A DNA stretch of 64,000 nt. Source: Pseudidiomarina marina (GTDB lineage: Bacteria > Pseudomonadota > Gammaproteobacteria > Enterobacterales > Alteromonadaceae). A program made the translations under genes and the position numbers. Location of the stretch: positions 248,001-312,000 of the forward strand of contig NZ_PIPZ01000001.1 in assembly GCF_003987045.1 (NCBI RefSeq), written 5' to 3'. Each line of letters opens with the position of its first letter. The first letter of the stretch is position 1. Shown piece by piece: positions 1-64,000 of this stretch. A model generated the notes under the pieces. That model saw nothing but the letters and a program-made list of their open reading frames with translations. It was not told where the DNA came from and did not search any database.

Positions 1-104
1 GCTTTAGTGCGTTAGTGATGATTTGCCTCGTTTTAGCAGCTATGGCGCCGGTGATTTTGGTGGCGTTATGGTTAAAAGATTTCATTTCTAAACAACTTTG
101 GTAA
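1..104 (+). CDS. C-terminal end of an unidentified membrane protein (partial)
   Basis: An open frame enters from the left edge (in frame from base 3) and stops with TAA at 102-104. Only 33 residues are visible. They form one hydrophobic segment (VMICLVLAAMAPVILVALWL) followed by a short charged tail ending KQLW, which is what the last transmembrane helix of an inner-membrane protein looks like. The stop lies 6 nt before the ATG of the carbamoyltransferase-like gene, so the two are probably co-transcribed. Nothing visible identifies the family; a transporter or other integral membrane protein would fit. Confidence 0.6.
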   Translation, partial: FSALVMICLVLAAMAPVILVALWLKDFISKQLW

Positions 105-110
105 AACACT

Positions 111-1175
111 ATGAATGTGAATGATGTCTCATTTGAACGTGAGCGGCCTGATGTCTATGGCGACGCCCATCCCAAAGCGTTGCTCAGAGTAATTCAGGAA
201 GACGGGGACTATTTAGTCAAATTAGCGAATCAACACATCGTATCGGGTGATCAGTTTGATCAAGATACGATGAAGCAGTTGTTTCGCTTAGCGGCAAAAA
301 TTGAAAGCAACCCAAAGCGATTTAGTTCACCGTTGCAGAACAAAATACTGATTAGCGCGTTCTATGAACCGAGCACGCGTACTAGACTCTCGTTCGAGAG
401 CGCATGGCATCGTTTGGGTGGGGATATTATGTCAATCACCGACCGCTCAACGACGGGCATCGCCAAAGGTGAGTGTTTAGCTGATGTCGCTGAAATGTTT
501 AACAACTACGGTGATTGCGTCGTGCTGCGTGATAACAACGAAAGTTCGTTATTTGAAATGATGGATGCCTTGCGTATTCCCATCATTAATGCGGGCAATG
601 GTGTGGATGAGCATCCAACTCAAGCGCTTGCCGATATGTACGCCATTTTCAAATGGCGTCCCGAGCTCATTGACGCCGAGAATAATACGAAAATTCGTAT
701 TGGTGTTATTGGCGTACCGAATAAAATGCGTACGGTGCGCAGTTTTCTTAAGAGTTTATCGGTGTTCCCACATGCCGTAGAAGAGCTGGTGATCATTCAC
801 GATGAAGCGAGTTCGTCTCAGTTATTTGGTGCCGGTCAGCGCGAAGAACTAGAAGCTCGTGGTATTCGAATCGCAACCAGTACCGATCTTGATAAAACAT
901 TACCGAGTTTGGATGTGGTGTATATCAATGCCATTTCGTGGGAAGGCGATACCTTTAATACCTACGGAAGTGCCTTCCATTTAACTGCAAAATCGCCGTT
1001 AAAAAAGGATGCAATTATTCTGCATCCGTTGGCTCGTGGCGAAGAGCTATCAACCGATCTCGACCATACCGCGCACAACTGGTACTTCAGTCAAGCGCGT
1101 GGTGCGGTATTTTTGCGCATGGCCCTTTTGACATGCATGGTAGAACGCGCTGAGCGTGTCATAGACGTCGTATAA
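111..1175 (+). CDS. Aspartate/ornithine carbamoyltransferase superfamily protein, divergent PyrB paralogue
   Basis: The 354 residues carry the carbamoyl-phosphate site of the superfamily: STRTR at 88-92, KGE at 119-121, an Arg at 140 and HPTQ at 168-171, followed by RTVR at 207-210 and HPLAR at 305-309. The C-terminal part (TDLDHTAHNWYFSQA) closely follows E. coli PyrB. However, the segment that in PyrB carries the aspartate-binding Arg229 and Gln231 (MTRVQ) reads INAIS here, and HPLPR has become HPLAR. About 45 residues extend the N-terminus relative to the 311-residue E. coli PyrB. No pyrI is adjacent. Seen: an intact phosphate/carbamoyl site and an altered amino-acid site. Inferred: it carbamoylates something other than aspartate. 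It lies 17 nt upstream of an AsnB-like gene, probably in one operon. Confidence 0.8.
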   Translation: MNVNDVSFERERPDVYGDAHPKALLRVIQEDGDYLVKLANQHIVSGDQFDQDTMKQLFRLAAKIESNPKRFSSPLQNKILISAFYEPSTRTRLSFESAWHRLGGDIMSITDRSTTGIAKGECLADVAEMFNNYGDCVVLRDNNESSLFEMMDALRIPIINAGNGVDEHPTQALADMYAIFKWRPELIDAENNTKIRIGVIGVPNKMRTVRSFLKSLSVFPHAVEELVIIHDEASSSQLFGAGQREELEARGIRIATSTDLDKTLPSLDVVYINAISWEGDTFNTYGSAFHLTAKSPLKKDAIILHPLARGEELSTDLDHTAHNWYFSQARGAVFLRMALLTCMVERAERVIDVV

Positions 1176-1192
1176 AAGAGGACCGAGTAAGT

Positions 1193-3208
1193 ATGTGTGG
1201 AATAGCAGGAATATTTAATCGTGATGCCAATCAAACTCCCGATGCACAGACATTGGTGAATATGGCTGCCATCATGCATCATCGAGGGCCGGATGGCTTC
1301 GGTTATCAGACGCTCGATAATACTGGCGTCGGCTTTAGCCATGCGCGATTGTCGATTATTGACTTAAACGAAGACCGAGCGCGGCAACCTTTTGTTAGTG
1401 ATAATGGTCAATTATTGCTAGCACATAACGGTGAATTCTATGATTTTAAGCGTATTCGCGCCGATTTGACGGCACAAGGTGCCCGCTTCCGTAGTAAAAG
1501 TGACTCGGAAATTGTGTTGCATTTGTACGAGCGTGAAGGGCTTGATGAAACCCTTAAGCATTTACGCGGTGAATTTGCGTTTGGTTTGTACGATCGCCAT
1601 GAAGACGCTATGTACTTAGTTCGTGACCGATTCGGTATAAAACCTCTTTACTACACCGAAACGGCTGACGGTGTGGTGTTTGGTTCTGAATTGAAGGTGC
1701 TGTTTGCACATCCGTCGGTGAAGCGCGAATTCTCTAGCGAAGGGCTATATCATCAGTTAATTCAGGTCATGGTGCCGGGCACAACCGCATTTGCAGGCGT
1801 GAAGCAAGTCGCCCCGGGTCATGTTGTAAAAGTGACTCGCAAGAACGGTAAATTAACGTTGAGCGAGTCGAAATACTGGGATGTGAATTTTCCGCTGGAG
1901 CATGAATATCCCGGTGACGAAGTTGATGAACAACAATATATTGAAGGTGTTCGGAAACATCTTTTAGAAGCGGTACAACATCGCTTAACGGCCGATGTTC
2001 CTGTTGGTTGCTATCTGTCTGGCGGTATCGATTCGTGCGCTATTCTCGGATTATCGGCGGCTGCTACACAAACCTCAGTGAAAGCATTTACCATTGGCTT
2101 TGATTCGGATGACTACGATGAAACGCCAATTGCCCAAGAAATGGCTGAGGCGACTGGCGCTGATCATCACATCATGCGTTTGAAAGCGGATGATCTCTAC
2201 GATCATTTTGTGAAAACCATCTGGCATACTGAACGCACAATCTACAACACCTTAGGTGTCGCCAAGTATTTGATGAGTCAGCAAGTCAATGAAGTTGGCT
2301 ATAAAGTTGTACTCACAGGGGAAGGTTCGGACGAACTCTTCGCAGGTTATCCTGCATTTCGTAAAGACATGTTCCTACATGGGCTTGACCATTTACCAGA
2401 CAGTGAGCGCAAGGCTTGGCAAGAGCTGTTGGAGAAAAACAACAAGCTATTTAAAGGGGCCATGTTGGCGCGCGAGGAGTTTGTCAGTCCTGCGTTTAAC
2501 GCCAAAATGGGCTTCACGCCAAGTTGTGTTCAACCATGGTTGTCGTGCGGTGATGTCGCATTACCATTAATTGCGTCAGAGCGCCGCGCAGGCCTTGAAG
2601 ATTACGATGCGGGTAAAGCAATTGCCGAAACATTAGATGAAACCATGTTGAAAGGGCGCCATCCACTCGACCGCGCTCAATATGTGTGGATTAAAACGAT
2701 GTTGGAAGGGCAGATATTAACTTGGGGTGGTGACCGAGTCGATATGGCGAACTCCATGGAGGCACGTCCGGCATTTTTAGATCATCATCTTGCGGAGTAT
2801 GCGTTTACGGTACCACCGCATTTGCGTATTAAAGGAAACAAAGAGAAGTATGTGCTGCGTGAAGCCATGAAAGGCCTATTGCCAGAGACCTTGTATAAAC
2901 GAGAGAAATTCGCATTTATGGCACCGCCGGCGCACACTGACCCTAAAAAGTGGCAAGCGGTATTGAAACTTGCTGAGCAGTTCTTATCTGAAGACGCAGT
3001 AAAAGAAGCGGGATTACTTGATTTTAATGAAGTACAACGCACATTTGCGCGTCATGAATCAGATGAAGTACCGATTGATGAGAAAGTACAGCTCGATGCG
3101 GTGATTAATCACATGTTAGGCGTGCAAATTCTGCATCATCATTTTGTTAAAACGGATGTGCCGGCGTTAGCCCAGCAACGGGCTAACGAATTGGGCTGGT
3201 GCGCTTAA
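1193..3208 (+). CDS. asnB: Asparagine synthase (glutamine-hydrolysing), long AsnB-type
   Basis: A 671-residue class II glutamine amidotransferase. Met is followed directly by the nucleophile Cys2 (MCGIAGIF). Glutaminase residues Arg52 (ARLSIID), Asn79-Gly80 (HNGEFYD) and Asp104 (SKSDSEI) are present. The C-terminal AMP-forming domain has the PP-loop SGGIDS at 276-281 and a second conserved stretch, LTGEGSDELFAGY. The family makes asparagine from aspartate, glutamine and ATP. E. coli AsnB is 554 residues, so this belongs with the longer AsnO/AsnH-like forms, some of which amidate other carboxylates. The start is fixed by Cys2 and by AGAGGA upstream. Its coupling to an unusual carbamoyltransferase leaves room for a non-asparagine product. 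The stop overlaps that of the convergent phosphatase gene by 4 bp. Confidence 0.9.
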   Translation: MCGIAGIFNRDANQTPDAQTLVNMAAIMHHRGPDGFGYQTLDNTGVGFSHARLSIIDLNEDRARQPFVSDNGQLLLAHNGEFYDFKRIRADLTAQGARFRSKSDSEIVLHLYEREGLDETLKHLRGEFAFGLYDRHEDAMYLVRDRFGIKPLYYTETADGVVFGSELKVLFAHPSVKREFSSEGLYHQLIQVMVPGTTAFAGVKQVAPGHVVKVTRKNGKLTLSESKYWDVNFPLEHEYPGDEVDEQQYIEGVRKHLLEAVQHRLTADVPVGCYLSGGIDSCAILGLSAAATQTSVKAFTIGFDSDDYDETPIAQEMAEATGADHHIMRLKADDLYDHFVKTIWHTERTIYNTLGVAKYLMSQQVNEVGYKVVLTGEGSDELFAGYPAFRKDMFLHGLDHLPDSERKAWQELLEKNNKLFKGAMLAREEFVSPAFNAKMGFTPSCVQPWLSCGDVALPLIASERRAGLEDYDAGKAIAETLDETMLKGRHPLDRAQYVWIKTMLEGQILTWGGDRVDMANSMEARPAFLDHHLAEYAFTVPPHLRIKGNKEKYVLREAMKGLLPETLYKREKFAFMAPPAHTDPKKWQAVLKLAEQFLSEDAVKEAGLLDFNEVQRTFARHESDEVPIDEKVQLDAVINHMLGVQILHHHFVKTDVPALAQQRANELGWCA

Positions 3209-4572
3209 CGCACCAGCTGCAGCAATGCCTTAGCAATATCGGTGTTATCAATGTAGCCACGGAAGGCTTCTGCGCCTGGGCCTACGGCCATAACAGGTAC
3301 ATCGACAGCGGTATGGCCAGAGGTAGTCCAACCGGTACGTGTATGTTCGCTAATGATCTGCACTAATACTTGATGGACAGGCTTGAGTTTATCGCGACCT
3401 TTTAGCTGGTCATTGATGGTTATTGACTCAAGCTGTTGCCATTGACTATCCGTCAGTGGCAGGTTTAACACGGGCGTTAAGTAATCGCGCCAGGCTGATT
3501 TTGGCAGCTGCACCAAGTCAGTGGCCATTGCTTCAATCGATTTTTCAATGCCCATCACTTTTTCTGAATACCAAGCATACTCACCACCTTGACCGAGCGT
3601 TAAACCACCGGTTGAATGGTCAGCAGTGATAACTAATAAGGTATTTGGATTTTCAGCAAGATAATCACGCACAACCTCTACAGCAGCGGCAAAATCCGCC
3701 ATTTCATGCACTGCACAGGTGATATCGTTCGCATGCCCACACCAGTCAATCATGCTACCTTCAACCATAAGTGCAAACGGTTTGCCGGTTTGCTCAGAGC
3801 GGTTTTCAAGAAGCCGCAATGCGTGCTTGGTCATGTCAGCGAGGCGTCCCGGACGATCATCTATGGCAAAGGGGAGCGCTTTGTCGGCAAACAACCCTAA
3901 TACTGGGCTTGTCGAGACCTCTTCAAGCTGCTCGAGCTTGGTTACTACCTGTAAGCCCTGTTGTTCAAGCTTTGGTAACCAGTTCACATCGTCACGAGCA
4001 AAGTAACTGTGACCGCCTCCCAAGAGCACATCGAAACTCCAGCCACCGGTGCTAACTTGTTGCGCATAAGAGTCAGCAATTTGGTTATACATGTTGCGTG
4101 ATGGGTGATGGGTAAAGAAGCTTGCTGGCGTTGCATGATTCACTTGCACTGTCGCGACAGCACCGGTCGACCAACCTTTCTCACGAGCCAATTCCATCAA
4201 TGTTTGCTTTGGGTTCTTGTCAGTATCAATACCGATCGCGCCGTTGTAGCTCTTAACGCCGGTTGCTAAAGCTGTGGCACTGGCTGCTGAGTCAGTAACC
4301 CAAGTATCATCGTCAGGGTAGGTGGTTGCGGCGCCGACAAGTAGATCATCAAATGGGGTTGACGCTAACTCACCCGTGCCGCGTTGACTCGTGGCATAAC
4401 GGTATGCAGAGATAAATTCGAAGCCCATACCATCGCCAATCATAAAAATGATATTTGGAGATTGTTCATTTGCAGCGGCGGTTTCGACGGATGAATTTGG
4501 TACTGTGCTAGAACAACTAGCGAGTACAAACGCAGCTGCAGCGGTAACTGCAAACAAAGCACGTGAGGCCAT
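3205..4572 (-). CDS. Alkaline phosphatase, PhoA-family lipoprotein
   Basis: A phosphate monoesterase expected in the cell envelope. Starting at the ATG at 4572 gives 455 residues with a signal peptide ending in a canonical lipobox (LASC, Cys20). A TTG eight codons upstream is possible, but the ATG has AGGAT about 8 nt before it. The alkaline phosphatase core is clear: metal ligand Asp47 in GDGMG, nucleophile Ser95 in DSAASATALATG, and later TADHSTGG and HTAVDVPV with metal-binding Asp and His. The lipid anchor suggests it is tethered to a membrane rather than being free in the periplasm. It is the last gene of a long minus-strand run and is separated from the PDZ gene by about 70 bp. No phosphate-regulon box was recognised. 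Confidence 0.9.
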   Translation of the reverse strand: MASRALFAVTAAAAFVLASCSSTVPNSSVETAAANEQSPNIIFMIGDGMGFEFISAYRYATSQRGTGELASTPFDDLLVGAATTYPDDDTWVTDSAASATALATGVKSYNGAIGIDTDKNPKQTLMELAREKGWSTGAVATVQVNHATPASFFTHHPSRNMYNQIADSYAQQVSTGGWSFDVLLGGGHSYFARDDVNWLPKLEQQGLQVVTKLEQLEEVSTSPVLGLFADKALPFAIDDRPGRLADMTKHALRLLENRSEQTGKPFALMVEGSMIDWCGHANDITCAVHEMADFAAAVEVVRDYLAENPNTLLVITADHSTGGLTLGQGGEYAWYSEKVMGIEKSIEAMATDLVQLPKSAWRDYLTPVLNLPLTDSQWQQLESITINDQLKGRDKLKPVHQVLVQIISEHTRTGWTTSGHTAVDVPVMAVGPGAEAFRGYIDNTDIAKALLQLVR

Positions 4573-4640
4573 GAGATTTATCCTACAAAGTTTCAATTGA
4601 GTGAAAGTCTACCACGATTGCATGACAGCAAAATGACGAA

Positions 4641-5480
4641 TCAGTCCAATTGACAAGATTGGTCGGTTACTTTCCAAACCACTGGCTCCCAGTAGCCGGC
4701 ATTAAAACGTTGATAACGTTTTTCGCGAATAAACTTGGCGCCAATGTGATAGGTCTTGTTCGGTTCAATCGTCAATTCGAGAATTTTTTCAGGTGCGCTG
4801 CCGCCGCCGCGGCGTAACGACGGTTCATCAATGAGTTCATGAACGCCAACTTTATAATTGTTCGCGGCAAGTTTAAAAGATGGATTCTTGATTCGAACGT
4901 TATCACCGTCAATTGAGTTGATAAAAGCAGGGTATAAATCGGCGGTAACCGGCGGGGTAAAAAACACGCTAATTCGGCCGCACGCATTGTTCATGCTTAC
5001 CGTTGATTCACTGTTTTGCGTCGCTTCTTCAAGCGTGTTAACAACTTCTAGACGCCACCCTGGTATCACTGTCGCACGAACCGTACCATTGAGCTCGTGG
5101 GTTTGCTCGCCGCGCTTTACGCCCACGGAAAACGGCTGATTGTGTTCTAGCGAAGCTAATGTAGTAAGGGCATCGTCAAGCTGCTGGGGATAAACTGGCT
5201 GATTATTGATATGTTGAATCACATCACCAACCTTCAATTGCATCTCGGCCGCAATACTTCCTTCACGAACGCTGACTACTTCGGCTTGTTTATTAAGAAT
5301 GGCTCCCCATTCAAAATAACTCCGGGCAGGTTCCTCAAGTACCACTTGTTGTTGGGAGCCTTGTGCTTTGCTTGCCGCGATGGCTGCCGCCCGAGCATAA
5401 TCACGCGCCTGCTGCTCCTGGCCAAGTACTGATGCGCAGAGTAAACTCGCGGTAACCATGACTACTATTGATTTATACAT
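4641..5480 (-). CDS. Exported PDZ-domain protein in an ECF sigma operon
   Basis: The ATG at 5480 is preferred over a TTG two codons earlier because a full AGGAGG lies 7 nt before it; this gives 279 residues. The N-terminus (KSIVVMVTASLLCASVLG) is a signal peptide. Residues about 55-135 form a PDZ domain (VVSVREGSIAAEMQLKVGDV, then HINNQPV). The last 110 or so residues look like a beta-rich domain with two Cys (NACGRI and near the end) that I do not recognise. No protease triad is visible, so it is probably a binding or sensing module and not a DegP-type enzyme. It follows the sigma and candidate anti-sigma genes by 11 nt, so a role in envelope signalling is likely but inferred. Confidence 0.7.
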   Translation of the reverse strand: MYKSIVVMVTASLLCASVLGQEQQARDYARAAAIAASKAQGSQQQVVLEEPARSYFEWGAILNKQAEVVSVREGSIAAEMQLKVGDVIQHINNQPVYPQQLDDALTTLASLEHNQPFSVGVKRGEQTHELNGTVRATVIPGWRLEVVNTLEEATQNSESTVSMNNACGRISVFFTPPVTADLYPAFINSIDGDNVRIKNPSFKLAANNYKVGVHELIDEPSLRRGGGSAPEKILELTIEPNKTYHIGAKFIREKRYQRFNAGYWEPVVWKVTDQSCQLD

Positions 5481-5491
5481 CGCCAATCCTC

Positions 5492-5884
5492 CTAGTTCTC
5501 AAGCGCTTGATGTTGCGCCCACAACTGTTCGAGTTCTGCATCAGATGCTCCTTGTAAATAAGCCTGCTGAATGCGTCGCTCTAGGACATCAAGACGGTAG
5601 TTGGCTGCAAGTAACATCGGTGCGACTTCAAGGGATGACGAAGCTGGAACGTTGGCAATCTCAACTTTCGACGAATCGGGAACGGGTAAAAACGAAAGCC
5701 ACCACGTTAAGCCAATTGCCATCAAAAAAGCAGCTGCAGTGAGCCACAATGGCTTGATTTGGATTTCAGCTCGTCGCGGTTTGGCTGTCAGCTCTTGCGG
5801 AAATTCGAGTTCAACCTGCTCAGCCTCAGCGGCAACATATTGCTGCCACTGTTGTTGCAGATGTTGCTCATGCTTGGTGGTCAT
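5492..5884 (-). CDS. Candidate transmembrane anti-sigma factor
   Basis: A 130-residue protein. A polar, Gln/Glu-rich N-terminal segment of about 44 residues is followed by one membrane helix (PLWLTAAAFLMAIGLTWWLSF, near 45-65) and a C-terminal part rich in charged helix (RLDVLERRIQQAYLQGA). The start overlaps the end of the ECF sigma gene by 17 bp, with GAGG 5-7 nt before the ATG, which suggests translational coupling. This position and topology are typical of membrane anti-sigma factors. No HxxxCxxC zinc motif is present, so it is not a ZAS-type anti-sigma, and the cytoplasmic part is short. The function is inferred from position. Confidence 0.6.
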   Translation of the reverse strand: MTTKHEQHLQQQWQQYVAAEAEQVELEFPQELTAKPRRAEIQIKPLWLTAAAFLMAIGLTWWLSFLPVPDSSKVEIANVPASSSLEVAPMLLAANYRLDVLERRIQQAYLQGASDAELEQLWAQHQALEN

Positions 5885-6440
5885 GAGGTACCTCTTTTGT
5901 CAAAAAAGTATTTAGTTTCGCTAACGCGCGCTGATATCGTTTGCGCACGGTCGACGCTTGTTCGTTTAGGAGTTCAGCAATCTCTTCGTGATTGTAACCT
6001 TCGCCTAAATAAAGCCAGACTGCGAGACGCTCATTATCATTGAGCTGTGCGATTAACGTCTCAATATCTCGGAGTTGGATCAACCAATCGGCTTGCGCTG
6101 ACCAGTCGTTGCTATCTACAAATTCTTCTTCAATCGGTTCAGCCGTTGGCGGCTGAGCTCGGAAGTAAGACAGGGCGGTGCGTATGGTGAGTTGTTTTAG
6201 CCAAGCGCCTAGGGCTTGGTGATTACGTAATTGATGCAATTTGGTAAATGCTTGAAGGAACACGTCTTGCGCCAGATCGCGAGCCAATTCACGATCATGG
6301 CATAAACCCACTAATGTACGCACCACGGCATTCTTGTAACGATTGAAAATGATTTGTTGGGCACGGGTTTTACCGCCAGCCGCAGCAGCGAGTGTTACTT
6401 CATCCGTAAGTTGACCAAACCCAGAATATTCCTGACTCAC
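5868..6440 (-). CDS. RNA polymerase sigma factor, ECF (sigma-70) family
   Basis: A 190-residue ECF sigma. Region 2 spans roughly residues 28-95, with the core-binding/-10 signature DLAQDVFLQAF at 55-65. Region 4 spans about 125-180, with the helix-turn-helix around YNHEEIAELLNEQASTVRKR. There are no regions 1.1 or 3, as expected for the group. The start codon is GTG, with AAAGG about 9 nt upstream. It leads an operon with a membrane-spanning candidate anti-sigma (17-bp overlap) and an exported PDZ protein, which suggests control by an envelope signal. Its target promoters cannot be deduced from this window. It resembles small ECF factors generally and is not the classic rpoE-rseABC locus. Confidence 0.88.
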   Translation of the reverse strand: MSQEYSGFGQLTDEVTLAAAAGGKTRAQQIIFNRYKNAVVRTLVGLCHDRELARDLAQDVFLQAFTKLHQLRNHQALGAWLKQLTIRTALSYFRAQPPTAEPIEEEFVDSNDWSAQADWLIQLRDIETLIAQLNDNERLAVWLYLGEGYNHEEIAELLNEQASTVRKRYQRALAKLNTFLTKEVPHDHQA

Positions 6441-6523
6441 TATGAAAGCCTTTGTTGCATCAGCTGTTCTTAAAGATGCAACAAAGACCTATTGTGTGAC
6501 AAGCGTTGATTTGTTTTATCGAA

Positions 6524-8314
6524 TTAAAACTGAATATCAGCGTAAATTGGATCGTGATCGGATGCGCGGTAAGGTGAGGGCGCGTACCAATTGTTATTTA
6601 CGTCTGCATTGTTGTACTGCAATAGTGTTGGCTCGTCTGCGTTGATAGACCAAATGGCTTGATGAACGACGCGAGCCGCCAGTTGGCTCGACACGAGTAA
6701 GTGGTCAAGGCTTCCCGCCTGAGCATCATAAACATAGCTGTAGGCATGGGGATTAAAAGCGTCGATGCGATTGTAGTAGCCGTACTGAAGGAATGTCTGA
6801 ATCGGCTCTTCTTGTGCGTAAGCATTAAAGTCGCCCATCAATACACGCAATGGGAAACGCTTTAAATCAGCATGATTGTCGATGAATTCGGCTAAAAGTT
6901 CGGCTGATTTAGTGCGCGCTTCATTCCAACAAGCTTGTCCGTCGTTTTGATTGGCATTGGGATTGCTACTGTCTTTCGGGCAGCCGCCTTTTGATTTAAA
7001 GTGATTGACCGCAATAACCAGATTTTCGACGGTATTTGTAGGCGAAAATCGTTGAATAATTGGCAATCGACTGAGTCGGCCGAAAGGAGGTGTTGTTAAG
7101 GTTAAAGGCTCACCTTGAGGCGTCACTCTGTCGCTACGATAAATAAGACCATTGGTGATAGCATCATCCCCCAGTTTTTCAGGGGCTGCTTGCACAAAAC
7201 GCCACGGTTGGCCAGTGGCTTTTGCAAGAGCAGATGTTAATTCCGCAATGGCACTATGACTTGTGTACCCATCGTTCTCTAACTCAAGCAAACCGATGAT
7301 ATCAGCGTTAAGTTGACTTAACGCTGCAATAATTTTTTCGTGTTGACGGGCGAAATCCGCCGTAGATTTAGCTCCCCGGTCGGTCGGGAACTGTTTGTTC
7401 GGGCCTTCGCCATTAAAATAATTCAACACATTGAAAGCGGCAACGCGAACGGTATTCGCTGCCGGAGCTTCAGGCGCAACTGGACGCGGATTGGTTTGAG
7501 AAATTTCGACACTCGACGTTGGCTGTAAACGATAGCTGCCGCGAAAATCGCTAAGAATGCCGTGCAGTGGTGCTAGGGTGTCGCCACTTCGCACTGTATT
7601 GGATGCCGTAATAGTCTGTTTCAGGCTCGACGGCAAATCTGAGTTTGGTGCCAAATTATCGTCAATAACGAGTCGAGCTAGTGCGTTCGACTTTGCCTGT
7701 GCACGTGCTTCAGCTCCAGGCCGACGATGTTGGGTCGGGGTGAATAGACGTTCGTGCGCAACATCAATTTGCCCATGTCGCAACAGCTGGTAGTGACCAT
7801 TAACAACGAGATTTTGATTGATGTGAACCGGCATCCCTTCAAGCGCTTCAAACTGCTCGGTTGAAGTTACAGGCAAGTTGAGAACAGTTGGTTCCACCGA
7901 ATAGCCAGAATCGCATACTGCGTGATGAGTCAGGTTTGTGAGTTGTGTTAAGTCATTGGATTCAGCGACAGTACCCGTTAAATAGACCCAATCACCTGGT
8001 TGCAGCCGTGGGAGATTTTCATTGGCCTGCACAAATAATCCTTCAGACGTTAGCGAATTGTCATCGCGATCGTCTGGTTTGCTAACTAGAAAAAATCCGC
8101 CAAGTTCAGCTTCACTTTGCCAATTGCCAGTGACAATACCGCGAGTCGTGACTTGTTGGCCTGTTAGCGGTGATTGGAATCCCTGACCTTGAATAGCGTG
8201 AATAGGGGTGACATTGCTATCGCACAGTTCCGGCTGTGTAACTTGCGCACAATTTGCCAGAGCGAGTATCGATAATGTCGTGAAGCTAATGCGAACGATA
8301 TTTTTTTTGTTCAT
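6524..8314 (-). CDS. Secreted or envelope nuclease, ExeM/NucH family
   Basis: A 596-residue exported protein. The N-terminal region (residues about 35-270) is OB-fold-like (TRGIVTGNW, GDWVYLTGTV), as in ExeM-type nucleases. The C-terminal 300 residues are an endonuclease/exonuclease/phosphatase domain: RVAAFNVLNYF, a metal-binding Glu in GLLELENDGY, NHFKSKGG, GDFNAYAQ, SLDHLLVSS and a terminal SDHDP. ExeM in Shewanella degrades extracellular DNA. The signal peptide ends LALANC; this resembles a lipobox but has Asn at -1, so lipidation is uncertain. AGGAA lies 5 nt before the ATG. The start overlaps the end of the upstream MarR-family gene by 29 bp, so the two are probably co-transcribed. Confidence 0.85.
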   Translation of the reverse strand: MNKKNIVRISFTTLSILALANCAQVTQPELCDSNVTPIHAIQGQGFQSPLTGQQVTTRGIVTGNWQSEAELGGFFLVSKPDDRDDNSLTSEGLFVQANENLPRLQPGDWVYLTGTVAESNDLTQLTNLTHHAVCDSGYSVEPTVLNLPVTSTEQFEALEGMPVHINQNLVVNGHYQLLRHGQIDVAHERLFTPTQHRRPGAEARAQAKSNALARLVIDDNLAPNSDLPSSLKQTITASNTVRSGDTLAPLHGILSDFRGSYRLQPTSSVEISQTNPRPVAPEAPAANTVRVAAFNVLNYFNGEGPNKQFPTDRGAKSTADFARQHEKIIAALSQLNADIIGLLELENDGYTSHSAIAELTSALAKATGQPWRFVQAAPEKLGDDAITNGLIYRSDRVTPQGEPLTLTTPPFGRLSRLPIIQRFSPTNTVENLVIAVNHFKSKGGCPKDSSNPNANQNDGQACWNEARTKSAELLAEFIDNHADLKRFPLRVLMGDFNAYAQEEPIQTFLQYGYYNRIDAFNPHAYSYVYDAQAGSLDHLLVSSQLAARVVHQAIWSINADEPTLLQYNNADVNNNWYAPSPYRASDHDPIYADIQF

Positions 8315-8777
8315 AGGTTCCTACTTCAAGTACATCAGCAGCATCGAGCTTTTCAGCATCCATCATGGCTGCAATGCGTTGCATACCGGCCACTAGTTGC
8401 GATTGTTCCCAATCGGCTAATGACTGAAATTTGTGAATGAAATCTTCTTGTAATGGCCGTGGCGCTTCCGCAAGTCGCTGTTTGCCTTGTGCTGTTAAAG
8501 ACAGTACCACTCGCCGCCGATCTTCTGTGCTGCGCTCACGATGGATTAACTCGCGATGTTCTAGCCTGTCAATCACGTTACTTACCGTTGCAGGGCTTAA
8601 GGTAATATTTTGAGCGACAGAGCTCGCCGTAATTCCGTCAGGTGCAGCGGCAATCTCTCGTAAAATTAATAACTGCGGTGCGGTTAAGCCAGTGCGCTTG
8701 TTTAGTTGCTTGGAGTACAAGTCTGTTGCGCGAATGACTTTACGTAGGGCCAACAGCAGTTCTTCGTACTTTTCCAT
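8286..8777 (-). CDS. MarR-family transcriptional regulator
   Basis: A 163-residue winged-helix regulator. The recognition helix region reads ITASSVAQNITLSPATVSNVIDRL (about residues 49-72) and the wing reads HRERSTEDRRRVVLSLT. MarR dimers usually bind palindromes and respond to small aromatic or stress ligands. The closest impression is the EctR/CosR subgroup linked to osmoadaptation, but no ectoine genes lie here, so I do not name it. It overlaps the downstream nuclease gene by 29 bp and probably shares its transcript; autoregulation from the 38-bp gap upstream is likely but not shown. Confidence 0.85.
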   Translation of the reverse strand: MEKYEELLLALRKVIRATDLYSKQLNKRTGLTAPQLLILREIAAAPDGITASSVAQNITLSPATVSNVIDRLEHRELIHRERSTEDRRRVVLSLTAQGKQRLAEAPRPLQEDFIHKFQSLADWEQSQLVAGMQRIAAMMDAEKLDAADVLEVGTYEQKKYRSH

Positions 8778-8815
8778 CGCAATTCCTATGCTCTATATAA
8801 TGATTCGATGAACGA

Positions 8816-9907
8816 TTAGCGTCGAGCGGATAAATCAGTACGTCGAATTTGCACCACTAAGCCAAGTTTTGGATGGTCAAAATAATGCGTTTCATGACTG
8901 ATAACTCGACGTAGTTGATCGAGTCGATAACTGCGCAAAAAGCGCGAAGTTGAACGATCAGTTTGTAACGCTTGCTCGACTTGTGCCGCTAATTCACGCT
9001 GGTTAAAGCGTACTTGCTGCGGGCTGCGTAACTCAAGATCGCTATCAATATGTAGATAATTACCGACTAAGTAAATATGCAGGGTGCCATCAAGCTCCCA
9101 AACTGGCTCTGCGCGTTGTGAGCGCGATCGTTCTGGAATTAATGGGGGTGGATTTGGCGTACCATGATCACGATAACTAATTTGAATCTCTTGTTGATTA
9201 ACCTGCGAGAGCAGAGTTTCAAGCTCTTCAAATAATTGAGGCTGTTGCTCTTCATCCACAGCTGCGCTCTCAACCAGAGCAAATGGTGGCTGCTCGTAGC
9301 CACTCGGTAAAAATTCTTGGCCAAAATTACGACCACCGAAAAGACGAATCTTATAGCCTTCGCTCCGCGTAAATACGGGCGTGCGATAAGTAACGTGTAA
9401 CAGCGGAGTACCCACGTTACGGCGAACGAGTTGCTCTCTGAAATCATCGAATAAGTGCGTATCTGCCGGTAGCAAATAGGGACCAGAGCTGGTAAGCATA
9501 TCACCACCATCACCATCAATGATTTGTGCAGGAGCTTGTTCAAAACCACTTAGAATGCGGCTTGGCTGATACCAAGGCGCAGCGAACGGGTCGACTTCGT
9601 CAGCTTGAGCACAAAAAACAGGACGTATCGTCAGCGTTTCATCTTCTTCGGGACATAACGAGAGGTCATTAAGTAGAGCAAAAAAGTTCGGTGCATAATA
9701 TTTAGAAATGGGGTCGTGACGCGCTTCAATTTGACGCGGCGGATGCCATGGAAATGCTTCAGTATCACTATTTGGAGCTTGTTTAAACGCTAACACTTCC
9801 ACTTCAAACCAACGCCAATCAGTTGGTGTTTCTTGAGCGATAGCCAGCGAACCAGAGCCTAATCCAAGTGAAAGAAGAGCTGTGCGCAACCAAACAGTCA
9901 TAGTCAT
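8816..9907 (-). CDS. csiV: CsiV-family peptidoglycan-binding protein
   Basis: A 363-residue exported protein with a signal peptide (WLRTALLSLGLGSGSLAIAQ). The mature start WRWFEVEVLAFKQ, the later WELDGTLHIYLVGNYLHIDSDL and the closing YFDHPKLGLVVQIRR are characteristic of CsiV (PF10972). CsiV binds peptidoglycan and, in Vibrio, is needed for responses to D-amino acids and polymer assembly. The start overlaps the mfd stop in an ATGA arrangement, so it is translated with mfd. A second in-frame ATG two codons later would serve equally well. Confidence 0.8.
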   Translation of the reverse strand: MTMTVWLRTALLSLGLGSGSLAIAQETPTDWRWFEVEVLAFKQAPNSDTEAFPWHPPRQIEARHDPISKYYAPNFFALLNDLSLCPEEDETLTIRPVFCAQADEVDPFAAPWYQPSRILSGFEQAPAQIIDGDGGDMLTSSGPYLLPADTHLFDDFREQLVRRNVGTPLLHVTYRTPVFTRSEGYKIRLFGGRNFGQEFLPSGYEQPPFALVESAAVDEEQQPQLFEELETLLSQVNQQEIQISYRDHGTPNPPPLIPERSRSQRAEPVWELDGTLHIYLVGNYLHIDSDLELRSPQQVRFNQRELAAQVEQALQTDRSTSRFLRSYRLDQLRRVISHETHYFDHPKLGLVVQIRRTDLSARR

Positions 9908-12900
9908 CCTCGTGCAAATTCGTCCAGTAGTGACTCTACCAGTTTCAGTCGTGCTTGAGTATCGTCAATTTTACGAAGAATACGTAAACGCGTTGGCCCT
10001 TCAAGGCGATACTCGTTCGGTTGCTGTTGTATCAACTGAATAAGTACTTGTGGCGAAACTTTGGTATCGGCAGCGAATTCAACGTTGACGCCATTTGGGC
10101 CACCATCAATTTTTCGAATACCAAGCTGCTGAGCACGACTGCGAAGTTCGGCAACACGAACCAAATTCTTAACCGCATCGGGTAATAACCCAAACCGGTC
10201 AATTAACTCAACTTGAATCTCGTGTAACGCTTGGGTGTTATCGCTACTGGCAATGCGTTTGTACAAACTCAAGCGAGTATTAACGTCGGCGATATAGGAT
10301 TCTGGTAATAATGCTGGTACGCGCAAGTCAATTTCTGTTTGGGCCTGTAGCAACTGGTCGAGTGCTGGCTGTTTGCCTTCACGTAGCGCTTTAACGGCTT
10401 GCTCAAGCATTTCCATGTACAAGGTAAAACCGATGGTTTCTATTTGACCACTTTGTTCATCGCCTAAGAGTTCGCCAGCTCCGCGTATTTCCAAATCATG
10501 AGTTGCCAGCATAAAGCCAGCGCCTAAGTCTTCGAGCTGTGAAATGGCTTCTAGACGCTTAAGTGCATCCTTGGTCATTCGTTTCGGATTTGGAGTGAGC
10601 AAGTAAGCGTAGGCTTGATGATGTGAACGGCCAACGCGACCTCGCAGTTGGTGCATTTGAGCGAGACCCAAATGATCGGCACGATCCATGATAATGGTAT
10701 TGGCTGTTGGTACATCGATACCGGTTTCAACAATGGTGGTACACACCAATACATTATATCGCTGGTGGTAAAAATCGGACATGATGCGCTCAAGCTCACG
10801 CTCTCGCATTTGACCATGAGCAACGGTAATACGAGCTTCTGGCACGAGTTGCGCTAAGGATTCAGCGGTTTTTTCGATAGTTTCTACGTTGTTGTGCAGA
10901 AAGTACACTTGCCCGCCACGCAAAATTTCCCGTAGCACAGCTTCTCGTATAGTTGGTTCATCATATTCGCGAACAAAGGTTTTCACGGCTAAACGTTTTG
11001 CCGGTGGCGTCGCGATAATGGATAAATCGCGTACGCCGTGCATTGCCATGTTCAACGTACGAGGTATTGGTGTCGCAGTAAGCGTGAGAATATCAACATC
11101 CGCTCGAAGTCGCTTAATTGCTTCTTTTTGGCGCACGCCAAAGCGGTGCTCCTCGTCAACAATAAGCAAACCGAGATCGTGAAACTTTACGTCGGCACTG
11201 AGTAGTTTGTGAGTACCGATGACTAAATCGACTTTACCTTCTGCCAAATCCGCAAGAATTTTCTGAGTTTGCTTAGCGGTTTTGAAACGAGATAGTACTT
11301 CAACGCGGATTGGCCAGTCGGCAAAACGGTCTTTAAAGTTCTCGTAGTGTTGCTGAGCCAGCAAGGTTGTTGGAACTAACACCGCAACTTGCTTGTTGTC
11401 GTTCACCGCAACAAATGCAGCACGCATTGCCACTTCGGTTTTACCAAATCCAACATCACCGCAAACTAATCGGTCCATGGCTCGCGGTGCTTGCATATCC
11501 GCTAACACACCAGCGATAGCCGCGAGCTGATCATCGGTTTCCTCAAAAGGGAAGCTGCCGGCGAAACGTTGATATTCTTCTTGATCAAGCTTAAACGGAT
11601 AACCTGGTTTTGCTTCGCGACGGGCATAAACGTCGAGCAATTCAGCAGCAACATCACGAATTTTCTCAGCTGCTTTACGCTTGGCTTTTTCCCATTGGTC
11701 ATTGCCAAGTTTATGCAGTGGTGCTGACGCTTCTTCGCCACCGCTGTACCGACTTAGCACATGAAGCGCTGCGACGGGTACGTACAACTTACTGTTATTG
11801 GCATATTCGATGGTGACAAATTCCGTCGTGACCCCGCCGGTATCGAGTGTTTGTAGCCCCTGATAACGGCCGACACCATGATCGATATGGACGACAGGTT
11901 GACCAATACGCAACTCAGCGAGGTTGCGCACCATATTCTCAGCATTGACGGTCGCCTTTTGGTCGCGACGTCGGCGTTGGGCAATGCGCTGCCCGAGCAA
12001 CTCGGTTTCTGTAATGACAAGAAGTTTTTCTTTGCTCAATGCAAACGAATGTGCGACGGGACTGATGCTGATTGCGTAGGGCGTTTTACTCGTTGCGAAT
12101 TCGTTAAAATGCTCAACTTCTTCTAACCCGAGTTGCAGGGGGGCTAGAAGTTCGCGCAGCGTTTCGCGCCGGCCCGCCGATTCAACGAGGAAAATGACGC
12201 GTTGCTGTCGCGCTTCTTGTAAGCGCTGCGTTAACTTCTCGAGCGGATTTTTTAATTGGTGATTAACAGCTATTTCGCCAATTGGCTGCGTGTGAAATTC
12301 TTTCGGGCCCGGTTGTGGTTTATCGCTCGGAACCATGGCGCGTATGCGGGGCATTGCTTTGAATGCCGCGTGAATTTGGTCTGCCGCTAAAAAGAGTTGC
12401 TGTGGCGGGAGTAACGGCCGCAATGGATCATAGCGACGCTGTTCGTAGCGCTGGTTAATGTCATGCCAGAGGTGTTCTAAGCTCCCCTGTAGGTCGCCAA
12501 AGGTTACTAACAGGGTGTTAGCTGGCAGGTAATCAAAAATACTTGCTGTGTTTTCGAAAAACAGCGGCAAGTAGTACTCAACGCCACCAGGAAACTGCTG
12601 ATTTGAAACTTGCATATACACCGAGTCACGGGCATTTGAAGCATCAAACTGATCGCGATATTGAGCACGGAATAACTCGATAGCGGTCGGGTTCGTTGGA
12701 AATTCATGAGCCGGCAATAAATCTATGGCGTCGATTTCTCCCGCCGATAGTTGTGTGTCGGGGTCAAACAAACGAATCGAATCGACTTCGTCATCAAAAA
12801 AATCGATGCGATAGGGTTGGCTACTGCCCATCGGGAACAAATCAAGCAATGACCCACGAACACAGAACTCACCATGTTCCATGACTTGTGCAACGTGACG

Positions 12901-13365
12901 ATAACCTGCACGTTCTAAGCGTTGACGTAAGCCGTGAATATCGAGTTTTTGACCTTTATTCACTTGTACCGCTTGTCCTGCAACGTAGTCAGTTGGTGCA
13001 ATTCGGTGCATTAAGGTGTTCAGCGACACGATCAAAGCACCGCGCTGCATGTCGGGTAGACGAGCAAGCACGCTTAAGCGTTCTGAGATAATATCTTGGT
13101 GTGGTGAAAAGCTATCATAGGGTAGCGTTTCCCAGTCTGGAAACACCATGACCTGCTGGCGCCAGTTGGGGGCAAAATATTGCACCTCATGCTCTAATCG
13201 ATGCGCTTGCGGTGCATCGGGCGTAACAATTAAAACCGGGCCATCGTGTTGTTCTATCAATTGCCCAAGCGCAAGTGCAATGCTGCTTCCAGCGAGGTTT
13301 TGCCAAGTTATATCTTGACGCGCAGATGATGGTTTTGGTGGCTTAAATGGAGACGCGGTGGTCAT
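9904..13365 (-). CDS. mfd: Transcription-repair coupling factor Mfd
   Basis: 1153 residues against 1148 in E. coli. Mfd is a DNA translocase that removes stalled RNA polymerase and recruits UvrA to lesions on the template strand. The order is a UvrB-like N-terminal module, an RNA-polymerase-interaction domain around GQPVVHIDHGVGRYQG, then the RecG-like motor with Walker A GDVGFGKTE, the DEEH box (LLIVDEEHRFG), TLTATPIPRTL and QLRGRVGRS. The C-terminal regulatory domain contains LLPESYIADVNTRL. It is complete, with no missing motor motifs. It heads the mfd-csiV pair and is divergent from lolCDE. Confidence 0.97.
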   Translation of the reverse strand: MTTASPFKPPKPSSARQDITWQNLAGSSIALALGQLIEQHDGPVLIVTPDAPQAHRLEHEVQYFAPNWRQQVMVFPDWETLPYDSFSPHQDIISERLSVLARLPDMQRGALIVSLNTLMHRIAPTDYVAGQAVQVNKGQKLDIHGLRQRLERAGYRHVAQVMEHGEFCVRGSLLDLFPMGSSQPYRIDFFDDEVDSIRLFDPDTQLSAGEIDAIDLLPAHEFPTNPTAIELFRAQYRDQFDASNARDSVYMQVSNQQFPGGVEYYLPLFFENTASIFDYLPANTLLVTFGDLQGSLEHLWHDINQRYEQRRYDPLRPLLPPQQLFLAADQIHAAFKAMPRIRAMVPSDKPQPGPKEFHTQPIGEIAVNHQLKNPLEKLTQRLQEARQQRVIFLVESAGRRETLRELLAPLQLGLEEVEHFNEFATSKTPYAISISPVAHSFALSKEKLLVITETELLGQRIAQRRRRDQKATVNAENMVRNLAELRIGQPVVHIDHGVGRYQGLQTLDTGGVTTEFVTIEYANNSKLYVPVAALHVLSRYSGGEEASAPLHKLGNDQWEKAKRKAAEKIRDVAAELLDVYARREAKPGYPFKLDQEEYQRFAGSFPFEETDDQLAAIAGVLADMQAPRAMDRLVCGDVGFGKTEVAMRAAFVAVNDNKQVAVLVPTTLLAQQHYENFKDRFADWPIRVEVLSRFKTAKQTQKILADLAEGKVDLVIGTHKLLSADVKFHDLGLLIVDEEHRFGVRQKEAIKRLRADVDILTLTATPIPRTLNMAMHGVRDLSIIATPPAKRLAVKTFVREYDEPTIREAVLREILRGGQVYFLHNNVETIEKTAESLAQLVPEARITVAHGQMRERELERIMSDFYHQRYNVLVCTTIVETGIDVPTANTIIMDRADHLGLAQMHQLRGRVGRSHHQAYAYLLTPNPKRMTKDALKRLEAISQLEDLGAGFMLATHDLEIRGAGELLGDEQSGQIETIGFTLYMEMLEQAVKALREGKQPALDQLLQAQTEIDLRVPALLPESYIADVNTRLSLYKRIASSDNTQALHEIQVELIDRFGLLPDAVKNLVRVAELRSRAQQLGIRKIDGGPNGVNVEFAADTKVSPQVLIQLIQQQPNEYRLEGPTRLRILRKIDDTQARLKLVESLLDEFARG

Positions 13366-13483
13366 GAGTTATGAGTTTCTCTACTGCTAAAAACAAATTG
13401 CATAGGAGTATACCGTAACTTGACGCTTGGATCAGTGCCCAGTTTTCTTTATGCTTGCTGCGCAAAGTTATTTAGGAATCAAT

Positions 13484-14725
13484 ATGTTTAAGCCTGCAGC
13501 ATTTTTCTTGGGATTACGATACAGCCGAGCGCGCCACGGCAATCGCTTTACGCGGTTTATCAATCGGTTTGCCTTAGCCGGAATTTTAATTGGCGTGGCA
13601 GCGCTTATTATCGTAAGTTCGGTGATGAATGGCTTCGAGCAGCAGCTTAAGCAACGTATTCTCGGGGTTGTGCCGCAACTGACAGTGACAGAAGTTAAGA
13701 GTCAACAGGTGAGCGATTGGCAACAGTTGGCAAAGCGCATTCCGCCGTTACGTGAACAAATTGGTGTGGTTCCTCAGGTCAGCAGTGCAGGGGTCGTACA
13801 AAGCAGTGGTCAATTGCGCCCAGTGGTTATTCAAGGGCTATTCCCTGATGTTGCGGATGCCGATGTACAATGGCAACCGCTGCGTCAGCATTTGCTTTAC
13901 GGCAACCTTTCGGCTCTCACTGAAGGAAGTTACCAGATAGTATTAGGGCAAGCTTTAGCACAGCAACTTGATGTTTGGCCTGGTGATAATATTCGTATTA
14001 TTGCAGCTGCAGGAGGCGTTTACACACCATTAGGTTTAATGCCTGCTCAGCGTCAGTTCAAAGTGGCAGCGATTGTTTCGATGCAATCAGAAGCGGATAG
14101 TCATTTACTGGTCATGCATGGCGCCGATGCCGCACGTTTATTGAGGCTACCCCCTGAGCACGTTTCTGCGTTACGCTTCTATTTTACCGATCCATTTGCC
14201 GCGCTCAGCGCCGAGCGTGATGTGCAGGCAGCACTCGGCGATGATGTGATAACACAAACATGGCGAGAGCAATACGGTGAATTGTTTGACGCGGTAAGTA
14301 TGGAAAAGCGCATGGTTGGACTCATGTTGAGCCTAATCATTGCGGTAGCGGCCTTTAATGTTGTTTCGGCGCTCATGATGGTGATTCAAGATAAACGTTC
14401 TGACATTGCCATATTACAAACCATGGGATTACGGCGCTCGCATTTATACGCGATGTTTATGGTACAAGGCGCAACAAGCGGTGTGCTTGGAAGCCTGGTG
14501 GGGCTAATAATTGGCGTTGGGATAGCGGCGAATCTCAATGAAATACTCACCACGCTACAAATTGATTTAAGTTTTACTGGGCAGGCAGGGCTTCCGGTAC
14601 TCATGGAGACTGGGCAGATTAGCTTTATCGTTATCGCTGCTATAGTTCTGACACTCCTTGCCACGCTTTATCCTGCTTGGCGTGCTAGCCAAGTATTGCC
14701 AGCTCAAGCATTGCGCTATGAATAA
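13484..14725 (+). CDS. lolC: Lipoprotein-releasing ABC transporter permease LolC
   Basis: Inner-membrane permease of the Lol system, which extracts outer-membrane lipoproteins and passes them to LolA. The ATG at 13484 (AGGA 8 nt upstream) gives 413 residues. A frame extension to a TTG at 13427 is open but lacks family similarity. Four membrane helices flank a large periplasmic MacB-like domain: IGVAALIIVSSVMNGF near 40-55, then three C-terminal helices including IIAVAAFNVVSALMMVI, and a final TLYPAWRASQVLPAQALRYE. This is standard for LolC/LolE. It is the first gene of lolCDE, with lolD 21 nt downstream. TTGACG at 13420 could be a -35 element, but the matching -10 is weak. Confidence 0.9.
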   Translation: MFKPAAFFLGLRYSRARHGNRFTRFINRFALAGILIGVAALIIVSSVMNGFEQQLKQRILGVVPQLTVTEVKSQQVSDWQQLAKRIPPLREQIGVVPQVSSAGVVQSSGQLRPVVIQGLFPDVADADVQWQPLRQHLLYGNLSALTEGSYQIVLGQALAQQLDVWPGDNIRIIAAAGGVYTPLGLMPAQRQFKVAAIVSMQSEADSHLLVMHGADAARLLRLPPEHVSALRFYFTDPFAALSAERDVQAALGDDVITQTWREQYGELFDAVSMEKRMVGLMLSLIIAVAAFNVVSALMMVIQDKRSDIAILQTMGLRRSHLYAMFMVQGATSGVLGSLVGLIIGVGIAANLNEILTTLQIDLSFTGQAGLPVLMETGQISFIVIAAIVLTLLATLYPAWRASQVLPAQALRYE

Positions 14726-14746
14726 AAACTAGAAGGATTGCACAGC

Positions 14747-15424
14747 ATGTTGATGGAATGCCGCCAGTTATCGCGTAGTTATCAAGACGGTGACCGCGAG
14801 TTGCAGGTTTTAAAAGATGTTAATCTGACCGTTCATGCTGGTGAGATGCTTGCGATTGTCGGTAGCTCGGGTTCGGGCAAAAGTACGTTATTGCATTGCA
14901 TGGGCGGCTTAGATAAACCGACCTCAGGCGATGTACTGTTTGCTGGCTATGCCATTCAAGATTGGTCAGCGAATCAGTTGGCCGATTGGCGTAATAAAGA
15001 GCTTGGGTTTATCTATCAGTTTCATCATTTATTGCCAGAGTTTACCGCACTGGAAAACGTCGCGATGCCGCAATTGATTGCGGGTGTTACTACAAGCGCG
15101 GCGAAAGCAAGGGCTGAACGATTATTGCGCCGTGTTGGTCTGGCTGAGCGATTACAGCATCGTCCCGCAGAGCTCTCAGGTGGTGAGCGACAGCGTGTCG
15201 CGATTGCGCGCGCGTTGGCGAACTCGCCACGATTAGTGCTTGCCGATGAACCAACGGGTAATTTGGACGACAGTACGGCAGAGCAAGTGTTTGAATTGCT
15301 TTTGGAATTAAACGAAGAATTCGATACAGCATTTGTCATCGTCACGCACGATAATGCTCTCGCCGCGAAACTTCCGCGTACTTTAACTCTTCATCACGGC
15401 CAGTTGGCTCAAGCGGAGAGTTAA
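14747..15424 (+). CDS. lolD: Lipoprotein-releasing ABC transporter ATPase LolD
   Basis: ATPase subunit driving lipoprotein release. It has Walker A GSSGSGKSTLL, a Q-loop (YQFHHLLPEFTALENV, with the LolD/MacB-type signature), the ABC signature LSGGERQRVAIARAL, Walker B LVLADEPTGNLDD and the H-loop VTHD. The ATG at 14747 gives 225 residues with AAGG about 10 nt upstream. A TTG at 14738 in the same frame is too close to that site. It lies between the two permeases as in E. coli and is separated from lolE by 2 nt. Confidence 0.95.
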   Translation: MLMECRQLSRSYQDGDRELQVLKDVNLTVHAGEMLAIVGSSGSGKSTLLHCMGGLDKPTSGDVLFAGYAIQDWSANQLADWRNKELGFIYQFHHLLPEFTALENVAMPQLIAGVTTSAAKARAERLLRRVGLAERLQHRPAELSGGERQRVAIARALANSPRLVLADEPTGNLDDSTAEQVFELLLELNEEFDTAFVIVTHDNALAAKLPRTLTLHHGQLAQAES

Positions 15425-15426
15425 GG

Positions 15427-16656
15427 ATGATGCAACGGTTGCGGTTGACGTGGCAATTAGCTCGGCGGTTTCGTAATCGACGCGAACGCAGTGGCTTCGT
15501 TTCGTTTATTTCAGCCTCATCGACGCTTGGCATCGCGCTGGGTTGTATGGTTTTTATCGCCGGTTTGAGTGTCATGAACGGTTTTGAGAAAGTGTTGCAA
15601 GAACGCTTTCTTAGCTTGATTCCTCACGTTGAATTTACGGCTGTTAATCAACAGCTGGCAGACCCGCAACAAATAATATCGGCCAGTTTAGAGCACCCGA
15701 ATGTGGTCAGTGCCATGCCGGTGATTCGTACGCAAGGTATGGTGCAACAAGGTGCCAGATTTACTGGAGTACAAGTTCAGGGAATCGATACAGAGCAAGC
15801 ACAAGCTATTCAAGAGTATATGTCGCATAACACCTGGCAGTCTCTATTAAACGTGCCGAACGCTGTCGTTCTTGGCGTCAAGTTGGCGGAAAAGCTGAAA
15901 GTTACGGCTGGTGATACCGTGATGTTATTAGTGGCACAAAATGCGAATTTTCGTGAACCTAAGCGTGTGCGCTTGAATGTGCAGGGCACATTTGAATTTG
16001 GTGGACAAGTCGATCATCAATTTGCTTATGTTTCACTGGCTACTGCGCGTGAAATGGTCGGTATCGAAGCTGGCGCGACCGCGGTCGAGTTGAAGCTGAC
16101 TAACGTGATGCAGGCTCAGCAAGTGGCGAGCGAAGTAGGTTACAGCATTAAAGATTATGTTTATCTTGATCATTGGATGCGCTCGCAGGGGCATCTTTAT
16201 CGAGACATCCAGCTAGTTCGAATGGTGATGTATTTAGTGTTGATTCTGGTATTGGCCGTTGCTTGCTTCAATATCATTTCAACTTTGATCATGACGGTAC
16301 AAGAGAAACAGCGACATATCGGTATCCTGCGCACCATGGGCTTACGTGGTAAGCAAATCATGCAAGTCTTTGTGTGGCAAGGCCTACAAAATGGCCTCAT
16401 TGGTACCGTATTAGGTTCGATTGCTGGGGTTTTGTTAACGCTCGTTTTGCCAGATTTAATGAGTTGGCTACAGTGGTTGAGCGGAGAAAGCTTCTTGGCG
16501 AGCGATGTTTACTTTATTAATCAAATACCGGTGCACCTGCAATTGAGTGACGTAATACTTGTCACCGTTGTGGCACTTATCATGAGCGTTTTTGCAACGT
16601 TATATCCGGCATGGCGTGCAGCGAATATTGAGATTGTTCAAGCAATTAGTCATTAG
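15427..16656 (+). CDS. lolE: Lipoprotein-releasing ABC transporter permease LolE
   Basis: Second permease of the LolCDE complex, 409 residues, with the same layout as the first: a helix at IALGCMVFIAGLSVMNGFEK, a periplasmic domain, and three C-terminal helices ending TLYPAWRAANIEIVQAISH. GGAGAG lies 6 nt before the ATG. It starts 2 nt after lolD, which fits the heteromeric Lol system of gammaproteobacteria. Assignment of E rather than C rests on position. Its 3' end overlaps the convergent DUF2062 gene by 11 bp. Confidence 0.9.
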   Translation: MMQRLRLTWQLARRFRNRRERSGFVSFISASSTLGIALGCMVFIAGLSVMNGFEKVLQERFLSLIPHVEFTAVNQQLADPQQIISASLEHPNVVSAMPVIRTQGMVQQGARFTGVQVQGIDTEQAQAIQEYMSHNTWQSLLNVPNAVVLGVKLAEKLKVTAGDTVMLLVAQNANFREPKRVRLNVQGTFEFGGQVDHQFAYVSLATAREMVGIEAGATAVELKLTNVMQAQQVASEVGYSIKDYVYLDHWMRSQGHLYRDIQLVRMVMYLVLILVLAVACFNIISTLIMTVQEKQRHIGILRTMGLRGKQIMQVFVWQGLQNGLIGTVLGSIAGVLLTLVLPDLMSWLQWLSGESFLASDVYFINQIPVHLQLSDVILVTVVALIMSVFATLYPAWRAANIEIVQAISH

Positions 16657-17200
16657 ATTCGTGTTTGGCGCGGTGCTTTGCTCTTTCTAGCATTTTCTGA
16701 GCTCGTTCACGCCAAGCACTGACAACCGACTGTCGCCATAACAGACTAATTGTGAAGTAGCCGATAATACTGCTGATAACGGCCATGATTAAGCAGCCGA
16801 GCAAAAATGCAGGACCAATAGTGGCGATACTTTGCGCTAACCATTGCCACGACAATTCAAAGCTGAATCCTTGCGCCGGCTGTCCAAGTATCCAGTTACC
16901 TAATAAGTAGCAAAAGTAGAATAAGACGGGCATGGTAATTGGGTTAGATACCCATACTAACGCAACTGAAAGCGGCAGGTTTACTCGAAAAGGAATGGCC
17001 GCCGCGGCAGCAAGTACCATCTGAAATGGCACTGGGATAAAGGCAAAAAATAGCCCGACAGCGAAGCCTCCCGCAGCCGAACGACGATTGAGATGCCACA
17101 AGTTCGCATCGTGCAACAATTTGCCGAAGACTTTTAGGCTTTTGCTGTTTCTCACAGTTTCATGCTTGGGCATGATGCGCTGAATAAACTTGCGTGGCAT
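16646..17200 (-). CDS. DUF2062 inner-membrane protein
   Basis: A 184-residue protein with the DUF2062 hallmark segment (GGFAVGLFFAFIPVPFQM, then WVSNPITMPVLFYFCYLLG) and a further pair of helices around FLLGCLIMAVISSIIGYFTISLLW. The N- and C-termini are basic and cytoplasmic in character. The molecular role is unknown; DUF2062 domains occur alone or attached to glycosyltransferases. It is convergent with lolE, overlapping 11 bp, and divergent from comEC with a 55-bp gap. Confidence 0.8.
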   Translation of the reverse strand: MPRKFIQRIMPKHETVRNSKSLKVFGKLLHDANLWHLNRRSAAGGFAVGLFFAFIPVPFQMVLAAAAAIPFRVNLPLSVALVWVSNPITMPVLFYFCYLLGNWILGQPAQGFSFELSWQWLAQSIATIGPAFLLGCLIMAVISSIIGYFTISLLWRQSVVSAWRERAQKMLERAKHRAKHESND

Positions 17201-17255
17201 GTTTAATCCGTCTTTACTCTGACTGAAATTACTTTAACAAACAGGTACAACGTCC

Positions 17256-19532
17256 ATGGATAGGTGGTTGTGCGCAGCGCTTATTGGCTATGCTTTAACC
17301 TTTACTTTTAGCAAGCCAATGACCATTCAACAATGGTTGCTTCTTACTACTTTAGTCGCTGTTTTGTCGTGGCGTCGTTTCGGTATTCGTCGATACACCA
17401 GTGTATTAGGCTGTATATTGTGCGGCATAGCGTGGGGTAGTGGCAATGCTTATTTGCATCAAATTACGCTGATTACTGGCGATAATATGGGTAAAACTGT
17501 GCCATTGATGATGACGGTCACAGAAATCTCCCAGACTCAGCCAGACTTTTGGCGCATCCAAGGAACGGTGAAAAGTATCCAAAACCAGCGTTTATCGATA
17601 CCAGCAACGGTCCGATTAAGTTGGTACGAACCGCCAACCCAAATTTCCCCACCTCAGGCGGGGACAACTTGGCAGTTTCAGGCTCGTTTAAAAGCACCTC
17701 AGGGAGTACGAAATGATGGTGGGTTTCTTTATCATCGTTACCTTACAGGTCAAAAGATTCATGCTTTAGGAAGCATTCGCTCGGGGAGTTTCGTTGCTGG
17801 TGAGCCTAACTATCGCCAGCGAGTTTACAATCGGCTTGCTGCTTTTGAAAAGAATCTCAGCCAGTTCGGAATTCTACAAGCGCTGACGCTGGGTGAACGA
17901 CAAGCATTGTCGGCTGAACAATGGCAAACTTATCAGCGAACCGGGCTCGCCCATTTAATTGCAATTTCAGGTCTGCATTTAACGCTTGTTGCCGCTGGTG
18001 TACTCTGGCTTAGTCGAAAGGCGATGCGTTATTACGCGCGCAGCCGTAGTCGTCGAGAAACGACGAATAGTTGGGTTTGGGCAACCTGTATTGCGCTTAC
18101 GGTCACATTTTTTTATGCCGGCTTGGCCGGTTTTGCAACCGCTACGATACGCGCATTTGTCATGTTTTCTGTGGTTATCATTCACAAATACTTTGCGCTT
18201 CATACCCCGTCTAGTCGCGTGTTGCTTAGAGCTGTCGCTGTAGTGATATTGGCACATCCATTGGCGCCATTACAAAGTGGATTCTGGTTATCTGTCGTGG
18301 CGGTCGCAACCATCCTGTTAATGAATTGGCGTTGGCCCATCATTCAAGGTCGCTGGCGTGGTGTTCGCGCTCTTTGGCGTCTTGAGCTGACGCTTACGTT
18401 CGCTATGTGGCCGTTAACCGCTATGTGGTTCGGTGGTTTACCGATTTTGGCGCCGCTGACTAATCTCGTCGTCGTGCCGATAGTAACTTTCTGGGTGCTA
18501 CCGCTAAGTTTGCTCGGCTTATTTTCGCTAGTAGTTAACGCTGAAACGATATCGCTTTGGCTATTTAGAATTGCCGAACTACCGCTTAGTTATGCCGAAC
18601 CAATATTGAGTTATCTGGCTAATTCATCGTGGCAGTGGTTGCCTGCGCACCTGACTGGGCCAATTATTTCCTTAGTGGTGCTTGTGTTGACGTGGGTGTG
18701 GCCATGGCATTGGCGCTACAAGATAAGTTGTATTGCGGTCTTTTGTCTTGGGCTAGTTATTCGGTATCAGCTACATCAATACGATACCCAAGTAAAATTC
18801 CATATTCTCGATGTAGATCAAGGTAGCGCCATCGTTATAGCACAAGCCGACGAAGCGGTAATTGTTGACACTGGTGCCAATTGGGAACTTGGCGGTAATA
18901 TGGCGGAACGTGTGATTTTACCGTTTTTGCAGCAACATCACTTGACGCCTGTTTATGCTTTTGTGAGTCACACTGACAATGATCACCAAGGTGGTGTTGC
19001 TACTATCGCCGCACGATTTCCCGCCCTACGTTGGTTTGGCAGTGGTCATGGCTTGCCTTGTGTTGCAGGCCAAACCGGTCAGTGGCGCCGAGTTGCTTGG
19101 CAAGTGTTGCATCCGCGTCGAGTAACCAACAATGAGCACAATGATGATTCCTGCGTGTTGAAATTTATGATTGGTGAGAGCTCGGTGCTGGTACCTGGCG
19201 ATATTACCAAGCGTGCTGAGCGGTCGTTACTTGCGCATATTGCCCCCGTGCAAGCCGACATTCTGGTGTTAGCGCACCATGGCAGTAATAGCTCCAGTGA
19301 AAACTACTTTTTGCAGGCTGTTTCGCCATACTTTGCCATTGCAAGTCGAGGTCGGAATAATGCGTATGGCATGGTTGCAGAACAGGTGAAACAGCGGCTT
19401 GAGGCATTGTCCATTCGACTTGTTGATACAGCTCGCGGAGGGCAAATTACGGTTACTTTCGATCAACAAAAATGGTGGATTGACCAGCCGTGGGCAGGTA
19501 CCAATCGAGCATGGTTTGATGCGGATAACTAG
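17256..19532 (+). CDS. comEC: DNA internalisation competence protein ComEC/Rec2
   Basis: A 758-residue membrane channel that carries single-stranded DNA across the inner membrane during transformation. An N-terminal OB-like region comes first. The Competence domain follows, with the motif LTLGERQALSAEQWQTYQRT and HLIAISGLHLTLVA near residue 240, and many hydrophobic helices. From about residue 520 there is a metallo-beta-lactamase-like domain (FHILDVDQGSAIVI, VDTGANWE, SHTDNDHQGG, LVPGDITKRAE, LAHHGS). The domain is complete with metal-binding His/Asp residues. It precedes msbA as in E. coli (ycaI-msbA). No other competence genes are in the window. Confidence 0.93.
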   Translation: MDRWLCAALIGYALTFTFSKPMTIQQWLLLTTLVAVLSWRRFGIRRYTSVLGCILCGIAWGSGNAYLHQITLITGDNMGKTVPLMMTVTEISQTQPDFWRIQGTVKSIQNQRLSIPATVRLSWYEPPTQISPPQAGTTWQFQARLKAPQGVRNDGGFLYHRYLTGQKIHALGSIRSGSFVAGEPNYRQRVYNRLAAFEKNLSQFGILQALTLGERQALSAEQWQTYQRTGLAHLIAISGLHLTLVAAGVLWLSRKAMRYYARSRSRRETTNSWVWATCIALTVTFFYAGLAGFATATIRAFVMFSVVIIHKYFALHTPSSRVLLRAVAVVILAHPLAPLQSGFWLSVVAVATILLMNWRWPIIQGRWRGVRALWRLELTLTFAMWPLTAMWFGGLPILAPLTNLVVVPIVTFWVLPLSLLGLFSLVVNAETISLWLFRIAELPLSYAEPILSYLANSSWQWLPAHLTGPIISLVVLVLTWVWPWHWRYKISCIAVFCLGLVIRYQLHQYDTQVKFHILDVDQGSAIVIAQADEAVIVDTGANWELGGNMAERVILPFLQQHHLTPVYAFVSHTDNDHQGGVATIAARFPALRWFGSGHGLPCVAGQTGQWRRVAWQVLHPRRVTNNEHNDDSCVLKFMIGESSVLVPGDITKRAERSLLAHIAPVQADILVLAHHGSNSSSENYFLQAVSPYFAIASRGRNNAYGMVAEQVKQRLEALSIRLVDTARGGQITVTFDQQKWWIDQPWAGTNRAWFDADN

Positions 19533-19589
19533 CCAGCCACCGGTGAAAGCGGTTAGAATGCATGTATTGTTGAACTTTATAAGAATTGC

Positions 19590-21362
19590 ATGAGCGCTGA
19601 AAACATTCTTGAAAACATGACCGAAGCCCAAAAGAAGCGAACGTTCCGACGCTTATTGAGCTATATAAAGCCGTATCGTGCGGCGTTTATCTTTTCAGTT
19701 ATCGCGATGATTGGCTATGCCGCCGTTGATACATTTTTCTTTTCGCAAATTGAAACACTGATTGATGAGGGTTTAACCGAACAAGATTCGAAAATCCTAA
19801 TCTATGGGGCTATTTTCGTACCTTTGGTGTTTATCGCTCGTGGCACGTTTAACTTTATCTCGACCTATCTACTCAACTGGGTTGGCTTTCGTGTCATCAC
19901 CACGCTGCGTCAACAATTGTTTGATCACATGATGAAGCTACCGGTGTCGTTTCACGATCGCCATTCTACTGGTGATCTGCTATCGAAAATCACCTACACC
20001 ACACAGCAAGTCGCAGAGGCCAGTTCACGCGCCATTTTAGTACTGATTCGCGAAGGTGCATTCGTGGTCGGTTTGCTGAGTTTGATGTTTTATATCAGTT
20101 GGCAGTTGTCGCTGGTATTTCTTGTCGTCGGTCCATTAATTGCTAAAGTTGTTTCCGTGGTTTCCAAGCGTTTCCGCCAAGTATCGCGGCGTATCCAAAC
20201 CGCCATGGGTAATGTGACAACAACTGCCGAGCAAATGCTCAATGGGCATAAAGTGGTGGTGATGTACGAAGGTCAAAAACGCGAGTCGAAGCGTTTTCTT
20301 GACATCAATAACGTGACCCGCAATCAAAATATGAAGTTGATTAATGCGCAGACAGTCAGCACGTCTTTAATTCAGCTCATTGCATCGTTTAGTTTATCGA
20401 TGGTTTTGATATTGGCGAGTTACCCAGAAATGCTTGAGCAGTTATCTGCAGGTGCGTTTACGACATTACTAACCTCGATGATTATGCTGCTTCGCCCTTT
20501 GAAACAGCTCACGACAGTGAACAGCGATTTCCAACGCGGTATCGCAGCAGCGCAGAGTATTTTTGAGGTGCTTGACGAAAAAGCTGAGCCTAATACCGGC
20601 ACTTACGTAGTCGAGCGCGCGAAAGGGCATATCCGTTTTGAAAATGTAACATTCACCTACGATGAAGCCGAGTCGCCAGCGCTTGATCATGTGAGTTTTG
20701 ATGTGCAGCCAGGCAAAACGTTAGCCTTAGTAGGTCGTTCAGGAAGTGGTAAATCGACGATTTCTAATTTGTTGACGCGATTTTATGCGCCACAAAGCGG
20801 GAAAATTTATCTCGATGAAGTTGATATTTACGATTACAAATTGAAATGTTTGCGGCGTCAGTTTGCTTTGGTATCGCAGCACGTCACCCTGTTTAATGAC
20901 AGCATCGCCAACAACATTGCGTATGGTGCGCGCGGCGAGGTGTCGGCAGAACGCATCCGTGAAGTGGCTGAGCAAGCATTTATAACTGAATTCACCGATA
21001 ATCTTCCACTTGGCCTCGATACCATGGTGGGCGAAAACGGGGTGATGTTATCGGGCGGCCAGCGTCAACGCATTGCCATTGCCCGAGCATTGTTACGTGA
21101 TGCACCTATTTTGATTTTGGACGAGGCAACATCGGCATTGGATACGGAATCTGAGCGACACATTCAGAAAGCATTGAGTCGTCTACAACAAAATCGAACC
21201 TCAATTGTTATTGCTCATCGGCTTTCGACGATTGAAAACGCCGATGAAATCTTGGTTATGGAAGAGGGTAAAGTGCTTGAGCGTGGCGATCATCAGACAT
21301 TGTTAGATAAGCAGGGCGCCTATTACCAACTTTATAGTTTGCAGTTTAGCGGGGGCGAGTAA
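19590..21362 (+). CDS. msbA: Lipid A export ATP-binding/permease MsbA
   Basis: A 590-residue half-transporter that flips lipid A-core across the inner membrane. Residues 1-320 are the six-helix ABC exporter domain (FHDRHSTGDLLSKITYTTQQV is typical of MsbA). The C-terminal ATPase has Walker A GRSGSGKST, signature LSGGQRQRIAIARALL, Walker B ILILDEATSALD and H-loop AHRLS. The start has no strong Shine-Dalgarno sequence. The next gene, lpxK, starts 2 nt after its stop, making a lipid A operon. Confidence 0.96.
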   Translation: MSAENILENMTEAQKKRTFRRLLSYIKPYRAAFIFSVIAMIGYAAVDTFFFSQIETLIDEGLTEQDSKILIYGAIFVPLVFIARGTFNFISTYLLNWVGFRVITTLRQQLFDHMMKLPVSFHDRHSTGDLLSKITYTTQQVAEASSRAILVLIREGAFVVGLLSLMFYISWQLSLVFLVVGPLIAKVVSVVSKRFRQVSRRIQTAMGNVTTTAEQMLNGHKVVVMYEGQKRESKRFLDINNVTRNQNMKLINAQTVSTSLIQLIASFSLSMVLILASYPEMLEQLSAGAFTTLLTSMIMLLRPLKQLTTVNSDFQRGIAAAQSIFEVLDEKAEPNTGTYVVERAKGHIRFENVTFTYDEAESPALDHVSFDVQPGKTLALVGRSGSGKSTISNLLTRFYAPQSGKIYLDEVDIYDYKLKCLRRQFALVSQHVTLFNDSIANNIAYGARGEVSAERIREVAEQAFITEFTDNLPLGLDTMVGENGVMLSGGQRQRIAIARALLRDAPILILDEATSALDTESERHIQKALSRLQQNRTSIVIAHRLSTIENADEILVMEEGKVLERGDHQTLLDKQGAYYQLYSLQFSGGE

Positions 21363-21364
21363 TC

Positions 21365-22351
21365 ATGTTCTGGCAGCGGGCTTGGTATCGATCTGGCCTA
21401 CATCCGTTGTTGCTGCTTCTATTTCCATTACATGCGCTGTTTGTAACCCTAAGTACAGTGCGGCGCTGGCTTTATCAGGTCGGTTTTCTAGCTATCTATC
21501 GAGCACCAGTTCCGGTTATTGTCGTGGGCAATATTAGTGTTGGTGGAACGGGTAAAACGCCAGTAACTGAAGCGCTAGTGCAATGGCTCAAGCAACAAGG
21601 GTACTCACCGGCAATAGTTTCCCGCGGTTATGGTGCGAAAGGCCCGTTTCCGCAACTCGTCACTGCTACTTCATTGGCGCAACGTGTCGGCGATGAACCC
21701 AAGTTACTTGCGGTTCGCACTGGCGTTCCATTAGCGGTTAGCCCAAATCGTCAACAGGCCATTGAACTTATTCTTCAGATGTTTCCGGATACGGATATTA
21801 TACTGAGTGATGATGGGTTACAGCATTATCGACTTGCTCGTGATATTGAAATTGCGGTGGTTGATGGCAACCGTGGCCTCGGAAATGGCTGGCGTTTGCC
21901 GCTTGGACCGTTACGTGAGCCAGCCAAACGGTTAGCCGAGGTTGATTTTGTTGTACAAAACGGCCTAACTCAACATAACTACGGTTGGCCTTTTACTTTG
22001 CAGCCACAGAACTGGAAGCGGGTAAAAGATTCCATTGAAGTTACTCCGCCACAGGGCGAGTGTATTGCAATTGCTGGCATTGGGCATCCACAACGGTTTT
22101 TTGATACGCTCAAGCAACAATCGATAGTGCTTAAAGAGTGTATTGAATTTGCTGATCATCATCCATTTTCGGCGTCAGATTTTGCGCAAATTGACGATTC
22201 ATTGAACGTGTTGATGACTGAAAAAGATGCAGCGAAATGTCAATTGTTTGCGAAAGATAGTTGGTTTTATTTGCCGGTGTCGGCGGAATTTGATGAAGGT
22301 TTTTGGCAGCAGCTTCGGAAACGTCTGCAAGATATAGCATCCAAGGAGTAA
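21365..22351 (+). CDS. lpxK: Tetraacyldisaccharide 4'-kinase LpxK
   Basis: 328 residues. It phosphorylates the 4' position of the lipid A disaccharide at the inner membrane. A hydrophobic N-terminal anchor (LHPLLLLLFPLHALFV) precedes the P-loop GNISVGGTGKTP at about residues 56-67, then SRGYG, GDEP and the SDDGLQHYRL motif. It is 2 nt downstream of msbA and 2 nt upstream of the YcaR-type gene, so tight operon expression is expected. Confidence 0.95.
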   Translation: MFWQRAWYRSGLHPLLLLLFPLHALFVTLSTVRRWLYQVGFLAIYRAPVPVIVVGNISVGGTGKTPVTEALVQWLKQQGYSPAIVSRGYGAKGPFPQLVTATSLAQRVGDEPKLLAVRTGVPLAVSPNRQQAIELILQMFPDTDIILSDDGLQHYRLARDIEIAVVDGNRGLGNGWRLPLGPLREPAKRLAEVDFVVQNGLTQHNYGWPFTLQPQNWKRVKDSIEVTPPQGECIAIAGIGHPQRFFDTLKQQSIVLKECIEFADHHPFSASDFAQIDDSLNVLMTEKDAAKCQLFAKDSWFYLPVSAEFDEGFWQQLRKRLQDIASKE

Positions 22352-22353
22352 GT

Positions 22354-22551
22354 ATGGCGGTCGATGAAAAAACATTAGCTATTTTGGCGTGTCCTTTGTG
22401 TAAGGGAAAGTTGATTTGGGTTGCTAAAAAAAGTGAGCTGGTGTGTCGTGGCGATCGTCTCGCTTATCCGGTGCGCAATGATATACCGATGCTACTGAGC
22501 CATGAAGCTCGAGAATTGAGCCGAGAAGAGTTGGAGCAATTACCATCATGA
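22354..22551 (+). CDS. ycaR: Trm112/YcaR-family small zinc-ribbon-like protein
   Basis: 65 residues, beginning at the ATG with AAGGAG 5 nt upstream. A CPLCKGKL knuckle near residue 12 and [11 protein letters not shown] near residue 40 mark the Trm112/UPF0434 family. Only one CxxC pair is obvious, with a further Cys in LVCRGD. E. coli YcaR occupies the same place between lpxK and kdsB. The precise function is unknown. Its stop overlaps the kdsB start as ATGA. Confidence 0.9.
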
Positions 22552-23300
22552 GTTTCACTGTCATTATTCCCGCACGCTATGCATCTTCACGCCTACCGGG
22601 TAAACCGTTGGCGATGATAGGTAACAAAACCATGATTCAGCGCGTTTATGAGCGCGCGGCAGCAGCCGGCGCAGCTGAAGTCATAGTTGCAACTGACGAT
22701 CAGCGAATTATTGACGCGGTTGAGGCTTTTGGTGGGCGCGCCATGATGACCGCCCCACACCACAACTCAGGAACTGAGCGAATTGCCGAAGTGATTGATT
22801 ATTTAGCAATTGCTGACGACCAAGTGGTGGTAAACGTGCAAGGTGACGAACCATTTATTCCTCCAGAAATTATACGCCAAGTAGCGGATAATCTGGCGAA
22901 TCAAAAAGTTGCTCAAATGGCGACTCTCGCCGTACCAATTTCTTCTTTAGAAGAAGTGCAAAGCCCGCATGCCGTAAAAGTTGTGACCGACGTCAATGGC
23001 TATGCACTATATTTTAGTCGAGCACCGATTCCATACGAGCGTGATGGGTTAACCCAAAATCGTCTTGGTGAGCTTGCAGACTACCGCCGCCATATTGGTA
23101 TTTATGCTTATCGTGCAGGTTTTGTTTGGCGTTATGTAGAGTGGGAGCCAAGCCCGCTTGAGCAAATTGAATCACTCGAGCAACTGCGGGTACTTTGGTA
23201 CGGTGAACGCATTCACGTCGCGGAGGCAATTGCACTGCCGCCGGCTGGCATTGATACACCAGCCGACTTAGCGCGTGCTAACGAGGAAGTAACTGACTAA
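22548..23300 (+). CDS. kdsB: 3-deoxy-manno-octulosonate cytidylyltransferase KdsB
   Basis: 250 residues. It activates Kdo as CMP-Kdo for lipopolysaccharide core synthesis in the cytoplasm. Nucleotide-binding start [30 protein letters not shown], and [11 protein letters not shown] with [13 protein letters not shown] near the end are all diagnostic. It is translationally coupled to ycaR (ATGA overlap). The 3' end overlaps the convergent RND pump gene by 23 bp with no terminator between them. Confidence 0.96.
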
Positions 23301-26300
23301 CTTTTGCTTGAGCATGCTGGCACAAACGGTGCCAGCGTGCCCGCATACCAATCAAGCGTGCGTAAGCGTATGGTACCAAGAACAAACTGGTAATGGTTGA
23401 GAATACCAAACCGCCGATAATTGCGATCGCCATCGGTGCATAGGGAGGGCCATCGCCACCAATTTGAGTGGTACCAAATGCTAACGGCAACAAGCCCAAA
23501 ACAGTGGTTGAAACAGTCATCAAAATTGGCCGCAACCGACTGACACTTCCTTCGATTATGGCTTCCTGCAGTGTTGCGCCGGTATCGAGCAGATGGTTGA
23601 TACGATCAACCAAGACAATCCCATTATTCACCACAATTCCCATGAGAATCAGAATACCAATCATCGCCATAATCGAAATTGATTGACCGGTAATGAGAAG
23701 AGCCCAGAACACCCCCACAATTGAGAATAACAGCGAGGTAATAACCGCTGTTGGTAGCAAGAGTGATTCAAACAGTGCCGCCATAACAATGTAGATAAGC
23801 GCTACCGCAAGCAACGTATTCACCAGCATCACGCTCTCGTTTTCACGTTGACGTTCGAAGCTACCATCTAAACTCCAGAGATAGCCTTGTGGCAACTGCA
23901 ACTGACTTAACGCAGCGGTAATCTTATCGCGCGCTTCATTGGTGGTGAGATCGTTTAAGTTCGCATCAATGGTCAGTGAGGTGCGTCTATCGGTGCGACG
24001 AATTTGACTCAATCGAGGTTGTTTCACCAACGTCGCAATGTCTTGTAGTGCAACGATTTTATTATTGGTCTGTAAAATTGGAAGGTTGTATAGCGCTGGC
24101 AGCGAATTTTCCAATTCCTTATCAAACGCAACACGCAGATCAATCTCGCCATTCGGATCACCACGATACGAGCGTAGACGCTGGCCACGTAGAGCTGTTG
24201 AGACCGTTTTGGCAACCTCGGCAGAGCTTAAGCCTAGGTTGTGAACGCGCTCGCGATCAATGTTGATAATCAGTTCAAATTGTCCAGTCTCCATTTCCGT
24301 TTGAACGTCGGTTAGCCCCTCGATAGCACTGAGTTTAGGTACAATATCGGTCGCCAACCGTTGCAACATTTCGGTTGATTGGCCACTTAATGTCACGCGC
24401 ACACCATCACGCCCACCACCAAAGCCAAACTTTGGCTCACTACGCAGTAATTTGGGCATGTCTTTGCGGATTCGTTCCATTAAATCAACCAGCTTTTCAT
24501 CCCGATTCTCCTTTAATAATAAAGTTGAGACTGCGTAATCAGGCGTGTAATAGCTGTACACCGCATCGATATCGAAACTATCTTTATTCGCATAGAGATA
24601 GTTTTCCAACTGCGTGACCTCATCTTCAACTTCGGCAAGGCTGTACTTCGTGTGAAGATTGTAATTGATAAACAAGCGGTCATTGAAACCTTGCGGCCCC
24701 TCGTCACCACTTACACCGGCGAAAGGAATTACGATGCTTGCTAGTAGCAGTACCGCAAAGAACCCGGTCCAAATTGGATGACGCCAACTCCATTCAAGCG
24801 CTTTACGGTAACGTCGCGGTGGTTGTTGTGGCTTTATTTTTTTATTACTAAAACGCCGCAATTTGGTAATAAGTAAAGGTACTAGCGTTTGCGACAGCAA
24901 CAATGAAGCCAAGAGCGATAAACAAATTGCGATTGCAGTATGCTCTAAGAAGATAGTGATATCGGTTTTTTTACCGAAGATATTTGGTAAAAACACGATT
25001 GCTGTGGTGAGTGTGCCAGCTACAACCGCTAACGACACTTGTCCAACGCCATCAACGGTTGCCTGCTCGGCATCAGCACCCTGTTCGCGCTCGTATTGAA
25101 TACTTTCCGTGATAACCACGGCGTTATCGACCAGCATCCCCACAGCCAACATGAGTCCCATCAGAGACAATACGTTTAGCGAATAGCCGAGGAAATACAT
25201 ACCACCTAATGCAATACATATTGCAATCGGAACACTTAGCACCACCACTAGGGTTGTTGTGAGGTTACGGAGAAATGCATAAAGCACTAAAAACGATAAG
25301 AAAGCGCCAAGCAAGCCGGCACTGACTAAATCACTGAGCGAGGTAGTGACACCCTTCGCAGTATCGTCCATAACAAACAAATTAATGCCGTTAAATTGGG
25401 GATCTTCGCGAATTTCATTAACAACCTTCATGACTCGGGCTGATACGTCAACCAAATTGGCATTGGATTCTTTAAATACTTCCATACCAATCGCATACGT
25501 TTGATCAAGGTGTCGACCATCGACTTTGCGTGGCATTTCGCGACCTATTTTAGCGATATCGCGAAGTTTTAATCCCGGACGAATTGGGAAATTACCGATA
25601 TCGTACTCGCTCTGAAATTCGCCGACAGGGTTGACCAAAATGCGCTGATTTTCATTTTCGATAAATCCAGCGGTAAGCGAGAAGTTGGCACGTTGCAACG
25701 CTGCCGTGATCTCTGCTGGATCAAGCTGATGAGCCAGTAACGATGATTGATTGAGTCGAATTACAATTTGTTGCGGGTCGACACCGTATAAGGTTACGCG
25801 CGAGACGCCATCCACTCGCTCGATAGGTTTTCGTAGGCTACGATCAAGAAGGTCGTAGGCGTTGGATAGATCACGCTGACTACTGATACGTAATTGAAAT
25901 ACTGGCATATCTTCAGTATTGAATTGGAATACCACAACGCGGTCGACATCATCCGGCAATAAATGCTTGATGGCATCGACTTTTTCACGCGCCTCAATGC
26001 TTTTTGTGCGAATATCCTGACCCCATTCAAACTGCAGCAATACTTGCGCGTTATCGGACGTCGATGTCGAGCGCATTCGACTCACATTACTCAGGGTTGC
26101 CAACGCTTCCTCGAGTGGGCGCGTAATCAATCGCTCGACCTCGGCAGGCGTTGAGTTCGGATACGCCACTTGAACAACGACCTCAGGGATTTCGATGCCG
26201 GGAAATTTTTCAAGCGGCAGTAAGCGTGAGCTTATGGCGCCAAGTAGCAGCATGGATAAAAAAATCATGCAGGTGGTGACTGGACGACGTAACGCCCAGC

Positions 26301-26334
26301 GCGCTAATGCTGAACCGATTTGGGCGGCGTTCAT
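23278..26334 (-). CDS. RND efflux pump permease (second of a tandem pair)
   Basis: A 1018-residue proton-driven inner-membrane exporter of the HAE/AcrB superfamily. The typical start is [19 protein letters not shown]; repeated porter segments follow, then helix 4 with [18 protein letters not shown] containing the proton-relay Asp. The C-terminal half repeats the pattern, ending with [15 protein letters not shown] and RLRPILMT. It starts by ATGA overlap with the preceding RND gene, so the two are made together, as in MdtBC-type heteromeric pumps. Substrate unknown. Confidence 0.9.
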
Positions 26335-29300
26335 ACGTACGTCTCCGCAGTCACAGATTTACGATCAACAAGGAGGTATAAACACGGAATGAACAACAGT
26401 GTCAGTAGTGTTGAGAATAGCAAGCCGGCAATCACACTAATCGCCATTGGCGCACGAATCTCCGCACCTTCACCCAGTCCAATCGCTAATGGCAGTAAAC
26501 CAAGTACCGTGGTGAGCATCGTCATAAGAATGGGTCGAAGACGTTGCTGCGCAGCCGTATATACTGCTTGGTAACGTTCTACGCCCTCTTGACGCAATTG
26601 GTTAATACGATCAACTAAAACAATCGCATTGTTGACCACGATACCTGCGAGCATGATTAAGCCGATGAAGACAATGATGCTTAATTCGGTTCCCATCAAA
26701 TACAGGCCAAGTACTGAGCCAGCACCAGCTAACGGAACAGTGAATAAGATAAATAACGGGTGTAGCAACGATTCAAACTGTGAGGCCATCACGAGATACA
26801 CTAAAAACACCGCTAGCACTAAAGCAAACTGCAGTGAGGTAAACGAACGCTGCATGTCTTCATTTTGTCCTGCAACCCGCGCTGTAATGGTGGGGGGCAG
26901 TTGAGTTTCGCTCAACAGTTGCTGTGCATTGGTCACAGCACTGCCAAGATCGCCGTAATCTAGATTCGCTTCAACAAGAGCAGTACGTTGTTGACCGATG
27001 CGAGTGATCTCGCTTGGACCAACAACAGGAACCACCTCGGCTACTGCCTGTAAAGTAATTTCACGCGCTGCGCCTGGATTAATGATGACCTGCTGCAAAT
27101 CGCGCATCGAATTGCGGTCCGCCGACTGACTGCGAACTAAAATATCGATTTTACGGTCGTCTAAGCTAAATTGACTGGCGACACGCCCACCGATTTTGGT
27201 GGCAAGTAACTCCGAAACTTCTGCACTAGTTAAACCGTATTGACTAAGCTTCGCATGGTCAAAATAAACCGCTAATTCCGGTTGACCATCGGTCATATTG
27301 ACGCGGATGTCCGTAAACTGCGGATGCTGATCTAAGGATATCCCAAATTGTTGGGCAGCTTGTTGCAATAAAGCTAGATCGTACCCGACGAACTCGATGG
27401 TAATTGGACTTGCGAAACTAAATAACTCCGGCGAACCGAATTTAGCCATGACACCAGGCATAGATTGAACCGCTTGGCGCAGCTGACTTTGTACATTTTC
27501 GATAGCCACTGCATTGTGATCAGCCATCACAACATTGAGCCGTCCCCATTGGTTACCGCTTTGTCCGGGCGCTGCATTGAGTAAGCTCCCAGTGCCGGCA
27601 ATGGTATAATAGCGGTCAACCAGACTATTAAGTTCTTCAGAGTTAGCAATGACTCGCCCGAGCTGTGCCAACACGGCGTCGGTCTCATAAATGGTGGCTC
27701 CAGGTTGTAACTCGACTTCTACGAAGAATTCGCCTTGCGCCATATTCGGCAATAACGCGACCGGTAGGCGTGGGAGTAAGGTGTAGCAAGCTGCTGAACT
27801 AACAAGAATAATACCTAAGGTGACACCGGCGCGATGTAAAGCGACGTTAAGAAGCTTCTGATAGCTCGACTCAAGTACGCGATAGACCGCATTAAATACT
27901 TTTAGTAGCGGTGTTGTGACGAAGGTAAATAGTTTTGAGCCGAGGCGAGAAATAGCAACTATCACGCTAATCAACGCGAACGGAACCCAACGAAAAATGA
28001 GGTAAATCGGAGTTTTTAACCAAAACCGCCAGCCAGTTGAGTAAACAAAAGGCGCTGTACTGATATTAGTTTTTGAGCGGTTGCGGCTTGATAACATCGG
28101 AATTAATGTTAACGCTACAAGTAACGATGCAGCGAGTGAGAAGGTTACCGTAAGCGCTTGGTCGCGAAATAATTGTCCGGCAATACCTTCTACGAAAACT
28201 AAGGGGAAAAACACGGCCATCGTTGTTAACGTGGATGCGACAATCGCTCCAGCAACTTCTCGTGTTCCGGTTTCTGCAGCAGCTTCTATGTCTTTATCTT
28301 GCTGGTGACGGGCTATATTTTCGAGTACCACAATAGCGTTATCCACCAACATTCCGACGGCCAGCGCGATACCACCTAACGACATCATATTAAGTGATAC
28401 CTGATAGCCATAGAGTAAATTAAAAGTAGCAATTATTGAGATTGGAATCGCCAAACTGATGACGACAGTTGGCCATACCCGTTGTAAGAATAGGTAAATA
28501 ATTACCATCGCGAGTAGGCCTCCAATGATTGCGGCGTCACGAACTTCGGCAATGGCTGCGCTAATAAACACCGCTTGGTCATAGATTGGTTTAATTGTGT
28601 ATTGTTCGGGCAATAATTTAGCGTTTTCAAGCTGTTTTAAATGGGCTTGTATTGCCTTAGATACTTGGACGGTATTGGCATCACCTTCTTTATAAAGAGA
28701 TACCTCAACAGCTTCCATACCACCAACACGGCTGATGGCGTCACGTTCCTTGTAACTATTCTCAATAATAGCAATATCTTTCAACAGAATAGGGCGGTTG
28801 TTTCGGGTAGTTAGATAAATCGAACGAATATCATCTAGATTTTGGAATTGGTTTAGCGTTCGCACTAAATATTCAGCGCGATCCGCTTCAATGCGACCAC
28901 CGGATAAATTGATGTTTTCTTCACGCAAGCGCTGTGTAATCAACGTCATCGGAATCTGCAAAGCAGCGGCTTGACGTTCGTTGACGAGAACCTGTATTTC
29001 ATCTTCTAAACCACCACCGAGTCGTACCGAAGCGACCCCTTCGATACTCTCGAGCTGGCGTTTTAAATCTTCTTCAGCATAGGTACGTAGCTGTTTTAGC
29101 GCGGAAATTGATTGCTTATCATTGGTGAGACTTAATGCCAATCGGAAGACCGGTTCTTCACTTGGATTAAATCGCAACAGAACAGGTTTTTCTAAATCGA
29201 GTGGCAAGTCGACCCAGTCAAGCTTTTCGCGTACATCTAAGCTCGCCATTTCCATGTCGGTTCCCCAACTAAACTCAAGCAGAACGTCGCTTTGACCGGC

Positions 29301-29555
29301 GCGAGAAATTGATTCAATACGGCGAATACCTTTAACGGTACCAAGAGTCTCTTCAATGGGCTTGCTAACTAACTGCTCAACTTCACCGGGCGCACCGCCG
29401 GGATAATCGGTACGCACAGTTAAAGTCGGATAGGCTAAGTCAGGTAAAAGTGTTACTGGAATGCGACCCAGTGATACGAAGCCGAATAACATCACCGCCA
29501 AGGTGAGCATTGCAATCGTGACAGGGCGCTTTACCGCGAGTTTGACGATACTCAT
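26331..29555 (-). CDS. RND efflux pump permease (first of a tandem pair)
   Basis: 1074 residues, beginning KLAVKRPVTIAMLTLAVML. It has the RND double-repeat architecture, the relay helix [20 protein letters not shown] and, in the second half, [21 protein letters not shown] followed by [15 protein letters not shown]. It is distinct from, not a duplicate of, the neighbouring RND gene. It starts by ATGA overlap with the membrane-fusion gene. No outer-membrane TolC-like gene is in the operon, so a shared TolC elsewhere is implied. Confidence 0.9.
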   Translation of the reverse strand: MSIVKLAVKRPVTIAMLTLAVMLFGFVSLGRIPVTLLPDLAYPTLTVRTDYPGGAPGEVEQLVSKPIEETLGTVKGIRRIESISRAGQSDVLLEFSWGTDMEMASLDVREKLDWVDLPLDLEKPVLLRFNPSEEPVFRLALSLTNDKQSISALKQLRTYAEEDLKRQLESIEGVASVRLGGGLEDEIQVLVNERQAAALQIPMTLITQRLREENINLSGGRIEADRAEYLVRTLNQFQNLDDIRSIYLTTRNNRPILLKDIAIIENSYKERDAISRVGGMEAVEVSLYKEGDANTVQVSKAIQAHLKQLENAKLLPEQYTIKPIYDQAVFISAAIAEVRDAAIIGGLLAMVIIYLFLQRVWPTVVISLAIPISIIATFNLLYGYQVSLNMMSLGGIALAVGMLVDNAIVVLENIARHQQDKDIEAAAETGTREVAGAIVASTLTTMAVFFPLVFVEGIAGQLFRDQALTVTFSLAASLLVALTLIPMLSSRNRSKTNISTAPFVYSTGWRFWLKTPIYLIFRWVPFALISVIVAISRLGSKLFTFVTTPLLKVFNAVYRVLESSYQKLLNVALHRAGVTLGIILVSSAACYTLLPRLPVALLPNMAQGEFFVEVELQPGATIYETDAVLAQLGRVIANSEELNSLVDRYYTIAGTGSLLNAAPGQSGNQWGRLNVVMADHNAVAIENVQSQLRQAVQSMPGVMAKFGSPELFSFASPITIEFVGYDLALLQQAAQQFGISLDQHPQFTDIRVNMTDGQPELAVYFDHAKLSQYGLTSAEVSELLATKIGGRVASQFSLDDRKIDILVRSQSADRNSMRDLQQVIINPGAAREITLQAVAEVVPVVGPSEITRIGQQRTALVEANLDYGDLGSAVTNAQQLLSETQLPPTITARVAGQNEDMQRSFTSLQFALVLAVFLVYLVMASQFESLLHPLFILFTVPLAGAGSVLGLYLMGTELSIIVFIGLIMLAGIVVNNAIVLVDRINQLRQEGVERYQAVYTAAQQRLRPILMTMLTTVLGLLPLAIGLGEGAEIRAPMAISVIAGLLFSTLLTLLFIPCLYLLVDRKSVTAETYV

Positions 29556-30649
29556 GATTGTTGCTCGCTCCGAATCACTTCAACCAATGCTGCGTCTTTT
29601 AGGTTGGCTTGTCCGCTAATCACAATGGCATCACCAACGTTCAAACCATGGATGATTTCTAAGTGTGTTTCGTCTTCAAAACCAATTTGTACATCAACTT
29701 TGTGAGCAACACCGTCTGCATCTACGGTAAATACGCTATGTTGATTATCTAAGCTTTGAACAGCGTAACGAGGAACTGTTACCGTATTTTGGCGCGTTGC
29801 ATAATTTAAGTTTACATGGGCAAACATGCCTGGCTTTAACAAATTATTGTGATTGTCGACATGTAATACCGCTTTGAAGGTTCCTGATTGCGTATCGACA
29901 ACTGGGCTAATGCGAGCAACTGTAGCTGTTACTGTCTCATTATTGAGTGCAGTTAGTTGTAATTGCGCAGTTTGTCCAACTTTTACCCGCTGTAATTCAC
30001 GCTCAGGTAGGTAAACATTGCCTTGTAAAACATCTGAAGCAACGATGTGAAACAACTTTTGTTGTTCGTATTGACGTACCAAGTTACCTGGTTTGACATA
30101 GCGATAAGCAACGTAGCCATTAATTGGCGCGCGAATCTCAGTTTCAGCTAAGTTTAACGCCGCCATGTCGTATTTTGCTTGTAACATATCAGCTTGGAAA
30201 CGCAGCTTGTCATACGCATCAGCACTGATCATGTCACGCTCGGCCATATCTTTAACGCGTTTCAGTTCTTGTTTGATGGAGTTCAATTCTGCACGCGCTT
30301 GGGCTACTTGAATACGGTATTCATCATCACGCATACGGGCAAGAAGTTGTCCAGCCACCACATAATCACCTTCTTCAACCAAAATGGTTTCAATAATGCC
30401 CGTCGCCTTACTGGTAACGTCAGCCTCATCGCGCGCTTCAAGTGTTGCGGTTGATGTAAAGCTAGACGTTATTTCACCAGCGACAACCGTTTGAGTGGCA
30501 ACCGGAATACGAGCAACTTGAGCCTGCTCTTGCGCTGCTTTAGTTTCGTTGCTGGCGCCGGCATCACTGCAGGCACTGGTAGTAAGTGCGAGAAGTGAAG
30601 CCAACGTTACTGCAAGAAAGCGATTGGTGTGTGTGTGCGTGTTCATCAT
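29552..30649 (-). CDS. RND membrane-fusion lipoprotein (HlyD/AcrA family)
   Basis: A 365-residue periplasmic adaptor. The signal peptide ends at a lipobox (TSAC), so it should be lipid-anchored like AcrA. The order is a beta-barrel/lipoyl half-motif (DVTSKATGIIETILVEEGDYV), a short helical hairpin about residues 115-165, the second lipoyl half (IRAPINGYVAYRYVKPGNLV) and a C-terminal barrel ending GLNVGDAIVISGQ. It is the first gene of a three-gene efflux operon with two RND permeases. The start is one of two consecutive Met codons. Confidence 0.9.
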   Translation of the reverse strand: MMNTHTHTNRFLAVTLASLLALTTSACSDAGASNETKAAQEQAQVARIPVATQTVVAGEITSSFTSTATLEARDEADVTSKATGIIETILVEEGDYVVAGQLLARMRDDEYRIQVAQARAELNSIKQELKRVKDMAERDMISADAYDKLRFQADMLQAKYDMAALNLAETEIRAPINGYVAYRYVKPGNLVRQYEQQKLFHIVASDVLQGNVYLPERELQRVKVGQTAQLQLTALNNETVTATVARISPVVDTQSGTFKAVLHVDNHNNLLKPGMFAHVNLNYATRQNTVTVPRYAVQSLDNQHSVFTVDADGVAHKVDVQIGFEDETHLEIIHGLNVGDAIVISGQANLKDAALVEVIRSEQQS

Positions 30650-30685
30650 CTTGTCCCGATTTCGTTCGTTAATCGTTATTCGTAG

Positions 30686-30704
30686 CCCGGCGTTCTACGC
30701 CGGG
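30686..30704. repeat. GC-rich inverted repeat, REP-like
   Basis: CCCGGCG and CGCCGGG form a perfect 7-bp stem around the loop TTCTA, 37 nt upstream of the membrane-fusion gene. It has no T-tract on either side, so it is not a clear terminator. Its form resembles dispersed intergenic palindromes of other gammaproteobacteria, but only one copy is in this window, so repeat status is unproven. Confidence 0.35.
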
Positions 30705-30883
30705 GGCCAATCTACAACATTCAAAACTGTCTGTTACGACATGGTACTGATACGTATGCATAGAACGTGCCAATTTTAATGGTGGCGTATTAAAAAGTTA
30801 GCTAACCCGTTGTATTAAAGCGCTTCTGGAGGTGTCGTGGTGTTTTAGATGCACGCTGTAGGGAAAAGGTTTATGGGGATTTA

Positions 30884-30915
30884 GAAATAAAAAAAGCACT
30901 CCGAAGAGTGCTTTT
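30884..30915 (-). terminator. Rho-independent terminator of gltA
   Basis: Read on the minus strand, AAAAGCACTC and GAGTGCTTTT form a perfect 10-bp stem closed by a UUCG tetraloop and followed by a T-rich run. It begins about 31 nt past the gltA stop codon. It separates gltA from the efflux operon downstream. Confidence 0.9.
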
Positions 30916-30945
30916 CACTAATTAGTGGTGAAATTCACCGAAGCG

Positions 30946-32226
30946 TTAGCGCTTCAGTGGTTTAAAATCACGCTTTGCTTCACCGGTGTACAACTGACGC
31001 GGACGACCGATCTTCTGGTTCTCTTCACCCATCATTTCATGCCAGTGTGAAATCCAACCAACGGTACGTGATAATGCGAAGATAACCGTAAACATGTTGG
31101 TAGGAATACCGATAGCTTTCAAGATAATACCTGAATAGAAATCGACGTTCGGATAAAGCTTTTTCTCAACGAAATATGGATCTTCAAGTGCAATACGCTC
31201 AAGTTCCATCGCGACGTCTAATAACGGGTCGTTAATGTTCAATTCTTTTAGAACTTCGTGCGCACTTTCACGCATCACGGTTGCACGTGGATCGAAGTTC
31301 TTATAAACACGGTGACCAAAGCCCATTAGACGGAACGGATCGTTCTTGTCTTTCGCTTTATCGATGTATTTAGGAATGTTTTCAACGCTACCGATTTCTT
31401 TCAGCATACGTAAACATGCTTCGTTGGCACCGCCGTGAGCAGGGCCCCACAACGAGGCAACACCCGCTGCGATACATGCGTATGGGTTAGCGCCAGAAGA
31501 GCCAGCCAAACGTACCGTTGAAGTTGAAGCATTCTGCTCGTGGTCTGCATGCAAAGTGAAAATCCGATCCATTGCTTTAGCAACAATAGGACTGATTTTG
31601 TAGTCTTCTGCTGGCACTGAGAACATCATGTTTAAGAAGTTCTCTGAGTAGCTCAAATCGTTGCGTGGATAGACGAATGGCTGACCAATGCTGAATTTGT
31701 AAGCCATTGCCGCAATCGTTGGCATCTTAGCAATTAAGCGATAAGCGCTACGTAAACGTTGCTTCTCGTCATGGATATCAAGATCGTCATGATAGAACGA
31801 TGACAATGCACCAGTAACAGCACATAACATGGCCATTGGATGCGCGTCGCGACGGAAACCGTTAAAGAAGTTGTGCAAACCTTGATGCACCATGGTGTGC
31901 TTGGTAATGGTTTGCTTGAATTTTGCATACTCTTCTTCGTTCGGTGCTTCACCGTGTAGCAGCATATAACATACTTCGAGATAATCCGCTTGAGTCGCAA
32001 GCTGATCAATTGGATATCCGCGATGCAGAAGGATGCCTTTCTCACCATCAATGTAGGTGATTTTAGATTCACATGAGCCAGTTGCTAGGAAACCTGGGTC
32101 AAAGGTGAAGAAACCATGCTTGCCTAAAGTACGCACGTCAATTACATCATAGCCGGCTGTACCAGATAGTACTGGCAATTCAATGGATTGGCCGTCAATC
32201 TGCAGGGTGGCTTTACGATCAGCCAT
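30946..32226 (-). CDS. gltA: Citrate synthase GltA
   Basis: 426 residues, type II hexameric citrate synthase. It condenses acetyl-CoA and oxaloacetate as the entry step of the TCA cycle. Catalytic-site segments are seen: [20 protein letters not shown] (His), [10 protein letters not shown] (His) and [14 protein letters not shown], and a late Asp in [13 protein letters not shown] lies 9 nt before the ATG. It is divergent from sdhCDAB as in E. coli. A strong promoter with TTGACA and an adjoining 18-bp palindrome lies upstream; a UUCG-loop terminator lies downstream. Confidence 0.98.
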
Positions 32227-32274
32227 AAGGAAATCTCCTTGTTTGAGTCTGCTTCATCACTAAAAGGGCGATAG

Positions 32275-32304
32275 AATTTACTTGATCTTAACTGTGAATG
32301 TCAA
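32275..32304 (-). promoter_or_regulatory. Predicted sigma-70 promoter of gltA
   Basis: On the minus strand a consensus -35 TTGACA (32304-32299) is followed after 18 nt by TAAATT (32280-32275). This would start the transcript about 40 nt before the gltA ATG. The palindromic operator abuts the -35 box directly upstream. Predicted from sequence only. Confidence 0.6.
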
Positions 32305-32322
32305 TTTAAACGGCCGTTTAAA
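32305..32322. promoter_or_regulatory. 18-bp palindromic operator, PsrA-like
   Basis: TTTAAACGGCCGTTTAAA is a perfect palindrome touching the gltA -35 box. Its core, AAACGGCCGTTT, differs by one base from the site before the acyl-CoA dehydrogenase operon (47204-47221). The AAAC-N4-GTTT form matches operators of the TetR-type fatty-acid regulator PsrA, so PsrA-like control is proposed. No psrA gene lies in the window. Confidence 0.55.
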
Positions 32323-32669
32323 CCGAATAAATCTGCTGATTCATATCAAGTAAAGGCCAGTAATCTTGAGCAATCTCTCGATTAAAGGTGTTAGTTTAAC
32401 ACGCCATTGTTACGCTACAACGTGACAGTCGGATGACAGCCACGGTAAAAAAATATGAGCGCCAACGTTATACGCTGATCTGGAATTGGGTTGTATGCGA
32501 CTAAGGTAGAATTGTCATCGAGTGCTGGATTTTATTGGCTTGATCTATTGATAAATAATTTACGTTTTTAAGCGAAAGAAGCCGCTAAGGAATTGTAATT
32601 CATAAGCATGGCTTATATACTTTGGCGGCGATCTCACAGGGTCCTCTAAACCATTTCCACGGGACGAGG
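32323..32669. other. Intergenic region between gltA and sdhC
   Basis: Part of the 496-bp divergent gap between gltA and sdhC. It must contain the sdh promoter, but no convincing -35/-10 pair was found. TTGGCT at 32535 with ATTTAC 17 nt later is the best but weak candidate. Apart from the gltA operator to the left and the leader ORF to the right, I recognise nothing. An ArcA, CRP or small-RNA site could be here and would not be obvious by eye. Confidence 0.4.
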
Positions 32670-32726
32670 ATGTTTGAAGTTCCGAGCATGTTAACAATGC
32701 TTTTCGTAAAGGCACAACAATCGTGA
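32670..32726 (+). CDS. Candidate 18-residue leader peptide upstream of sdhC
   Basis: An ATG 5 nt after GGGA in GGGACGAGG opens an 18-codon frame (MFEVPSMLTMLFVKAQQS). Its TGA overlaps the sdhC start as GTGA, so ribosomes finishing here could restart on sdhC, which has only a distant AAAGG of its own. Translation is unproven; a chance frame is the alternative. Confidence 0.4.
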   Translation: MFEVPSMLTMLFVKAQQS

Positions 32727-33097
32727 AAAAACAAAGACCTGTAAATTTAGACTTAAACACTATCAGCTTCCCGGCTGCAGCTATTAGCTCCATTCTCCAT
32801 CGTATCTCTGGCGTGATTATGCTGGTCGGCGTTGGTTTCCTTGTTTGGGCTTTGGCTACCTCTTTGCAATCATCTGAAGGCTTCGAATTGGTGCACGGTT
32901 TATTGACCGGTTTTATTGCCAAGTTTATTGCTTGGGGCATCATGACGGCATTGGGCTATCACTTACTTGCTGGCGTTCGCCATATGTTTATGGACATGGG
33001 CTATTTTGAAGAACTCGATTCAGGTCGAGTAAGCGCACAGATCGTTTTCGTGTTAGCAATCGTACTTTCAGTACTCGCAGGAGTTTGGTTATGGTAA
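32723..33097 (+). CDS. sdhC: Succinate dehydrogenase cytochrome b556 subunit SdhC
   Basis: A 124-residue membrane anchor of complex II. KKQRPVNLDLNTISFP at the start matches E. coli SdhC, SILHRISGVIML carries the quinone/heme-site Ser and Arg, and GYHLLAGVRHMFMDMGY carries the heme-ligand His. There are three membrane helices. The GTG at 32723 is the only usable start before an upstream in-frame stop; the Shine-Dalgarno match is poor, and a short leader ORF ends on this codon. First gene of sdhCDAB; overlaps sdhD by 7 bp. Confidence 0.95.
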   Translation: MKKQRPVNLDLNTISFPAAAISSILHRISGVIMLVGVGFLVWALATSLQSSEGFELVHGLLTGFIAKFIAWGIMTALGYHLLAGVRHMFMDMGYFEELDSGRVSAQIVFVLAIVLSVLAGVWLW

Positions 33098-33447
33098 GAG
33101 CAGCTTCAACATTCGGCCGCACCGGTAGCCATGATTTCATCTTGCTCCGTGCGTCAGCTATCATCATGGCGTTGTACACCATCTTTATGGTGAGCTTCCT
33201 CGTTTCAGCAGAAGCTATTACGTACGCTACTTGGACCAATTTATTTGCTCACTTGGGAATGAAGATCTTCACCATGTTAGCGTTAACAGCAGTGTTGATT
33301 CACGGTTGGATTGGTATCTTCCAAGTGTTGACTGACTACGTTAAAAACACGGGCTTACGAGCTTTTCTTCAATACGCAGTATGTGTCGCATTAATCGTAT
33401 ACTGGTTAGCCGGTTTATTGGTTGTGTGGCCAGTGGAGGGTGTCTAA
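33091..33447 (+). CDS. sdhD: Succinate dehydrogenase membrane anchor SdhD
   Basis: 118 residues from the ATG at 33091, which has AGGAG about 7 nt upstream; a TTG two codons earlier is less likely. FGRTGSHDFILLRASAIIMALY and HGWIGIFQVLTDYVK are typical, and His in the LFAHLGMKIFTMLALTAVLIHGWIG region belongs to heme binding. Three helices. With SdhC it anchors SdhAB and reduces ubiquinone. The next gene, sdhA, starts immediately after its stop. Confidence 0.94.
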   Translation: MVRAASTFGRTGSHDFILLRASAIIMALYTIFMVSFLVSAEAITYATWTNLFAHLGMKIFTMLALTAVLIHGWIGIFQVLTDYVKNTGLRAFLQYAVCVALIVYWLAGLLVVWPVEGV

Positions 33448-35214
33448 GTGAGCGTACAAACACTCGAATTTGATGCCGTAGTAATCGGCGCTGGTGGCGC
33501 AGGTATGCGCGCTGCCCTACAAATCTCGCAATCAGGCATGACGTGTGCCTTGATGTCAAAAGTATTCCCAACTCGTTCTCATACAGTTTCTGCCCAAGGC
33601 GGTATCACCGTAGCGTTAGGTAACGCCCACGATGATAACTGGGAATGGCACATGTTTGATACGGTAAAAGGTTCAGACTACATCGGTGACCAAGATGCCA
33701 TCGAGTACATGTGTAAGACTGGTCCCGAAGCAATTTTAGAACTTGAGAACATGGGCTTACCATTCTCTCGTTTCGAGAACGGAAAAGTTTATCAGCGTCC
33801 ATTTGGTGGCCAATCGAAAGCATTCGGTGGCGAGCAAGCGGCACGTACAGCGGCAGCGGCTGACCGTACTGGTCACGCGTTGTTGCACTTGCTGTATCAG
33901 CAAAACGTAAAGAACAAAACCACAGTATTTTCTGAGTGGTATGCACTTGATTTAGTAAAAAATGACGAAGGTGCGATTGTTGGTGTCACCACACTGAATA
34001 TCGAAACCGGCGAAATTTTCTACGTGAAAGCTAAAGCTGTTGTATTAGCAACTGGTGGTGCTGGTCGTATTTATGCATCAACCACCAACGCACACATCAA
34101 TACCGGTGACGGCGTTGGTATGGCACTACGCGCAGGCGTGCCAGTGCAAGATATGGAAATGTGGCAGTTCCACCCAACCGGTATTGCTGGAGCGGGTACC
34201 TTGGTAACTGAAGGTTGCCGTGGTGAAGGTGGTTACCTGTTAAATAAAGATGGTGAGCGCTTCATGGAGCGTTACGCACCAAACGCGAAAGATTTGGCAT
34301 CACGTGACGTGGTTGCTCGTTCAATGATGACCGAAATTCGCGAAGGTCGCGGCTGCGATGGCCCACTTGGTCCGCATTTGAAACTGAAACTCGATCACCT
34401 TGGTCGTGATGTTTTAGAAAGCCGTCTACCTGGTGTCTGTGATTTGGCGAAAACCTTCGCTCACGTTGATCCAGCTGAAGAGCCAATTCCAGTCATTCCA
34501 ACCTGTCACTACATGATGGGTGGTATTCCGACGGACGTGAATGGTCAAGCGTTACAAATCGATGATAAAGGCAATGCGACGCCAATTCATGGCTTGTTTG
34601 CTTGTGGTGAAATTGCTTGTGTATCGGTACACGGTGCAAACCGTCTAGGCGGTAACTCGTTGCTTGATTTGGTGGTATTCGGTCGAGCGACCGGTTTACA
34701 CCTAGCCGATGCAATGAAATCGCTGGGTGATGCGAAAGAAGCATCACAAGATCAGATCGATGCCGCATTAGCGCGTGTTCGTCGCTGGGAAAACAACAAA
34801 GATGGCGAAGACCCAGTACAAATTAAGAAAGATTTGCAGAAGTGCATGCAGCTGAACTTCTCGGTATTCCGTGAAGGTAAAGCGATGGCTGAAGGTTTAG
34901 AAGAGCTGAAGAAAATCCGTGAGCGTCTACAGAATGCTCGTTTGGATGACACCAGCAAGGAATTTAACACCCAGCGTATTGAGTGCTTGGAGTTAGATAA
35001 CTTGATGGAAACAGCTTACTCAACTGCAGTAGCAGCAAACTTCCGAACTGAAAGTCGTGGTGCTCACAGCCGTGCAGACTACCCAGATCGCGATGATGAA
35101 AACTGGTTGGTGCACACCGTTTATCGTCCACAAGACGAATCGATTGTGAAGCGCGAAGTGAATATGCAGCCAAAACTGCGTGAAGCATTCCCGCCAAAAG
35201 CGCGGACTTACTAA
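33448..35214 (+). CDS. sdhA: Succinate dehydrogenase flavoprotein subunit SdhA
   Basis: 588 residues, matching E. coli SdhA. The FAD-binding motif is [11 protein letters not shown]. The flavin-linking His lies in SHTVSAQGG, and active-site segments HPTG and [11 protein letters not shown] and the [21 protein letters not shown] stretch are present. It oxidises succinate to fumarate on the cytoplasmic face. The start is GTG, abutting the sdhD stop, with GGGTG upstream. Complete, no anomalies. Confidence 0.98.
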
Positions 35215-35229
35215 GGTTAGGTGACAACG

Positions 35230-35949
35230 ATGAAGAAGTTGAATATTTCAGTTTATCGTTACAACCCAGACGTTGATAACGCACCGTACATGAAAGACTA
35301 CACCATTGAGGTGGAGAAGAATCGTGACATGATGGTGCTCGACTTGCTGTTGTTGTTGAAAGAGCAAGATCCAACGTTGGCGTTCCGTCGCTCATGCCGT
35401 GAAGGTGTGTGTGGTTCTGACGGTTTGAACATGAACGGCAAAAATGGCTTAGCGTGTATCACGCCATTGTCAGCGCTGAAGGGCGGTGATAAGAAGATTG
35501 TGATTCGTCCGTTGCCAGGGTTACCGGTTATCCGTGACTTAATTGTCGACTTGAGTCAGTTCTATACGCAGTACGAGAAAATTAAACCGTATCTTATCAA
35601 TGATGACAAAACGCCACCGGCGCGTGAGCGTTTGCAATCGGTTGAAGATCGGGCGAAGTTGGACGGTTTGTACGAATGTATCTTATGTGCATGTTGTTCA
35701 ACCTCATGTCCTTCGTTCTGGTGGAACCCAGATAAGTTTATCGGGCCAGCAGGTTTGTTAAACGCTTATCGTTTCTTAATTGATAGCCGTGATACGGCAA
35801 CCGAAGAGCGTTTAAACGACCTTGATGATGCATTCAGTGTATTCCGTTGCCACGGAATCATGAACTGCGTCAACGTATGTCCTAAGGGTCTAAACCCAAC
35901 GAAGGCTATTGGTAACATCAAATCCATGCTATTGAATCGCGCAATTTAA
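35230..35949 (+). CDS. sdhB: Succinate dehydrogenase iron-sulfur subunit SdhB
   Basis: 239 residues from the ATG at 35230; a GTG three codons earlier is open, but alignment of ISVYRYNPDVD with E. coli SdhB favours the ATG. The [2Fe-2S] cysteines are in SCREGVCGSDG and GLACIT; the [4Fe-4S] and [3Fe-4S] cysteines are in CILCACCSTSCPS and CVNVCPKGLNP. It passes electrons from SdhA to the anchor. The stop codon sits within a 22-bp palindrome. A terminator follows before sucA. Confidence 0.97.
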   Translation: MKKLNISVYRYNPDVDNAPYMKDYTIEVEKNRDMMVLDLLLLLKEQDPTLAFRRSCREGVCGSDGLNMNGKNGLACITPLSALKGGDKKIVIRPLPGLPVIRDLIVDLSQFYTQYEKIKPYLINDDKTPPARERLQSVEDRAKLDGLYECILCACCSTSCPSFWWNPDKFIGPAGLLNAYRFLIDSRDTATEERLNDLDDAFSVFRCHGIMNCVNVCPKGLNPTKAIGNIKSMLLNRAI

Positions 35950-35960
35950 TTAAATTGCGC
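35939..35960. repeat. 22-bp perfect palindrome across the sdhB stop
   Basis: GCGCAATTTAA is followed directly by its reverse complement; the sdhB TAA is the last three bases of the left arm. In RNA it would form a tight 9- to 10-bp hairpin. There is no T-tract after it, and a proper terminator stands 33 nt downstream. An RNA-stabilising or processing hairpin, or a protein-binding site, is plausible. Confidence 0.5.
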
Positions 35961-35992
35961 AGATTTGCTATAGTAGTGGCCGAGCTGTATCG

Positions 35993-36026
35993 AAATAGCC
36001 ATCCAGCTTGGGTGGCTATTTTTTTA
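35993..36026 (+). terminator. Rho-independent terminator between sdhB and sucA
   Basis: AAATAGCCATCC and GGGTGGCTATTT pair over 12 bp (one G-U) around AGCTT and run into a T-tract. It lies 44 nt after sdhB and 25 nt before the sucA start, so it would lower read-through from sdh into suc unless sucA has its own promoter. Confidence 0.8.
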
Positions 36027-36050
36027 TAAAACGAGTGTGAAGGAACAGCG

Positions 36051-38858
36051 ATGCAAGATGGCGTAATGCAAGCCTGGCTAGAATCCTCCCACCTGGCTGG
36101 TGGTAACATGGCCTATGTCGAGGAATTGTTCGAGCTATATCTCGACGATCCGACGGCGGTTAGTGATGAGTGGCGCAAATTCTTTGATCAATTACCGCGT
36201 GATGGCGCAGGTGTTGATACGAAGCATAGTGCGGTTCGTGAACAATTCCGTTCGCTTGCGAAGAATAAACTCAAGCAAGCCGGTACGGTGACAGCGGGCG
36301 CTCCAGATCAAAAGCAAGTGAAGGTACTGCAACTGATCAATGCTTATCGTTTCCGTGGTCATCAGCACGCGAATCTTGACCCGCTCGATTTATGGAAACA
36401 AGAGTCTGTTCCAGATTTAGCTTTAGAGCATCACGATTTGTCGAAAGACGATTTCGATAAAGAATTTAATGTGGGTTCGTTGGCTGTTGGTCAAGAGACC
36501 ATGAAGTTGGGCGAAATCTATGAGGTATTGAACAATATCTACTGCGGGCCGATTGGTGCCGAGTATATGCATATTGTTTCTACCGAAGAGAAACGTTGGA
36601 TTCAACAGCGTCTTGAAGGCGTTCGTGGTCGTCCAGAATTTACCAAAGAGCACCAACAACGCATTTTAAAAGAACTGGTTGCTGCAGATGGTCTTGAAAA
36701 GTACCTCGGCTCAAAGTTCCCAGGCGCTAAGCGATTCTCATTGGAAGGTGGCGATAGCCTGATTCCAATGCTGAAAGCTTTAATTAGCCGCGCCGGTGAG
36801 CAAGGCAGTAAAGAAGTCGTGATTGGTATGGCGCACCGTGGGCGTTTGAACGTACTCGTGAACGTGCTCGGTAAAAAGCCACAAGACCTCTTCGACGAGT
36901 TTGCTGGCAAGCATACCAATAACAAAGGGTCAGGTGACGTTAAGTACCATTCAGGCTTCTCATCTGACTTTGCGACGCCAGGCGGCGATGTTCACCTTGC
37001 GCTAGCTTTTAACCCATCGCATCTAGAAATCGTCAACCCAGTAGTTATGGGCTCTGTACGTGCTCGTATGGACCGCCTAGGTGACAAAACTGGAGCGAAG
37101 GTATTACCGATTACCATTCACGGTGACTCGGCAATTGCGGGACAAGGCATTGTTCAAGAAACGTTCAATATGTCGCAAACCCGTGCTTACCAAGTCGGTG
37201 GCTCAATTCGCATTGTTGTGAATAACCAAGTTGGTTTCACTACGTCGAAGCGAGAAGATACCCGTTCAACGCAATACTGTACTGATATTGCGAAAATGGT
37301 GCAGGCACCGATTTTCCACGTCAATGCTGATGATCCTGAAGCGGTTGTATTCGTGACTCAGCTTGCGCTTGATTTCCGCAACACCTTTAAGCGCGATGTG
37401 ATGATCGATCTGGTTTGTTATCGCCGTCATGGTCATAACGAAGCTGATGAGCCAAGTGCAACGCAGCCGGTGATGTATACCAAGGTGAAGAAGCATCCGG
37501 TTGCTCGCGCAATTTACGCTGAACGCTTGGAGAAGGCCGGGGTGATCGATAGCGAAGCCACCGAAAGCCTAATCAGTGATTATCGCGATGCATTGGATAA
37601 AGGCGAAATCGTTGTCGATGAGTGGCGCGAAATGAAGAGTCACTCCTCCGATTGGTCGCCATATATCGGGCAAGAATGGGATGTCGAATACGACGCCAAG
37701 ATCAGCAAGCAACAAATTGAAAAACTTGGGAAAGCGATGAGCACGGTGCCAAAAGAGCACAAGTTGCATTCACGCGTTCAAAAAGTTTACGAAGAACGAA
37801 TGAAAATGGCGAAAGGTGATAAACCAGCTGACTGGGGCTTCGCTGAGAATCTCGCTTATGCCACTTTGGTTGATCAAGGTGTTCACATTCGTTTGACCGG
37901 CCAAGATAGCGGTCGCGGCACGTTTTTCCATCGTCATGCAGTGCTGCATAATCAGAAAGATGCAAGTACTTACATGCCATTGAATAACATCCGTGATGGC
38001 CAAGGCCAGATGGAAATTTATGACTCAGTATTGTCAGAAGCAGCTGTCGTAGCTTTCGAATACGGGTACGCGACCGCAGAACCGAAATCAATGGTGATGT
38101 GGGAAGCGCAGTTTGGTGATTTTGCTAACGGTGCGCAGGTAGTCATTGACCAGTTCTTAAGTTCTGGCGAGCAGAAGTGGGGGCGGTTATGCGGCCTTAC
38201 TCTGTTATTGCCACATGGCTACGAAGGTCAAGGGCCAGAGCACAGTTCTGCGCGCCTTGAGCGGTTCTTGCAGCTGTCAGCTGACCATAACTGGTCAGTG
38301 TGTGTTCCAACCACGCCAGCTCAAGTATTTCACATGATTCGTCGTCAGCATTTGCGTCCGGTTCGCCGTCCGTTAATCGTAATGACGCCGAAGTCATTGT
38401 TACGTCATCCGTTGGCGGTTTCTGAACTCGATGAGTTAACAACTGGCGTGTTCCAGAATGCGATTGGTGAAATCGATTCTTTGACGCCGAAGAAAGTAAA
38501 ACGCGTGGTAATCTGTTCGGGTAAAGTCTACTTCGATTTACTCCAAGAGCGCCGCAAGCGTGAGCAGGAGGACGTCGCAATTATTCGTATCGAACAGTTG
38601 TATCCGTTCCCTGCTGAAGAAGTCGCTGAAATCATGAAAGATTATCAGCATGTGAAAGATTTTGTTTGGTGTCAGGAAGAGCCGCAAAACCAAGGTGCAT
38701 GGTATAGCAGTCAGCATCATTTCCGTGCGGCAATTCCGAAGGGCGCAGATTTAACTTACGCGGGACGCGAAGCTTCGGCTGCGCCAGCAGTAGGTTATTT
38801 ATCTGAGCACAACAAACAGCAACAAAAATTAGTCGATGACGCGCTAACCATTAAATAG
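36051..38858 (+). CDS. sucA: 2-oxoglutarate dehydrogenase E1 component SucA
   Basis: 935 residues, thiamine-diphosphate-dependent decarboxylase of the 2-oxoglutarate dehydrogenase complex. The N-terminal arm (LAGGNMAYVEELFELYL) docks the E2 subunit. Core motifs are YRFRGHQHANLDPL, GMAHRGRLNVLVNVLGK, HGDSAIAGQGIVQETFNMS (ThDP and substrate His/Asp) and YRRHGHNEADEP. The C-terminal part contains QDSGRGTFFHRH, YGYATAEP and LPHGYEGQGPEHSSARLERFLQL. AAGGA lies 6 nt before the ATG. sucB follows after 13 nt. Confidence 0.98.
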   Translation: MQDGVMQAWLESSHLAGGNMAYVEELFELYLDDPTAVSDEWRKFFDQLPRDGAGVDTKHSAVREQFRSLAKNKLKQAGTVTAGAPDQKQVKVLQLINAYRFRGHQHANLDPLDLWKQESVPDLALEHHDLSKDDFDKEFNVGSLAVGQETMKLGEIYEVLNNIYCGPIGAEYMHIVSTEEKRWIQQRLEGVRGRPEFTKEHQQRILKELVAADGLEKYLGSKFPGAKRFSLEGGDSLIPMLKALISRAGEQGSKEVVIGMAHRGRLNVLVNVLGKKPQDLFDEFAGKHTNNKGSGDVKYHSGFSSDFATPGGDVHLALAFNPSHLEIVNPVVMGSVRARMDRLGDKTGAKVLPITIHGDSAIAGQGIVQETFNMSQTRAYQVGGSIRIVVNNQVGFTTSKREDTRSTQYCTDIAKMVQAPIFHVNADDPEAVVFVTQLALDFRNTFKRDVMIDLVCYRRHGHNEADEPSATQPVMYTKVKKHPVARAIYAERLEKAGVIDSEATESLISDYRDALDKGEIVVDEWREMKSHSSDWSPYIGQEWDVEYDAKISKQQIEKLGKAMSTVPKEHKLHSRVQKVYEERMKMAKGDKPADWGFAENLAYATLVDQGVHIRLTGQDSGRGTFFHRHAVLHNQKDASTYMPLNNIRDGQGQMEIYDSVLSEAAVVAFEYGYATAEPKSMVMWEAQFGDFANGAQVVIDQFLSSGEQKWGRLCGLTLLLPHGYEGQGPEHSSARLERFLQLSADHNWSVCVPTTPAQVFHMIRRQHLRPVRRPLIVMTPKSLLRHPLAVSELDELTTGVFQNAIGEIDSLTPKKVKRVVICSGKVYFDLLQERRKREQEDVAIIRIEQLYPFPAEEVAEIMKDYQHVKDFVWCQEEPQNQGAWYSSQHHFRAAIPKGADLTYAGREASAAPAVGYLSEHNKQQQKLVDDALTIK

Positions 38859-38871
38859 GTGACAATTGACC

Positions 38872-40443
38872 ATGGCTATTGATATTAAAGTTCCACAACT
38901 CCCTGAATCTGTTGCTGATGCAACAGTGGCTACTTGGCACGTGAAGCCAGGTGACAAAGTATCGCGCGATCAGAATCTGGTCGATATCGAAACCGACAAA
39001 GTGGTGTTGGAAGTGGTTGCACCTGCTGATGGCGTAATCGGTGAAATCATTGCTGAAGAAGGCGCTACTGTTGGTGCTGAAGAAGTTATCGGTAAACTCG
39101 AAGAAGGCGACGGCGCAGCGGCCGAAAAATCAGATAAAGAATCTGATGATAAGTCGGAAGCAAAAACTGATGACAAGAAAGCCGACAAGAAAGCAGATAA
39201 AAAAGCCGACAAATCAGCTGACAAGAAAGCTTCAGGTTCAGGTGAAAAGCTTGAAGTGAAAGTTCCGCAGTTACCGGAATCTGTTGCCGATGCGACAATT
39301 GCCACTTGGCATGTAAAAGCGGGCGACGCGGTGACGCGTGACCAGAACTTAGTTGATATTGAAACCGACAAAGTTGTCCTTGAAGTTGTTGCTCCAGCTG
39401 ACGGCGTGTTGGCGGAAATTAAGCAAGAAGAAGGCGCGACAGTTGGTGCTGATGATGTGATTGGTATCGTCGAAGCCGGTGCTTCAGCAGGTTCAAGCGA
39501 GTCAGCAAAAGAAACTTCAAGCGATAGCAAAGAAGAATCTACTGATGAAGGTGACAGCGAAGTAGCAGGTCCAGCGGTACGCCGTATGCTGGCTGAAAAT
39601 AACTTGAAAGTGTCTGACGTAAAAGGCACTGGTAAAGGCGGTCGTGTCACGAAAGAAGATGTTGAGAAGCATCTGAAAGATGGCGCAGCGAAGAAATCAG
39701 AACCAGCGAAGACAGCAAGTGCACCAGCAGCAGCTGCAGGTGACCGCGATCAGAAGCGTGTGCCAATGACGCGCTTGCGTAAAACCATTGCGAAGCGTTT
39801 GCTCGAAGCGAAAAACGCGACAGCCATGTTGACCACGTTCAACGAAGTCAACATGAAGCCAATCATGGATTTGCGTTCGAAGTACAAAGACGAATTTGAA
39901 AAACGTCACGATACGCGTTTAGGTTTCATGGGCTTCTATGTAAAAGCCGTAACAGAAGCGTTGAAGCGCTTCCCTGAAGTGAACGCGTCAATTGACGGTG
40001 ACGATATTGTGTATCACAACTACTTTGATATCAGCATCGCGGTATCAACACCACGTGGTTTGGTAACCCCCGTTTTGCGTGACACCGACAAGATGAGCAT
40101 TGCTGATATCGAGAATGGCATCCGTGACCTTGCAATTAAAGGTCGTGACGGTAAGTTGACCATGGAAGATATGCAAGGTGGTAACTTCACTATCACGAAC
40201 GGTGGCGTATTCGGATCGCTGTTGTCGACGCCAATTCTGAACCCACCGCAAAGCGCTATCTTGGGTATGCACAAAATTCAAGATCGCCCAATGGCCGTTG
40301 ACGGTAAAATCGAGATTTTACCAATGATGTACTTAGCGTTGTCGTATGACCACCGCATCATTGACGGTAAAGAATCAGTTGGTTTCTTAGTAACCATCAA
40401 AGAGTTGTTAGAAGATCCACAACGTTTGTTGTTGGACCTATAA
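38872..40443 (+). CDS. sucB: 2-oxoglutarate dehydrogenase E2 component SucB, with two lipoyl domains
   Basis: Dihydrolipoyl succinyltransferase core of the complex. The ATG at 38872 (AGGTGA 9 nt upstream) gives 523 residues, over 100 longer than E. coli SucB. The extra length is a second lipoyl domain. Both carry the lipoylation motif [16 protein letters not shown], with Lys43 and Lys167, joined by a Lys/Asp/Ala-rich linker (about 85-125). An E1/E3-binding domain ([14 protein letters not shown]) lies near 232-270, then the catalytic domain with SYDHRIIDG (His about 494). No lpd gene is adjacent. Confidence 0.97.
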
Positions 40444-40451
40444 CATAATGC

Positions 40452-40503
40452 ACAGCCGCTGTGTTGCAATTGCGTGTCAATGCGAACAGCGGCTGTATTT
40501 TTT
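40452..40503 (+). terminator. Possible terminator between sucB and sucC
   Basis: ACAGCCGCTGT at 40452 and ACAGCGGCTGT at 40486 are exact reverse complements, and the second runs into ATTTTTT. The 23-nt loop is larger than usual, so it may be a partial terminator. It suggests sucCD is expressed partly on its own. Confidence 0.6.
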
Positions 40504-40588
40504 CCGTGCGAAACTGTAAAATACGCGCGAATTTTCGGGTAAGCAGCATGACGCTGCTTTTGTTGTTCAAACGAATCGGAAGATCATC

Positions 40589-41755
40589 ATGAACTTGCAT
40601 GAGTATCAGGCTAAACAACTCTTTAAAGAGTTCGGTTTGCCAGTATCTGAAGGCTATGCAGTAGACACTGCAGACGAAGCCGTTGAAGCTGCCAAAAAAA
40701 TCGGCGGTGATCGTTGGGTTGTTAAAGCTCAAGTACACGCAGGCGGCCGCGGTAAAGCGGGCGGTGTAAAATTAGTATCTAGTCATGACGAAGTGCGCGC
40801 ATTTGCGAGCAACTGGTTAGGTAAAAACTTGGTGACTTACCAAACAGACGCAAACGGTCAGCCGGTTGCTAAAATTTTGGTAGAAAGCTTGACTGATATC
40901 GCTTCAGAACTGTACTTAGGCGCAGTTGTTGACCGCGCGACACGTAAAATCGTGTTCATGGCGTCAACCGAAGGTGGTGTTGAAATCGAGAAAGTTGCTG
41001 AAGAAACACCAGAGAAAATCTTAAAGGCTATCATCGACCCAACCGTTGGTGCACAGCCATACCAAGGTCGTGAGCTTGGTTTCAAACTAGGTTTAAACCC
41101 AGAGCAAGTGAAACAATTCACTAAGATCTTCTTGGGCTTAGCGAAAATGTTCGAACAGTATGATTTCGCATTGTTAGAAATCAACCCGCTGGTTATCACT
41201 GAGCAGGGCAACCTGCATTGCTTAGACGGTAAAATCAACATCGACAGCAACGCGTTGTATCGTCAGCCTAAAATCCGTGAAATGCACGATCCTTCGCAAG
41301 AAGACGAGCGTGAAGCACAAGCAGCTAAGTGGGAACTCAACTACGTAGCGCTTGACGGTAACATTGGCTGTATGGTGAACGGTGCTGGTTTGGCGATGGG
41401 TACCATGGACATCGTTAAGCTTGCTGGCGGTCAACCAGCAAACTTCTTGGATGTTGGTGGCGGCGCAACCAAAGAGCGTGTTACTGAAGCATTCAAAATC
41501 ATCCTGTCTGACAGCGCTGTTAAAGCCGTATTGGTAAACATTTTCGGTGGTATCGTTCGTTGCGACATGATCGCTGAAGGTATCATGGGCGCCGTTGAAG
41601 AAGTTGGCGTGAAAGTGCCTGTTGTTGTGCGCCTTGAAGGTAACAACGCAGAATTGGGTCGTCAGAAATTAGCAGAAAGTGGCCTGAACATCATCGCAGC
41701 AGAAAGTTTGTCTGACGCTGCTGATAAAGTGGTTGCTGCGGCAGGAGGTCAATAA
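40589..41755 (+). CDS. sucC: Succinyl-CoA synthetase beta subunit SucC
   Basis: 388 residues, the same as E. coli SucC. An ATP-grasp fold opens with [19 protein letters not shown]; nucleotide-binding [18 protein letters not shown], metal-site ALLEINPLV and the CoA/phosphate region [16 protein letters not shown] are present. It converts succinyl-CoA to succinate with ATP/GTP formation. A 145-bp gap with a hairpin precedes it. Overlaps sucD by one base (TAATG). Confidence 0.98.
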
Positions 41756-42627
41756 TGTCTATCTTGATCGATAAAAATACCAAAGTTATCTGCCAGGGTT
41801 TCACTGGCGGTCAGGGTACTTTTCATTCTGAGCAAGCGATTGCTTACGGTACGCAAATGGTTGGCGGCGTAACCCCAGGTAAAGGCGGTCAAACCCACCT
41901 TGGTTTACCAGTATTCAACACCGTACGTGAAGCAGTTGAAGTAACTGGTGCAACTGCATCAGTTATCTATGTACCTGCGCCATTCTGTAAAGACTCAATC
42001 ATTGAAGCGGCAGACGCTGGTATCGAACTGATTGTATGTATCACTGAAGGTATTCCAACCTTGGATATGCTGTATGTGAAAGAATACTTGACGCACAAAG
42101 GCGTGCGTATGATCGGTCCAAACTGCCCAGGTGTTATCACGCCTGACGAATGTAAGATCGGTATCATGCCTGGTCACATTCACAAGGCTGGTAAAGTAGG
42201 TATCGTTTCGCGTTCAGGTACGTTGACTTATGAAGCCGTGAAGCAAACGACTGACGAAGGCTTCGGTCAATCAACCTGCGTTGGTATCGGTGGTGACCCA
42301 ATTCCTGGTTCAAACTTCATCGATATTCTTGAAATGTTCGAGAAAGACCCAGCAACTGAAGCGATCGTGATGATTGGTGAAATTGGTGGTACTGCAGAAG
42401 AAGAAGCTGCAGAGTACATCAAGCACAACGTGACTAAGCCAGTTGTTTCTTACATTGCTGGTGTTACTGCTCCTCCAGGTAAGCGTATGGGCCACGCCGG
42501 TGCGATTATCTCTGGTGGTAAAGGTACTGCTGACGAGAAGTTTGCTGCTCTTGAAGCGGCCGGCGTTAAAACTGTACGTAGCTTGGCCGATATCGGTAAA
42601 GCGTTGCGTGAAAAAACTGGTTGGTAA
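41755..42627 (+). CDS. sucD: Succinyl-CoA synthetase alpha subunit SucD
   Basis: 290 residues. The CoA-binding Rossmann part has [19 protein letters not shown]. The phosphohistidine loop is at [21 protein letters not shown], with the active-site His in GHAGA. GGAGG precedes the start, which overlaps the sucC stop by one base. It works as a complex with SucC. A perfect terminator follows within 25 nt, closing the TCA block. Confidence 0.98.
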
Positions 42628-42649
42628 TAGCCTCCAGTTCAGTCATGCT

Positions 42650-42677
42650 AAAAGCCGCTCAATTGAGCGGCTTTTTT
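42650..42677 (+). terminator. Rho-independent terminator after sucD
   Basis: AAAAGCCGCTCAA is followed by its exact reverse complement, TTGAGCGGCTTTT, and ends in a run of Ts. Being symmetrical, it could stop transcription from either side, but the only gene ending here is sucD. Confidence 0.9.
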
Positions 42678-42711
42678 GTATGTATCAGGATAACTTAACG
42701 AGCATCTATCA

Positions 42712-43572
42712 ATGAAAACAGCCTTATTTTTTATCATTGCTTTGTTAGCGTTTGCAGGTAACTCAATTATTGCTCGCTATGCATTACTTGATAATTCGAT
42801 AGATCCTGCATCGTTTATATGGTTCCGCATTGTTAGTGGTGCTGTTGCACTGTGGCTGTTACTCGGCTTTTTGCGCCGGAATTTACGGCGCAACGTGTTG
42901 CAAGATGACGCTAATTCAGCGAGGGGCAGTTGGTGGGGAGCCCTAACACTCTCGGTATATGCTATCGCTTTCTCTTATGCCTATGTTGTGCTTGAAACTG
43001 GATTTGGCGCCTTGGTGCTATTCGCTGCCGTGCAGTTATCGATGTTTGGAATGAATCTTGTGCAGGGCGCAAGCGTCAAACTACGCGAATGGCTAGGCAG
43101 TGCCATAGCGTTGATAGGTTTGGGGTATTTAGTCGCACCCACCTTGCAACTACCAGCGTCGTGGGTTTCTGTGGTGTTGATGATTACCGCTGGAACTGCA
43201 TGGGGATTCTACTCACTGCATGGCAGAGGAAGTGCGGCGCCATTGAGCGATACCACGTATAACTTCACCCGTGCGATAGCCGTGGTTTCGGTAGTTTTAA
43301 TCTGGTTTATTCCTGATTTAATGGTTTCAACAAAAGGTATCTTACTGGCAATTCTCTCGGGCGCGGTGACATCGGGTTTAGGTTATGCCGTGTGGTATTT
43401 GGTATTACCCCGTATTCAAGTAAGCACAGCAGCGATAGGTCAGCTCAGTGTTCCGTTAATTGCGACCGTTGGGGGAGTGCTCGTTGCTGATGAGAAAATT
43501 ACGTGGCGACTTTTTATTGCGGCGTGCTTGATTATTGGTGGTATTTTGATCAACGTGGTTCGACGGCGTTGA
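42712..43572 (+). CDS. EamA/DMT-family transporter
   Basis: A 286-residue integral membrane protein with about ten helices in two halves, typical of EamA drug/metabolite transporters. IALLAFAGNSIIARYAL at the start and FIWFRIVSGAVALWLLLG are the family's first repeat; GAVTSGLGYAVWYLVLPRIQVSTAAIGQLSVPLIATVGGVL belongs to the second. The substrate cannot be told. It stands alone after the sucD terminator, with only a weak Shine-Dalgarno sequence (AGGATAA, distant). Confidence 0.85.
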   Translation: MKTALFFIIALLAFAGNSIIARYALLDNSIDPASFIWFRIVSGAVALWLLLGFLRRNLRRNVLQDDANSARGSWWGALTLSVYAIAFSYAYVVLETGFGALVLFAAVQLSMFGMNLVQGASVKLREWLGSAIALIGLGYLVAPTLQLPASWVSVVLMITAGTAWGFYSLHGRGSAAPLSDTTYNFTRAIAVVSVVLIWFIPDLMVSTKGILLAILSGAVTSGLGYAVWYLVLPRIQVSTAAIGQLSVPLIATVGGVLVADEKITWRLFIAACLIIGGILINVVRRR

Positions 43573-43725
43573 GACTTTATATCTATTGTTATGATTGAAC
43601 CGTGAAATATTAAAAAATAACTATTCTTTTTATAAAATTGTAATATTCAAATCTATTGACTACGATTAGTGCATAACAAATGTGGTGTGAGTGTTATTAA
43701 GTCTGTTGTTAACAAGGTACTCCCC

Positions 43726-44010
43726 ATGAAAAAAATAATACTAATTGCTGCGCTAATTCTTGCTGTATGGAATTACTTCGAAGAACAAAAACCTACTCCG
43801 GAAAACCGTAGTGGGTTGTTGAGCTATTTTGTTCAGTCGGTACAGGGTACGGTTGTGCAAAAGAAGCCAGAGTTCCAGTGTGATGGGCGCTTGTATTGTC
43901 CGCAAATGAAATCGCGCGCTGAGGCCGAATTCTTTCTCGAATTCTGCCCTGGTACGTATCTTGATGACAATAACAATGGTATTCCGTGTGAAAACGATCC
44001 GCGTTTTTAA
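43726..44010 (+). CDS. Small excalibur-domain protein, membrane-anchored or secreted
   Basis: 94 residues from the ATG at 43726, with AAGG 9 nt upstream; a GTG extension to 43669 is open but AT-rich and unlikely. One N-terminal hydrophobic segment (IILIAALILAVWNYF) is a signal or anchor. The C-terminal part is an excalibur-type domain with paired Cys (FQCDGRLYCPQM, LEFCPGTY) and an Asp/Asn calcium loop, LDDNNNGIPCEN. In other bacteria this domain is extracellular and may bind calcium. The gap upstream (43573-43725) is AT-rich, with no clear promoter. Confidence 0.75.
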   Translation: MKKIILIAALILAVWNYFEEQKPTPENRSGLLSYFVQSVQGTVVQKKPEFQCDGRLYCPQMKSRAEAEFFLEFCPGTYLDDNNNGIPCENDPRF

Positions 44011-44043
44011 TCAGATGACTGAAACACAGGAACTCGTTAAGTT

Positions 44044-45432
44044 ATGCTCACCACCCTAAAGAATATCATCGTTTCACATTGGCGCGGCGATTATTCTCTA
44101 GGCATCGCCTACTGGGTTATCGGCGTTGGATTAACCGTCGCCGTATCCATTCTTGTTGCACTCACGAATTCATTTATCAGCTCATTTGCGGTGAGTTCCA
44201 GTTTATTCGGCAGCATTCTCGTCGTGCTCTGTAGTCTTATAATTCCGTTGACGATTTGGCAACTGGTTGGTATTTGGCGCTCGGCAAAATATCACACGTC
44301 GCAAGGTGGTCGACCGCTTTGGGCAAATGTAGTTCGAGTTATGGTGGTACTAGCAGCAATTCGTGCCGTGCTGGATTTTACTGAGATTGGAATACCGCAG
44401 TTTCAAGAAGGTGTCGATCTCATGGCAAATGGCGATACCGTGGGTTCGTTCGAACTCCGGGTTCTCAATGAGGGCAAAGAACTTGAGCTGATTGGTTTTA
44501 TTCCGTTTGGCACAACTAAAAGTATTCGTGAAGTGGTTCGTCAGTACCCGGCAATTGAGGTGATTCATCTTAACTCGAAAGGGGGACGGGTGACTGAGGC
44601 GGTACAACTTTACGATTATATTCAGCAGCAACAGTTTGACACCTACGTGGCAAGTGAATGTTCCAGTGCCTGTACGTTGGCGTTTATGGGAGGACGCAAT
44701 CGATATTTGAGCAAGCGAGGAATTCTCGGTTTTCACAGTGCGTCATTGCCGTCATCAACTGACAATCTTGCTCAACTTAATGATGAATTTAAACGCATAT
44801 ATCGCCGACATGGCGTTTCCGAACAGTTTATTCGTCAAGCGATAGGTATCGACGGCGCTAGTATGTGGTATCCAGGACACCTCGAGTTACTTGCATCTCG
44901 AGTCATTGATGAAGTTGTCGCAAGTGATCGTTTTGCCACGAGTAACGCAATACAAGAATTACAGAAAACTTGGCAAGCAGACCATCTACAGCAGGCACCT
45001 GATAACGCGTTAGTAAATTATTGGCAAACCGTTGTTGATAATCTTAATTATTTAAATTTCATCGATTCGCAGCAATGCATACAGTATTTGCATCCGGAAT
45101 GGTTTGGTCAACCTTTAGCGTTAGAAAAGGTACTACCGACAAACTTATACGGCATGCATCGTCAGGCTATAGAACGAGTCATTGAAGAGACGGATCTGCA
45201 ACCTGATTATCAAGTGAAATTGGGAAGTATCAGGGTATTGGCGCAAAATATGTTAGACACTATTGCACGTGATTATCCGAATTATCCTGATGTTATCGCA
45301 GAACCTGAGCGATACCGTGATCAACCTAAACTACTGTGCTCAGCTTTAATTACTCTTTACGAAACGGCATTAAGACAAGAAACTATTTCACAACAGGCCG
45401 CATTGTTGCGTTATTTAGCTCACACCGATTAG
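44044..45432 (+). CDS. Membrane-anchored ClpP-fold (SDH/COG3904-like) putative serine hydrolase
   Basis: 462 residues. About 110 N-terminal residues hold three membrane helices, one at IAYWVIGVGLTVAVSILVAL. The middle (about 140-290) has a ClpP/crotonase-like fold: oxyanion-type NSKGGRVTEAV at 177-187, a candidate nucleophile Ser208 in SECSSACTLAFMGG and a candidate His231 in GFHSA. The C-terminal 170 residues are helical and unrecognised. Such proteins are predicted periplasmic proteases or peptidases. The gene follows the excalibur gene by 33 nt. No substrate is known, and the third catalytic residue was not identified. Confidence 0.65.
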   Translation: MLTTLKNIIVSHWRGDYSLGIAYWVIGVGLTVAVSILVALTNSFISSFAVSSSLFGSILVVLCSLIIPLTIWQLVGIWRSAKYHTSQGGRPLWANVVRVMVVLAAIRAVLDFTEIGIPQFQEGVDLMANGDTVGSFELRVLNEGKELELIGFIPFGTTKSIREVVRQYPAIEVIHLNSKGGRVTEAVQLYDYIQQQQFDTYVASECSSACTLAFMGGRNRYLSKRGILGFHSASLPSSTDNLAQLNDEFKRIYRRHGVSEQFIRQAIGIDGASMWYPGHLELLASRVIDEVVASDRFATSNAIQELQKTWQADHLQQAPDNALVNYWQTVVDNLNYLNFIDSQQCIQYLHPEWFGQPLALEKVLPTNLYGMHRQAIERVIEETDLQPDYQVKLGSIRVLAQNMLDTIARDYPNYPDVIAEPERYRDQPKLLCSALITLYETALRQETISQQAALLRYLAHTD

Positions 45433-45449
45433 ATAGATTGTATAAATCA

Positions 45450-45481
45450 CCAAAAAAAAAGCGCACCAAGGGTGGTGCGCT
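45450..45481 (-). terminator. Rho-independent terminator of azoR
   Basis: On the minus strand, AGCGCACCA and TGGTGCGCT form a perfect 9-bp stem with a 4-nt loop followed by nine Ts. It lies about 48 nt beyond the azoR stop. In the plus direction it lacks a T-tract, so it serves azoR mainly. Confidence 0.85.
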
Positions 45482-45529
45482 AATCACGACCAATCGGGGG
45501 AGGCCGTAGAACCGTCACTCAATTTCTGA

Positions 45530-46090
45530 TTACAACTCAGCGACTGCTTCTTCCGCTGCGGCTAACGCTTGTTGGCGTGGCTCGTCACCGAGGTTGACGC
45601 CTTCTGCACGTACCACATGAACATCAGTAATGCCGATAAAGGCTAAGGCATTGCGTAGATAGCTCTCTTGGTGGTCGAGCGCTGCTGCATCGCCCTGGCT
45701 GTAAATACCACCACGACCCGAGGCAATGTATGCAGTTTTTCCTTGCAACAATCCCTGCGGACCTTGCTCGGTATATTTGAACGTCACACCAGCCTTCAAT
45801 ATGCGATCAAGCCAAGCTTTGAGTTGGGTTGGAATAGTGAAGTTGTACATTGGCGCACCAATAACTAAAACATCAGCCGCCTGAACCTCCGCAATCAACT
45901 CATCGCTCAGTGGGCTTTCGCTGGCTAATAATGCTTCGGCATCGAGATGAGGTACCGAATTTACCACTAAATCACGATACGTTACGTCAGCTTGTTGCTG
46001 TGTGGTTAAGTGGGTAACGATGTCGCGGCTAATTTTGCGACTGACTGACTGTTCAATAAAGATACCTGAGTCAATATGTAAAATTTTCAT
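45530..46090 (-). CDS. azoR: FMN-dependent NADH:quinone/azo oxidoreductase AzoR
   Basis: A 186-residue flavodoxin-fold protein of the AzoR/AcpD family. MKILHIDSG with SVSRKIS is the FMN phosphate loop, PMYNFTIPTQLKAWLDRILKAGVTFKYTE is the family signature, and SGRGGIYS contacts the flavin. It reduces quinones and azo compounds with NADH and protects against thiol or quinone stress. It is divergent from a LysR-type gene across a 146-bp gap containing two related palindromic sites. Confidence 0.93.
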   Translation of the reverse strand: MKILHIDSGIFIEQSVSRKISRDIVTHLTTQQQADVTYRDLVVNSVPHLDAEALLASESPLSDELIAEVQAADVLVIGAPMYNFTIPTQLKAWLDRILKAGVTFKYTEQGPQGLLQGKTAYIASGRGGIYSQGDAAALDHQESYLRNALAFIGITDVHVVRAEGVNLGDEPRQQALAAAEEAVAEL

Positions 46091-46150
46091 AGAAACCTCT
46101 CAAATTCATGTGCGCTGTGGTTTTTTATTCAATGACGTAAGTCTAATAAT

Positions 46151-46166
46151 GTTCCATTTATGATGG
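46151..46166. promoter_or_regulatory. Imperfect LysR-type operator (distal half-site)
   Basis: GTTCCATTTATGATGG matches the first 12 bases of the reverse complement of the perfect site at 46191. It lies between azoR and the LysR gene, about 40 bp from the other copy, as expected for recognition and activation sites bound by a LysR tetramer. Confidence 0.5.
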
Positions 46167-46190
46167 TAGATGGTTATATTGGGAATAAGC

Positions 46191-46206
46191 GTTCCATAAA
46201 TGGAAC
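46191..46206. promoter_or_regulatory. Perfect palindromic LysR-type operator
   Basis: GTTCCATAAATGGAAC has 7-bp inverted arms around AA, 31 bp before the LysR start codon. It is the best candidate for the recognition site of the adjacent regulator, acting on azoR and on its own gene. Confidence 0.6.
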
Positions 46207-46236
46207 GGAATTGAACAGTTTAATAGGAAGAGGTCG

Positions 46237-47169
46237 ATGGCGATTCCAGACTTAACCAATTACTTAATTTTTGCGCGGGTAGTTGCAGCGGGCAGTATTA
46301 GTGCAGGTGCTCGCGAACTCAATATGCCAAAATCAACAGTGAGCCGTCGTTTGACAGAACTCGAGGAAGAGCAAGGCGTTCGTTTACTTCATCGAAGTAC
46401 GCGAGGCCTCAAACTGACCGATATCGGGCAAGCGTTCTTAGTACACTGTGAAACATTGGTGGCAGCCGCTGAAGCCGCACAACAAGTTACGCAAATGGTG
46501 CAGGAAACGCCAAGAGGTGAAATACACGTTAGCTCGCCTTATGCCATTAGCCAAAGCATGCTAGTTACCTTATTACCTGAGTTTATGGCGTTGTATCCTG
46601 AGGTACGGATTAATTTAATGGTGACAAATCGGCCAGTGAATCTCATCGATGAAGGTATTGATGTTGCGTTACGTGTCCGACCTTATATCGAAGATTCCTC
46701 ATTGATAGCGCGCCCGCTGGCGGATTCCCCAGGCACACTCTATCGCAGTCCCACTCGAGGCGAGGTGGCGCGTATAGAAAAACCTTTGCAGCATCCACTT
46801 GATCTTGTGCACTATCCGCACCTGAGTTTGCACTATACCAGCGGTCGGTATCGCTATGATTTAACATCAAAAAGCGGCGAAAAACTAACCGTAAGTTTTC
46901 GTCCGCGCTTAATCACCGATGACATGATTGTGTTACGTGAAGCGGCAATTGAAGGCTTAGGCATTGTCTCATTGCCGAACTACCTGTGCGAACAAGCCAT
47001 CCAAGAAGGCTTACTTGAGCCGGTGTTGCCTGACTGGGCATTGCCTGTTGGTATTATGCATATGGTTTACCCTTACCGTCGCGGCTTGTTGCCGGCCGTC
47101 CGGGTGTTTATTGATTTTCTCGCCGAGCGACTTCCCGCTACGGCACAACGATCATTAAATACGATATAA
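46237..47169 (+). CDS. LysR-family transcriptional regulator
   Basis: 310 residues. The N-terminal winged helix (NYLIFARVVAAGSISAGARELNMPKSTVSRRLTELEE) is followed by LLHRSTRGLKLTDIG and an effector-binding domain of two periplasmic-binding-protein-like halves. It belongs to the large LysR subgroup often paired with quinone or azo reductases. Divergent from azoR with two palindromes between them, so it most likely senses an electrophile or quinone and controls azoR; the ligand is unknown. Confidence 0.9.
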   Translation: MAIPDLTNYLIFARVVAAGSISAGARELNMPKSTVSRRLTELEEEQGVRLLHRSTRGLKLTDIGQAFLVHCETLVAAAEAAQQVTQMVQETPRGEIHVSSPYAISQSMLVTLLPEFMALYPEVRINLMVTNRPVNLIDEGIDVALRVRPYIEDSSLIARPLADSPGTLYRSPTRGEVARIEKPLQHPLDLVHYPHLSLHYTSGRYRYDLTSKSGEKLTVSFRPRLITDDMIVLREAAIEGLGIVSLPNYLCEQAIQEGLLEPVLPDWALPVGIMHMVYPYRRGLLPAVRVFIDFLAERLPATAQRSLNTI

Positions 47170-47203
47170 AGGCTTTTATTTTCACGCTGACTCACTACAA
47201 TCA

Positions 47204-47221
47204 TTCAAACGGTCGTTTAAA
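47204..47221. promoter_or_regulatory. PsrA-like operator before the acyl-CoA dehydrogenase operon
   Basis: TTCAAACGGTCGTTTAAA is a near-perfect palindrome 34 nt before the dehydrogenase start. Its core, AAACGGTCGTTT, differs by one base from the palindrome at the gltA promoter, which suggests the same regulator. The AAAC-N4-GTTT pattern fits PsrA-type fatty-acid-responsive repressors. Confidence 0.6.
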
Positions 47222-47255
47222 TAATAATTAAACTCAAAATCAGCAGGGCAGGCTT

Positions 47256-48482
47256 ATGGATTTTACGCCAAGTGAAAAAACTCTCAGTTATCGCAAGCGC
47301 TTGATTGCGTTCATGCGAGAACATATTGAACCGATTGAAGCGAATTATCACAAAGAAAATCGCCGCTTAAACCCTGATTCGAATTGGCGGCATTGGCAAG
47401 TTGCGCCCATTGTTGAAGAATTAAAAGAGAAAGCTAAGCAAGCCGGGCTGTGGAACTTATTTTTGCCCGATGCCAAATTAGGGGCTGGACTGACGACGCT
47501 TGAGTATGCACCGCTTGCTGAGGTGATGGGCCATAGTTTGCTCGCCCCGGAGATTTTCAATTGTAATGCACCGGATACGGGCAACATGGAAGTGCTGTAT
47601 CACTTTGGTACCGATGCACAAAAACAGCAGTGGTTAACGCCATTATTGAACGGTGAGATTCGCTCCGTATTTTGTATGACCGAACCTGATGTTGCCTCTT
47701 CTGATGCCACAAATATGCAAGCGCGTATTGTCGCTGATGGCGATGAAGTTGTTATCAATGGACGCAAATGGTGGTCGACAGGGCTTGGTCATCCTCATGC
47801 TAAGTTTGCCATAGTGATGGGTTTAACCGACGCTGATGCACCAAAGCATCAACGACACTCAATGGTGCTCGTGCCGCTTGATACGGCTGGTGTGACGGTG
47901 GAGCGTATGCTTCCTGCATTTGGTGAATATGACGCGCCGTACGGACATGGCGAGGTACTATTTGAAAACGTTCGGGTGCCTAAAGCAAATGTTATCGGTG
48001 GTCTTGGCGATGGCTTCAAAATTGCCCAGGGACGATTGGGGCCGGGTCGCATTCACCACTGTATGCGCGCTTTAGGAGCTGCCGAGAAAGCGTTACAACT
48101 GTTTATACGTCGAGGGCAGGAACGTATTGGTTTTGGTAAGCCGATACTGCAATTAAATGGTAACCTTGAACGTGTAGCCGATATGCGGATTGCAATTGAT
48201 CAAGCCCGCTTGTTAACGTTTTACGCAGCGTGGAAAATCGATCAAGTTGGCGCAATGAAAGCGCTCGCTGAAATCTCCGCAATTAAGGTTGCGGCTCCGA
48301 ATGTATTGCAGCAGGTGGTGGATGAAGCGATTCAAATTTATGGCGGAGCCGGCATGAGCCATGATACGCCGCTTACCGCACTGTTTGCGATGGCTCGGGC
48401 ATTACGCATCGCTGACGGCCCTGATGCAGTGCATCGTAGCACCATAGCCAAGGTTGAGCTCGCCAAGTATCGGGAGGCCTAA
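47256..48482 (+). CDS. Acyl-CoA dehydrogenase, ACAD10/11-like
   Basis: 408 residues, FAD-dependent. FCMTEPDVASSDATNMQA is the flavin/substrate segment; INGRKWWSTGLGHPHAKFAIVMG, RGQERIGFGKPI and QIYGGAGMSHDTPLTALFAMAR follow. The closing ADGPDAVH, in place of the YEGT of classical enzymes such as MCAD, is the pattern of the ACAD10/ACAD11 group. In mammals and in Pseudomonas LvaC that group acts on 4-phosphorylated acyl-CoA. The next gene is an APH-type kinase, which in animal ACAD10/11 is fused to the dehydrogenase. First gene of a three-gene operon under a PsrA-like operator. Confidence 0.88.
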   Translation: MDFTPSEKTLSYRKRLIAFMREHIEPIEANYHKENRRLNPDSNWRHWQVAPIVEELKEKAKQAGLWNLFLPDAKLGAGLTTLEYAPLAEVMGHSLLAPEIFNCNAPDTGNMEVLYHFGTDAQKQQWLTPLLNGEIRSVFCMTEPDVASSDATNMQARIVADGDEVVINGRKWWSTGLGHPHAKFAIVMGLTDADAPKHQRHSMVLVPLDTAGVTVERMLPAFGEYDAPYGHGEVLFENVRVPKANVIGGLGDGFKIAQGRLGPGRIHHCMRALGAAEKALQLFIRRGQERIGFGKPILQLNGNLERVADMRIAIDQARLLTFYAAWKIDQVGAMKALAEISAIKVAAPNVLQQVVDEAIQIYGGAGMSHDTPLTALFAMARALRIADGPDAVHRSTIAKVELAKYREA

Positions 48483-49550
48483 GTGACCGATAACCAGCTA
48501 GAAGATCAAGCTACATCAGTGCGCTCTGGCGAAGAATTGCCCGAGCAGCGCTTGAGTGATTGGCTACGAACACAATTGCCAGAACTTTCAGGAGCAATGC
48601 GCATTACGCAATACAGTGGCGGCGCTTCAAATTGGACTTATCGCATACAATTCGATAATGCTGATCTCATATTGCGCCGACCTCCGGCGGGAACCAAAGC
48701 CAAGTCGGCTCATGATATGGGCCGCGAATATCGTCTGCAGAAGGCTTTGAAACCAGTATTTCCGTATGTGCCCCAAATGCGATTGTATACCGATGATGCA
48801 AGTATTATTGGCGATGAATTTTATGTCATGGATCGGGTTGCTGGGATTATTCCACGCAAGAACATGCCGCGTGAATTAGCTTTAACTGAAGCGCAAACTC
48901 GAACCCTATGCTTGAATGCCCTCGATGTACTTATTGAGCTGCATCGAGTTGATATCGAAGCTGCCGGCCTAAGCGATTTAGCCAAGGGCGCTGGTTACAC
49001 CGAGCGCCAAGTTCATGGTTGGAGCGAACGCTATAAAAAAGCGAAAACTTGGAACGTACCTTCGGGCAAAAAATTGATGCAGTGGTTGGCAGCGAATATG
49101 CCCAAACATGAAACGATTTGTATGACCCACAATGATTTTCGTTTTGATAATTTGGTGCTAGATGTCAATGATCCGACCAAGATCATTGGTGTGCTCGATT
49201 GGGAGTTGGCGACGTTAGGTAATCCGTTGATGGATTTAGGGAATAGCCTCGCTTATTGGATTCAGGCCGATGATGACCGTATTGCACGCTCGACCCGTCG
49301 TCAACCAACGCACTTGCCGGGCATGCTAACGCGCCAAGAAGTTATTGAATATTACTGCGATAAAATGGACGTAGATGTCAAAGATTTCCGTTTTTACGAG
49401 GTGTTCGGATTATTTCGTTTGAGTGTGATTGCTCAACAAATTTATTTCCGTTACCACCACAAACAAACCCGCAATCCAGCTTTCAAGAATTTTTGGTTCT
49501 TAGTGCATTATTTGCACTGGAGAGCTCGCAAACTAATAAAACAAGGATAA
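48483..49550 (+). CDS. APH-family kinase, LvaA/ACAD10-11 kinase-like
   Basis: 355 residues, aminoglycoside-phosphotransferase fold. A substrate/ATP loop, QYSGGASNWTYRI, is followed by LILRRPPAG. The catalytic loop THNDFRFDNLVLD carries Asp and Asn, and GVLDWELATLGNPLMDLG holds the metal-binding Asp. The start is GTG with GGAGG close by, one base after the dehydrogenase stop. Homologues paired with acyl-CoA dehydrogenases phosphorylate the 4-hydroxyl of hydroxyacyl-CoA; antibiotic resistance is unlikely given this context. Confidence 0.85.
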   Translation: MTDNQLEDQATSVRSGEELPEQRLSDWLRTQLPELSGAMRITQYSGGASNWTYRIQFDNADLILRRPPAGTKAKSAHDMGREYRLQKALKPVFPYVPQMRLYTDDASIIGDEFYVMDRVAGIIPRKNMPRELALTEAQTRTLCLNALDVLIELHRVDIEAAGLSDLAKGAGYTERQVHGWSERYKKAKTWNVPSGKKLMQWLAANMPKHETICMTHNDFRFDNLVLDVNDPTKIIGVLDWELATLGNPLMDLGNSLAYWIQADDDRIARSTRRQPTHLPGMLTRQEVIEYYCDKMDVDVKDFRFYEVFGLFRLSVIAQQIYFRYHHKQTRNPAFKNFWFLVHYLHWRARKLIKQG

Positions 49551-49553
49551 TTC

Positions 49554-50306
49554 ATGCGCAAAACAATATTGATAACTGGCGCAAGCTCTGGACTGGGCGA
49601 GGGCATGGCGCGAGAGTTCGCCAAGTATGGCCGAAATTTAGCATTGTGCGCTCGGCGCACGGAACGCCTTGATGCCTTGAAGCAAGAGTTAGAACAACGC
49701 TACCCAGATATTAAAGTAAGCGTGAAGGCGCTAGATGTGAATCAGCATGACGACGTATTTGCTGTATTTAAAGCGTTCAAAGAAGAGTTTGGCAGTATCG
49801 ATCGGGTGATTGTGAACGCTGGAATGGGTAAAGGGGCATCGCTGGGTACTGGATATTTCTATGCCAATGTGCAAACTGCGCAAACCAACTTCGTGGCGGC
49901 ATTAGCACAATGTGAGGCAGCGCTCGAGATCTTCCGTGAACAAAATAGCGGGCATTTGGTAACCATAAGTTCCATTAGTGCACTACGCGGAATGCCGCGA
50001 GCGATGACTGTTTATGCGGCGACAAAGGCGGGGTTACTGGCGCTTACAGAAGGGATTCGTGCCGACTTAATTAAATCACGCTCGCCGATCAAAGTGAGTG
50101 CCATTTTACCCGGATACATTCGCTCTGAAATTAATGAAAAAGTGAAGAATACCCCGTTCATGATTGATACCGAAACTGGCTGTCGTAAGTTAGTTCAAGC
50201 GATAGAAAAAGAGCCCGTGCAGGCCTATGTGCCAACTTGGCCATGGGCGCTTATCGGCTTTTTGATGAAGCGCTTACCATTGAAATGGGTCATGAAACTC
50301 GGTTAA
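49554..50306 (+). CDS. Short-chain dehydrogenase/reductase, LvaD-like by context
   Basis: A 250-residue Rossmann enzyme. NAD(P)-binding TGASSGLGEGMA is at residues 8-19, an Arg-rich loop (CARRTERL) favours NADP(H), NAG lies near 90, and the catalytic Ser is in SSISA and Tyr-xxx-Lys in YAATK. The C-terminus is hydrophobic (WALIGFLMKRLPLKWVM) and may touch the membrane. It is 3 nt after the kinase. In the levulinate pathway an SDR interconverts 4-oxo- and 4-hydroxyacyl-CoA; that role is inferred here from gene order. Confidence 0.82.
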   Translation: MRKTILITGASSGLGEGMAREFAKYGRNLALCARRTERLDALKQELEQRYPDIKVSVKALDVNQHDDVFAVFKAFKEEFGSIDRVIVNAGMGKGASLGTGYFYANVQTAQTNFVAALAQCEAALEIFREQNSGHLVTISSISALRGMPRAMTVYAATKAGLLALTEGIRADLIKSRSPIKVSAILPGYIRSEINEKVKNTPFMIDTETGCRKLVQAIEKEPVQAYVPTWPWALIGFLMKRLPLKWVMKLG

Positions 50307-50782
50307 AGCGGGCACTCTTTTTCTTCGCGTTTGGTGGTGACGCTGATGGTCGCTGGACGCCCATTTGCGTCATCATACACCACTGAGGATTTGGCGATAT
50401 TTAAGGCCCCACGACTGTGACCGTGATGAATAACTAATTCGCCATCACGCTGCCACGATATTGTTAAACAGGGGCCTTGTTCAGCGGTCGCAATTCGTAG
50501 CCAATCATTCGCTTTGGGTTCAAACAACCATACTTCAAAACCATGCCAGCTATTGCCAGAGTTGCCACGCTGACAATCATAAACGTGAATCTCTGCTGCA
50601 CCGTCGGCAGTTGCAATGAGCTGCAAAGATTGACAGTTTGCAGCGACCGGCGGATCAGGTTCAAATACCGTGAGTTTATAAATCAATACCGCAGTAAACA
50701 GCACGGCAAGCGTTACCCCTGCGGCAAGAAACCATAAGCCAAGGCGGCGAGTTGCTTTACTCACAAAGCTGACAATTCCCAT
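50303..50782 (-). CDS. Membrane-anchored protein of unknown function
   Basis: 159 residues with one N-terminal membrane helix (LGLWFLAAGVTLAVLFTAVLIY) and a mainly beta-strand extracytoplasmic part with three or four Cys (ANCQSLQL, VYDCQRG, GPCLTIS and the C-terminal ECPL), so disulfides are likely. I recognise no family. The start overlaps the pirin stop by one base, so it is co-translated with pirin. Its stop shares TTAA with the convergent SDR gene. Confidence 0.7.
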   Translation of the reverse strand: MGIVSFVSKATRRLGLWFLAAGVTLAVLFTAVLIYKLTVFEPDPPVAANCQSLQLIATADGAAEIHVYDCQRGNSGNSWHGFEVWLFEPKANDWLRIATAEQGPCLTISWQRDGELVIHHGHSRGALNIAKSSVVYDDANGRPATISVTTKREEKECPL

Positions 50783-51705
50783 TAGTTACCTTTTTTTGTC
50801 TGGTATTGAACAACCTTTCCAAAGCGCTCATGGCCGGCATCCCAATCTTGCTGGGCTTGCTCGACGCGTTGCTGCGACGCACTAACAAAATTCCACCACA
50901 TTTTTACTGGCTGTTCAAATGCCTCACCACCTAATACTAAAATCTGGGTATCGGCAGCAAACTCCAGAACCACATGTTGACGATTGCTACCCAGACTTAT
51001 TAATTGATGCGCGCGAGTGGTTTTCTCAAGCGTTTCGAGTTGCCCACTAACAACGTAGATGCCGTATTCAAAATCACGATCAAGATGTAACTCGACAGCG
51101 GTTGTACGTGGTGTCTGCAATAACATCGCCATACTTGGACTAAAGCTTAGTGCCGGACTATTCCAGCGGCGCTGCTCGGTCGCATAAGTTCCGCAAATAA
51201 GCGTAGCGGTGCAATCGCCGAGACTAAACTTTGGCACCTGTTGATAATGATCGAAGCGCGGTTCTGTTTGTTCATGCTCAGGCGGAAGTGCTCGCCACAG
51301 TTGTAATCCATGTAACGGTTGATCAGGATCGTTATCGGCCACTTCAGCATGGGTAATGCCTCGTCCAGCTGTCATTAAATTTAACTGACCGCTGCGTAAA
51401 GACTGTTCATAACCTAAACTATCTTGATGGAGAAGTTGCCCAGACAGCAACCACGTGATGGTCTGCAAGCCAATATGTGGGTGTGGCGGAACATCAAACT
51501 GGCGATAATTGGCTGGTGCAACTGGACCAAAGTGGTCTAAGAAGCACCACGGTCCAATCATTCGAATAGCGCGTTGTGGCAGAATACGGTGAACCGTTAA
51601 ATGGGGCGTTAACTGTCGCTGCAATGATCCGTAGACGCTGGCATCATGTTGTAAATGCTCTGATTCGCAGGTTTCAAGTTGAGTTTCTTGCGGGGCTCTG
51701 GTCAT
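50782..51705 (-). CDS. Pirin-family protein
   Basis: A 307-residue bicupin. Metal-binding His residues are seen in PPHPHIGLQTITWLLSG and GRGITHAE, and the N-terminal signature MIGPWCFLDHFGP is typical of pirins. Members bind iron; some, such as YhhW, act as quercetin dioxygenases and others as redox-sensitive regulators, so the activity is open. It is followed by a one-base overlapping gene for a membrane protein of unknown function. The 130-bp region before the next plus-strand gene holds no other gene. Confidence 0.9.
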   Translation of the reverse strand: MTRAPQETQLETCESEHLQHDASVYGSLQRQLTPHLTVHRILPQRAIRMIGPWCFLDHFGPVAPANYRQFDVPPHPHIGLQTITWLLSGQLLHQDSLGYEQSLRSGQLNLMTAGRGITHAEVADNDPDQPLHGLQLWRALPPEHEQTEPRFDHYQQVPKFSLGDCTATLICGTYATEQRRWNSPALSFSPSMAMLLQTPRTTAVELHLDRDFEYGIYVVSGQLETLEKTTRAHQLISLGSNRQHVVLEFAADTQILVLGGEAFEQPVKMWWNFVSASQQRVEQAQQDWDAGHERFGKVVQYQTKKGN

Positions 51706-51835
51706 AGCTGCCTCATCATAATTGTTACTAAAAACAGTATGGCACTCGCCCCGACAATAGTCGAATATAATGCTTGAAGTCTTTCGCCGAGCGGAAGATT
51801 TCAGTAAGGTGTAGATTCCACATAAGGAGATTGCG

Positions 51836-52000
51836 ATGATTTATCCACTCATCCTAGCGGTTATTGGTTTTGCTGCCATGTTAAGCGGTATCTGGGAGCA
51901 AAACTTAAGCACCATTATTGTTGGTGTGTTCATGCAAATCATCGGTTGGATATGGTTTCTAATAGTTTGGCGAAAAGAAAAACAAAAAGGGCAAACATAA
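51836..52000 (+). CDS. 54-residue small membrane protein
   Basis: A short frame starting ATG with AGGAGA 6 nt upstream. Two hydrophobic segments are visible (IYPLILAVIGFAAMLSGIW, and IIVGVFMQIIGWIWFLIVW), then a basic tail, RKEKQKGQT, suggesting a hairpin membrane protein. The next gene begins 4 nt after its stop, and the good ribosome site supports it as real. The family is unrecognised. First of three consecutive small membrane-protein genes before pxpABC. Confidence 0.7.
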   Translation: MIYPLILAVIGFAAMLSGIWEQNLSTIIVGVFMQIIGWIWFLIVWRKEKQKGQT

Positions 52001-52004
52001 GCTT

Positions 52005-52295
52005 ATGAAAACAACAAGTACGACACGAATTAGTGCACTTGCGGTCATCGTTCTGGGTATATTACTCGCCGTATTAGCACCAGCAGGCGAGGCCACTTCA
52101 AGTTATCGCCAATTAGGCGTGGTGTTATTGGTTATTGGTGTGGTGTGGTTGCTAAGACAAAAACGTCCAGAGCCAAAAGCCGAAGCCAATCCCGAACCGT
52201 ACCAACAACCTGTTTTAAAATGGTATCAATCCCCAATTTTGTGGGTGCCGGTTATTGCGATTATTATCGCTATTTTGTCTTGGTTATTTATCTAG
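52005..52295 (+). CDS. Small two-helix membrane protein
   Basis: 96 residues with three hydrophobic stretches: ISALAVIVLGILLAVLAPAG, QLGVVLLVIGVVWLL and, at the end, ILWVPVIAIIIAILSWLFI. A Pro/Glu/Lys-rich loop separates the second and third. No family is recognised. It starts 4 nt after the 54-residue gene with no strong Shine-Dalgarno sequence, which suggests translational coupling. Confidence 0.65.
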   Translation: MKTTSTTRISALAVIVLGILLAVLAPAGEATSSYRQLGVVLLVIGVVWLLRQKRPEPKAEANPEPYQQPVLKWYQSPILWVPVIAIIIAILSWLFI

Positions 52296-52318
52296 GCTCG
52301 CAAAAGTAGGGAACCATT

Positions 52319-52732
52319 ATGTCGTTAACCACACGGTTAGTTATTTTAGCGGGTCTTGTCGGCCTGATGTTTTATAATGCTAGCGAACAACAATTGTGGG
52401 CAGCCATCATTGATTGGCAGCTAGGCTGGTATAAACTTGGCGTGCCAATTGCTTGGGGGATTATTCTCGGTGCTTTGGTGAACTTGTTGGGGGGGCGCGT
52501 ATTGCTGAAGTGGCTTGAGCCAATCACCTTGGTCGCAGCATCACTGACTACGTTAGGGTTAACCGGCGCTGCAGCTGTTTACGGTGCGCATCAGATTGGT
52601 GGACTAACGCTTGCACCATTATTTATTTCAAGCGTTGGCGTTGGCGTTTATTTGTTTGCCTACAGTTATGCTCGCTTCGCCGGCGCGCGTGGTGCACGTA
52701 ATGAAGAATCAGAGGATTCGGTTGATAAGTAG
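52319..52732 (+). CDS. Four-helix membrane protein of unknown function
   Basis: 137 residues with hydrophobic stretches near residues 4-20, 40-60, 68-92 and 97-120 (LVILAGLVGLMFYN, IAWGIILGALVNLLGG, TLVAASLTTLGLTGAAAVYGA, LFISSVGVGVYLFAYSYA). The tail is short and charged. Not recognised. pxpA starts 2 nt after its stop, so it is likely co-expressed with 5-oxoprolinase and might assist its membrane context; that is speculation. Confidence 0.7.
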   Translation: MSLTTRLVILAGLVGLMFYNASEQQLWAAIIDWQLGWYKLGVPIAWGIILGALVNLLGGRVLLKWLEPITLVAASLTTLGLTGAAAVYGAHQIGGLTLAPLFISSVGVGVYLFAYSYARFAGARGARNEESEDSVDK

Positions 52733-52734
52733 TT

Positions 52735-53490
52735 ATGATCAAACTCAATTGTGATATGGGTGAAAGCTTTGCGGCATGGACGATGGGTGATGATGCCGCG
52801 GTAATGCCGCATGTTGATATGGCCAATATTGCCTGTGGTTTTCATGCCGGTGGCCCAGCAATTATGGCGCAAACCATTCAATTAGCCGTCGAACACCAGG
52901 TCGAAATTGGTGCTCACCCAGCGTATCCAGATTTAGCGGGTTTCGGCCGTCGAACCTTGCATTTTCCGCAGGCCGAATTAAAGGCCATCTTGCATTATCA
53001 AATTGGTGCAATACGAGCTTTGTGTTTGCAAGCCGGTGCACAGCTAAGTTACGTAAAACCTCACGGTGCTCTATATAACGATATGCAGCGTGATCAAGAA
53101 TTATTTGAATTGGTTTGCCGCGTAATAGCTGAACAAAACAACAGTCATCCTGCACATCCGCCCCTGTATTTATTAACTTTGGCAAGGGCAAATAACACCA
53201 CGCAACAGCGTATTGCCGAATACTGCAACGTCGAGTTGTGTTTCGAAGCATTTGCCGACAGACGTTACGAACCTGATGGTTCTCTGCGGTCGCGCCAATA
53301 TGCAGACGCAGTGTTTACTGATCGCGAAACGATTCTTGACCAAGCAAAAGCGTTTGCTTGTGGTGAGCCAATTATTGCAAGCGATGGTTCACAATTGCGT
53401 TTACAACCACAAACATTATGTGTGCACGGTGATAACGCTGAATCGATTGCAACCGTTGTCGCAATCCGACAGGTTCTAAATGGCATTTAA
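52735..53490 (+). CDS. pxpA: 5-oxoprolinase subunit PxpA
   Basis: 251 residues, LamB/YcsF family. LNCDMGESFAAWTMGDD, ANIACGFHAGGP and GAHPAYPDLAGFGRR at the start, then VKPHGALYNDM, are diagnostic. With PxpB and PxpC it opens 5-oxo-L-proline to glutamate using ATP, removing a damage product of glutamine and glutathione. It overlaps pxpB by 11 bp. E. coli order is pxpBCA; here it is pxpABC. Confidence 0.93.
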   Translation: MIKLNCDMGESFAAWTMGDDAAVMPHVDMANIACGFHAGGPAIMAQTIQLAVEHQVEIGAHPAYPDLAGFGRRTLHFPQAELKAILHYQIGAIRALCLQAGAQLSYVKPHGALYNDMQRDQELFELVCRVIAEQNNSHPAHPPLYLLTLARANNTTQQRIAEYCNVELCFEAFADRRYEPDGSLRSRQYADAVFTDRETILDQAKAFACGEPIIASDGSQLRLQPQTLCVHGDNAESIATVVAIRQVLNGI

Positions 53491-54202
53491 CCTACAAGCT
53501 TCAATTGAAATAGCTGGCGTTGATGCGGTAATGATCGTGTTTGACGCGAAAGTCGATAAGCAAATTAACCAACAGGTTCATTTATTACGTGAGGCCATTA
53601 TTCAAGCACAGCCCGTTTGGTTGAGCGACGTGGTTGCTGCTTATCACACACTAATGGTTGTGTACGACATTCAACGCACCACTTTTGAACACGTTCAGCA
53701 CTGGCTGAAAGCACAACTTATCGAGCTACAGCAGCGACAGGTAACACCGAAGGTTGCTGGTATTCACGAGTACTTCGTGTGTTACGAACCTGAATTTGCG
53801 CTCGACATCGAGCGTGTTTGCCATTGTACGGGGCTAAGCGCAGAAGAGGTTAGCCAGCGTCATAGTGCGGAAACTTACCATGTATATACCATTGGATTCG
53901 CTCCCGGCTTTGCTTATTTAGGTGATGTACCTAACGCATTGCAAGTGGCACGACTCGATACCCCGCGCACTAAAGTACCCGCGGGCAGCGTGGCGATAGC
54001 TAATCAACAAACAGCCATTTATCCGCGTACGTCGCCAGGTGGGTGGAATATTATCGGTCGCGTCGCCGGGTGGACGGATCGATCAGGATTAAAACTGCAA
54101 GCCGGCGATCAGGTGCGTTTCACATCCGTTTCCAAACAACGTTTTTTAGAAATTGAAGCAAACAGCCAATCGAATCACATTGAGGAGCGCCATGATGACT
54201 AA
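53480..54202 (+). CDS. pxpB: 5-oxoprolinase subunit PxpB
   Basis: 240 residues, of the AHS1/allophanate hydrolase subunit 1 type. YTIGFAPGFAYLGDVP near residue 137, RLDTPRTKVPAGSVAIANQQTAIYP and TSPGGWNIIGR are the family's conserved segments. It pairs with PxpC to form the ATP-dependent half of oxoprolinase. It starts within the end of pxpA and overlaps the beginning of pxpC. Confidence 0.93.
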   Translation: MAFNLQASIEIAGVDAVMIVFDAKVDKQINQQVHLLREAIIQAQPVWLSDVVAAYHTLMVVYDIQRTTFEHVQHWLKAQLIELQQRQVTPKVAGIHEYFVCYEPEFALDIERVCHCTGLSAEEVSQRHSAETYHVYTIGFAPGFAYLGDVPNALQVARLDTPRTKVPAGSVAIANQQTAIYPRTSPGGWNIIGRVAGWTDRSGLKLQAGDQVRFTSVSKQRFLEIEANSQSNHIEERHDD

Positions 54203-55160
54203 TACGAAGAGTTATCCGGCGCTTCGTATTGAACAACCGGGCTTGCTGACAACGTTGCAAGATTGGGGGCGGTTTGGTCATTTATCACAAGGTATCACTC
54301 GCGGTGGACCCATCGATGAGCGTGCGTTTTTGTGGGCTAATAAATTGCTCGGTAATGCTGCATCAGCAGCACAACTGGAAATCACACTGGGTGGATTAAG
54401 TGTGACTGCGCTAAGCACGAGTTACTGGGTGGTCTGCGGCGCACCAGTGAAACTAACGAAGAACCAACAGCCGATTGCAACTTGGGAAGTTTTTCGTGTT
54501 AACGCAGGCGATCAAGTACGTATCGATGCGCCTGAACGAGGGCTGCGTAGTTATCTTGCGGTGGCAGGTGGTTTTTTCGCTACGCCAACTTTTGGCTCAG
54601 TTGCTACGGTGATGCGAGATGGGCTAGGGGGGCTGCGCGGTAACGGCAAGCCATTGCAAAGCGGCGATGAACTGGATGCTGGATATTATGAGTTGACGCA
54701 GCCGGTACCTTACCGACGCCCTCAACATGATTTAATTCCACGGATATCGAGTACCACAGAGCTGCGCATTCCAATTATACCGATGGCTCAATATGCCCAA
54801 TTTGAGCTACAAGCGCAGCAAAGTTTAGTAAAGCAATCGCTACAAGTTACGGCAAAGCAAGATCGTATGGGGGTGCGCTTACAGGGCAATCAACCGATAG
54901 CGTGGACACGGCCGCAAATCATCTCGGAGCCATTGCCGCTCGGTGCAATTCAAATACCACCGGATGGACAGCCTATTGTCATGCTAAATGACTGCCAAAC
55001 CCTTGGCGGATACCCCAAAATAGGCGTGGTGAGCTGGTCTGGGCGGATGGCGCTAGCGCAAGCAACAGCGGGAACGGCATTACGTTTTGAAATCACCTCG
55101 TTAGAACAAGCTCAAGCTGAAATAAAACAGGCCTATCGATTCTTCAACCTCAATCTATAG
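54192..55160 (+). CDS. pxpC: 5-oxoprolinase subunit PxpC
   Basis: 322 residues, of the AHS2/allophanate hydrolase subunit 2 type. LRIEQPGLLTTLQDWGRFGH opens the domain, with GITRGGPIDERAFLWANKLLGN, RSYLAVAGGF and a late QTLGGYPKIGVV. Two Met codons at 54192 and 54195 follow GAGGAG; either could start. A TTG extension to 54153 lies inside pxpB and is not favoured. Forms the PxpBC complex. Confidence 0.92.
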   Translation: MMTNTKSYPALRIEQPGLLTTLQDWGRFGHLSQGITRGGPIDERAFLWANKLLGNAASAAQLEITLGGLSVTALSTSYWVVCGAPVKLTKNQQPIATWEVFRVNAGDQVRIDAPERGLRSYLAVAGGFFATPTFGSVATVMRDGLGGLRGNGKPLQSGDELDAGYYELTQPVPYRRPQHDLIPRISSTTELRIPIIPMAQYAQFELQAQQSLVKQSLQVTAKQDRMGVRLQGNQPIAWTRPQIISEPLPLGAIQIPPDGQPIVMLNDCQTLGGYPKIGVVSWSGRMALAQATAGTALRFEITSLEQAQAEIKQAYRFFNLNL

Positions 55161-55232
55161 GTCTTGCGCAGGTGCCGATAAACTGCGATCATAACGGTCA
55201 TTTTTCGAATTAGCATCGGAGTAAAGTAATTC

Positions 55233-56906
55233 ATGGCCGCAGATATGGCAGCGAACGCGCCTCGTAGTAATTTTATCCGCCAAATTATCGACCAAGATCT
55301 GGCTTCAGGAAAGCATCAGAGCGTTCATACGCGCTTCCCACCTGAACCAAATGGATTCCTGCATATTGGTCACGCTAAGTCGATTGTGCTGAATTTCGGC
55401 ATCGCGGAAGACTATAAGGGCAGCTGTAACCTGCGCTTTGATGATACCAACCCACTGAAAGAGAAAGTGGATTACGTCAATTCGATTCAAGAAGACGTGA
55501 AATGGCTTGGCTATACGTGGGAAGGTAAACCACGTTATTCATCAGATTATTTTGAGCTGTTGCATGGCTTCGCTGTAGAACTCATTGAAAAGGGCTTGGC
55601 GTACTGTGATTTTTCGTCACAAGAGCAAATGCGTGAAATGCGCGGTACCTTGAAAGAGCCAGGTAGCAACAGCCCATATCGCGATACATCGGTTGAAGAA
55701 AACTTAACGATTTTTGCGGATATGACAGCCGGCAAATATCAAGAAGGTGAAGTTTGTTTGCGCGCCAAAATTGATATGAGCTCGCCATTTATGTGTATGC
55801 GCGACCCAGTAATCTATCGTGTCCGCTTTGCGCATCATCACCAAACGGGTGACAAGTGGTGTGTGTATCCAATGTACGATTTCACGCACTGTATTTCGGA
55901 TGCCATTGAGGGCATTACGCACTCGCTATGTACCTTAGAATTTCAAGACAACCGTCGTTTGTATGACTGGGTACTGGACAACATCAGTATTGATTGTCAT
56001 CCGCAACAGATTGAGTTTTCGCGCTTAAACCTTCAGTACACGGTCATGAGTAAGCGTAAGCTGAACTTATTAGTGGAAGAGGGCAAAGTGAGTGGCTGGG
56101 ATGACCCACGTATGCCAACTATTGCGGGAATGCGCCGCCGTGGCTATACACCAGGTTCAATTCGCGAGTTCTGCCACCGCATCGGGGTTACCAAAATGGA
56201 TAACCAGGTTGAGATGAGTATGCTTGAAGCTTGTATTCGTGATGAATTGAACCAAAGCGCACCACGAGCAATGGCGGTTATCGATCCGGTTCGCTTGGTA
56301 ATCGAAAATTATCCAGAAACTCATGAAGAGCAGTTAAATGCGCCGAATCATCCTAACGACGACAGCATGGGCATGCGTCAAGTGCCATTCGCGCGTGAAA
56401 TTCTAATTGAGCGTGAAGATTTTCGTGAGGAAGCGAACAAAAAATACAAACGCTTGGTGTTAGGTAAGGAAGTTCGCCTGCGTAACGCTTATGTCATCAA
56501 GGCTGAGCGTGTTGAGAAGGATGCGGAAGGTCATATCACCACCATCTATTGTACCTATGATCCGGAGACCTTGGGTCAAGATCCGGCTGACGGGCGCAAA
56601 GTCAAAGGTGTGATTCACTGGGTTGCGGCAGCACATGCACTACCGTGTGAATTCCGTTTATATGACCGTTTGTTCCAAGTACCAAACCCAGGTGCTGAAG
56701 AAGACTTTTTCAGTACGTTGAATCCTGAATCACTGGTTGTGAAACATGGCTTTGTTGAGCCAAGCCTAGCTAACGCTGAAGCGACGAAAGCTTATCAGTT
56801 CGAGCGTATTGGTTATTTCTGCGCCGATAGTAAAGACAGTCAAGCAGGTAAGCTCGTTTTTAACCAGACGGTTGGATTGCGTGATACTTGGAGTGATAGT
56901 GAGTAA
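55233..56906 (+). CDS. glnS: Glutaminyl-tRNA synthetase GlnS
   Basis: 557 residues (554 in E. coli). Class I synthetase motif HIGHAKS at residues about 43-49 after [10 protein letters not shown], and MSKRKLN near 275 (KMSKS equivalent). The RFDDTNP segment binds substrate, and the C-terminal beta-barrel anticodon domain is complete. Its own promoter probably lies in the 72 bp behind pxpC. A bidirectional terminator separates it from the convergent fur gene. Confidence 0.98.
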
Positions 56907-56929
56907 TAATCGCACTTGTTAGTAAGCAA

Positions 56930-56959
56930 TAAAAAACGCGACTTCGAGTCGCGTTTTTT
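56930..56959. terminator. Bidirectional terminator between glnS and fur
   Basis: AAAAAACGCGACT and AGTCGCGTTTTTT form a 13-bp perfect stem around TCG. The A- and T-runs on the two sides make it work for glnS on the plus strand and fur on the minus strand. Confidence 0.9.
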
Positions 56960-56980
56960 CTATCAAAATTCGAAATCAGT

Positions 56981-57430
56981 TTAGTCCATATCCGTATTTT
57001 GGTTATTTACACACGTATCAGGCGTTTTACACTCACCATAAAGATATAAACTGTGATTCGTTAGCTTAATATTGTTTGCTTCAGCCACTTGCAGTTGACG
57101 CTCTTCAATAACATCATCTTCAAACTCAAAGACATGGCCACAAGTTAAGCAAACCAGATGATCGTGGTGATCTTTCGCACTAAGCTCAAACACCGAGCGG
57201 CCACCTTCAAAGTGGTGACGACTTACAATACCGGCGTCATCAAATTGGTTAAGCACGCGGTATACCGTGGCTAAGCCAATTTCTTCGTTTTTTTCGAGCA
57301 AAATCTTGTAAACATCTTCAGCGCTAATGTGCTGGTTGTTTGGATTTTTTAAGATCTCTAAGATTTTTACTCGTGGAGACGTGACCTTCAGGCCAGCTTT
57401 TTTTAATTGTAATTCGTCTTTGTTGCTCAT
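56981..57430 (-). CDS. fur: Ferric uptake regulator Fur
   Basis: 149 residues. The winged helix TSPRVKILEIL to GLATVYRVLNQF is followed by HHFEGGRSVFEL, the metal sites HHDHLVCLTCG (Cys94, Cys97) and a second pair, Cys134 and Cys140. The second pair is spaced CX5C; in E. coli it is CX4C. Represses iron-uptake genes with Fe(II). Downstream of fldA with 38 nt between, as in E. coli, so it may be co-transcribed with it. Confidence 0.96.
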   Translation of the reverse strand: MSNKDELQLKKAGLKVTSPRVKILEILKNPNNQHISAEDVYKILLEKNEEIGLATVYRVLNQFDDAGIVSRHHFEGGRSVFELSAKDHHDHLVCLTCGHVFEFEDDVIEERQLQVAEANNIKLTNHSLYLYGECKTPDTCVNNQNTDMD

Positions 57431-57468
57431 GATTTCTTCGCTACTCGAGTTCGATTCGCTAATATTGC

Positions 57469-57993
57469 TTAGCCTAATTGATCTAAGCCCATTTCGTCAC
57501 GAATTTGTGCACACCATTTTTGTACACGCTCTTTCGTTAGCTCAGGCTGACGATCTTCATCAATACCTAAACCAACAAAGTGATTATCGTCAACCAATGC
57601 TCGCGATGCTTCAAATTCGTAACCATCGGTTGGCCAGTGACCAATAATAATTCCGCCACGTGCTTCCACGATATCACGAATGGTACCCATCGCATCTAAA
57701 AAGTATTCAGCGTAGTCTTCTTGGTCGCCACAGCCAAAAATTGCAATCAGCTTGTTATTAAAGTCAATTTCTTCCAGTTCAGGGAAAAAGTCATCCCAAT
57801 CACACTGGGCTTCACCGTAATACCAAGTTGGAATGCCAAACATGAGCAAATCATAAGAAGCGATGTCTTCTTTACTTGATTTTGCGATATCAAACACATC
57901 AATTAAATGTTTGCCCAATTCTTTTTGGATCATTTGCGCAACAGCTTCAGTGTTTCCAGTGTCGCTACCGAAAAATATACCTACACTTGCCAT
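57469..57993 (-). CDS. fldA: Flavodoxin FldA
   Basis: 174 residues, long-chain flavodoxin. The FMN phosphate loop GSDTGNTEAV is at residues 9-18, PTWYYGEAQCDWDDFF holds the flavin-stacking aromatic, and GCGDQEDYAEYF belongs to the second loop. It donates electrons to enzymes such as IspG/IspH and biotin synthase. It stands between a DUF2788 gene and fur. Confidence 0.96.
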   Translation of the reverse strand: MASVGIFFGSDTGNTEAVAQMIQKELGKHLIDVFDIAKSSKEDIASYDLLMFGIPTWYYGEAQCDWDDFFPELEEIDFNNKLIAIFGCGDQEDYAEYFLDAMGTIRDIVEARGGIIIGHWPTDGYEFEASRALVDDNHFVGLGIDEDRQPELTKERVQKWCAQIRDEMGLDQLG

Positions 57994-58018
57994 AGAGTCT
58001 TACTACCTGCTGTAAAAA

Positions 58019-58234
58019 TTAAAGACCTGCTTCCCAGAATGCTTGAATAATGCCTTTCGCAATAAAGCCAGCGCACCCTAAAAATAATACCAACCAAACA
58101 AACCAGCGCCCAAATTTTGGCACATCGCCTTTCTTCAGAACATCTTGAATAGCCAACCCAATTAGCACAAACAAAAATGCAATGGCAAAGTTCGTCCCTA
58201 AGGTTTCAATCAATTCATAATGTTCTGACAGCAT
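58019..58234 (-). CDS. DUF2788 small membrane protein
   Basis: 71 residues with two membrane helices (FAIAFLFVLIGLAIQDVL and FVWLVLFLGCAGFIAKGII) joined by a short basic loop, KKGDVPKFGRW. It fits DUF2788, a short Alteromonadales/Vibrio family found beside fldA. The function is unknown. It takes the place that ybfE holds in E. coli but is unrelated to it. Confidence 0.8.
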   Translation of the reverse strand: MLSEHYELIETLGTNFAIAFLFVLIGLAIQDVLKKGDVPKFGRWFVWLVLFLGCAGFIAKGIIQAFWEAGL

Positions 58235-58305
58235 AACAGCAACACCTGATGTTTGGTTGTATGAATAATTTCAAAAAAGAACGCAGAGTATAGCATGAAG
58301 GCCGC

Positions 58306-59088
58306 TTAGGTGCGAGAATGATTCTCAATAAACGCCCGCGCCAGTCGGTTGAAAATGCGTGGTTTTTCGGCATGCAGCCAATGTCCCGCGCCTTCAATAA
58401 TTTTCACCTCAACCTGACTAAATCGCGCTTTAATTTCATCAGCGTGTTCATTCATTAGGTAGTCTGAATCACCACCTTTAATGAACAAAATAGGGCCATC
58501 ATAGTTTCCGCTGCGCACAGCACCAGAAATTTCTTCATAGCAACTATCTAACGTTTCAAGATTAATACGCCACTGGTAACCCGTGTCGTCACGGCGTAAG
58601 TTTTTCAACAAGAATTGGCGTACACCTTTGGTATCGATATGTTGTGCAAGTTGCTTGTCAGCATCAGTACGACTGTTTACTTGACTCAGATCAAGCGCAC
58701 GCAATGCGTCTAAAATGTGACGATGTTTTGGATCATAAGCCACTGGCGAGATGTCAGCTGCAATCACACTGCGCGCTCTTTTAGGGTAAGTAAGAGCAAA
58801 TTCCATCGCGATCTTCCCGCCCATGGAGTGACCGACAATATGAGCAGAATCAATATCGAGCTCGTCAAGCGTTGCGGCAAGGTCATTGGCCATATCCGCG
58901 TAATTCATATGATCGCTGTGAAACGAATCCCCATGGTTTCGCGCATCAACCAGAATCACCTGATAATCTTCGCTCAAATCACGCCCCAGACCCTTGAGGT
59001 TATCTAAATCACCGAATAAGCCATGTAATAAAACCACGGGCTCGCCGCTACCTATCACTTCATAATTAAGAATCTGTGCTGTGCTCAT
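58306..59088 (-). CDS. ybfF: Alpha/beta-hydrolase, YbfF esterase
   Basis: 260 residues. The oxyanion segment LLHGLFGDLDNLKGLGRDLS, VDARNHGDSFHSDHMNY, nucleophile elbow GHSMGGKIAMEFAL (Ser near 107) and closing GAGHWLHAEKP (His) make a full Ser-Asp-His triad. YbfF is an acyl-CoA/esterase of broad specificity. Divergent from seqA, with the same position and orientation as in E. coli. Confidence 0.94.
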   Translation of the reverse strand: MSTAQILNYEVIGSGEPVVLLHGLFGDLDNLKGLGRDLSEDYQVILVDARNHGDSFHSDHMNYADMANDLAATLDELDIDSAHIVGHSMGGKIAMEFALTYPKRARSVIAADISPVAYDPKHRHILDALRALDLSQVNSRTDADKQLAQHIDTKGVRQFLLKNLRRDDTGYQWRINLETLDSCYEEISGAVRSGNYDGPILFIKGGDSDYLMNEHADEIKARFSQVEVKIIEGAGHWLHAEKPRIFNRLARAFIENHSRT

Positions 59089-59097
59089 GTTGAATTC

Positions 59098-59126
59098 CTG
59101 TACCCTAGCTGATGCTTGGGTATAAT
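59098..59126 (+). promoter_or_regulatory. Candidate sigma-70 promoter of seqA-pgm
   Basis: A perfect -10 TATAAT at 59121-59126 is preceded 17 nt upstream by CTGTAC, a weak -35. It would start transcription about 60 nt before the seqA ATG. The -10 is convincing; the -35 is not. Confidence 0.45.
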
Positions 59127-59193
59127 AGCGTGCAAAAGACGTGCCTTAAAGCACCATCCATATTTAATATAGCTAACGAGAAGCGATCGGCTA

Positions 59194-59730
59194 ATGACCA
59201 AACGCATTGAAATTGATGACGAATTATACCGCTATATTGCCAGCCATACCCAACATATTGGCGAGAGTGCATCGGCAATATTGCGTCGCTTATTGGGGTT
59301 AGGGCCGGCTGAGCAAGCTACCGGACAACCGGTGATTGCAATGCCTGAGACAACGGATACAACCGCCAATGCCAGCAATGAAGGACTTGGACGCCGCACC
59401 ATTTTTGATGTGATGACCCGTGCCGACCTCGCTGGTCAACGTAGCATTGTGGCTCGGTTTTTGTACATATTGAGCATGTTATATAAATGCCACAGTAAAA
59501 AGTTTGATGCAGTACTGCAAATTAGTGGACGCGATCGACAATATTTTGCAAAAACCGAAGCCGAGCTTGAAGCGTCAGGTACCAGTACGAATCCGAAGCA
59601 AATACCGGATGCGCCTTACTTTGTGGTGACCAACAATAACACGACGCGTAAGAAATCAATGTTAACCCAGGTGGCACTTGAACTGGGTTATTCGCAGGAA
59701 CACGCAGAAAAAATTAGGGACTTTTTATAA
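59194..59730 (+). CDS. seqA: Negative modulator of replication initiation SeqA
   Basis: 178 residues (181 in E. coli). The N-terminal oligomerisation domain has IEIDDELYRYIASHTQHIGESASAILRRLL, followed by a linker of about 40 residues and the C-terminal DNA-binding domain, RRTIFDVMTRADLAGQ to PYFVVTNNNTTRKKSML. It binds hemimethylated GATC sites and so implies Dam methylation. Overlaps pgm by one base. Confidence 0.96.
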   Translation: MTKRIEIDDELYRYIASHTQHIGESASAILRRLLGLGPAEQATGQPVIAMPETTDTTANASNEGLGRRTIFDVMTRADLAGQRSIVARFLYILSMLYKCHSKKFDAVLQISGRDRQYFAKTEAELEASGTSTNPKQIPDAPYFVVTNNNTTRKKSMLTQVALELGYSQEHAEKIRDFL

Positions 59731-61370
59731 TGGCTTTGCATCCTCGCGCCGGCCAACCGGCAGCAGCTGAAGATCTAACGAACATTGCACAACTCGTGAG
59801 TGCTTATTTTGTTAACGAAGTCGACCCAAGGAATCCCCAACAGCAAGTAAAATTCGGCACATCGGGTCACCGTGGTTGCGCCCTAACTCGTTCATTTAAC
59901 GAAGCCCATATACTTGCTATTAGCCAAGCTTTAGTAGCGTACCGTGAGGAGCAGGGCATCACAGGGCCACTGCTATTAGGACGCGACACCCATGCACTTT
60001 CCGAAGCGGCATATATGACAGCGCTTGAGGTGTTTATTGGCAATGGCATTGAAGTGCATATTCAAACAGACGATGGTTATACACCAACGCCGGTAATTAG
60101 CCATGCGATTTTACGCTATAACCGTGGCCGCACGAAAGACTTGTGCGATGGTGTGGTCATTACCCCGTCTCATAATCCACCAACGGATGGTGGCTTTAAA
60201 TACAATCCACCCCATGGCGGCCCAGCCGATACCGATGCGACAAAAACCATTGAAAAGTATGCCAATGCGTTGTTGTCTTCAGAGTTGATGGGCGTCAACG
60301 CTGTTTCCTACGCTGAAGCACGTGCGAGCAAGAAGCTCAAGCAGGTTGATTGGCGTAAAACTTACATTGAGAGCTTGCATGAAGTTATTGATATGCAAGC
60401 GATTGCTGATGCGAAGTTGCGAATTGGTGTCGATGCAATGGGCGGCGCGGGTGCTGGTTACTGGGCACTGATTGCTGAGCATTATGGTCTGAATATCGAA
60501 GTTCATCATGCGGACGTTGACGCTAGCTTCCGCTTCATGAGCTTGGATAAAGACGGCAAAATTCGCATGGATTGTTCGTCTCCGTATGCGATGGCGAGCT
60601 TATTAAAACTCAAAGACCAATATGATATTGCGGTAGGTAACGACCCTGATTACGACCGTCATGGTATTGTGACGCCTACGCATGGCCTAATGAACCCGAA
60701 TCATTATCTTGCCGTTGCCATCGATTATCTGTGTCAGCATCGCAGTTGGAAACCTGAGCTAGCGATTGGAAAAACACTCGTTTCTAGCGCCATGATTGAT
60801 CGCGTGGTTGCAAAGCACCAACGCCAATTGCGTGAGATGCCGGTTGGTTTCAAATGGTTTGCTCAAGAGCTGTTTGCGGGAACTACAGCCTTTGGTGGTG
60901 AGGAAAGTGCTGGTGCGAGTTTCCTCGACCGTGCAGGGCAAGCCTGGTCGACCGATAAAGACGGGATTATTCTTGCTTTATTAGCAGCGGAGATTTGCGC
61001 AAAAACCGGAAAGAATCCAAGCCAATATTATGATGAACTCTGTGCAGAGTATGGCACTGCATATTACAAGCGTATTGATGTAGCCTCGTCGACAGAAATG
61101 AATGCTGGCTTCGGCAATATTCGTGCTTATAAACTCAAATTGACTGAGTTAGCAGGTGATGCAGTGACGGCGATCACTACCAAAGCACCAGCGAACGATG
61201 CATTAATTGGTGGCGTGAAAGTGACCACGGCAAATGGCTGGTTTGCCGCACGTCCATCCGGTACTGAGCCAGTTTATAAGATTTATTGCGAAAGTTTTGT
61301 GAGTGCCGAGCATCTTGATGAGTTGGCCGAACAAGCTCAGCAGTTGGTTACCAGTTGGGTGCAAGCTTAA
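59730..61370 (+). CDS. pgm: Alpha-D-glucose phosphomutase Pgm
   Basis: 546 residues, as in E. coli. The catalytic phosphoserine loop is TPSHNPPTDGGFKYNPPHGG; FGTSGHRGCALTRSFNE opens the enzyme, the metal loop is GNDPDYDRHG, and the sugar loop is GGEESAGASF near residue 390. RPSGTEPVYKIYCE is the phosphate-binding end. It interconverts glucose-1- and glucose-6-phosphate. Overlaps seqA at the start and a convergent MFS gene by 4 bp at the end. Confidence 0.97.
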   Translation: MALHPRAGQPAAAEDLTNIAQLVSAYFVNEVDPRNPQQQVKFGTSGHRGCALTRSFNEAHILAISQALVAYREEQGITGPLLLGRDTHALSEAAYMTALEVFIGNGIEVHIQTDDGYTPTPVISHAILRYNRGRTKDLCDGVVITPSHNPPTDGGFKYNPPHGGPADTDATKTIEKYANALLSSELMGVNAVSYAEARASKKLKQVDWRKTYIESLHEVIDMQAIADAKLRIGVDAMGGAGAGYWALIAEHYGLNIEVHHADVDASFRFMSLDKDGKIRMDCSSPYAMASLLKLKDQYDIAVGNDPDYDRHGIVTPTHGLMNPNHYLAVAIDYLCQHRSWKPELAIGKTLVSSAMIDRVVAKHQRQLREMPVGFKWFAQELFAGTTAFGGEESAGASFLDRAGQAWSTDKDGIILALLAAEICAKTGKNPSQYYDELCAEYGTAYYKRIDVASSTEMNAGFGNIRAYKLKLTELAGDAVTAITTKAPANDALIGGVKVTTANGWFAARPSGTEPVYKIYCESFVSAEHLDELAEQAQQLVTSWVQA

Positions 61371-62683
61371 GTGCTTGCACCGCCAGACGGACGCTGATCA
61401 TTTTCCGGATCAGCGTCTAACTGCGCCTCTTGATATTCCTCATCTAACATTTCTTGTTCACTTGCCAATGTGGTGAGTAATTCATCAGACGTCTGCGTTG
61501 GCGCCAACATCGCGTATGCACTATGCGATTGGTCACCTGCTTTGGGTCGCTGGGTCACGCGATAGAGTGAGTAACCGCACACAATACTTGTTAACACCGT
61601 AATGAGTAAAAAGAAGTAATTTACCGCCCCAAACTGCATCAAGGCGGCTACCGATGGCGCGCCAATAATCGAGCCAATACCACCGACTTTGATGATGGCA
61701 CCCGTTGCGCCAACCATTTGGTCTTTTTCTAAAAAGTCATTGGTATGCGCCATGCCTAACGAATATAACGGTAATGCGCAGGCGCCGAACAAGCCAACGC
61801 ACAAGTAAATCAGCCAAGCTACGTTTGCATCTAATTGCGATAGCACGAACGCCATAATTGCTGCAGAACCAGCACAAAAGGCCATGACAATGCGACGGTC
61901 AATGCGGTCAGAGAGAAGCCCGATAGGGGCTTGAGCGAGCATTCCGCCGAGTATGAATGCTGCCATAAATAATGAAACTTGCGCCACCGATAGCCCAATG
62001 TAAGTTGCGTACATGGGGCCAATACCATAAAACATGGCGTAACAGGCCTGCATGATAAATGCGTTAACCATACCCAGAGGAACGAGTTTTAGAAGACTGC
62101 GAATAGCGACTTTGCGTGGTTCATGCGAAGTGGGTTCAACGGTTACACTAACTAATATCGGAATAAGAGATAGATTTATTAGTAATGCAACCAGTGCGAA
62201 TGCGATAAATCCTGCCGGGTCGGTGATACCAAGAATAAGCTGACCGGCAACTAAGCCACCATAAATAAGTACGAGGTAAACCGAAAGTAGGGTACCGCGA
62301 TTCTTGTTATCGGCCATGGTATTTAGCCAGCTCTCAACAATCACGAAGATTGCCGAGATAGCAAAACCGGTTAGAAAACGCATGACAAACCATACGATGG
62401 GGTCAATCCAGATGGCCTGAATCAATATCGATGCCGCAGCCAATGCCGCAAGCCCCCCAAAGGCGCGGATATATCCAACACGGCGAATATCTTTTGGTGC
62501 GCGGGTGGTGCCGAACAAAAAGCCAATGAAATACGCCGACATGATGATACCGGTGGTGAGCGTACCAAAGTTTTCAATAGTGGCACGTAAGCTCAAGAGC
62601 GTGCTGGTCATGCCGGTGCATATGCCAATAAGCGTGATACTCGTCAGCAGTGAGCTGATGGCGCGCAATTGTTGCTTAAGCAT
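61367..62683 (-). CDS. MFS transporter, YcaD-like
   Basis: 438 residues with about 12 membrane helices. A conserved first half has GTTRAPKDIRRVGYIRAFGGLAALA and RFLTGFAISAIFVIVESWLN, of the YcaD/CynX-type MFS subgroup. The second half has GLLSDRIDRRIVMAF, the MFS A-like loop. A charged C-terminal tail (EEEY/DADPENDQ) follows. Substrate unknown. Convergent with pgm, sharing TTAA of both stops. Confidence 0.85.
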   Translation of the reverse strand: MLKQQLRAISSLLTSITLIGICTGMTSTLLSLRATIENFGTLTTGIIMSAYFIGFLFGTTRAPKDIRRVGYIRAFGGLAALAAASILIQAIWIDPIVWFVMRFLTGFAISAIFVIVESWLNTMADNKNRGTLLSVYLVLIYGGLVAGQLILGITDPAGFIAFALVALLINLSLIPILVSVTVEPTSHEPRKVAIRSLLKLVPLGMVNAFIMQACYAMFYGIGPMYATYIGLSVAQVSLFMAAFILGGMLAQAPIGLLSDRIDRRIVMAFCAGSAAIMAFVLSQLDANVAWLIYLCVGLFGACALPLYSLGMAHTNDFLEKDQMVGATGAIIKVGGIGSIIGAPSVAALMQFGAVNYFFLLITVLTSIVCGYSLYRVTQRPKAGDQSHSAYAMLAPTQTSDELLTTLASEQEMLDEEYQEAQLDADPENDQRPSGGAST

Positions 62684-62837
62684 GAGGCATTCCTTGACTT
62701 GGTTTCGGTGTTTTTATTGGGCAAGTTTATCACGTTGGTAAATTTTCGGAAACGTCAAGAGGTTATCCACAGCTTGTTACTTGCGAGCAAGCATAGGGCT
62801 GTTTATGATGAGCACAAGATGTTGTGATGAGGTAGCT

Positions 62838-63917
62838 ATGCGAACCCTAAAAATCGCCTTAATTGGATTCTTTTTAATCAGCTTTAACCTGCTGACACCG
62901 CTACGGACGGGGCATGCAGCAGTGGAGGTGAAGCAGCTTTATCAGGCTCGTGTAGCCGTAGAAAGCCAAACCGCTAGCGAACGTAACGAAGCTTTGCGCA
63001 CTGCGCTAACGAATACATTGTTGAAAGTTTCCGGTGATGATGCGGTTCTTGAGCATGAATCGGTGCAATTAGCATTGCAAAATGTGCGTAATTTTGTGGT
63101 TCAATACGGTTATCAACAAGAAGCTGAAGAATTGCTGTTATGGGTTCAGTTTGACCAGCCACAAATCGATCGTGTAATTCAGCAGGCCGACTCCGGTGTA
63201 TGGAGCAGTCGACGCCCAGAGTTATTATTTTGGGTAGTGGCGGAAGATGAGAATTTACAGCGCCAAATATTAGGTGGCGGTGACGATTGGCCGGTAATCA
63301 ATGAACTTAAAACGGCGGCAGAAACACGTGGACTGCCGGTTAAATTACCGTTACTCGATTTAAACGATTCAATGAGTCTTTCTGTCGTTGATTTGTGGGC
63401 GCGATTTGAAGATCGCATCGCCTTTGCTAGCAGTCGTTATGATACCGACGGGGTAGTAGTCGCTCGCATGTATCAAGCTGATAGTGCCGTCACCGACGAT
63501 GACTGGATGCTCGATTGGACATTAGTGTTGGGTGGTATTCGCTGGCGCGGCGAAGTGACCGCAATGCAGCCAGAACAGCTAGGAAGCATGTTGGTTGCAG
63601 ATGTTACGCAACAATTATCACAGCGCTTTCGCATCGGTAGCAATGCAGAGATGGCGGGAACATGGCGGATAAAAGTGCGCGAGCTTAGCCAATTCATGGA
63701 TGTATTAAAAGCAGAAAAGTTATTGCTTGAACTACCTTCAGTCAATCGTGTTCAGCTTATTCAATACGGCGAGCATGAAGCCGAGTTTGAATTGTTTATC
63801 CAAACAGATGTAGCCCAAATCATGCAGGCCATCGACTTAAGTAAACCGTTTACAGCGGTAAACCCAGATCGTCGCTCTGAGTTTGAAATGCCAATATATC
63901 GTTGGAGCCAATCTTGA
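62838..63917 (+). CDS. DUF2066 exported protein
   Basis: 359 residues from the ATG at 62838, which has GAGG 6 nt upstream; a TTG 19 codons earlier lacks such a site. A signal peptide (ALIGFFLISFNLLTPLRTGHA) precedes VEVKQLYQARVAVESQTASERNEALRTAL, typical of DUF2066 proteins that are often encoded just before hda. Role unknown. Its stop is overlapped by the hda start as TTGA. Confidence 0.85.
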   Translation: MRTLKIALIGFFLISFNLLTPLRTGHAAVEVKQLYQARVAVESQTASERNEALRTALTNTLLKVSGDDAVLEHESVQLALQNVRNFVVQYGYQQEAEELLLWVQFDQPQIDRVIQQADSGVWSSRRPELLFWVVAEDENLQRQILGGGDDWPVINELKTAAETRGLPVKLPLLDLNDSMSLSVVDLWARFEDRIAFASSRYDTDGVVVARMYQADSAVTDDDWMLDWTLVLGGIRWRGEVTAMQPEQLGSMLVADVTQQLSQRFRIGSNAEMAGTWRIKVRELSQFMDVLKAEKLLLELPSVNRVQLIQYGEHEAEFELFIQTDVAQIMQAIDLSKPFTAVNPDRRSEFEMPIYRWSQS

Positions 63918-64000
63918 GTGCAATTGCCCAGCTTCCATTAGCGATTCAATTACCTGATGATGAAACCTTCGCGACATTTGTGCGCGGGTCAAATCACGAG
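63914..64000 (+). CDS. hda: DnaA regulatory inactivator Hda (partial, N-terminus)
   Basis: 29 codons, running off the right edge. LPLAIQLPDDETFATFVRGSNHE matches the N-terminus of Hda, whose beta-clamp-binding motif lies in QLPLAI. Hda promotes ATP hydrolysis by DnaA after initiation. The start is TTG overlapping the DUF2066 TGA, with GGAG 6 nt before; no ATG or GTG occurs in that frame. Confidence 0.8.
   Translation, partial: MSAIAQLPLAIQLPDDETFATFVRGSNHE

Follow-up and report, generated by a model that had tools for sequence, protein, structure and literature searches.

A putative PsrA operator lies ahead of an operon encoding unfused ACAD10/ACAD11-type enzymes in Pseudidiomarina

Results

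A three-gene operon of Pseudidiomarina marina probably encodes a fatty-acid-induced side branch of beta-oxidation. We propose, with a probability of roughly 0.7, that its products phosphorylate 4-hydroxyacyl-CoA and then remove the phosphate to yield 2-enoyl-CoA, under control of the regulator PsrA. The evidence suggests that the operon is an unfused marine counterpart of the mammalian ACAD10/ACAD11 enzymes. What is new here is the PsrA-type palindrome ahead of a kinase/ACAD operon. The relevant features of the window (the whole 64,000-nucleotide stretch that was analysed) are as follows.

32305-32322, no strand assigned: second PsrA-type palindrome, TTTAAACGGCCGTTTAAA, between gltA and sdhC; an internal check on the motif
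47196-47201, + strand: TACAAT, -10-like, two bases ahead of the next palindrome
47204-47221, + strand: PsrA-type palindrome TTCAAAC-GGTC-GTTTAAA, 18 bp, 35-52 nt upstream of the ACAD start
47256-48482, + strand: acyl-CoA dehydrogenase (ACAD) gene, 408 aa; ACAD N, M and C domains (Pfam)
48483-49550, + strand: APH-fold kinase gene, 355 aa, GTG start; APH PF01636 (E 2.5e-44)
49554-50306, + strand: SDR gene, 250 aa; SDR PF00106 (Pfam)

The genes are tightly packed, as a first-pass annotation of this DNA had described. All three lie on the + strand with gaps of 0 and 3 nt: the GTG of the kinase directly follows the TAA stop of the ACAD gene, and the SDR gene begins 3 nt past the kinase stop. The motifs ADGPDAVH, HNDFRFDN and LDWE are likewise present as cited. 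Across the family, kinase and ACAD are found in the identical 33 of 59 genomes. A chance neighbourhood of the genes was rejected.

The window ACAD groups with ACAD11. Against solved chains it scores 537 bits with 4hr3 and 408 bits with mouse ACAD11, where the highest-scoring ordinary ACAD reaches 148 bits, and its identity to human and mouse ACAD11 is 50-51%. Seven mouse residues are tied to 4-phosphoacyl-CoA handling (R626, R631, H634, C635, M636, R637 and D753; PMC12440821). In our alignment all seven are kept in the window ACAD, as R260, R265, H268, C269, M270, R271 and D387. Among 131 aligned relatives, the full RRHCMRD set occurs in 125 of 127 at ≥45% identity and in all four below that level; the two that lack it deviate at Cys alone. 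Of this set, three ordinary ACADs encoded elsewhere in the genome have only R631, a residue general to ACADs. Human and mouse ACAD11 also share a 69-row clade with the window ACAD (SH-aLRT 100) in a quick tree that has a long-branch outgroup of three and leaves out ACAD10 and LvaC. Grouping with ordinary ACADs, which the first-pass annotation had named as the outcome that would tell against it, is thus not what bit scores, residues or tree show, and an ordinary ACAD identity was ruled out on these three counts. At class level, the ACAD tally is at least 28 of 274 at E ≤ 1e-90, with at most six candidates scored per genome. We propose that the window ACAD is a putative 4-phosphoacyl-CoA phospho-eliminase.

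The kinase retains its key residues and belongs to a clade of its own. It scores 165.7 bits against ACAD11, is 34% identical to the mouse ACAD11 kinase, and carries R81 beside alphaC Glu82, R175, the catalytic D218 and N223. All 123 kinase relatives keep the catalytic Asp and the Asn, and 122 of them keep each of the two Arg positions that contact CoA; the published R86 is unmatched by number, and the Arg next to the alphaC Glu stands in for it. The genome encodes two further APH proteins that share the Asp, Asn and R176 positions, which leaves the Arg beside the Glu as the one discriminating residue. In a tree with long branches, the kinase groups with 9o56 in a distinct clade of 39 rows and not with the ACAD11 kinases, so that it could act on a different substrate. 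Identification of 9o56 as LvaA was dropped; its nearest plasmid relatives are from Cytobacillus and Deinococcus. None of the studies consulted assays this subclade with 4-hydroxyacyl-CoA; orthologues from Burkholderia, which may or may not belong to it, have been tested (PMC11342911).

A scheme in which the kinase uses another acyl-CoA, or a non-CoA hydroxy acid, and the ACAD performs a different elimination is very improbable. The separate kinase clade would fit such a scheme, but the CoA-contact Arg positions are conserved, and the occurrence of the kinase is identical to that of an ACAD with the phosphate-binding set. The 4-hydroxyacyl-CoA route put forward in the first-pass annotation is the best reading of the ACAD11 grouping, the phosphate-handling set and the retained kinase residues. 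We propose that the kinase is a putative 4-hydroxyacyl-CoA kinase.

The operator-like palindrome is conserved among the closest loci. The published PsrA site is TTCAAACN4GTTTGAA (PMC13104628), from which the window palindrome differs by one base; in the relative locus L124 the match is perfect. In all 17 of the closest named loci the site precedes ACAD (14 exact copies, three with one mismatch), with conserved half-sites and a variable centre. At ≤1 mismatch it occurs in 0 of the 53 remaining named loci that have an ACAD ORF, and the background expectation is 0.0005 per 250 nt. Other genera often have a divergent LysR gene and no PsrA-type site, so that the case for fatty-acid control extends only to this group. 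The region described in the first-pass annotation began at 47204, which is 52 nt ahead of the start codon of ACAD and coincides exactly with this palindrome; the palindrome went unmentioned there.

Exact sites are few. Within the 545,008 bases scanned (23% of the genome), TTnAAACN4GTTTnAA occurs four times: before the window operon, before psrA-fadE, before a gene for a 591-aa acyl-CoA dehydrogenase-family protein, and between gltA and sdhC. Averaged over 60 arrangements of the half-site letters, among them the true one, the count is 0.13, and none of the others exceeds 1. The TT/AA flanks were taken from the published palindrome and added after the core matches had been viewed; the core AAACN4GTTT alone is not enriched (21 found, 20.7 expected). 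Seven further sites in the 545,008 bases have one mismatch, six of them inside ORFs. In the scanned part, the core site is absent before fadD (locus L200) and before the fadE of locus L203. The psrA gene itself was identified by NF053516 (315.4 bits against a cut-off of 300) and is followed by a fadE-type gene. A consensus promoter scan gave no hit at the palindrome, and the region holds no excess of promoters (9, where shuffled sequence gives 8.0).

In Shewanellaceae, PsrA targets include gltA and sdh (PMC5343134). The terms “acyl-CoA dehydrogenase” and “phosphotransferase” do not appear in the main text of that paper, and those parts of the PsrA literature that were covered do not name a kinase/ACAD operon as a target. 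The window palindrome is probably a PsrA operator, and probably lies over the operon's own promoter. Operator conservation, the fit to PsrA and the small number of exact copies make a fatty-acid-induced branch of beta-oxidation the most likely role. Since the operator is just upstream, the operon should be induced by long-chain fatty acyl compounds, the presumed ligands of PsrA, and its substrates are then most likely 4-hydroxyacyl-CoAs from shortened fatty acids.

A marine lva operon for short 4-oxo or 4-hydroxy acids, with the SDR as LvaD, is an unlikely alternative. The enzyme types are those of lvaACD, and a levulinate cluster of Pseudomonas citronellolis (kinase, histidine phosphatase, LvaC and LvaD; PMC6692424) resembles the fuller operon of some relatives, which comprises ACAD, SDR, kinase, histidine phosphatase and SDR. 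The PsrA-type operator, however, points to fatty-acid-derived 4-hydroxyacyl-CoAs, and the levulinate-like substrate of the first-pass annotation finds no support. Its observation that no CoA ligase is nearby does stand: none of the eight AMP-binding matches of the genome lies in the window (four of the eight were typed, one as FadD above its cut-off). The near neighbours include no ActP-like transporter-sized ORF, as judged by ORF list rather than profile. Where a ligase-like gene adjoins ACAD (2 of 80 named loci), it is of the long-chain fatty-acid type, just below the family cut-off. The genome has no match to DUF6285, which we take to be LvaB. DUF6285 loci gave no lead to lva operons; the aligned ones have 34-38% ACAD identity and fall outside the 69-row clade.

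The SDR belongs to family PRK08251 (NF006099, 419.6 bits, cut-off 253), whereas a kinase-SDR-ACAD cluster of Caballeronia has a PRK07035 member, and one SDR of Azospirillum is of that family too; LvaD may resemble either. The SDR partner differs from lineage to lineage, and equating it with LvaD is unproven. We tentatively propose that it interconverts a 4-oxo and a 4-hydroxy (or another carbonyl/hydroxyl) acyl intermediate.

Azoreductase and pirin genes, both redox-linked, flank the operon. They would agree with a role of the kinase/ACAD pair in detoxifying 4-hydroxyalkenal products of lipid peroxidation rather than in a nutrient pathway. Such a role has been put forward for ACAD10/11 (PMC12440821), and we consider it slightly less likely still than the levulinate alternative. 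The operator indicates fatty-acid supply, not oxidative stress, and azoreductase-LysR acts as a separate cassette: 15 of the 17 closest loci carry it upstream, whereas in locus L130 it lies downstream and in locus L131 it was not seen. It was rejected as part of the operon unit because it is moved or missing in these two loci while the operator stays. Detoxification is nevertheless compatible with a beta-oxidation branch, because the chemistry is identical. Six of the 17 closest loci have a lactonase-like gene upstream (208.8 bits, below the cut-off of 360), perhaps simply through synteny.

Discussion

In the proposed pathway, a general ligase such as FadD would attach CoA, and the SDR would probably reduce a 4-oxo group to the 4-hydroxyl. 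The kinase would phosphorylate this 4-hydroxyl with ATP; the ACAD-fold enzyme would eliminate the phosphate, using FAD with no net oxidation, and general beta-oxidation enzymes would finish the 2-enoyl-CoA. The natural substrates are most likely 4-hydroxyacyl-CoAs from the shortening of hydroxylated or peroxidised fatty acids. Oleate hydratase was rejected as the supplier of hydroxy acids here, as the genome of this strain has no match; it is above cut-off in 4 of 59 family genomes, two with the kinase/ACAD pair and two without.

Our tentative view, held at somewhat less than even odds, is that the unfused kinase/ACAD10-11 pair is a built-in branch of bacterial fatty-acid beta-oxidation, here placed in the PsrA regulon, and clears the 4-hydroxyacyl-CoA roadblocks to which mid-chain hydroxy fatty acids give rise. 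On this view the levulinate pathway would be a specialised offshoot, and the fused mammalian enzymes would have inherited the older role. The origins of mammalian 4-hydroxy acids are described as largely unknown (PMC12440821). A marine genus with ACAD10/11 chemistry under a fatty-acid repressor site offers a simple genetic test of the purpose of the pathway. Furthermore, many bacterial genes labelled merely “acyl-CoA dehydrogenase” or “phosphotransferase” are probable 4-hydroxyacyl-CoA enzymes.

The nearest solved relatives, 4hr3 for the ACAD (a putative acyl-CoA dehydrogenase, 60% identity) and 9o56 for the kinase (an aminoglycoside phosphotransferase, 40% identity), are both listed without a stated function. 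Like the PsrA regulons of Shewanellaceae and Pseudomonas, the window genome has a TTCAAACN4GTTTGAA-type operator, a psrA gene and a gltA/sdh site; unlike them, as far as the consulted portions of that literature extend, it has a kinase/ACAD operon among the putative targets. The lvaABCDE operon of Pseudomonas putida resembles ours by gene type, in that kinase, ACAD and SDR are encoded by distinct genes of a single operon, but the window lacks its AMP-binding ligase. The mammalian comparison covers ACAD11. The window differs in having two separate genes, another kinase clade, an extra SDR and a fatty-acid operator, while kinase and ACAD form a unit in both, with identical ACAD11 catalytic and phosphate-binding residues.

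Results

Three genes lie almost without gaps on the + strand, behind a palindrome:

47204-47221, palindrome TTCAAAC-GGTC-GTTTAAA upstream of the ACAD gene, predicted PsrA-type operator
47256-48482, + strand, ACAD (acyl-CoA dehydrogenase), gene call
48483-49550, + strand, APH-fold kinase, GTG start abutting the ACAD stop
49554-50306, + strand, SDR, gene call

Every sequence motif quoted in the first-pass annotation was confirmed in these genes, and its start coordinate coincides with the palindrome at 47204. The Pseudidiomarina operon contains only ACAD, kinase and a PRK08251-like SDR (SDR1). The genome (2,411,077 bases; 2.41 Mb) has its closest named relatives in Pseudidiomarina and Idiomarina. 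Downstream of the operon (50303-51705) a 159-aa protein with no Pfam hit is encoded, kept in 16 of the 17 closest named loci and accompanied by a pirin gene in 13.

The dehydrogenase is of the ACAD11 type. Among solved structures, its nearest chain is 4hr3 (537 bits); human and mouse ACAD11 give 405-408 bits, and ordinary ACADs at most 148. The accessible text of PMC12440821 gives the residues of mouse ACAD11 that hold the 4-phosphate and act in catalysis as R626, R631, H634, C635, M636, R637 and D753, and their aligned counterparts here are R260, R265, H268, C269, M270, R271 and D387 (the paper's numbering being chain index + 1). Across 131 relatives from fetched loci, the full set occurs in 125/127 above 45% identity and 4/4 below it, the two exceptions differing solely at the Cys. 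At these positions, three ordinary ACADs encoded in this genome have GRIAVCE, GRLAAGA and CRIAWGE instead. In a 78-row tree (quick method, long outgroup branches, ACAD10 and LvaC not among the rows), the window ACAD shares a 69-row clade with human and mouse ACAD11 at support 100; ACADs that share these residues but are more distant fall outside it. The grouping with ordinary ACADs against which the first-pass annotation had set its assignment did not occur. In two loci (L227, L228), a DUF6285 gene follows a more distant pair of ACAD (34-38%) and kinase (25-27%), and these distant ACADs also retain the RRHCMRD set.

The kinase is distinct from that of ACAD11. Its top solved matches are 9o56 (262 bits) and then the ACAD11 kinase domain (166 bits). 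The catalytic Asp218 and Asn223 positions are kept in 123/123 relatives, Arg175 and Arg81 in 122/123 each. In a 52-row tree with long branches, the window kinase groups with 9o56 (support 95), outside the clade (support 99) that holds the ACAD11 kinase, 3dxp, others, and kinases from kinase-SDR-ACAD and ACAD-kinase-quinone-reductase-like clusters. Because of this separation, we infer from sequence that the unit pairs an ACAD10/11-type dehydrogenase with a second kind of kinase.

Kinase and ACAD co-occur. Both occur in the same 33 of 59 family genomes and are missing from the same 26 (kinase E<=0.001, ACAD E<=1e-90), although these genomes are related and the 33 are not independent events. Two genomes have both genes apart: about 20 kb in G019, unlinked in G024. 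Among the 80 named loci, our ORF caller found an intact kinase in 79, where the same-strand run includes SDR1 (69), ACAD (67), histidine phosphatase (43), a PRK05650-like second SDR, SDR2 (25), and an SBF-family transporter (13). The most complete arrangement, ACAD-SDR2-kinase-phosphatase-SDR1 with a divergent LysR, is seen for instance in Colwellia, Thalassotalea, Zhongshania, Reinekea and Amylibacter; a Pseudoalteromonas plasmid carries it too. Reduced or rearranged operons occur in Betaproteobacteria, Myxococcota, Bacteroidota and Azospirillum, the last with PRK07035 instead of PRK08251 as first SDR. Alteromonas-type loci (L139, L140, L154, L156-L158, L161-L163, L051) have the transporter in place of the ACAD, which in G024 (L051) lies elsewhere in the genome.

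The palindrome differs by one base from the published PsrA operator, TTCAAACN4GTTTGAA (accessible text of PMC13104628). It is present in all 17 nearest loci, its first base 34-73 nt ahead of the ACAD start, and matches TTnAAACN4GTTTnAA exactly in 14 and with one mismatch in 3, with seven different centres (background 0.0005 per 250 nt). Of the other named loci, 53 have an ACAD ORF, and none of these carries the site at up to one mismatch by our start calls; 10 of the 80 had no such ORF. TACAAT, taken for a candidate -10 box, stands two bases 5' of the site in the window and 15/17 nearest loci (TACACT in L124, farther away in L130); a generic promoter scan listed no promoter there. Divergent azoreductase and LysR genes (45530-47169) lie just upstream of the operon, as in 15 of the 17 loci; L130 and L131 keep the operator with the operon, though this pair is downstream in the former and not seen in the latter.

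We scanned 545,008 of the genome's 2,411,077 bases. The core AAACN4GTTT turned up 21 times against 20.7 expected, which is no enrichment. For the extended palindrome, TT/AA flanks from the published site were added after the core matches had been seen; it has four exact copies, and 60 arrangements of the half-site letters, the true one included, average 0.13, with no other exceeding one.

Exact copies of the extended palindrome
Site 1, 47204-47221, before the operon
Site 2, before psrA (NF053516, over cut-off), which is followed immediately by a fadE-type gene
Site 3, before a 591-aa acyl-CoA dehydrogenase-family gene
Site 4, 32305-32322, between gltA and sdhC, perfect PsrA-type palindrome

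Six of seven one-mismatch sites fall within ORFs; the seventh lies before a FadH/OYE-like gene. No core site, or narrower pattern, was found before fadD (locus L200) or the fadE of locus L203. The psrA gene (L204:6133-6828; contig C1 near 874-875 kb) is directly 5' of the fadE-type gene, and because it has its own exact operator, psrA-fadE looks autoregulated. Shewanellaceae PsrA targets include gltA and sdh (accessible text of PMC5343134); site 4 suggests that TCA genes of Pseudidiomarina may be under fatty-acid control, as in Shewanella.

Discussion

By analogy, the kinase would most likely phosphorylate 4-hydroxyacyl-CoA to 4-phosphoacyl-CoA, which the ACAD would convert to 2-enoyl-CoA. In the accessible parts of the sources, this route is demonstrated for ACAD10/11 (PMC12440821) and reported for LvaA and LvaC, levulinate enzymes of Pseudomonas (PMC11342911).

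The PsrA operator, a long-chain-type ligase adjoining the ACAD in 2/80 named loci (Dyella, Paraburkholderia) and an alpha/beta hydrolase near the kinase in 17/80 favour fatty acids over levulinate as substrates. Beta-oxidation shortening of mid-chain hydroxy fatty acids would yield 4-hydroxyacyl intermediates. Ricinoleate giving 4-hydroxy-C10 is an example in the discussion of PMC12440821. Oleate hydratase had no match in the genome, and therefore hydroxy acids would come from outside or from peroxidation. A lactonase-like metallo-beta-lactamase-fold gene (L131:3654-4601; signal peptide by eye) lies upstream in 6/17 closest loci (L131, L122, L123, L124, L126, L129). 4-Hydroxy acids form gamma-lactones on cyclisation.

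In the titles and abstract openings covered, with most subscription papers outside scope, the operon is undescribed in Idiomarinaceae and unnamed as a PsrA target. The operator may already be among the predictions of a database such as RegPrecise.

Phosphatase and second SDR seem dispensable in Pseudidiomarina, since the best match to that SDR in the genome shares 38% identity and sits on another contig, and PF00300 has only two matches there (34.3 and 20 bits). In other loci (e.g., L043, L220, L253), a histidine phosphatase (PF00300) is repeatedly found next to the kinase. It might serve proofreading by taking off the 4-phosphate, and the phosphatase-like domain of ACAD10 is a possible parallel.
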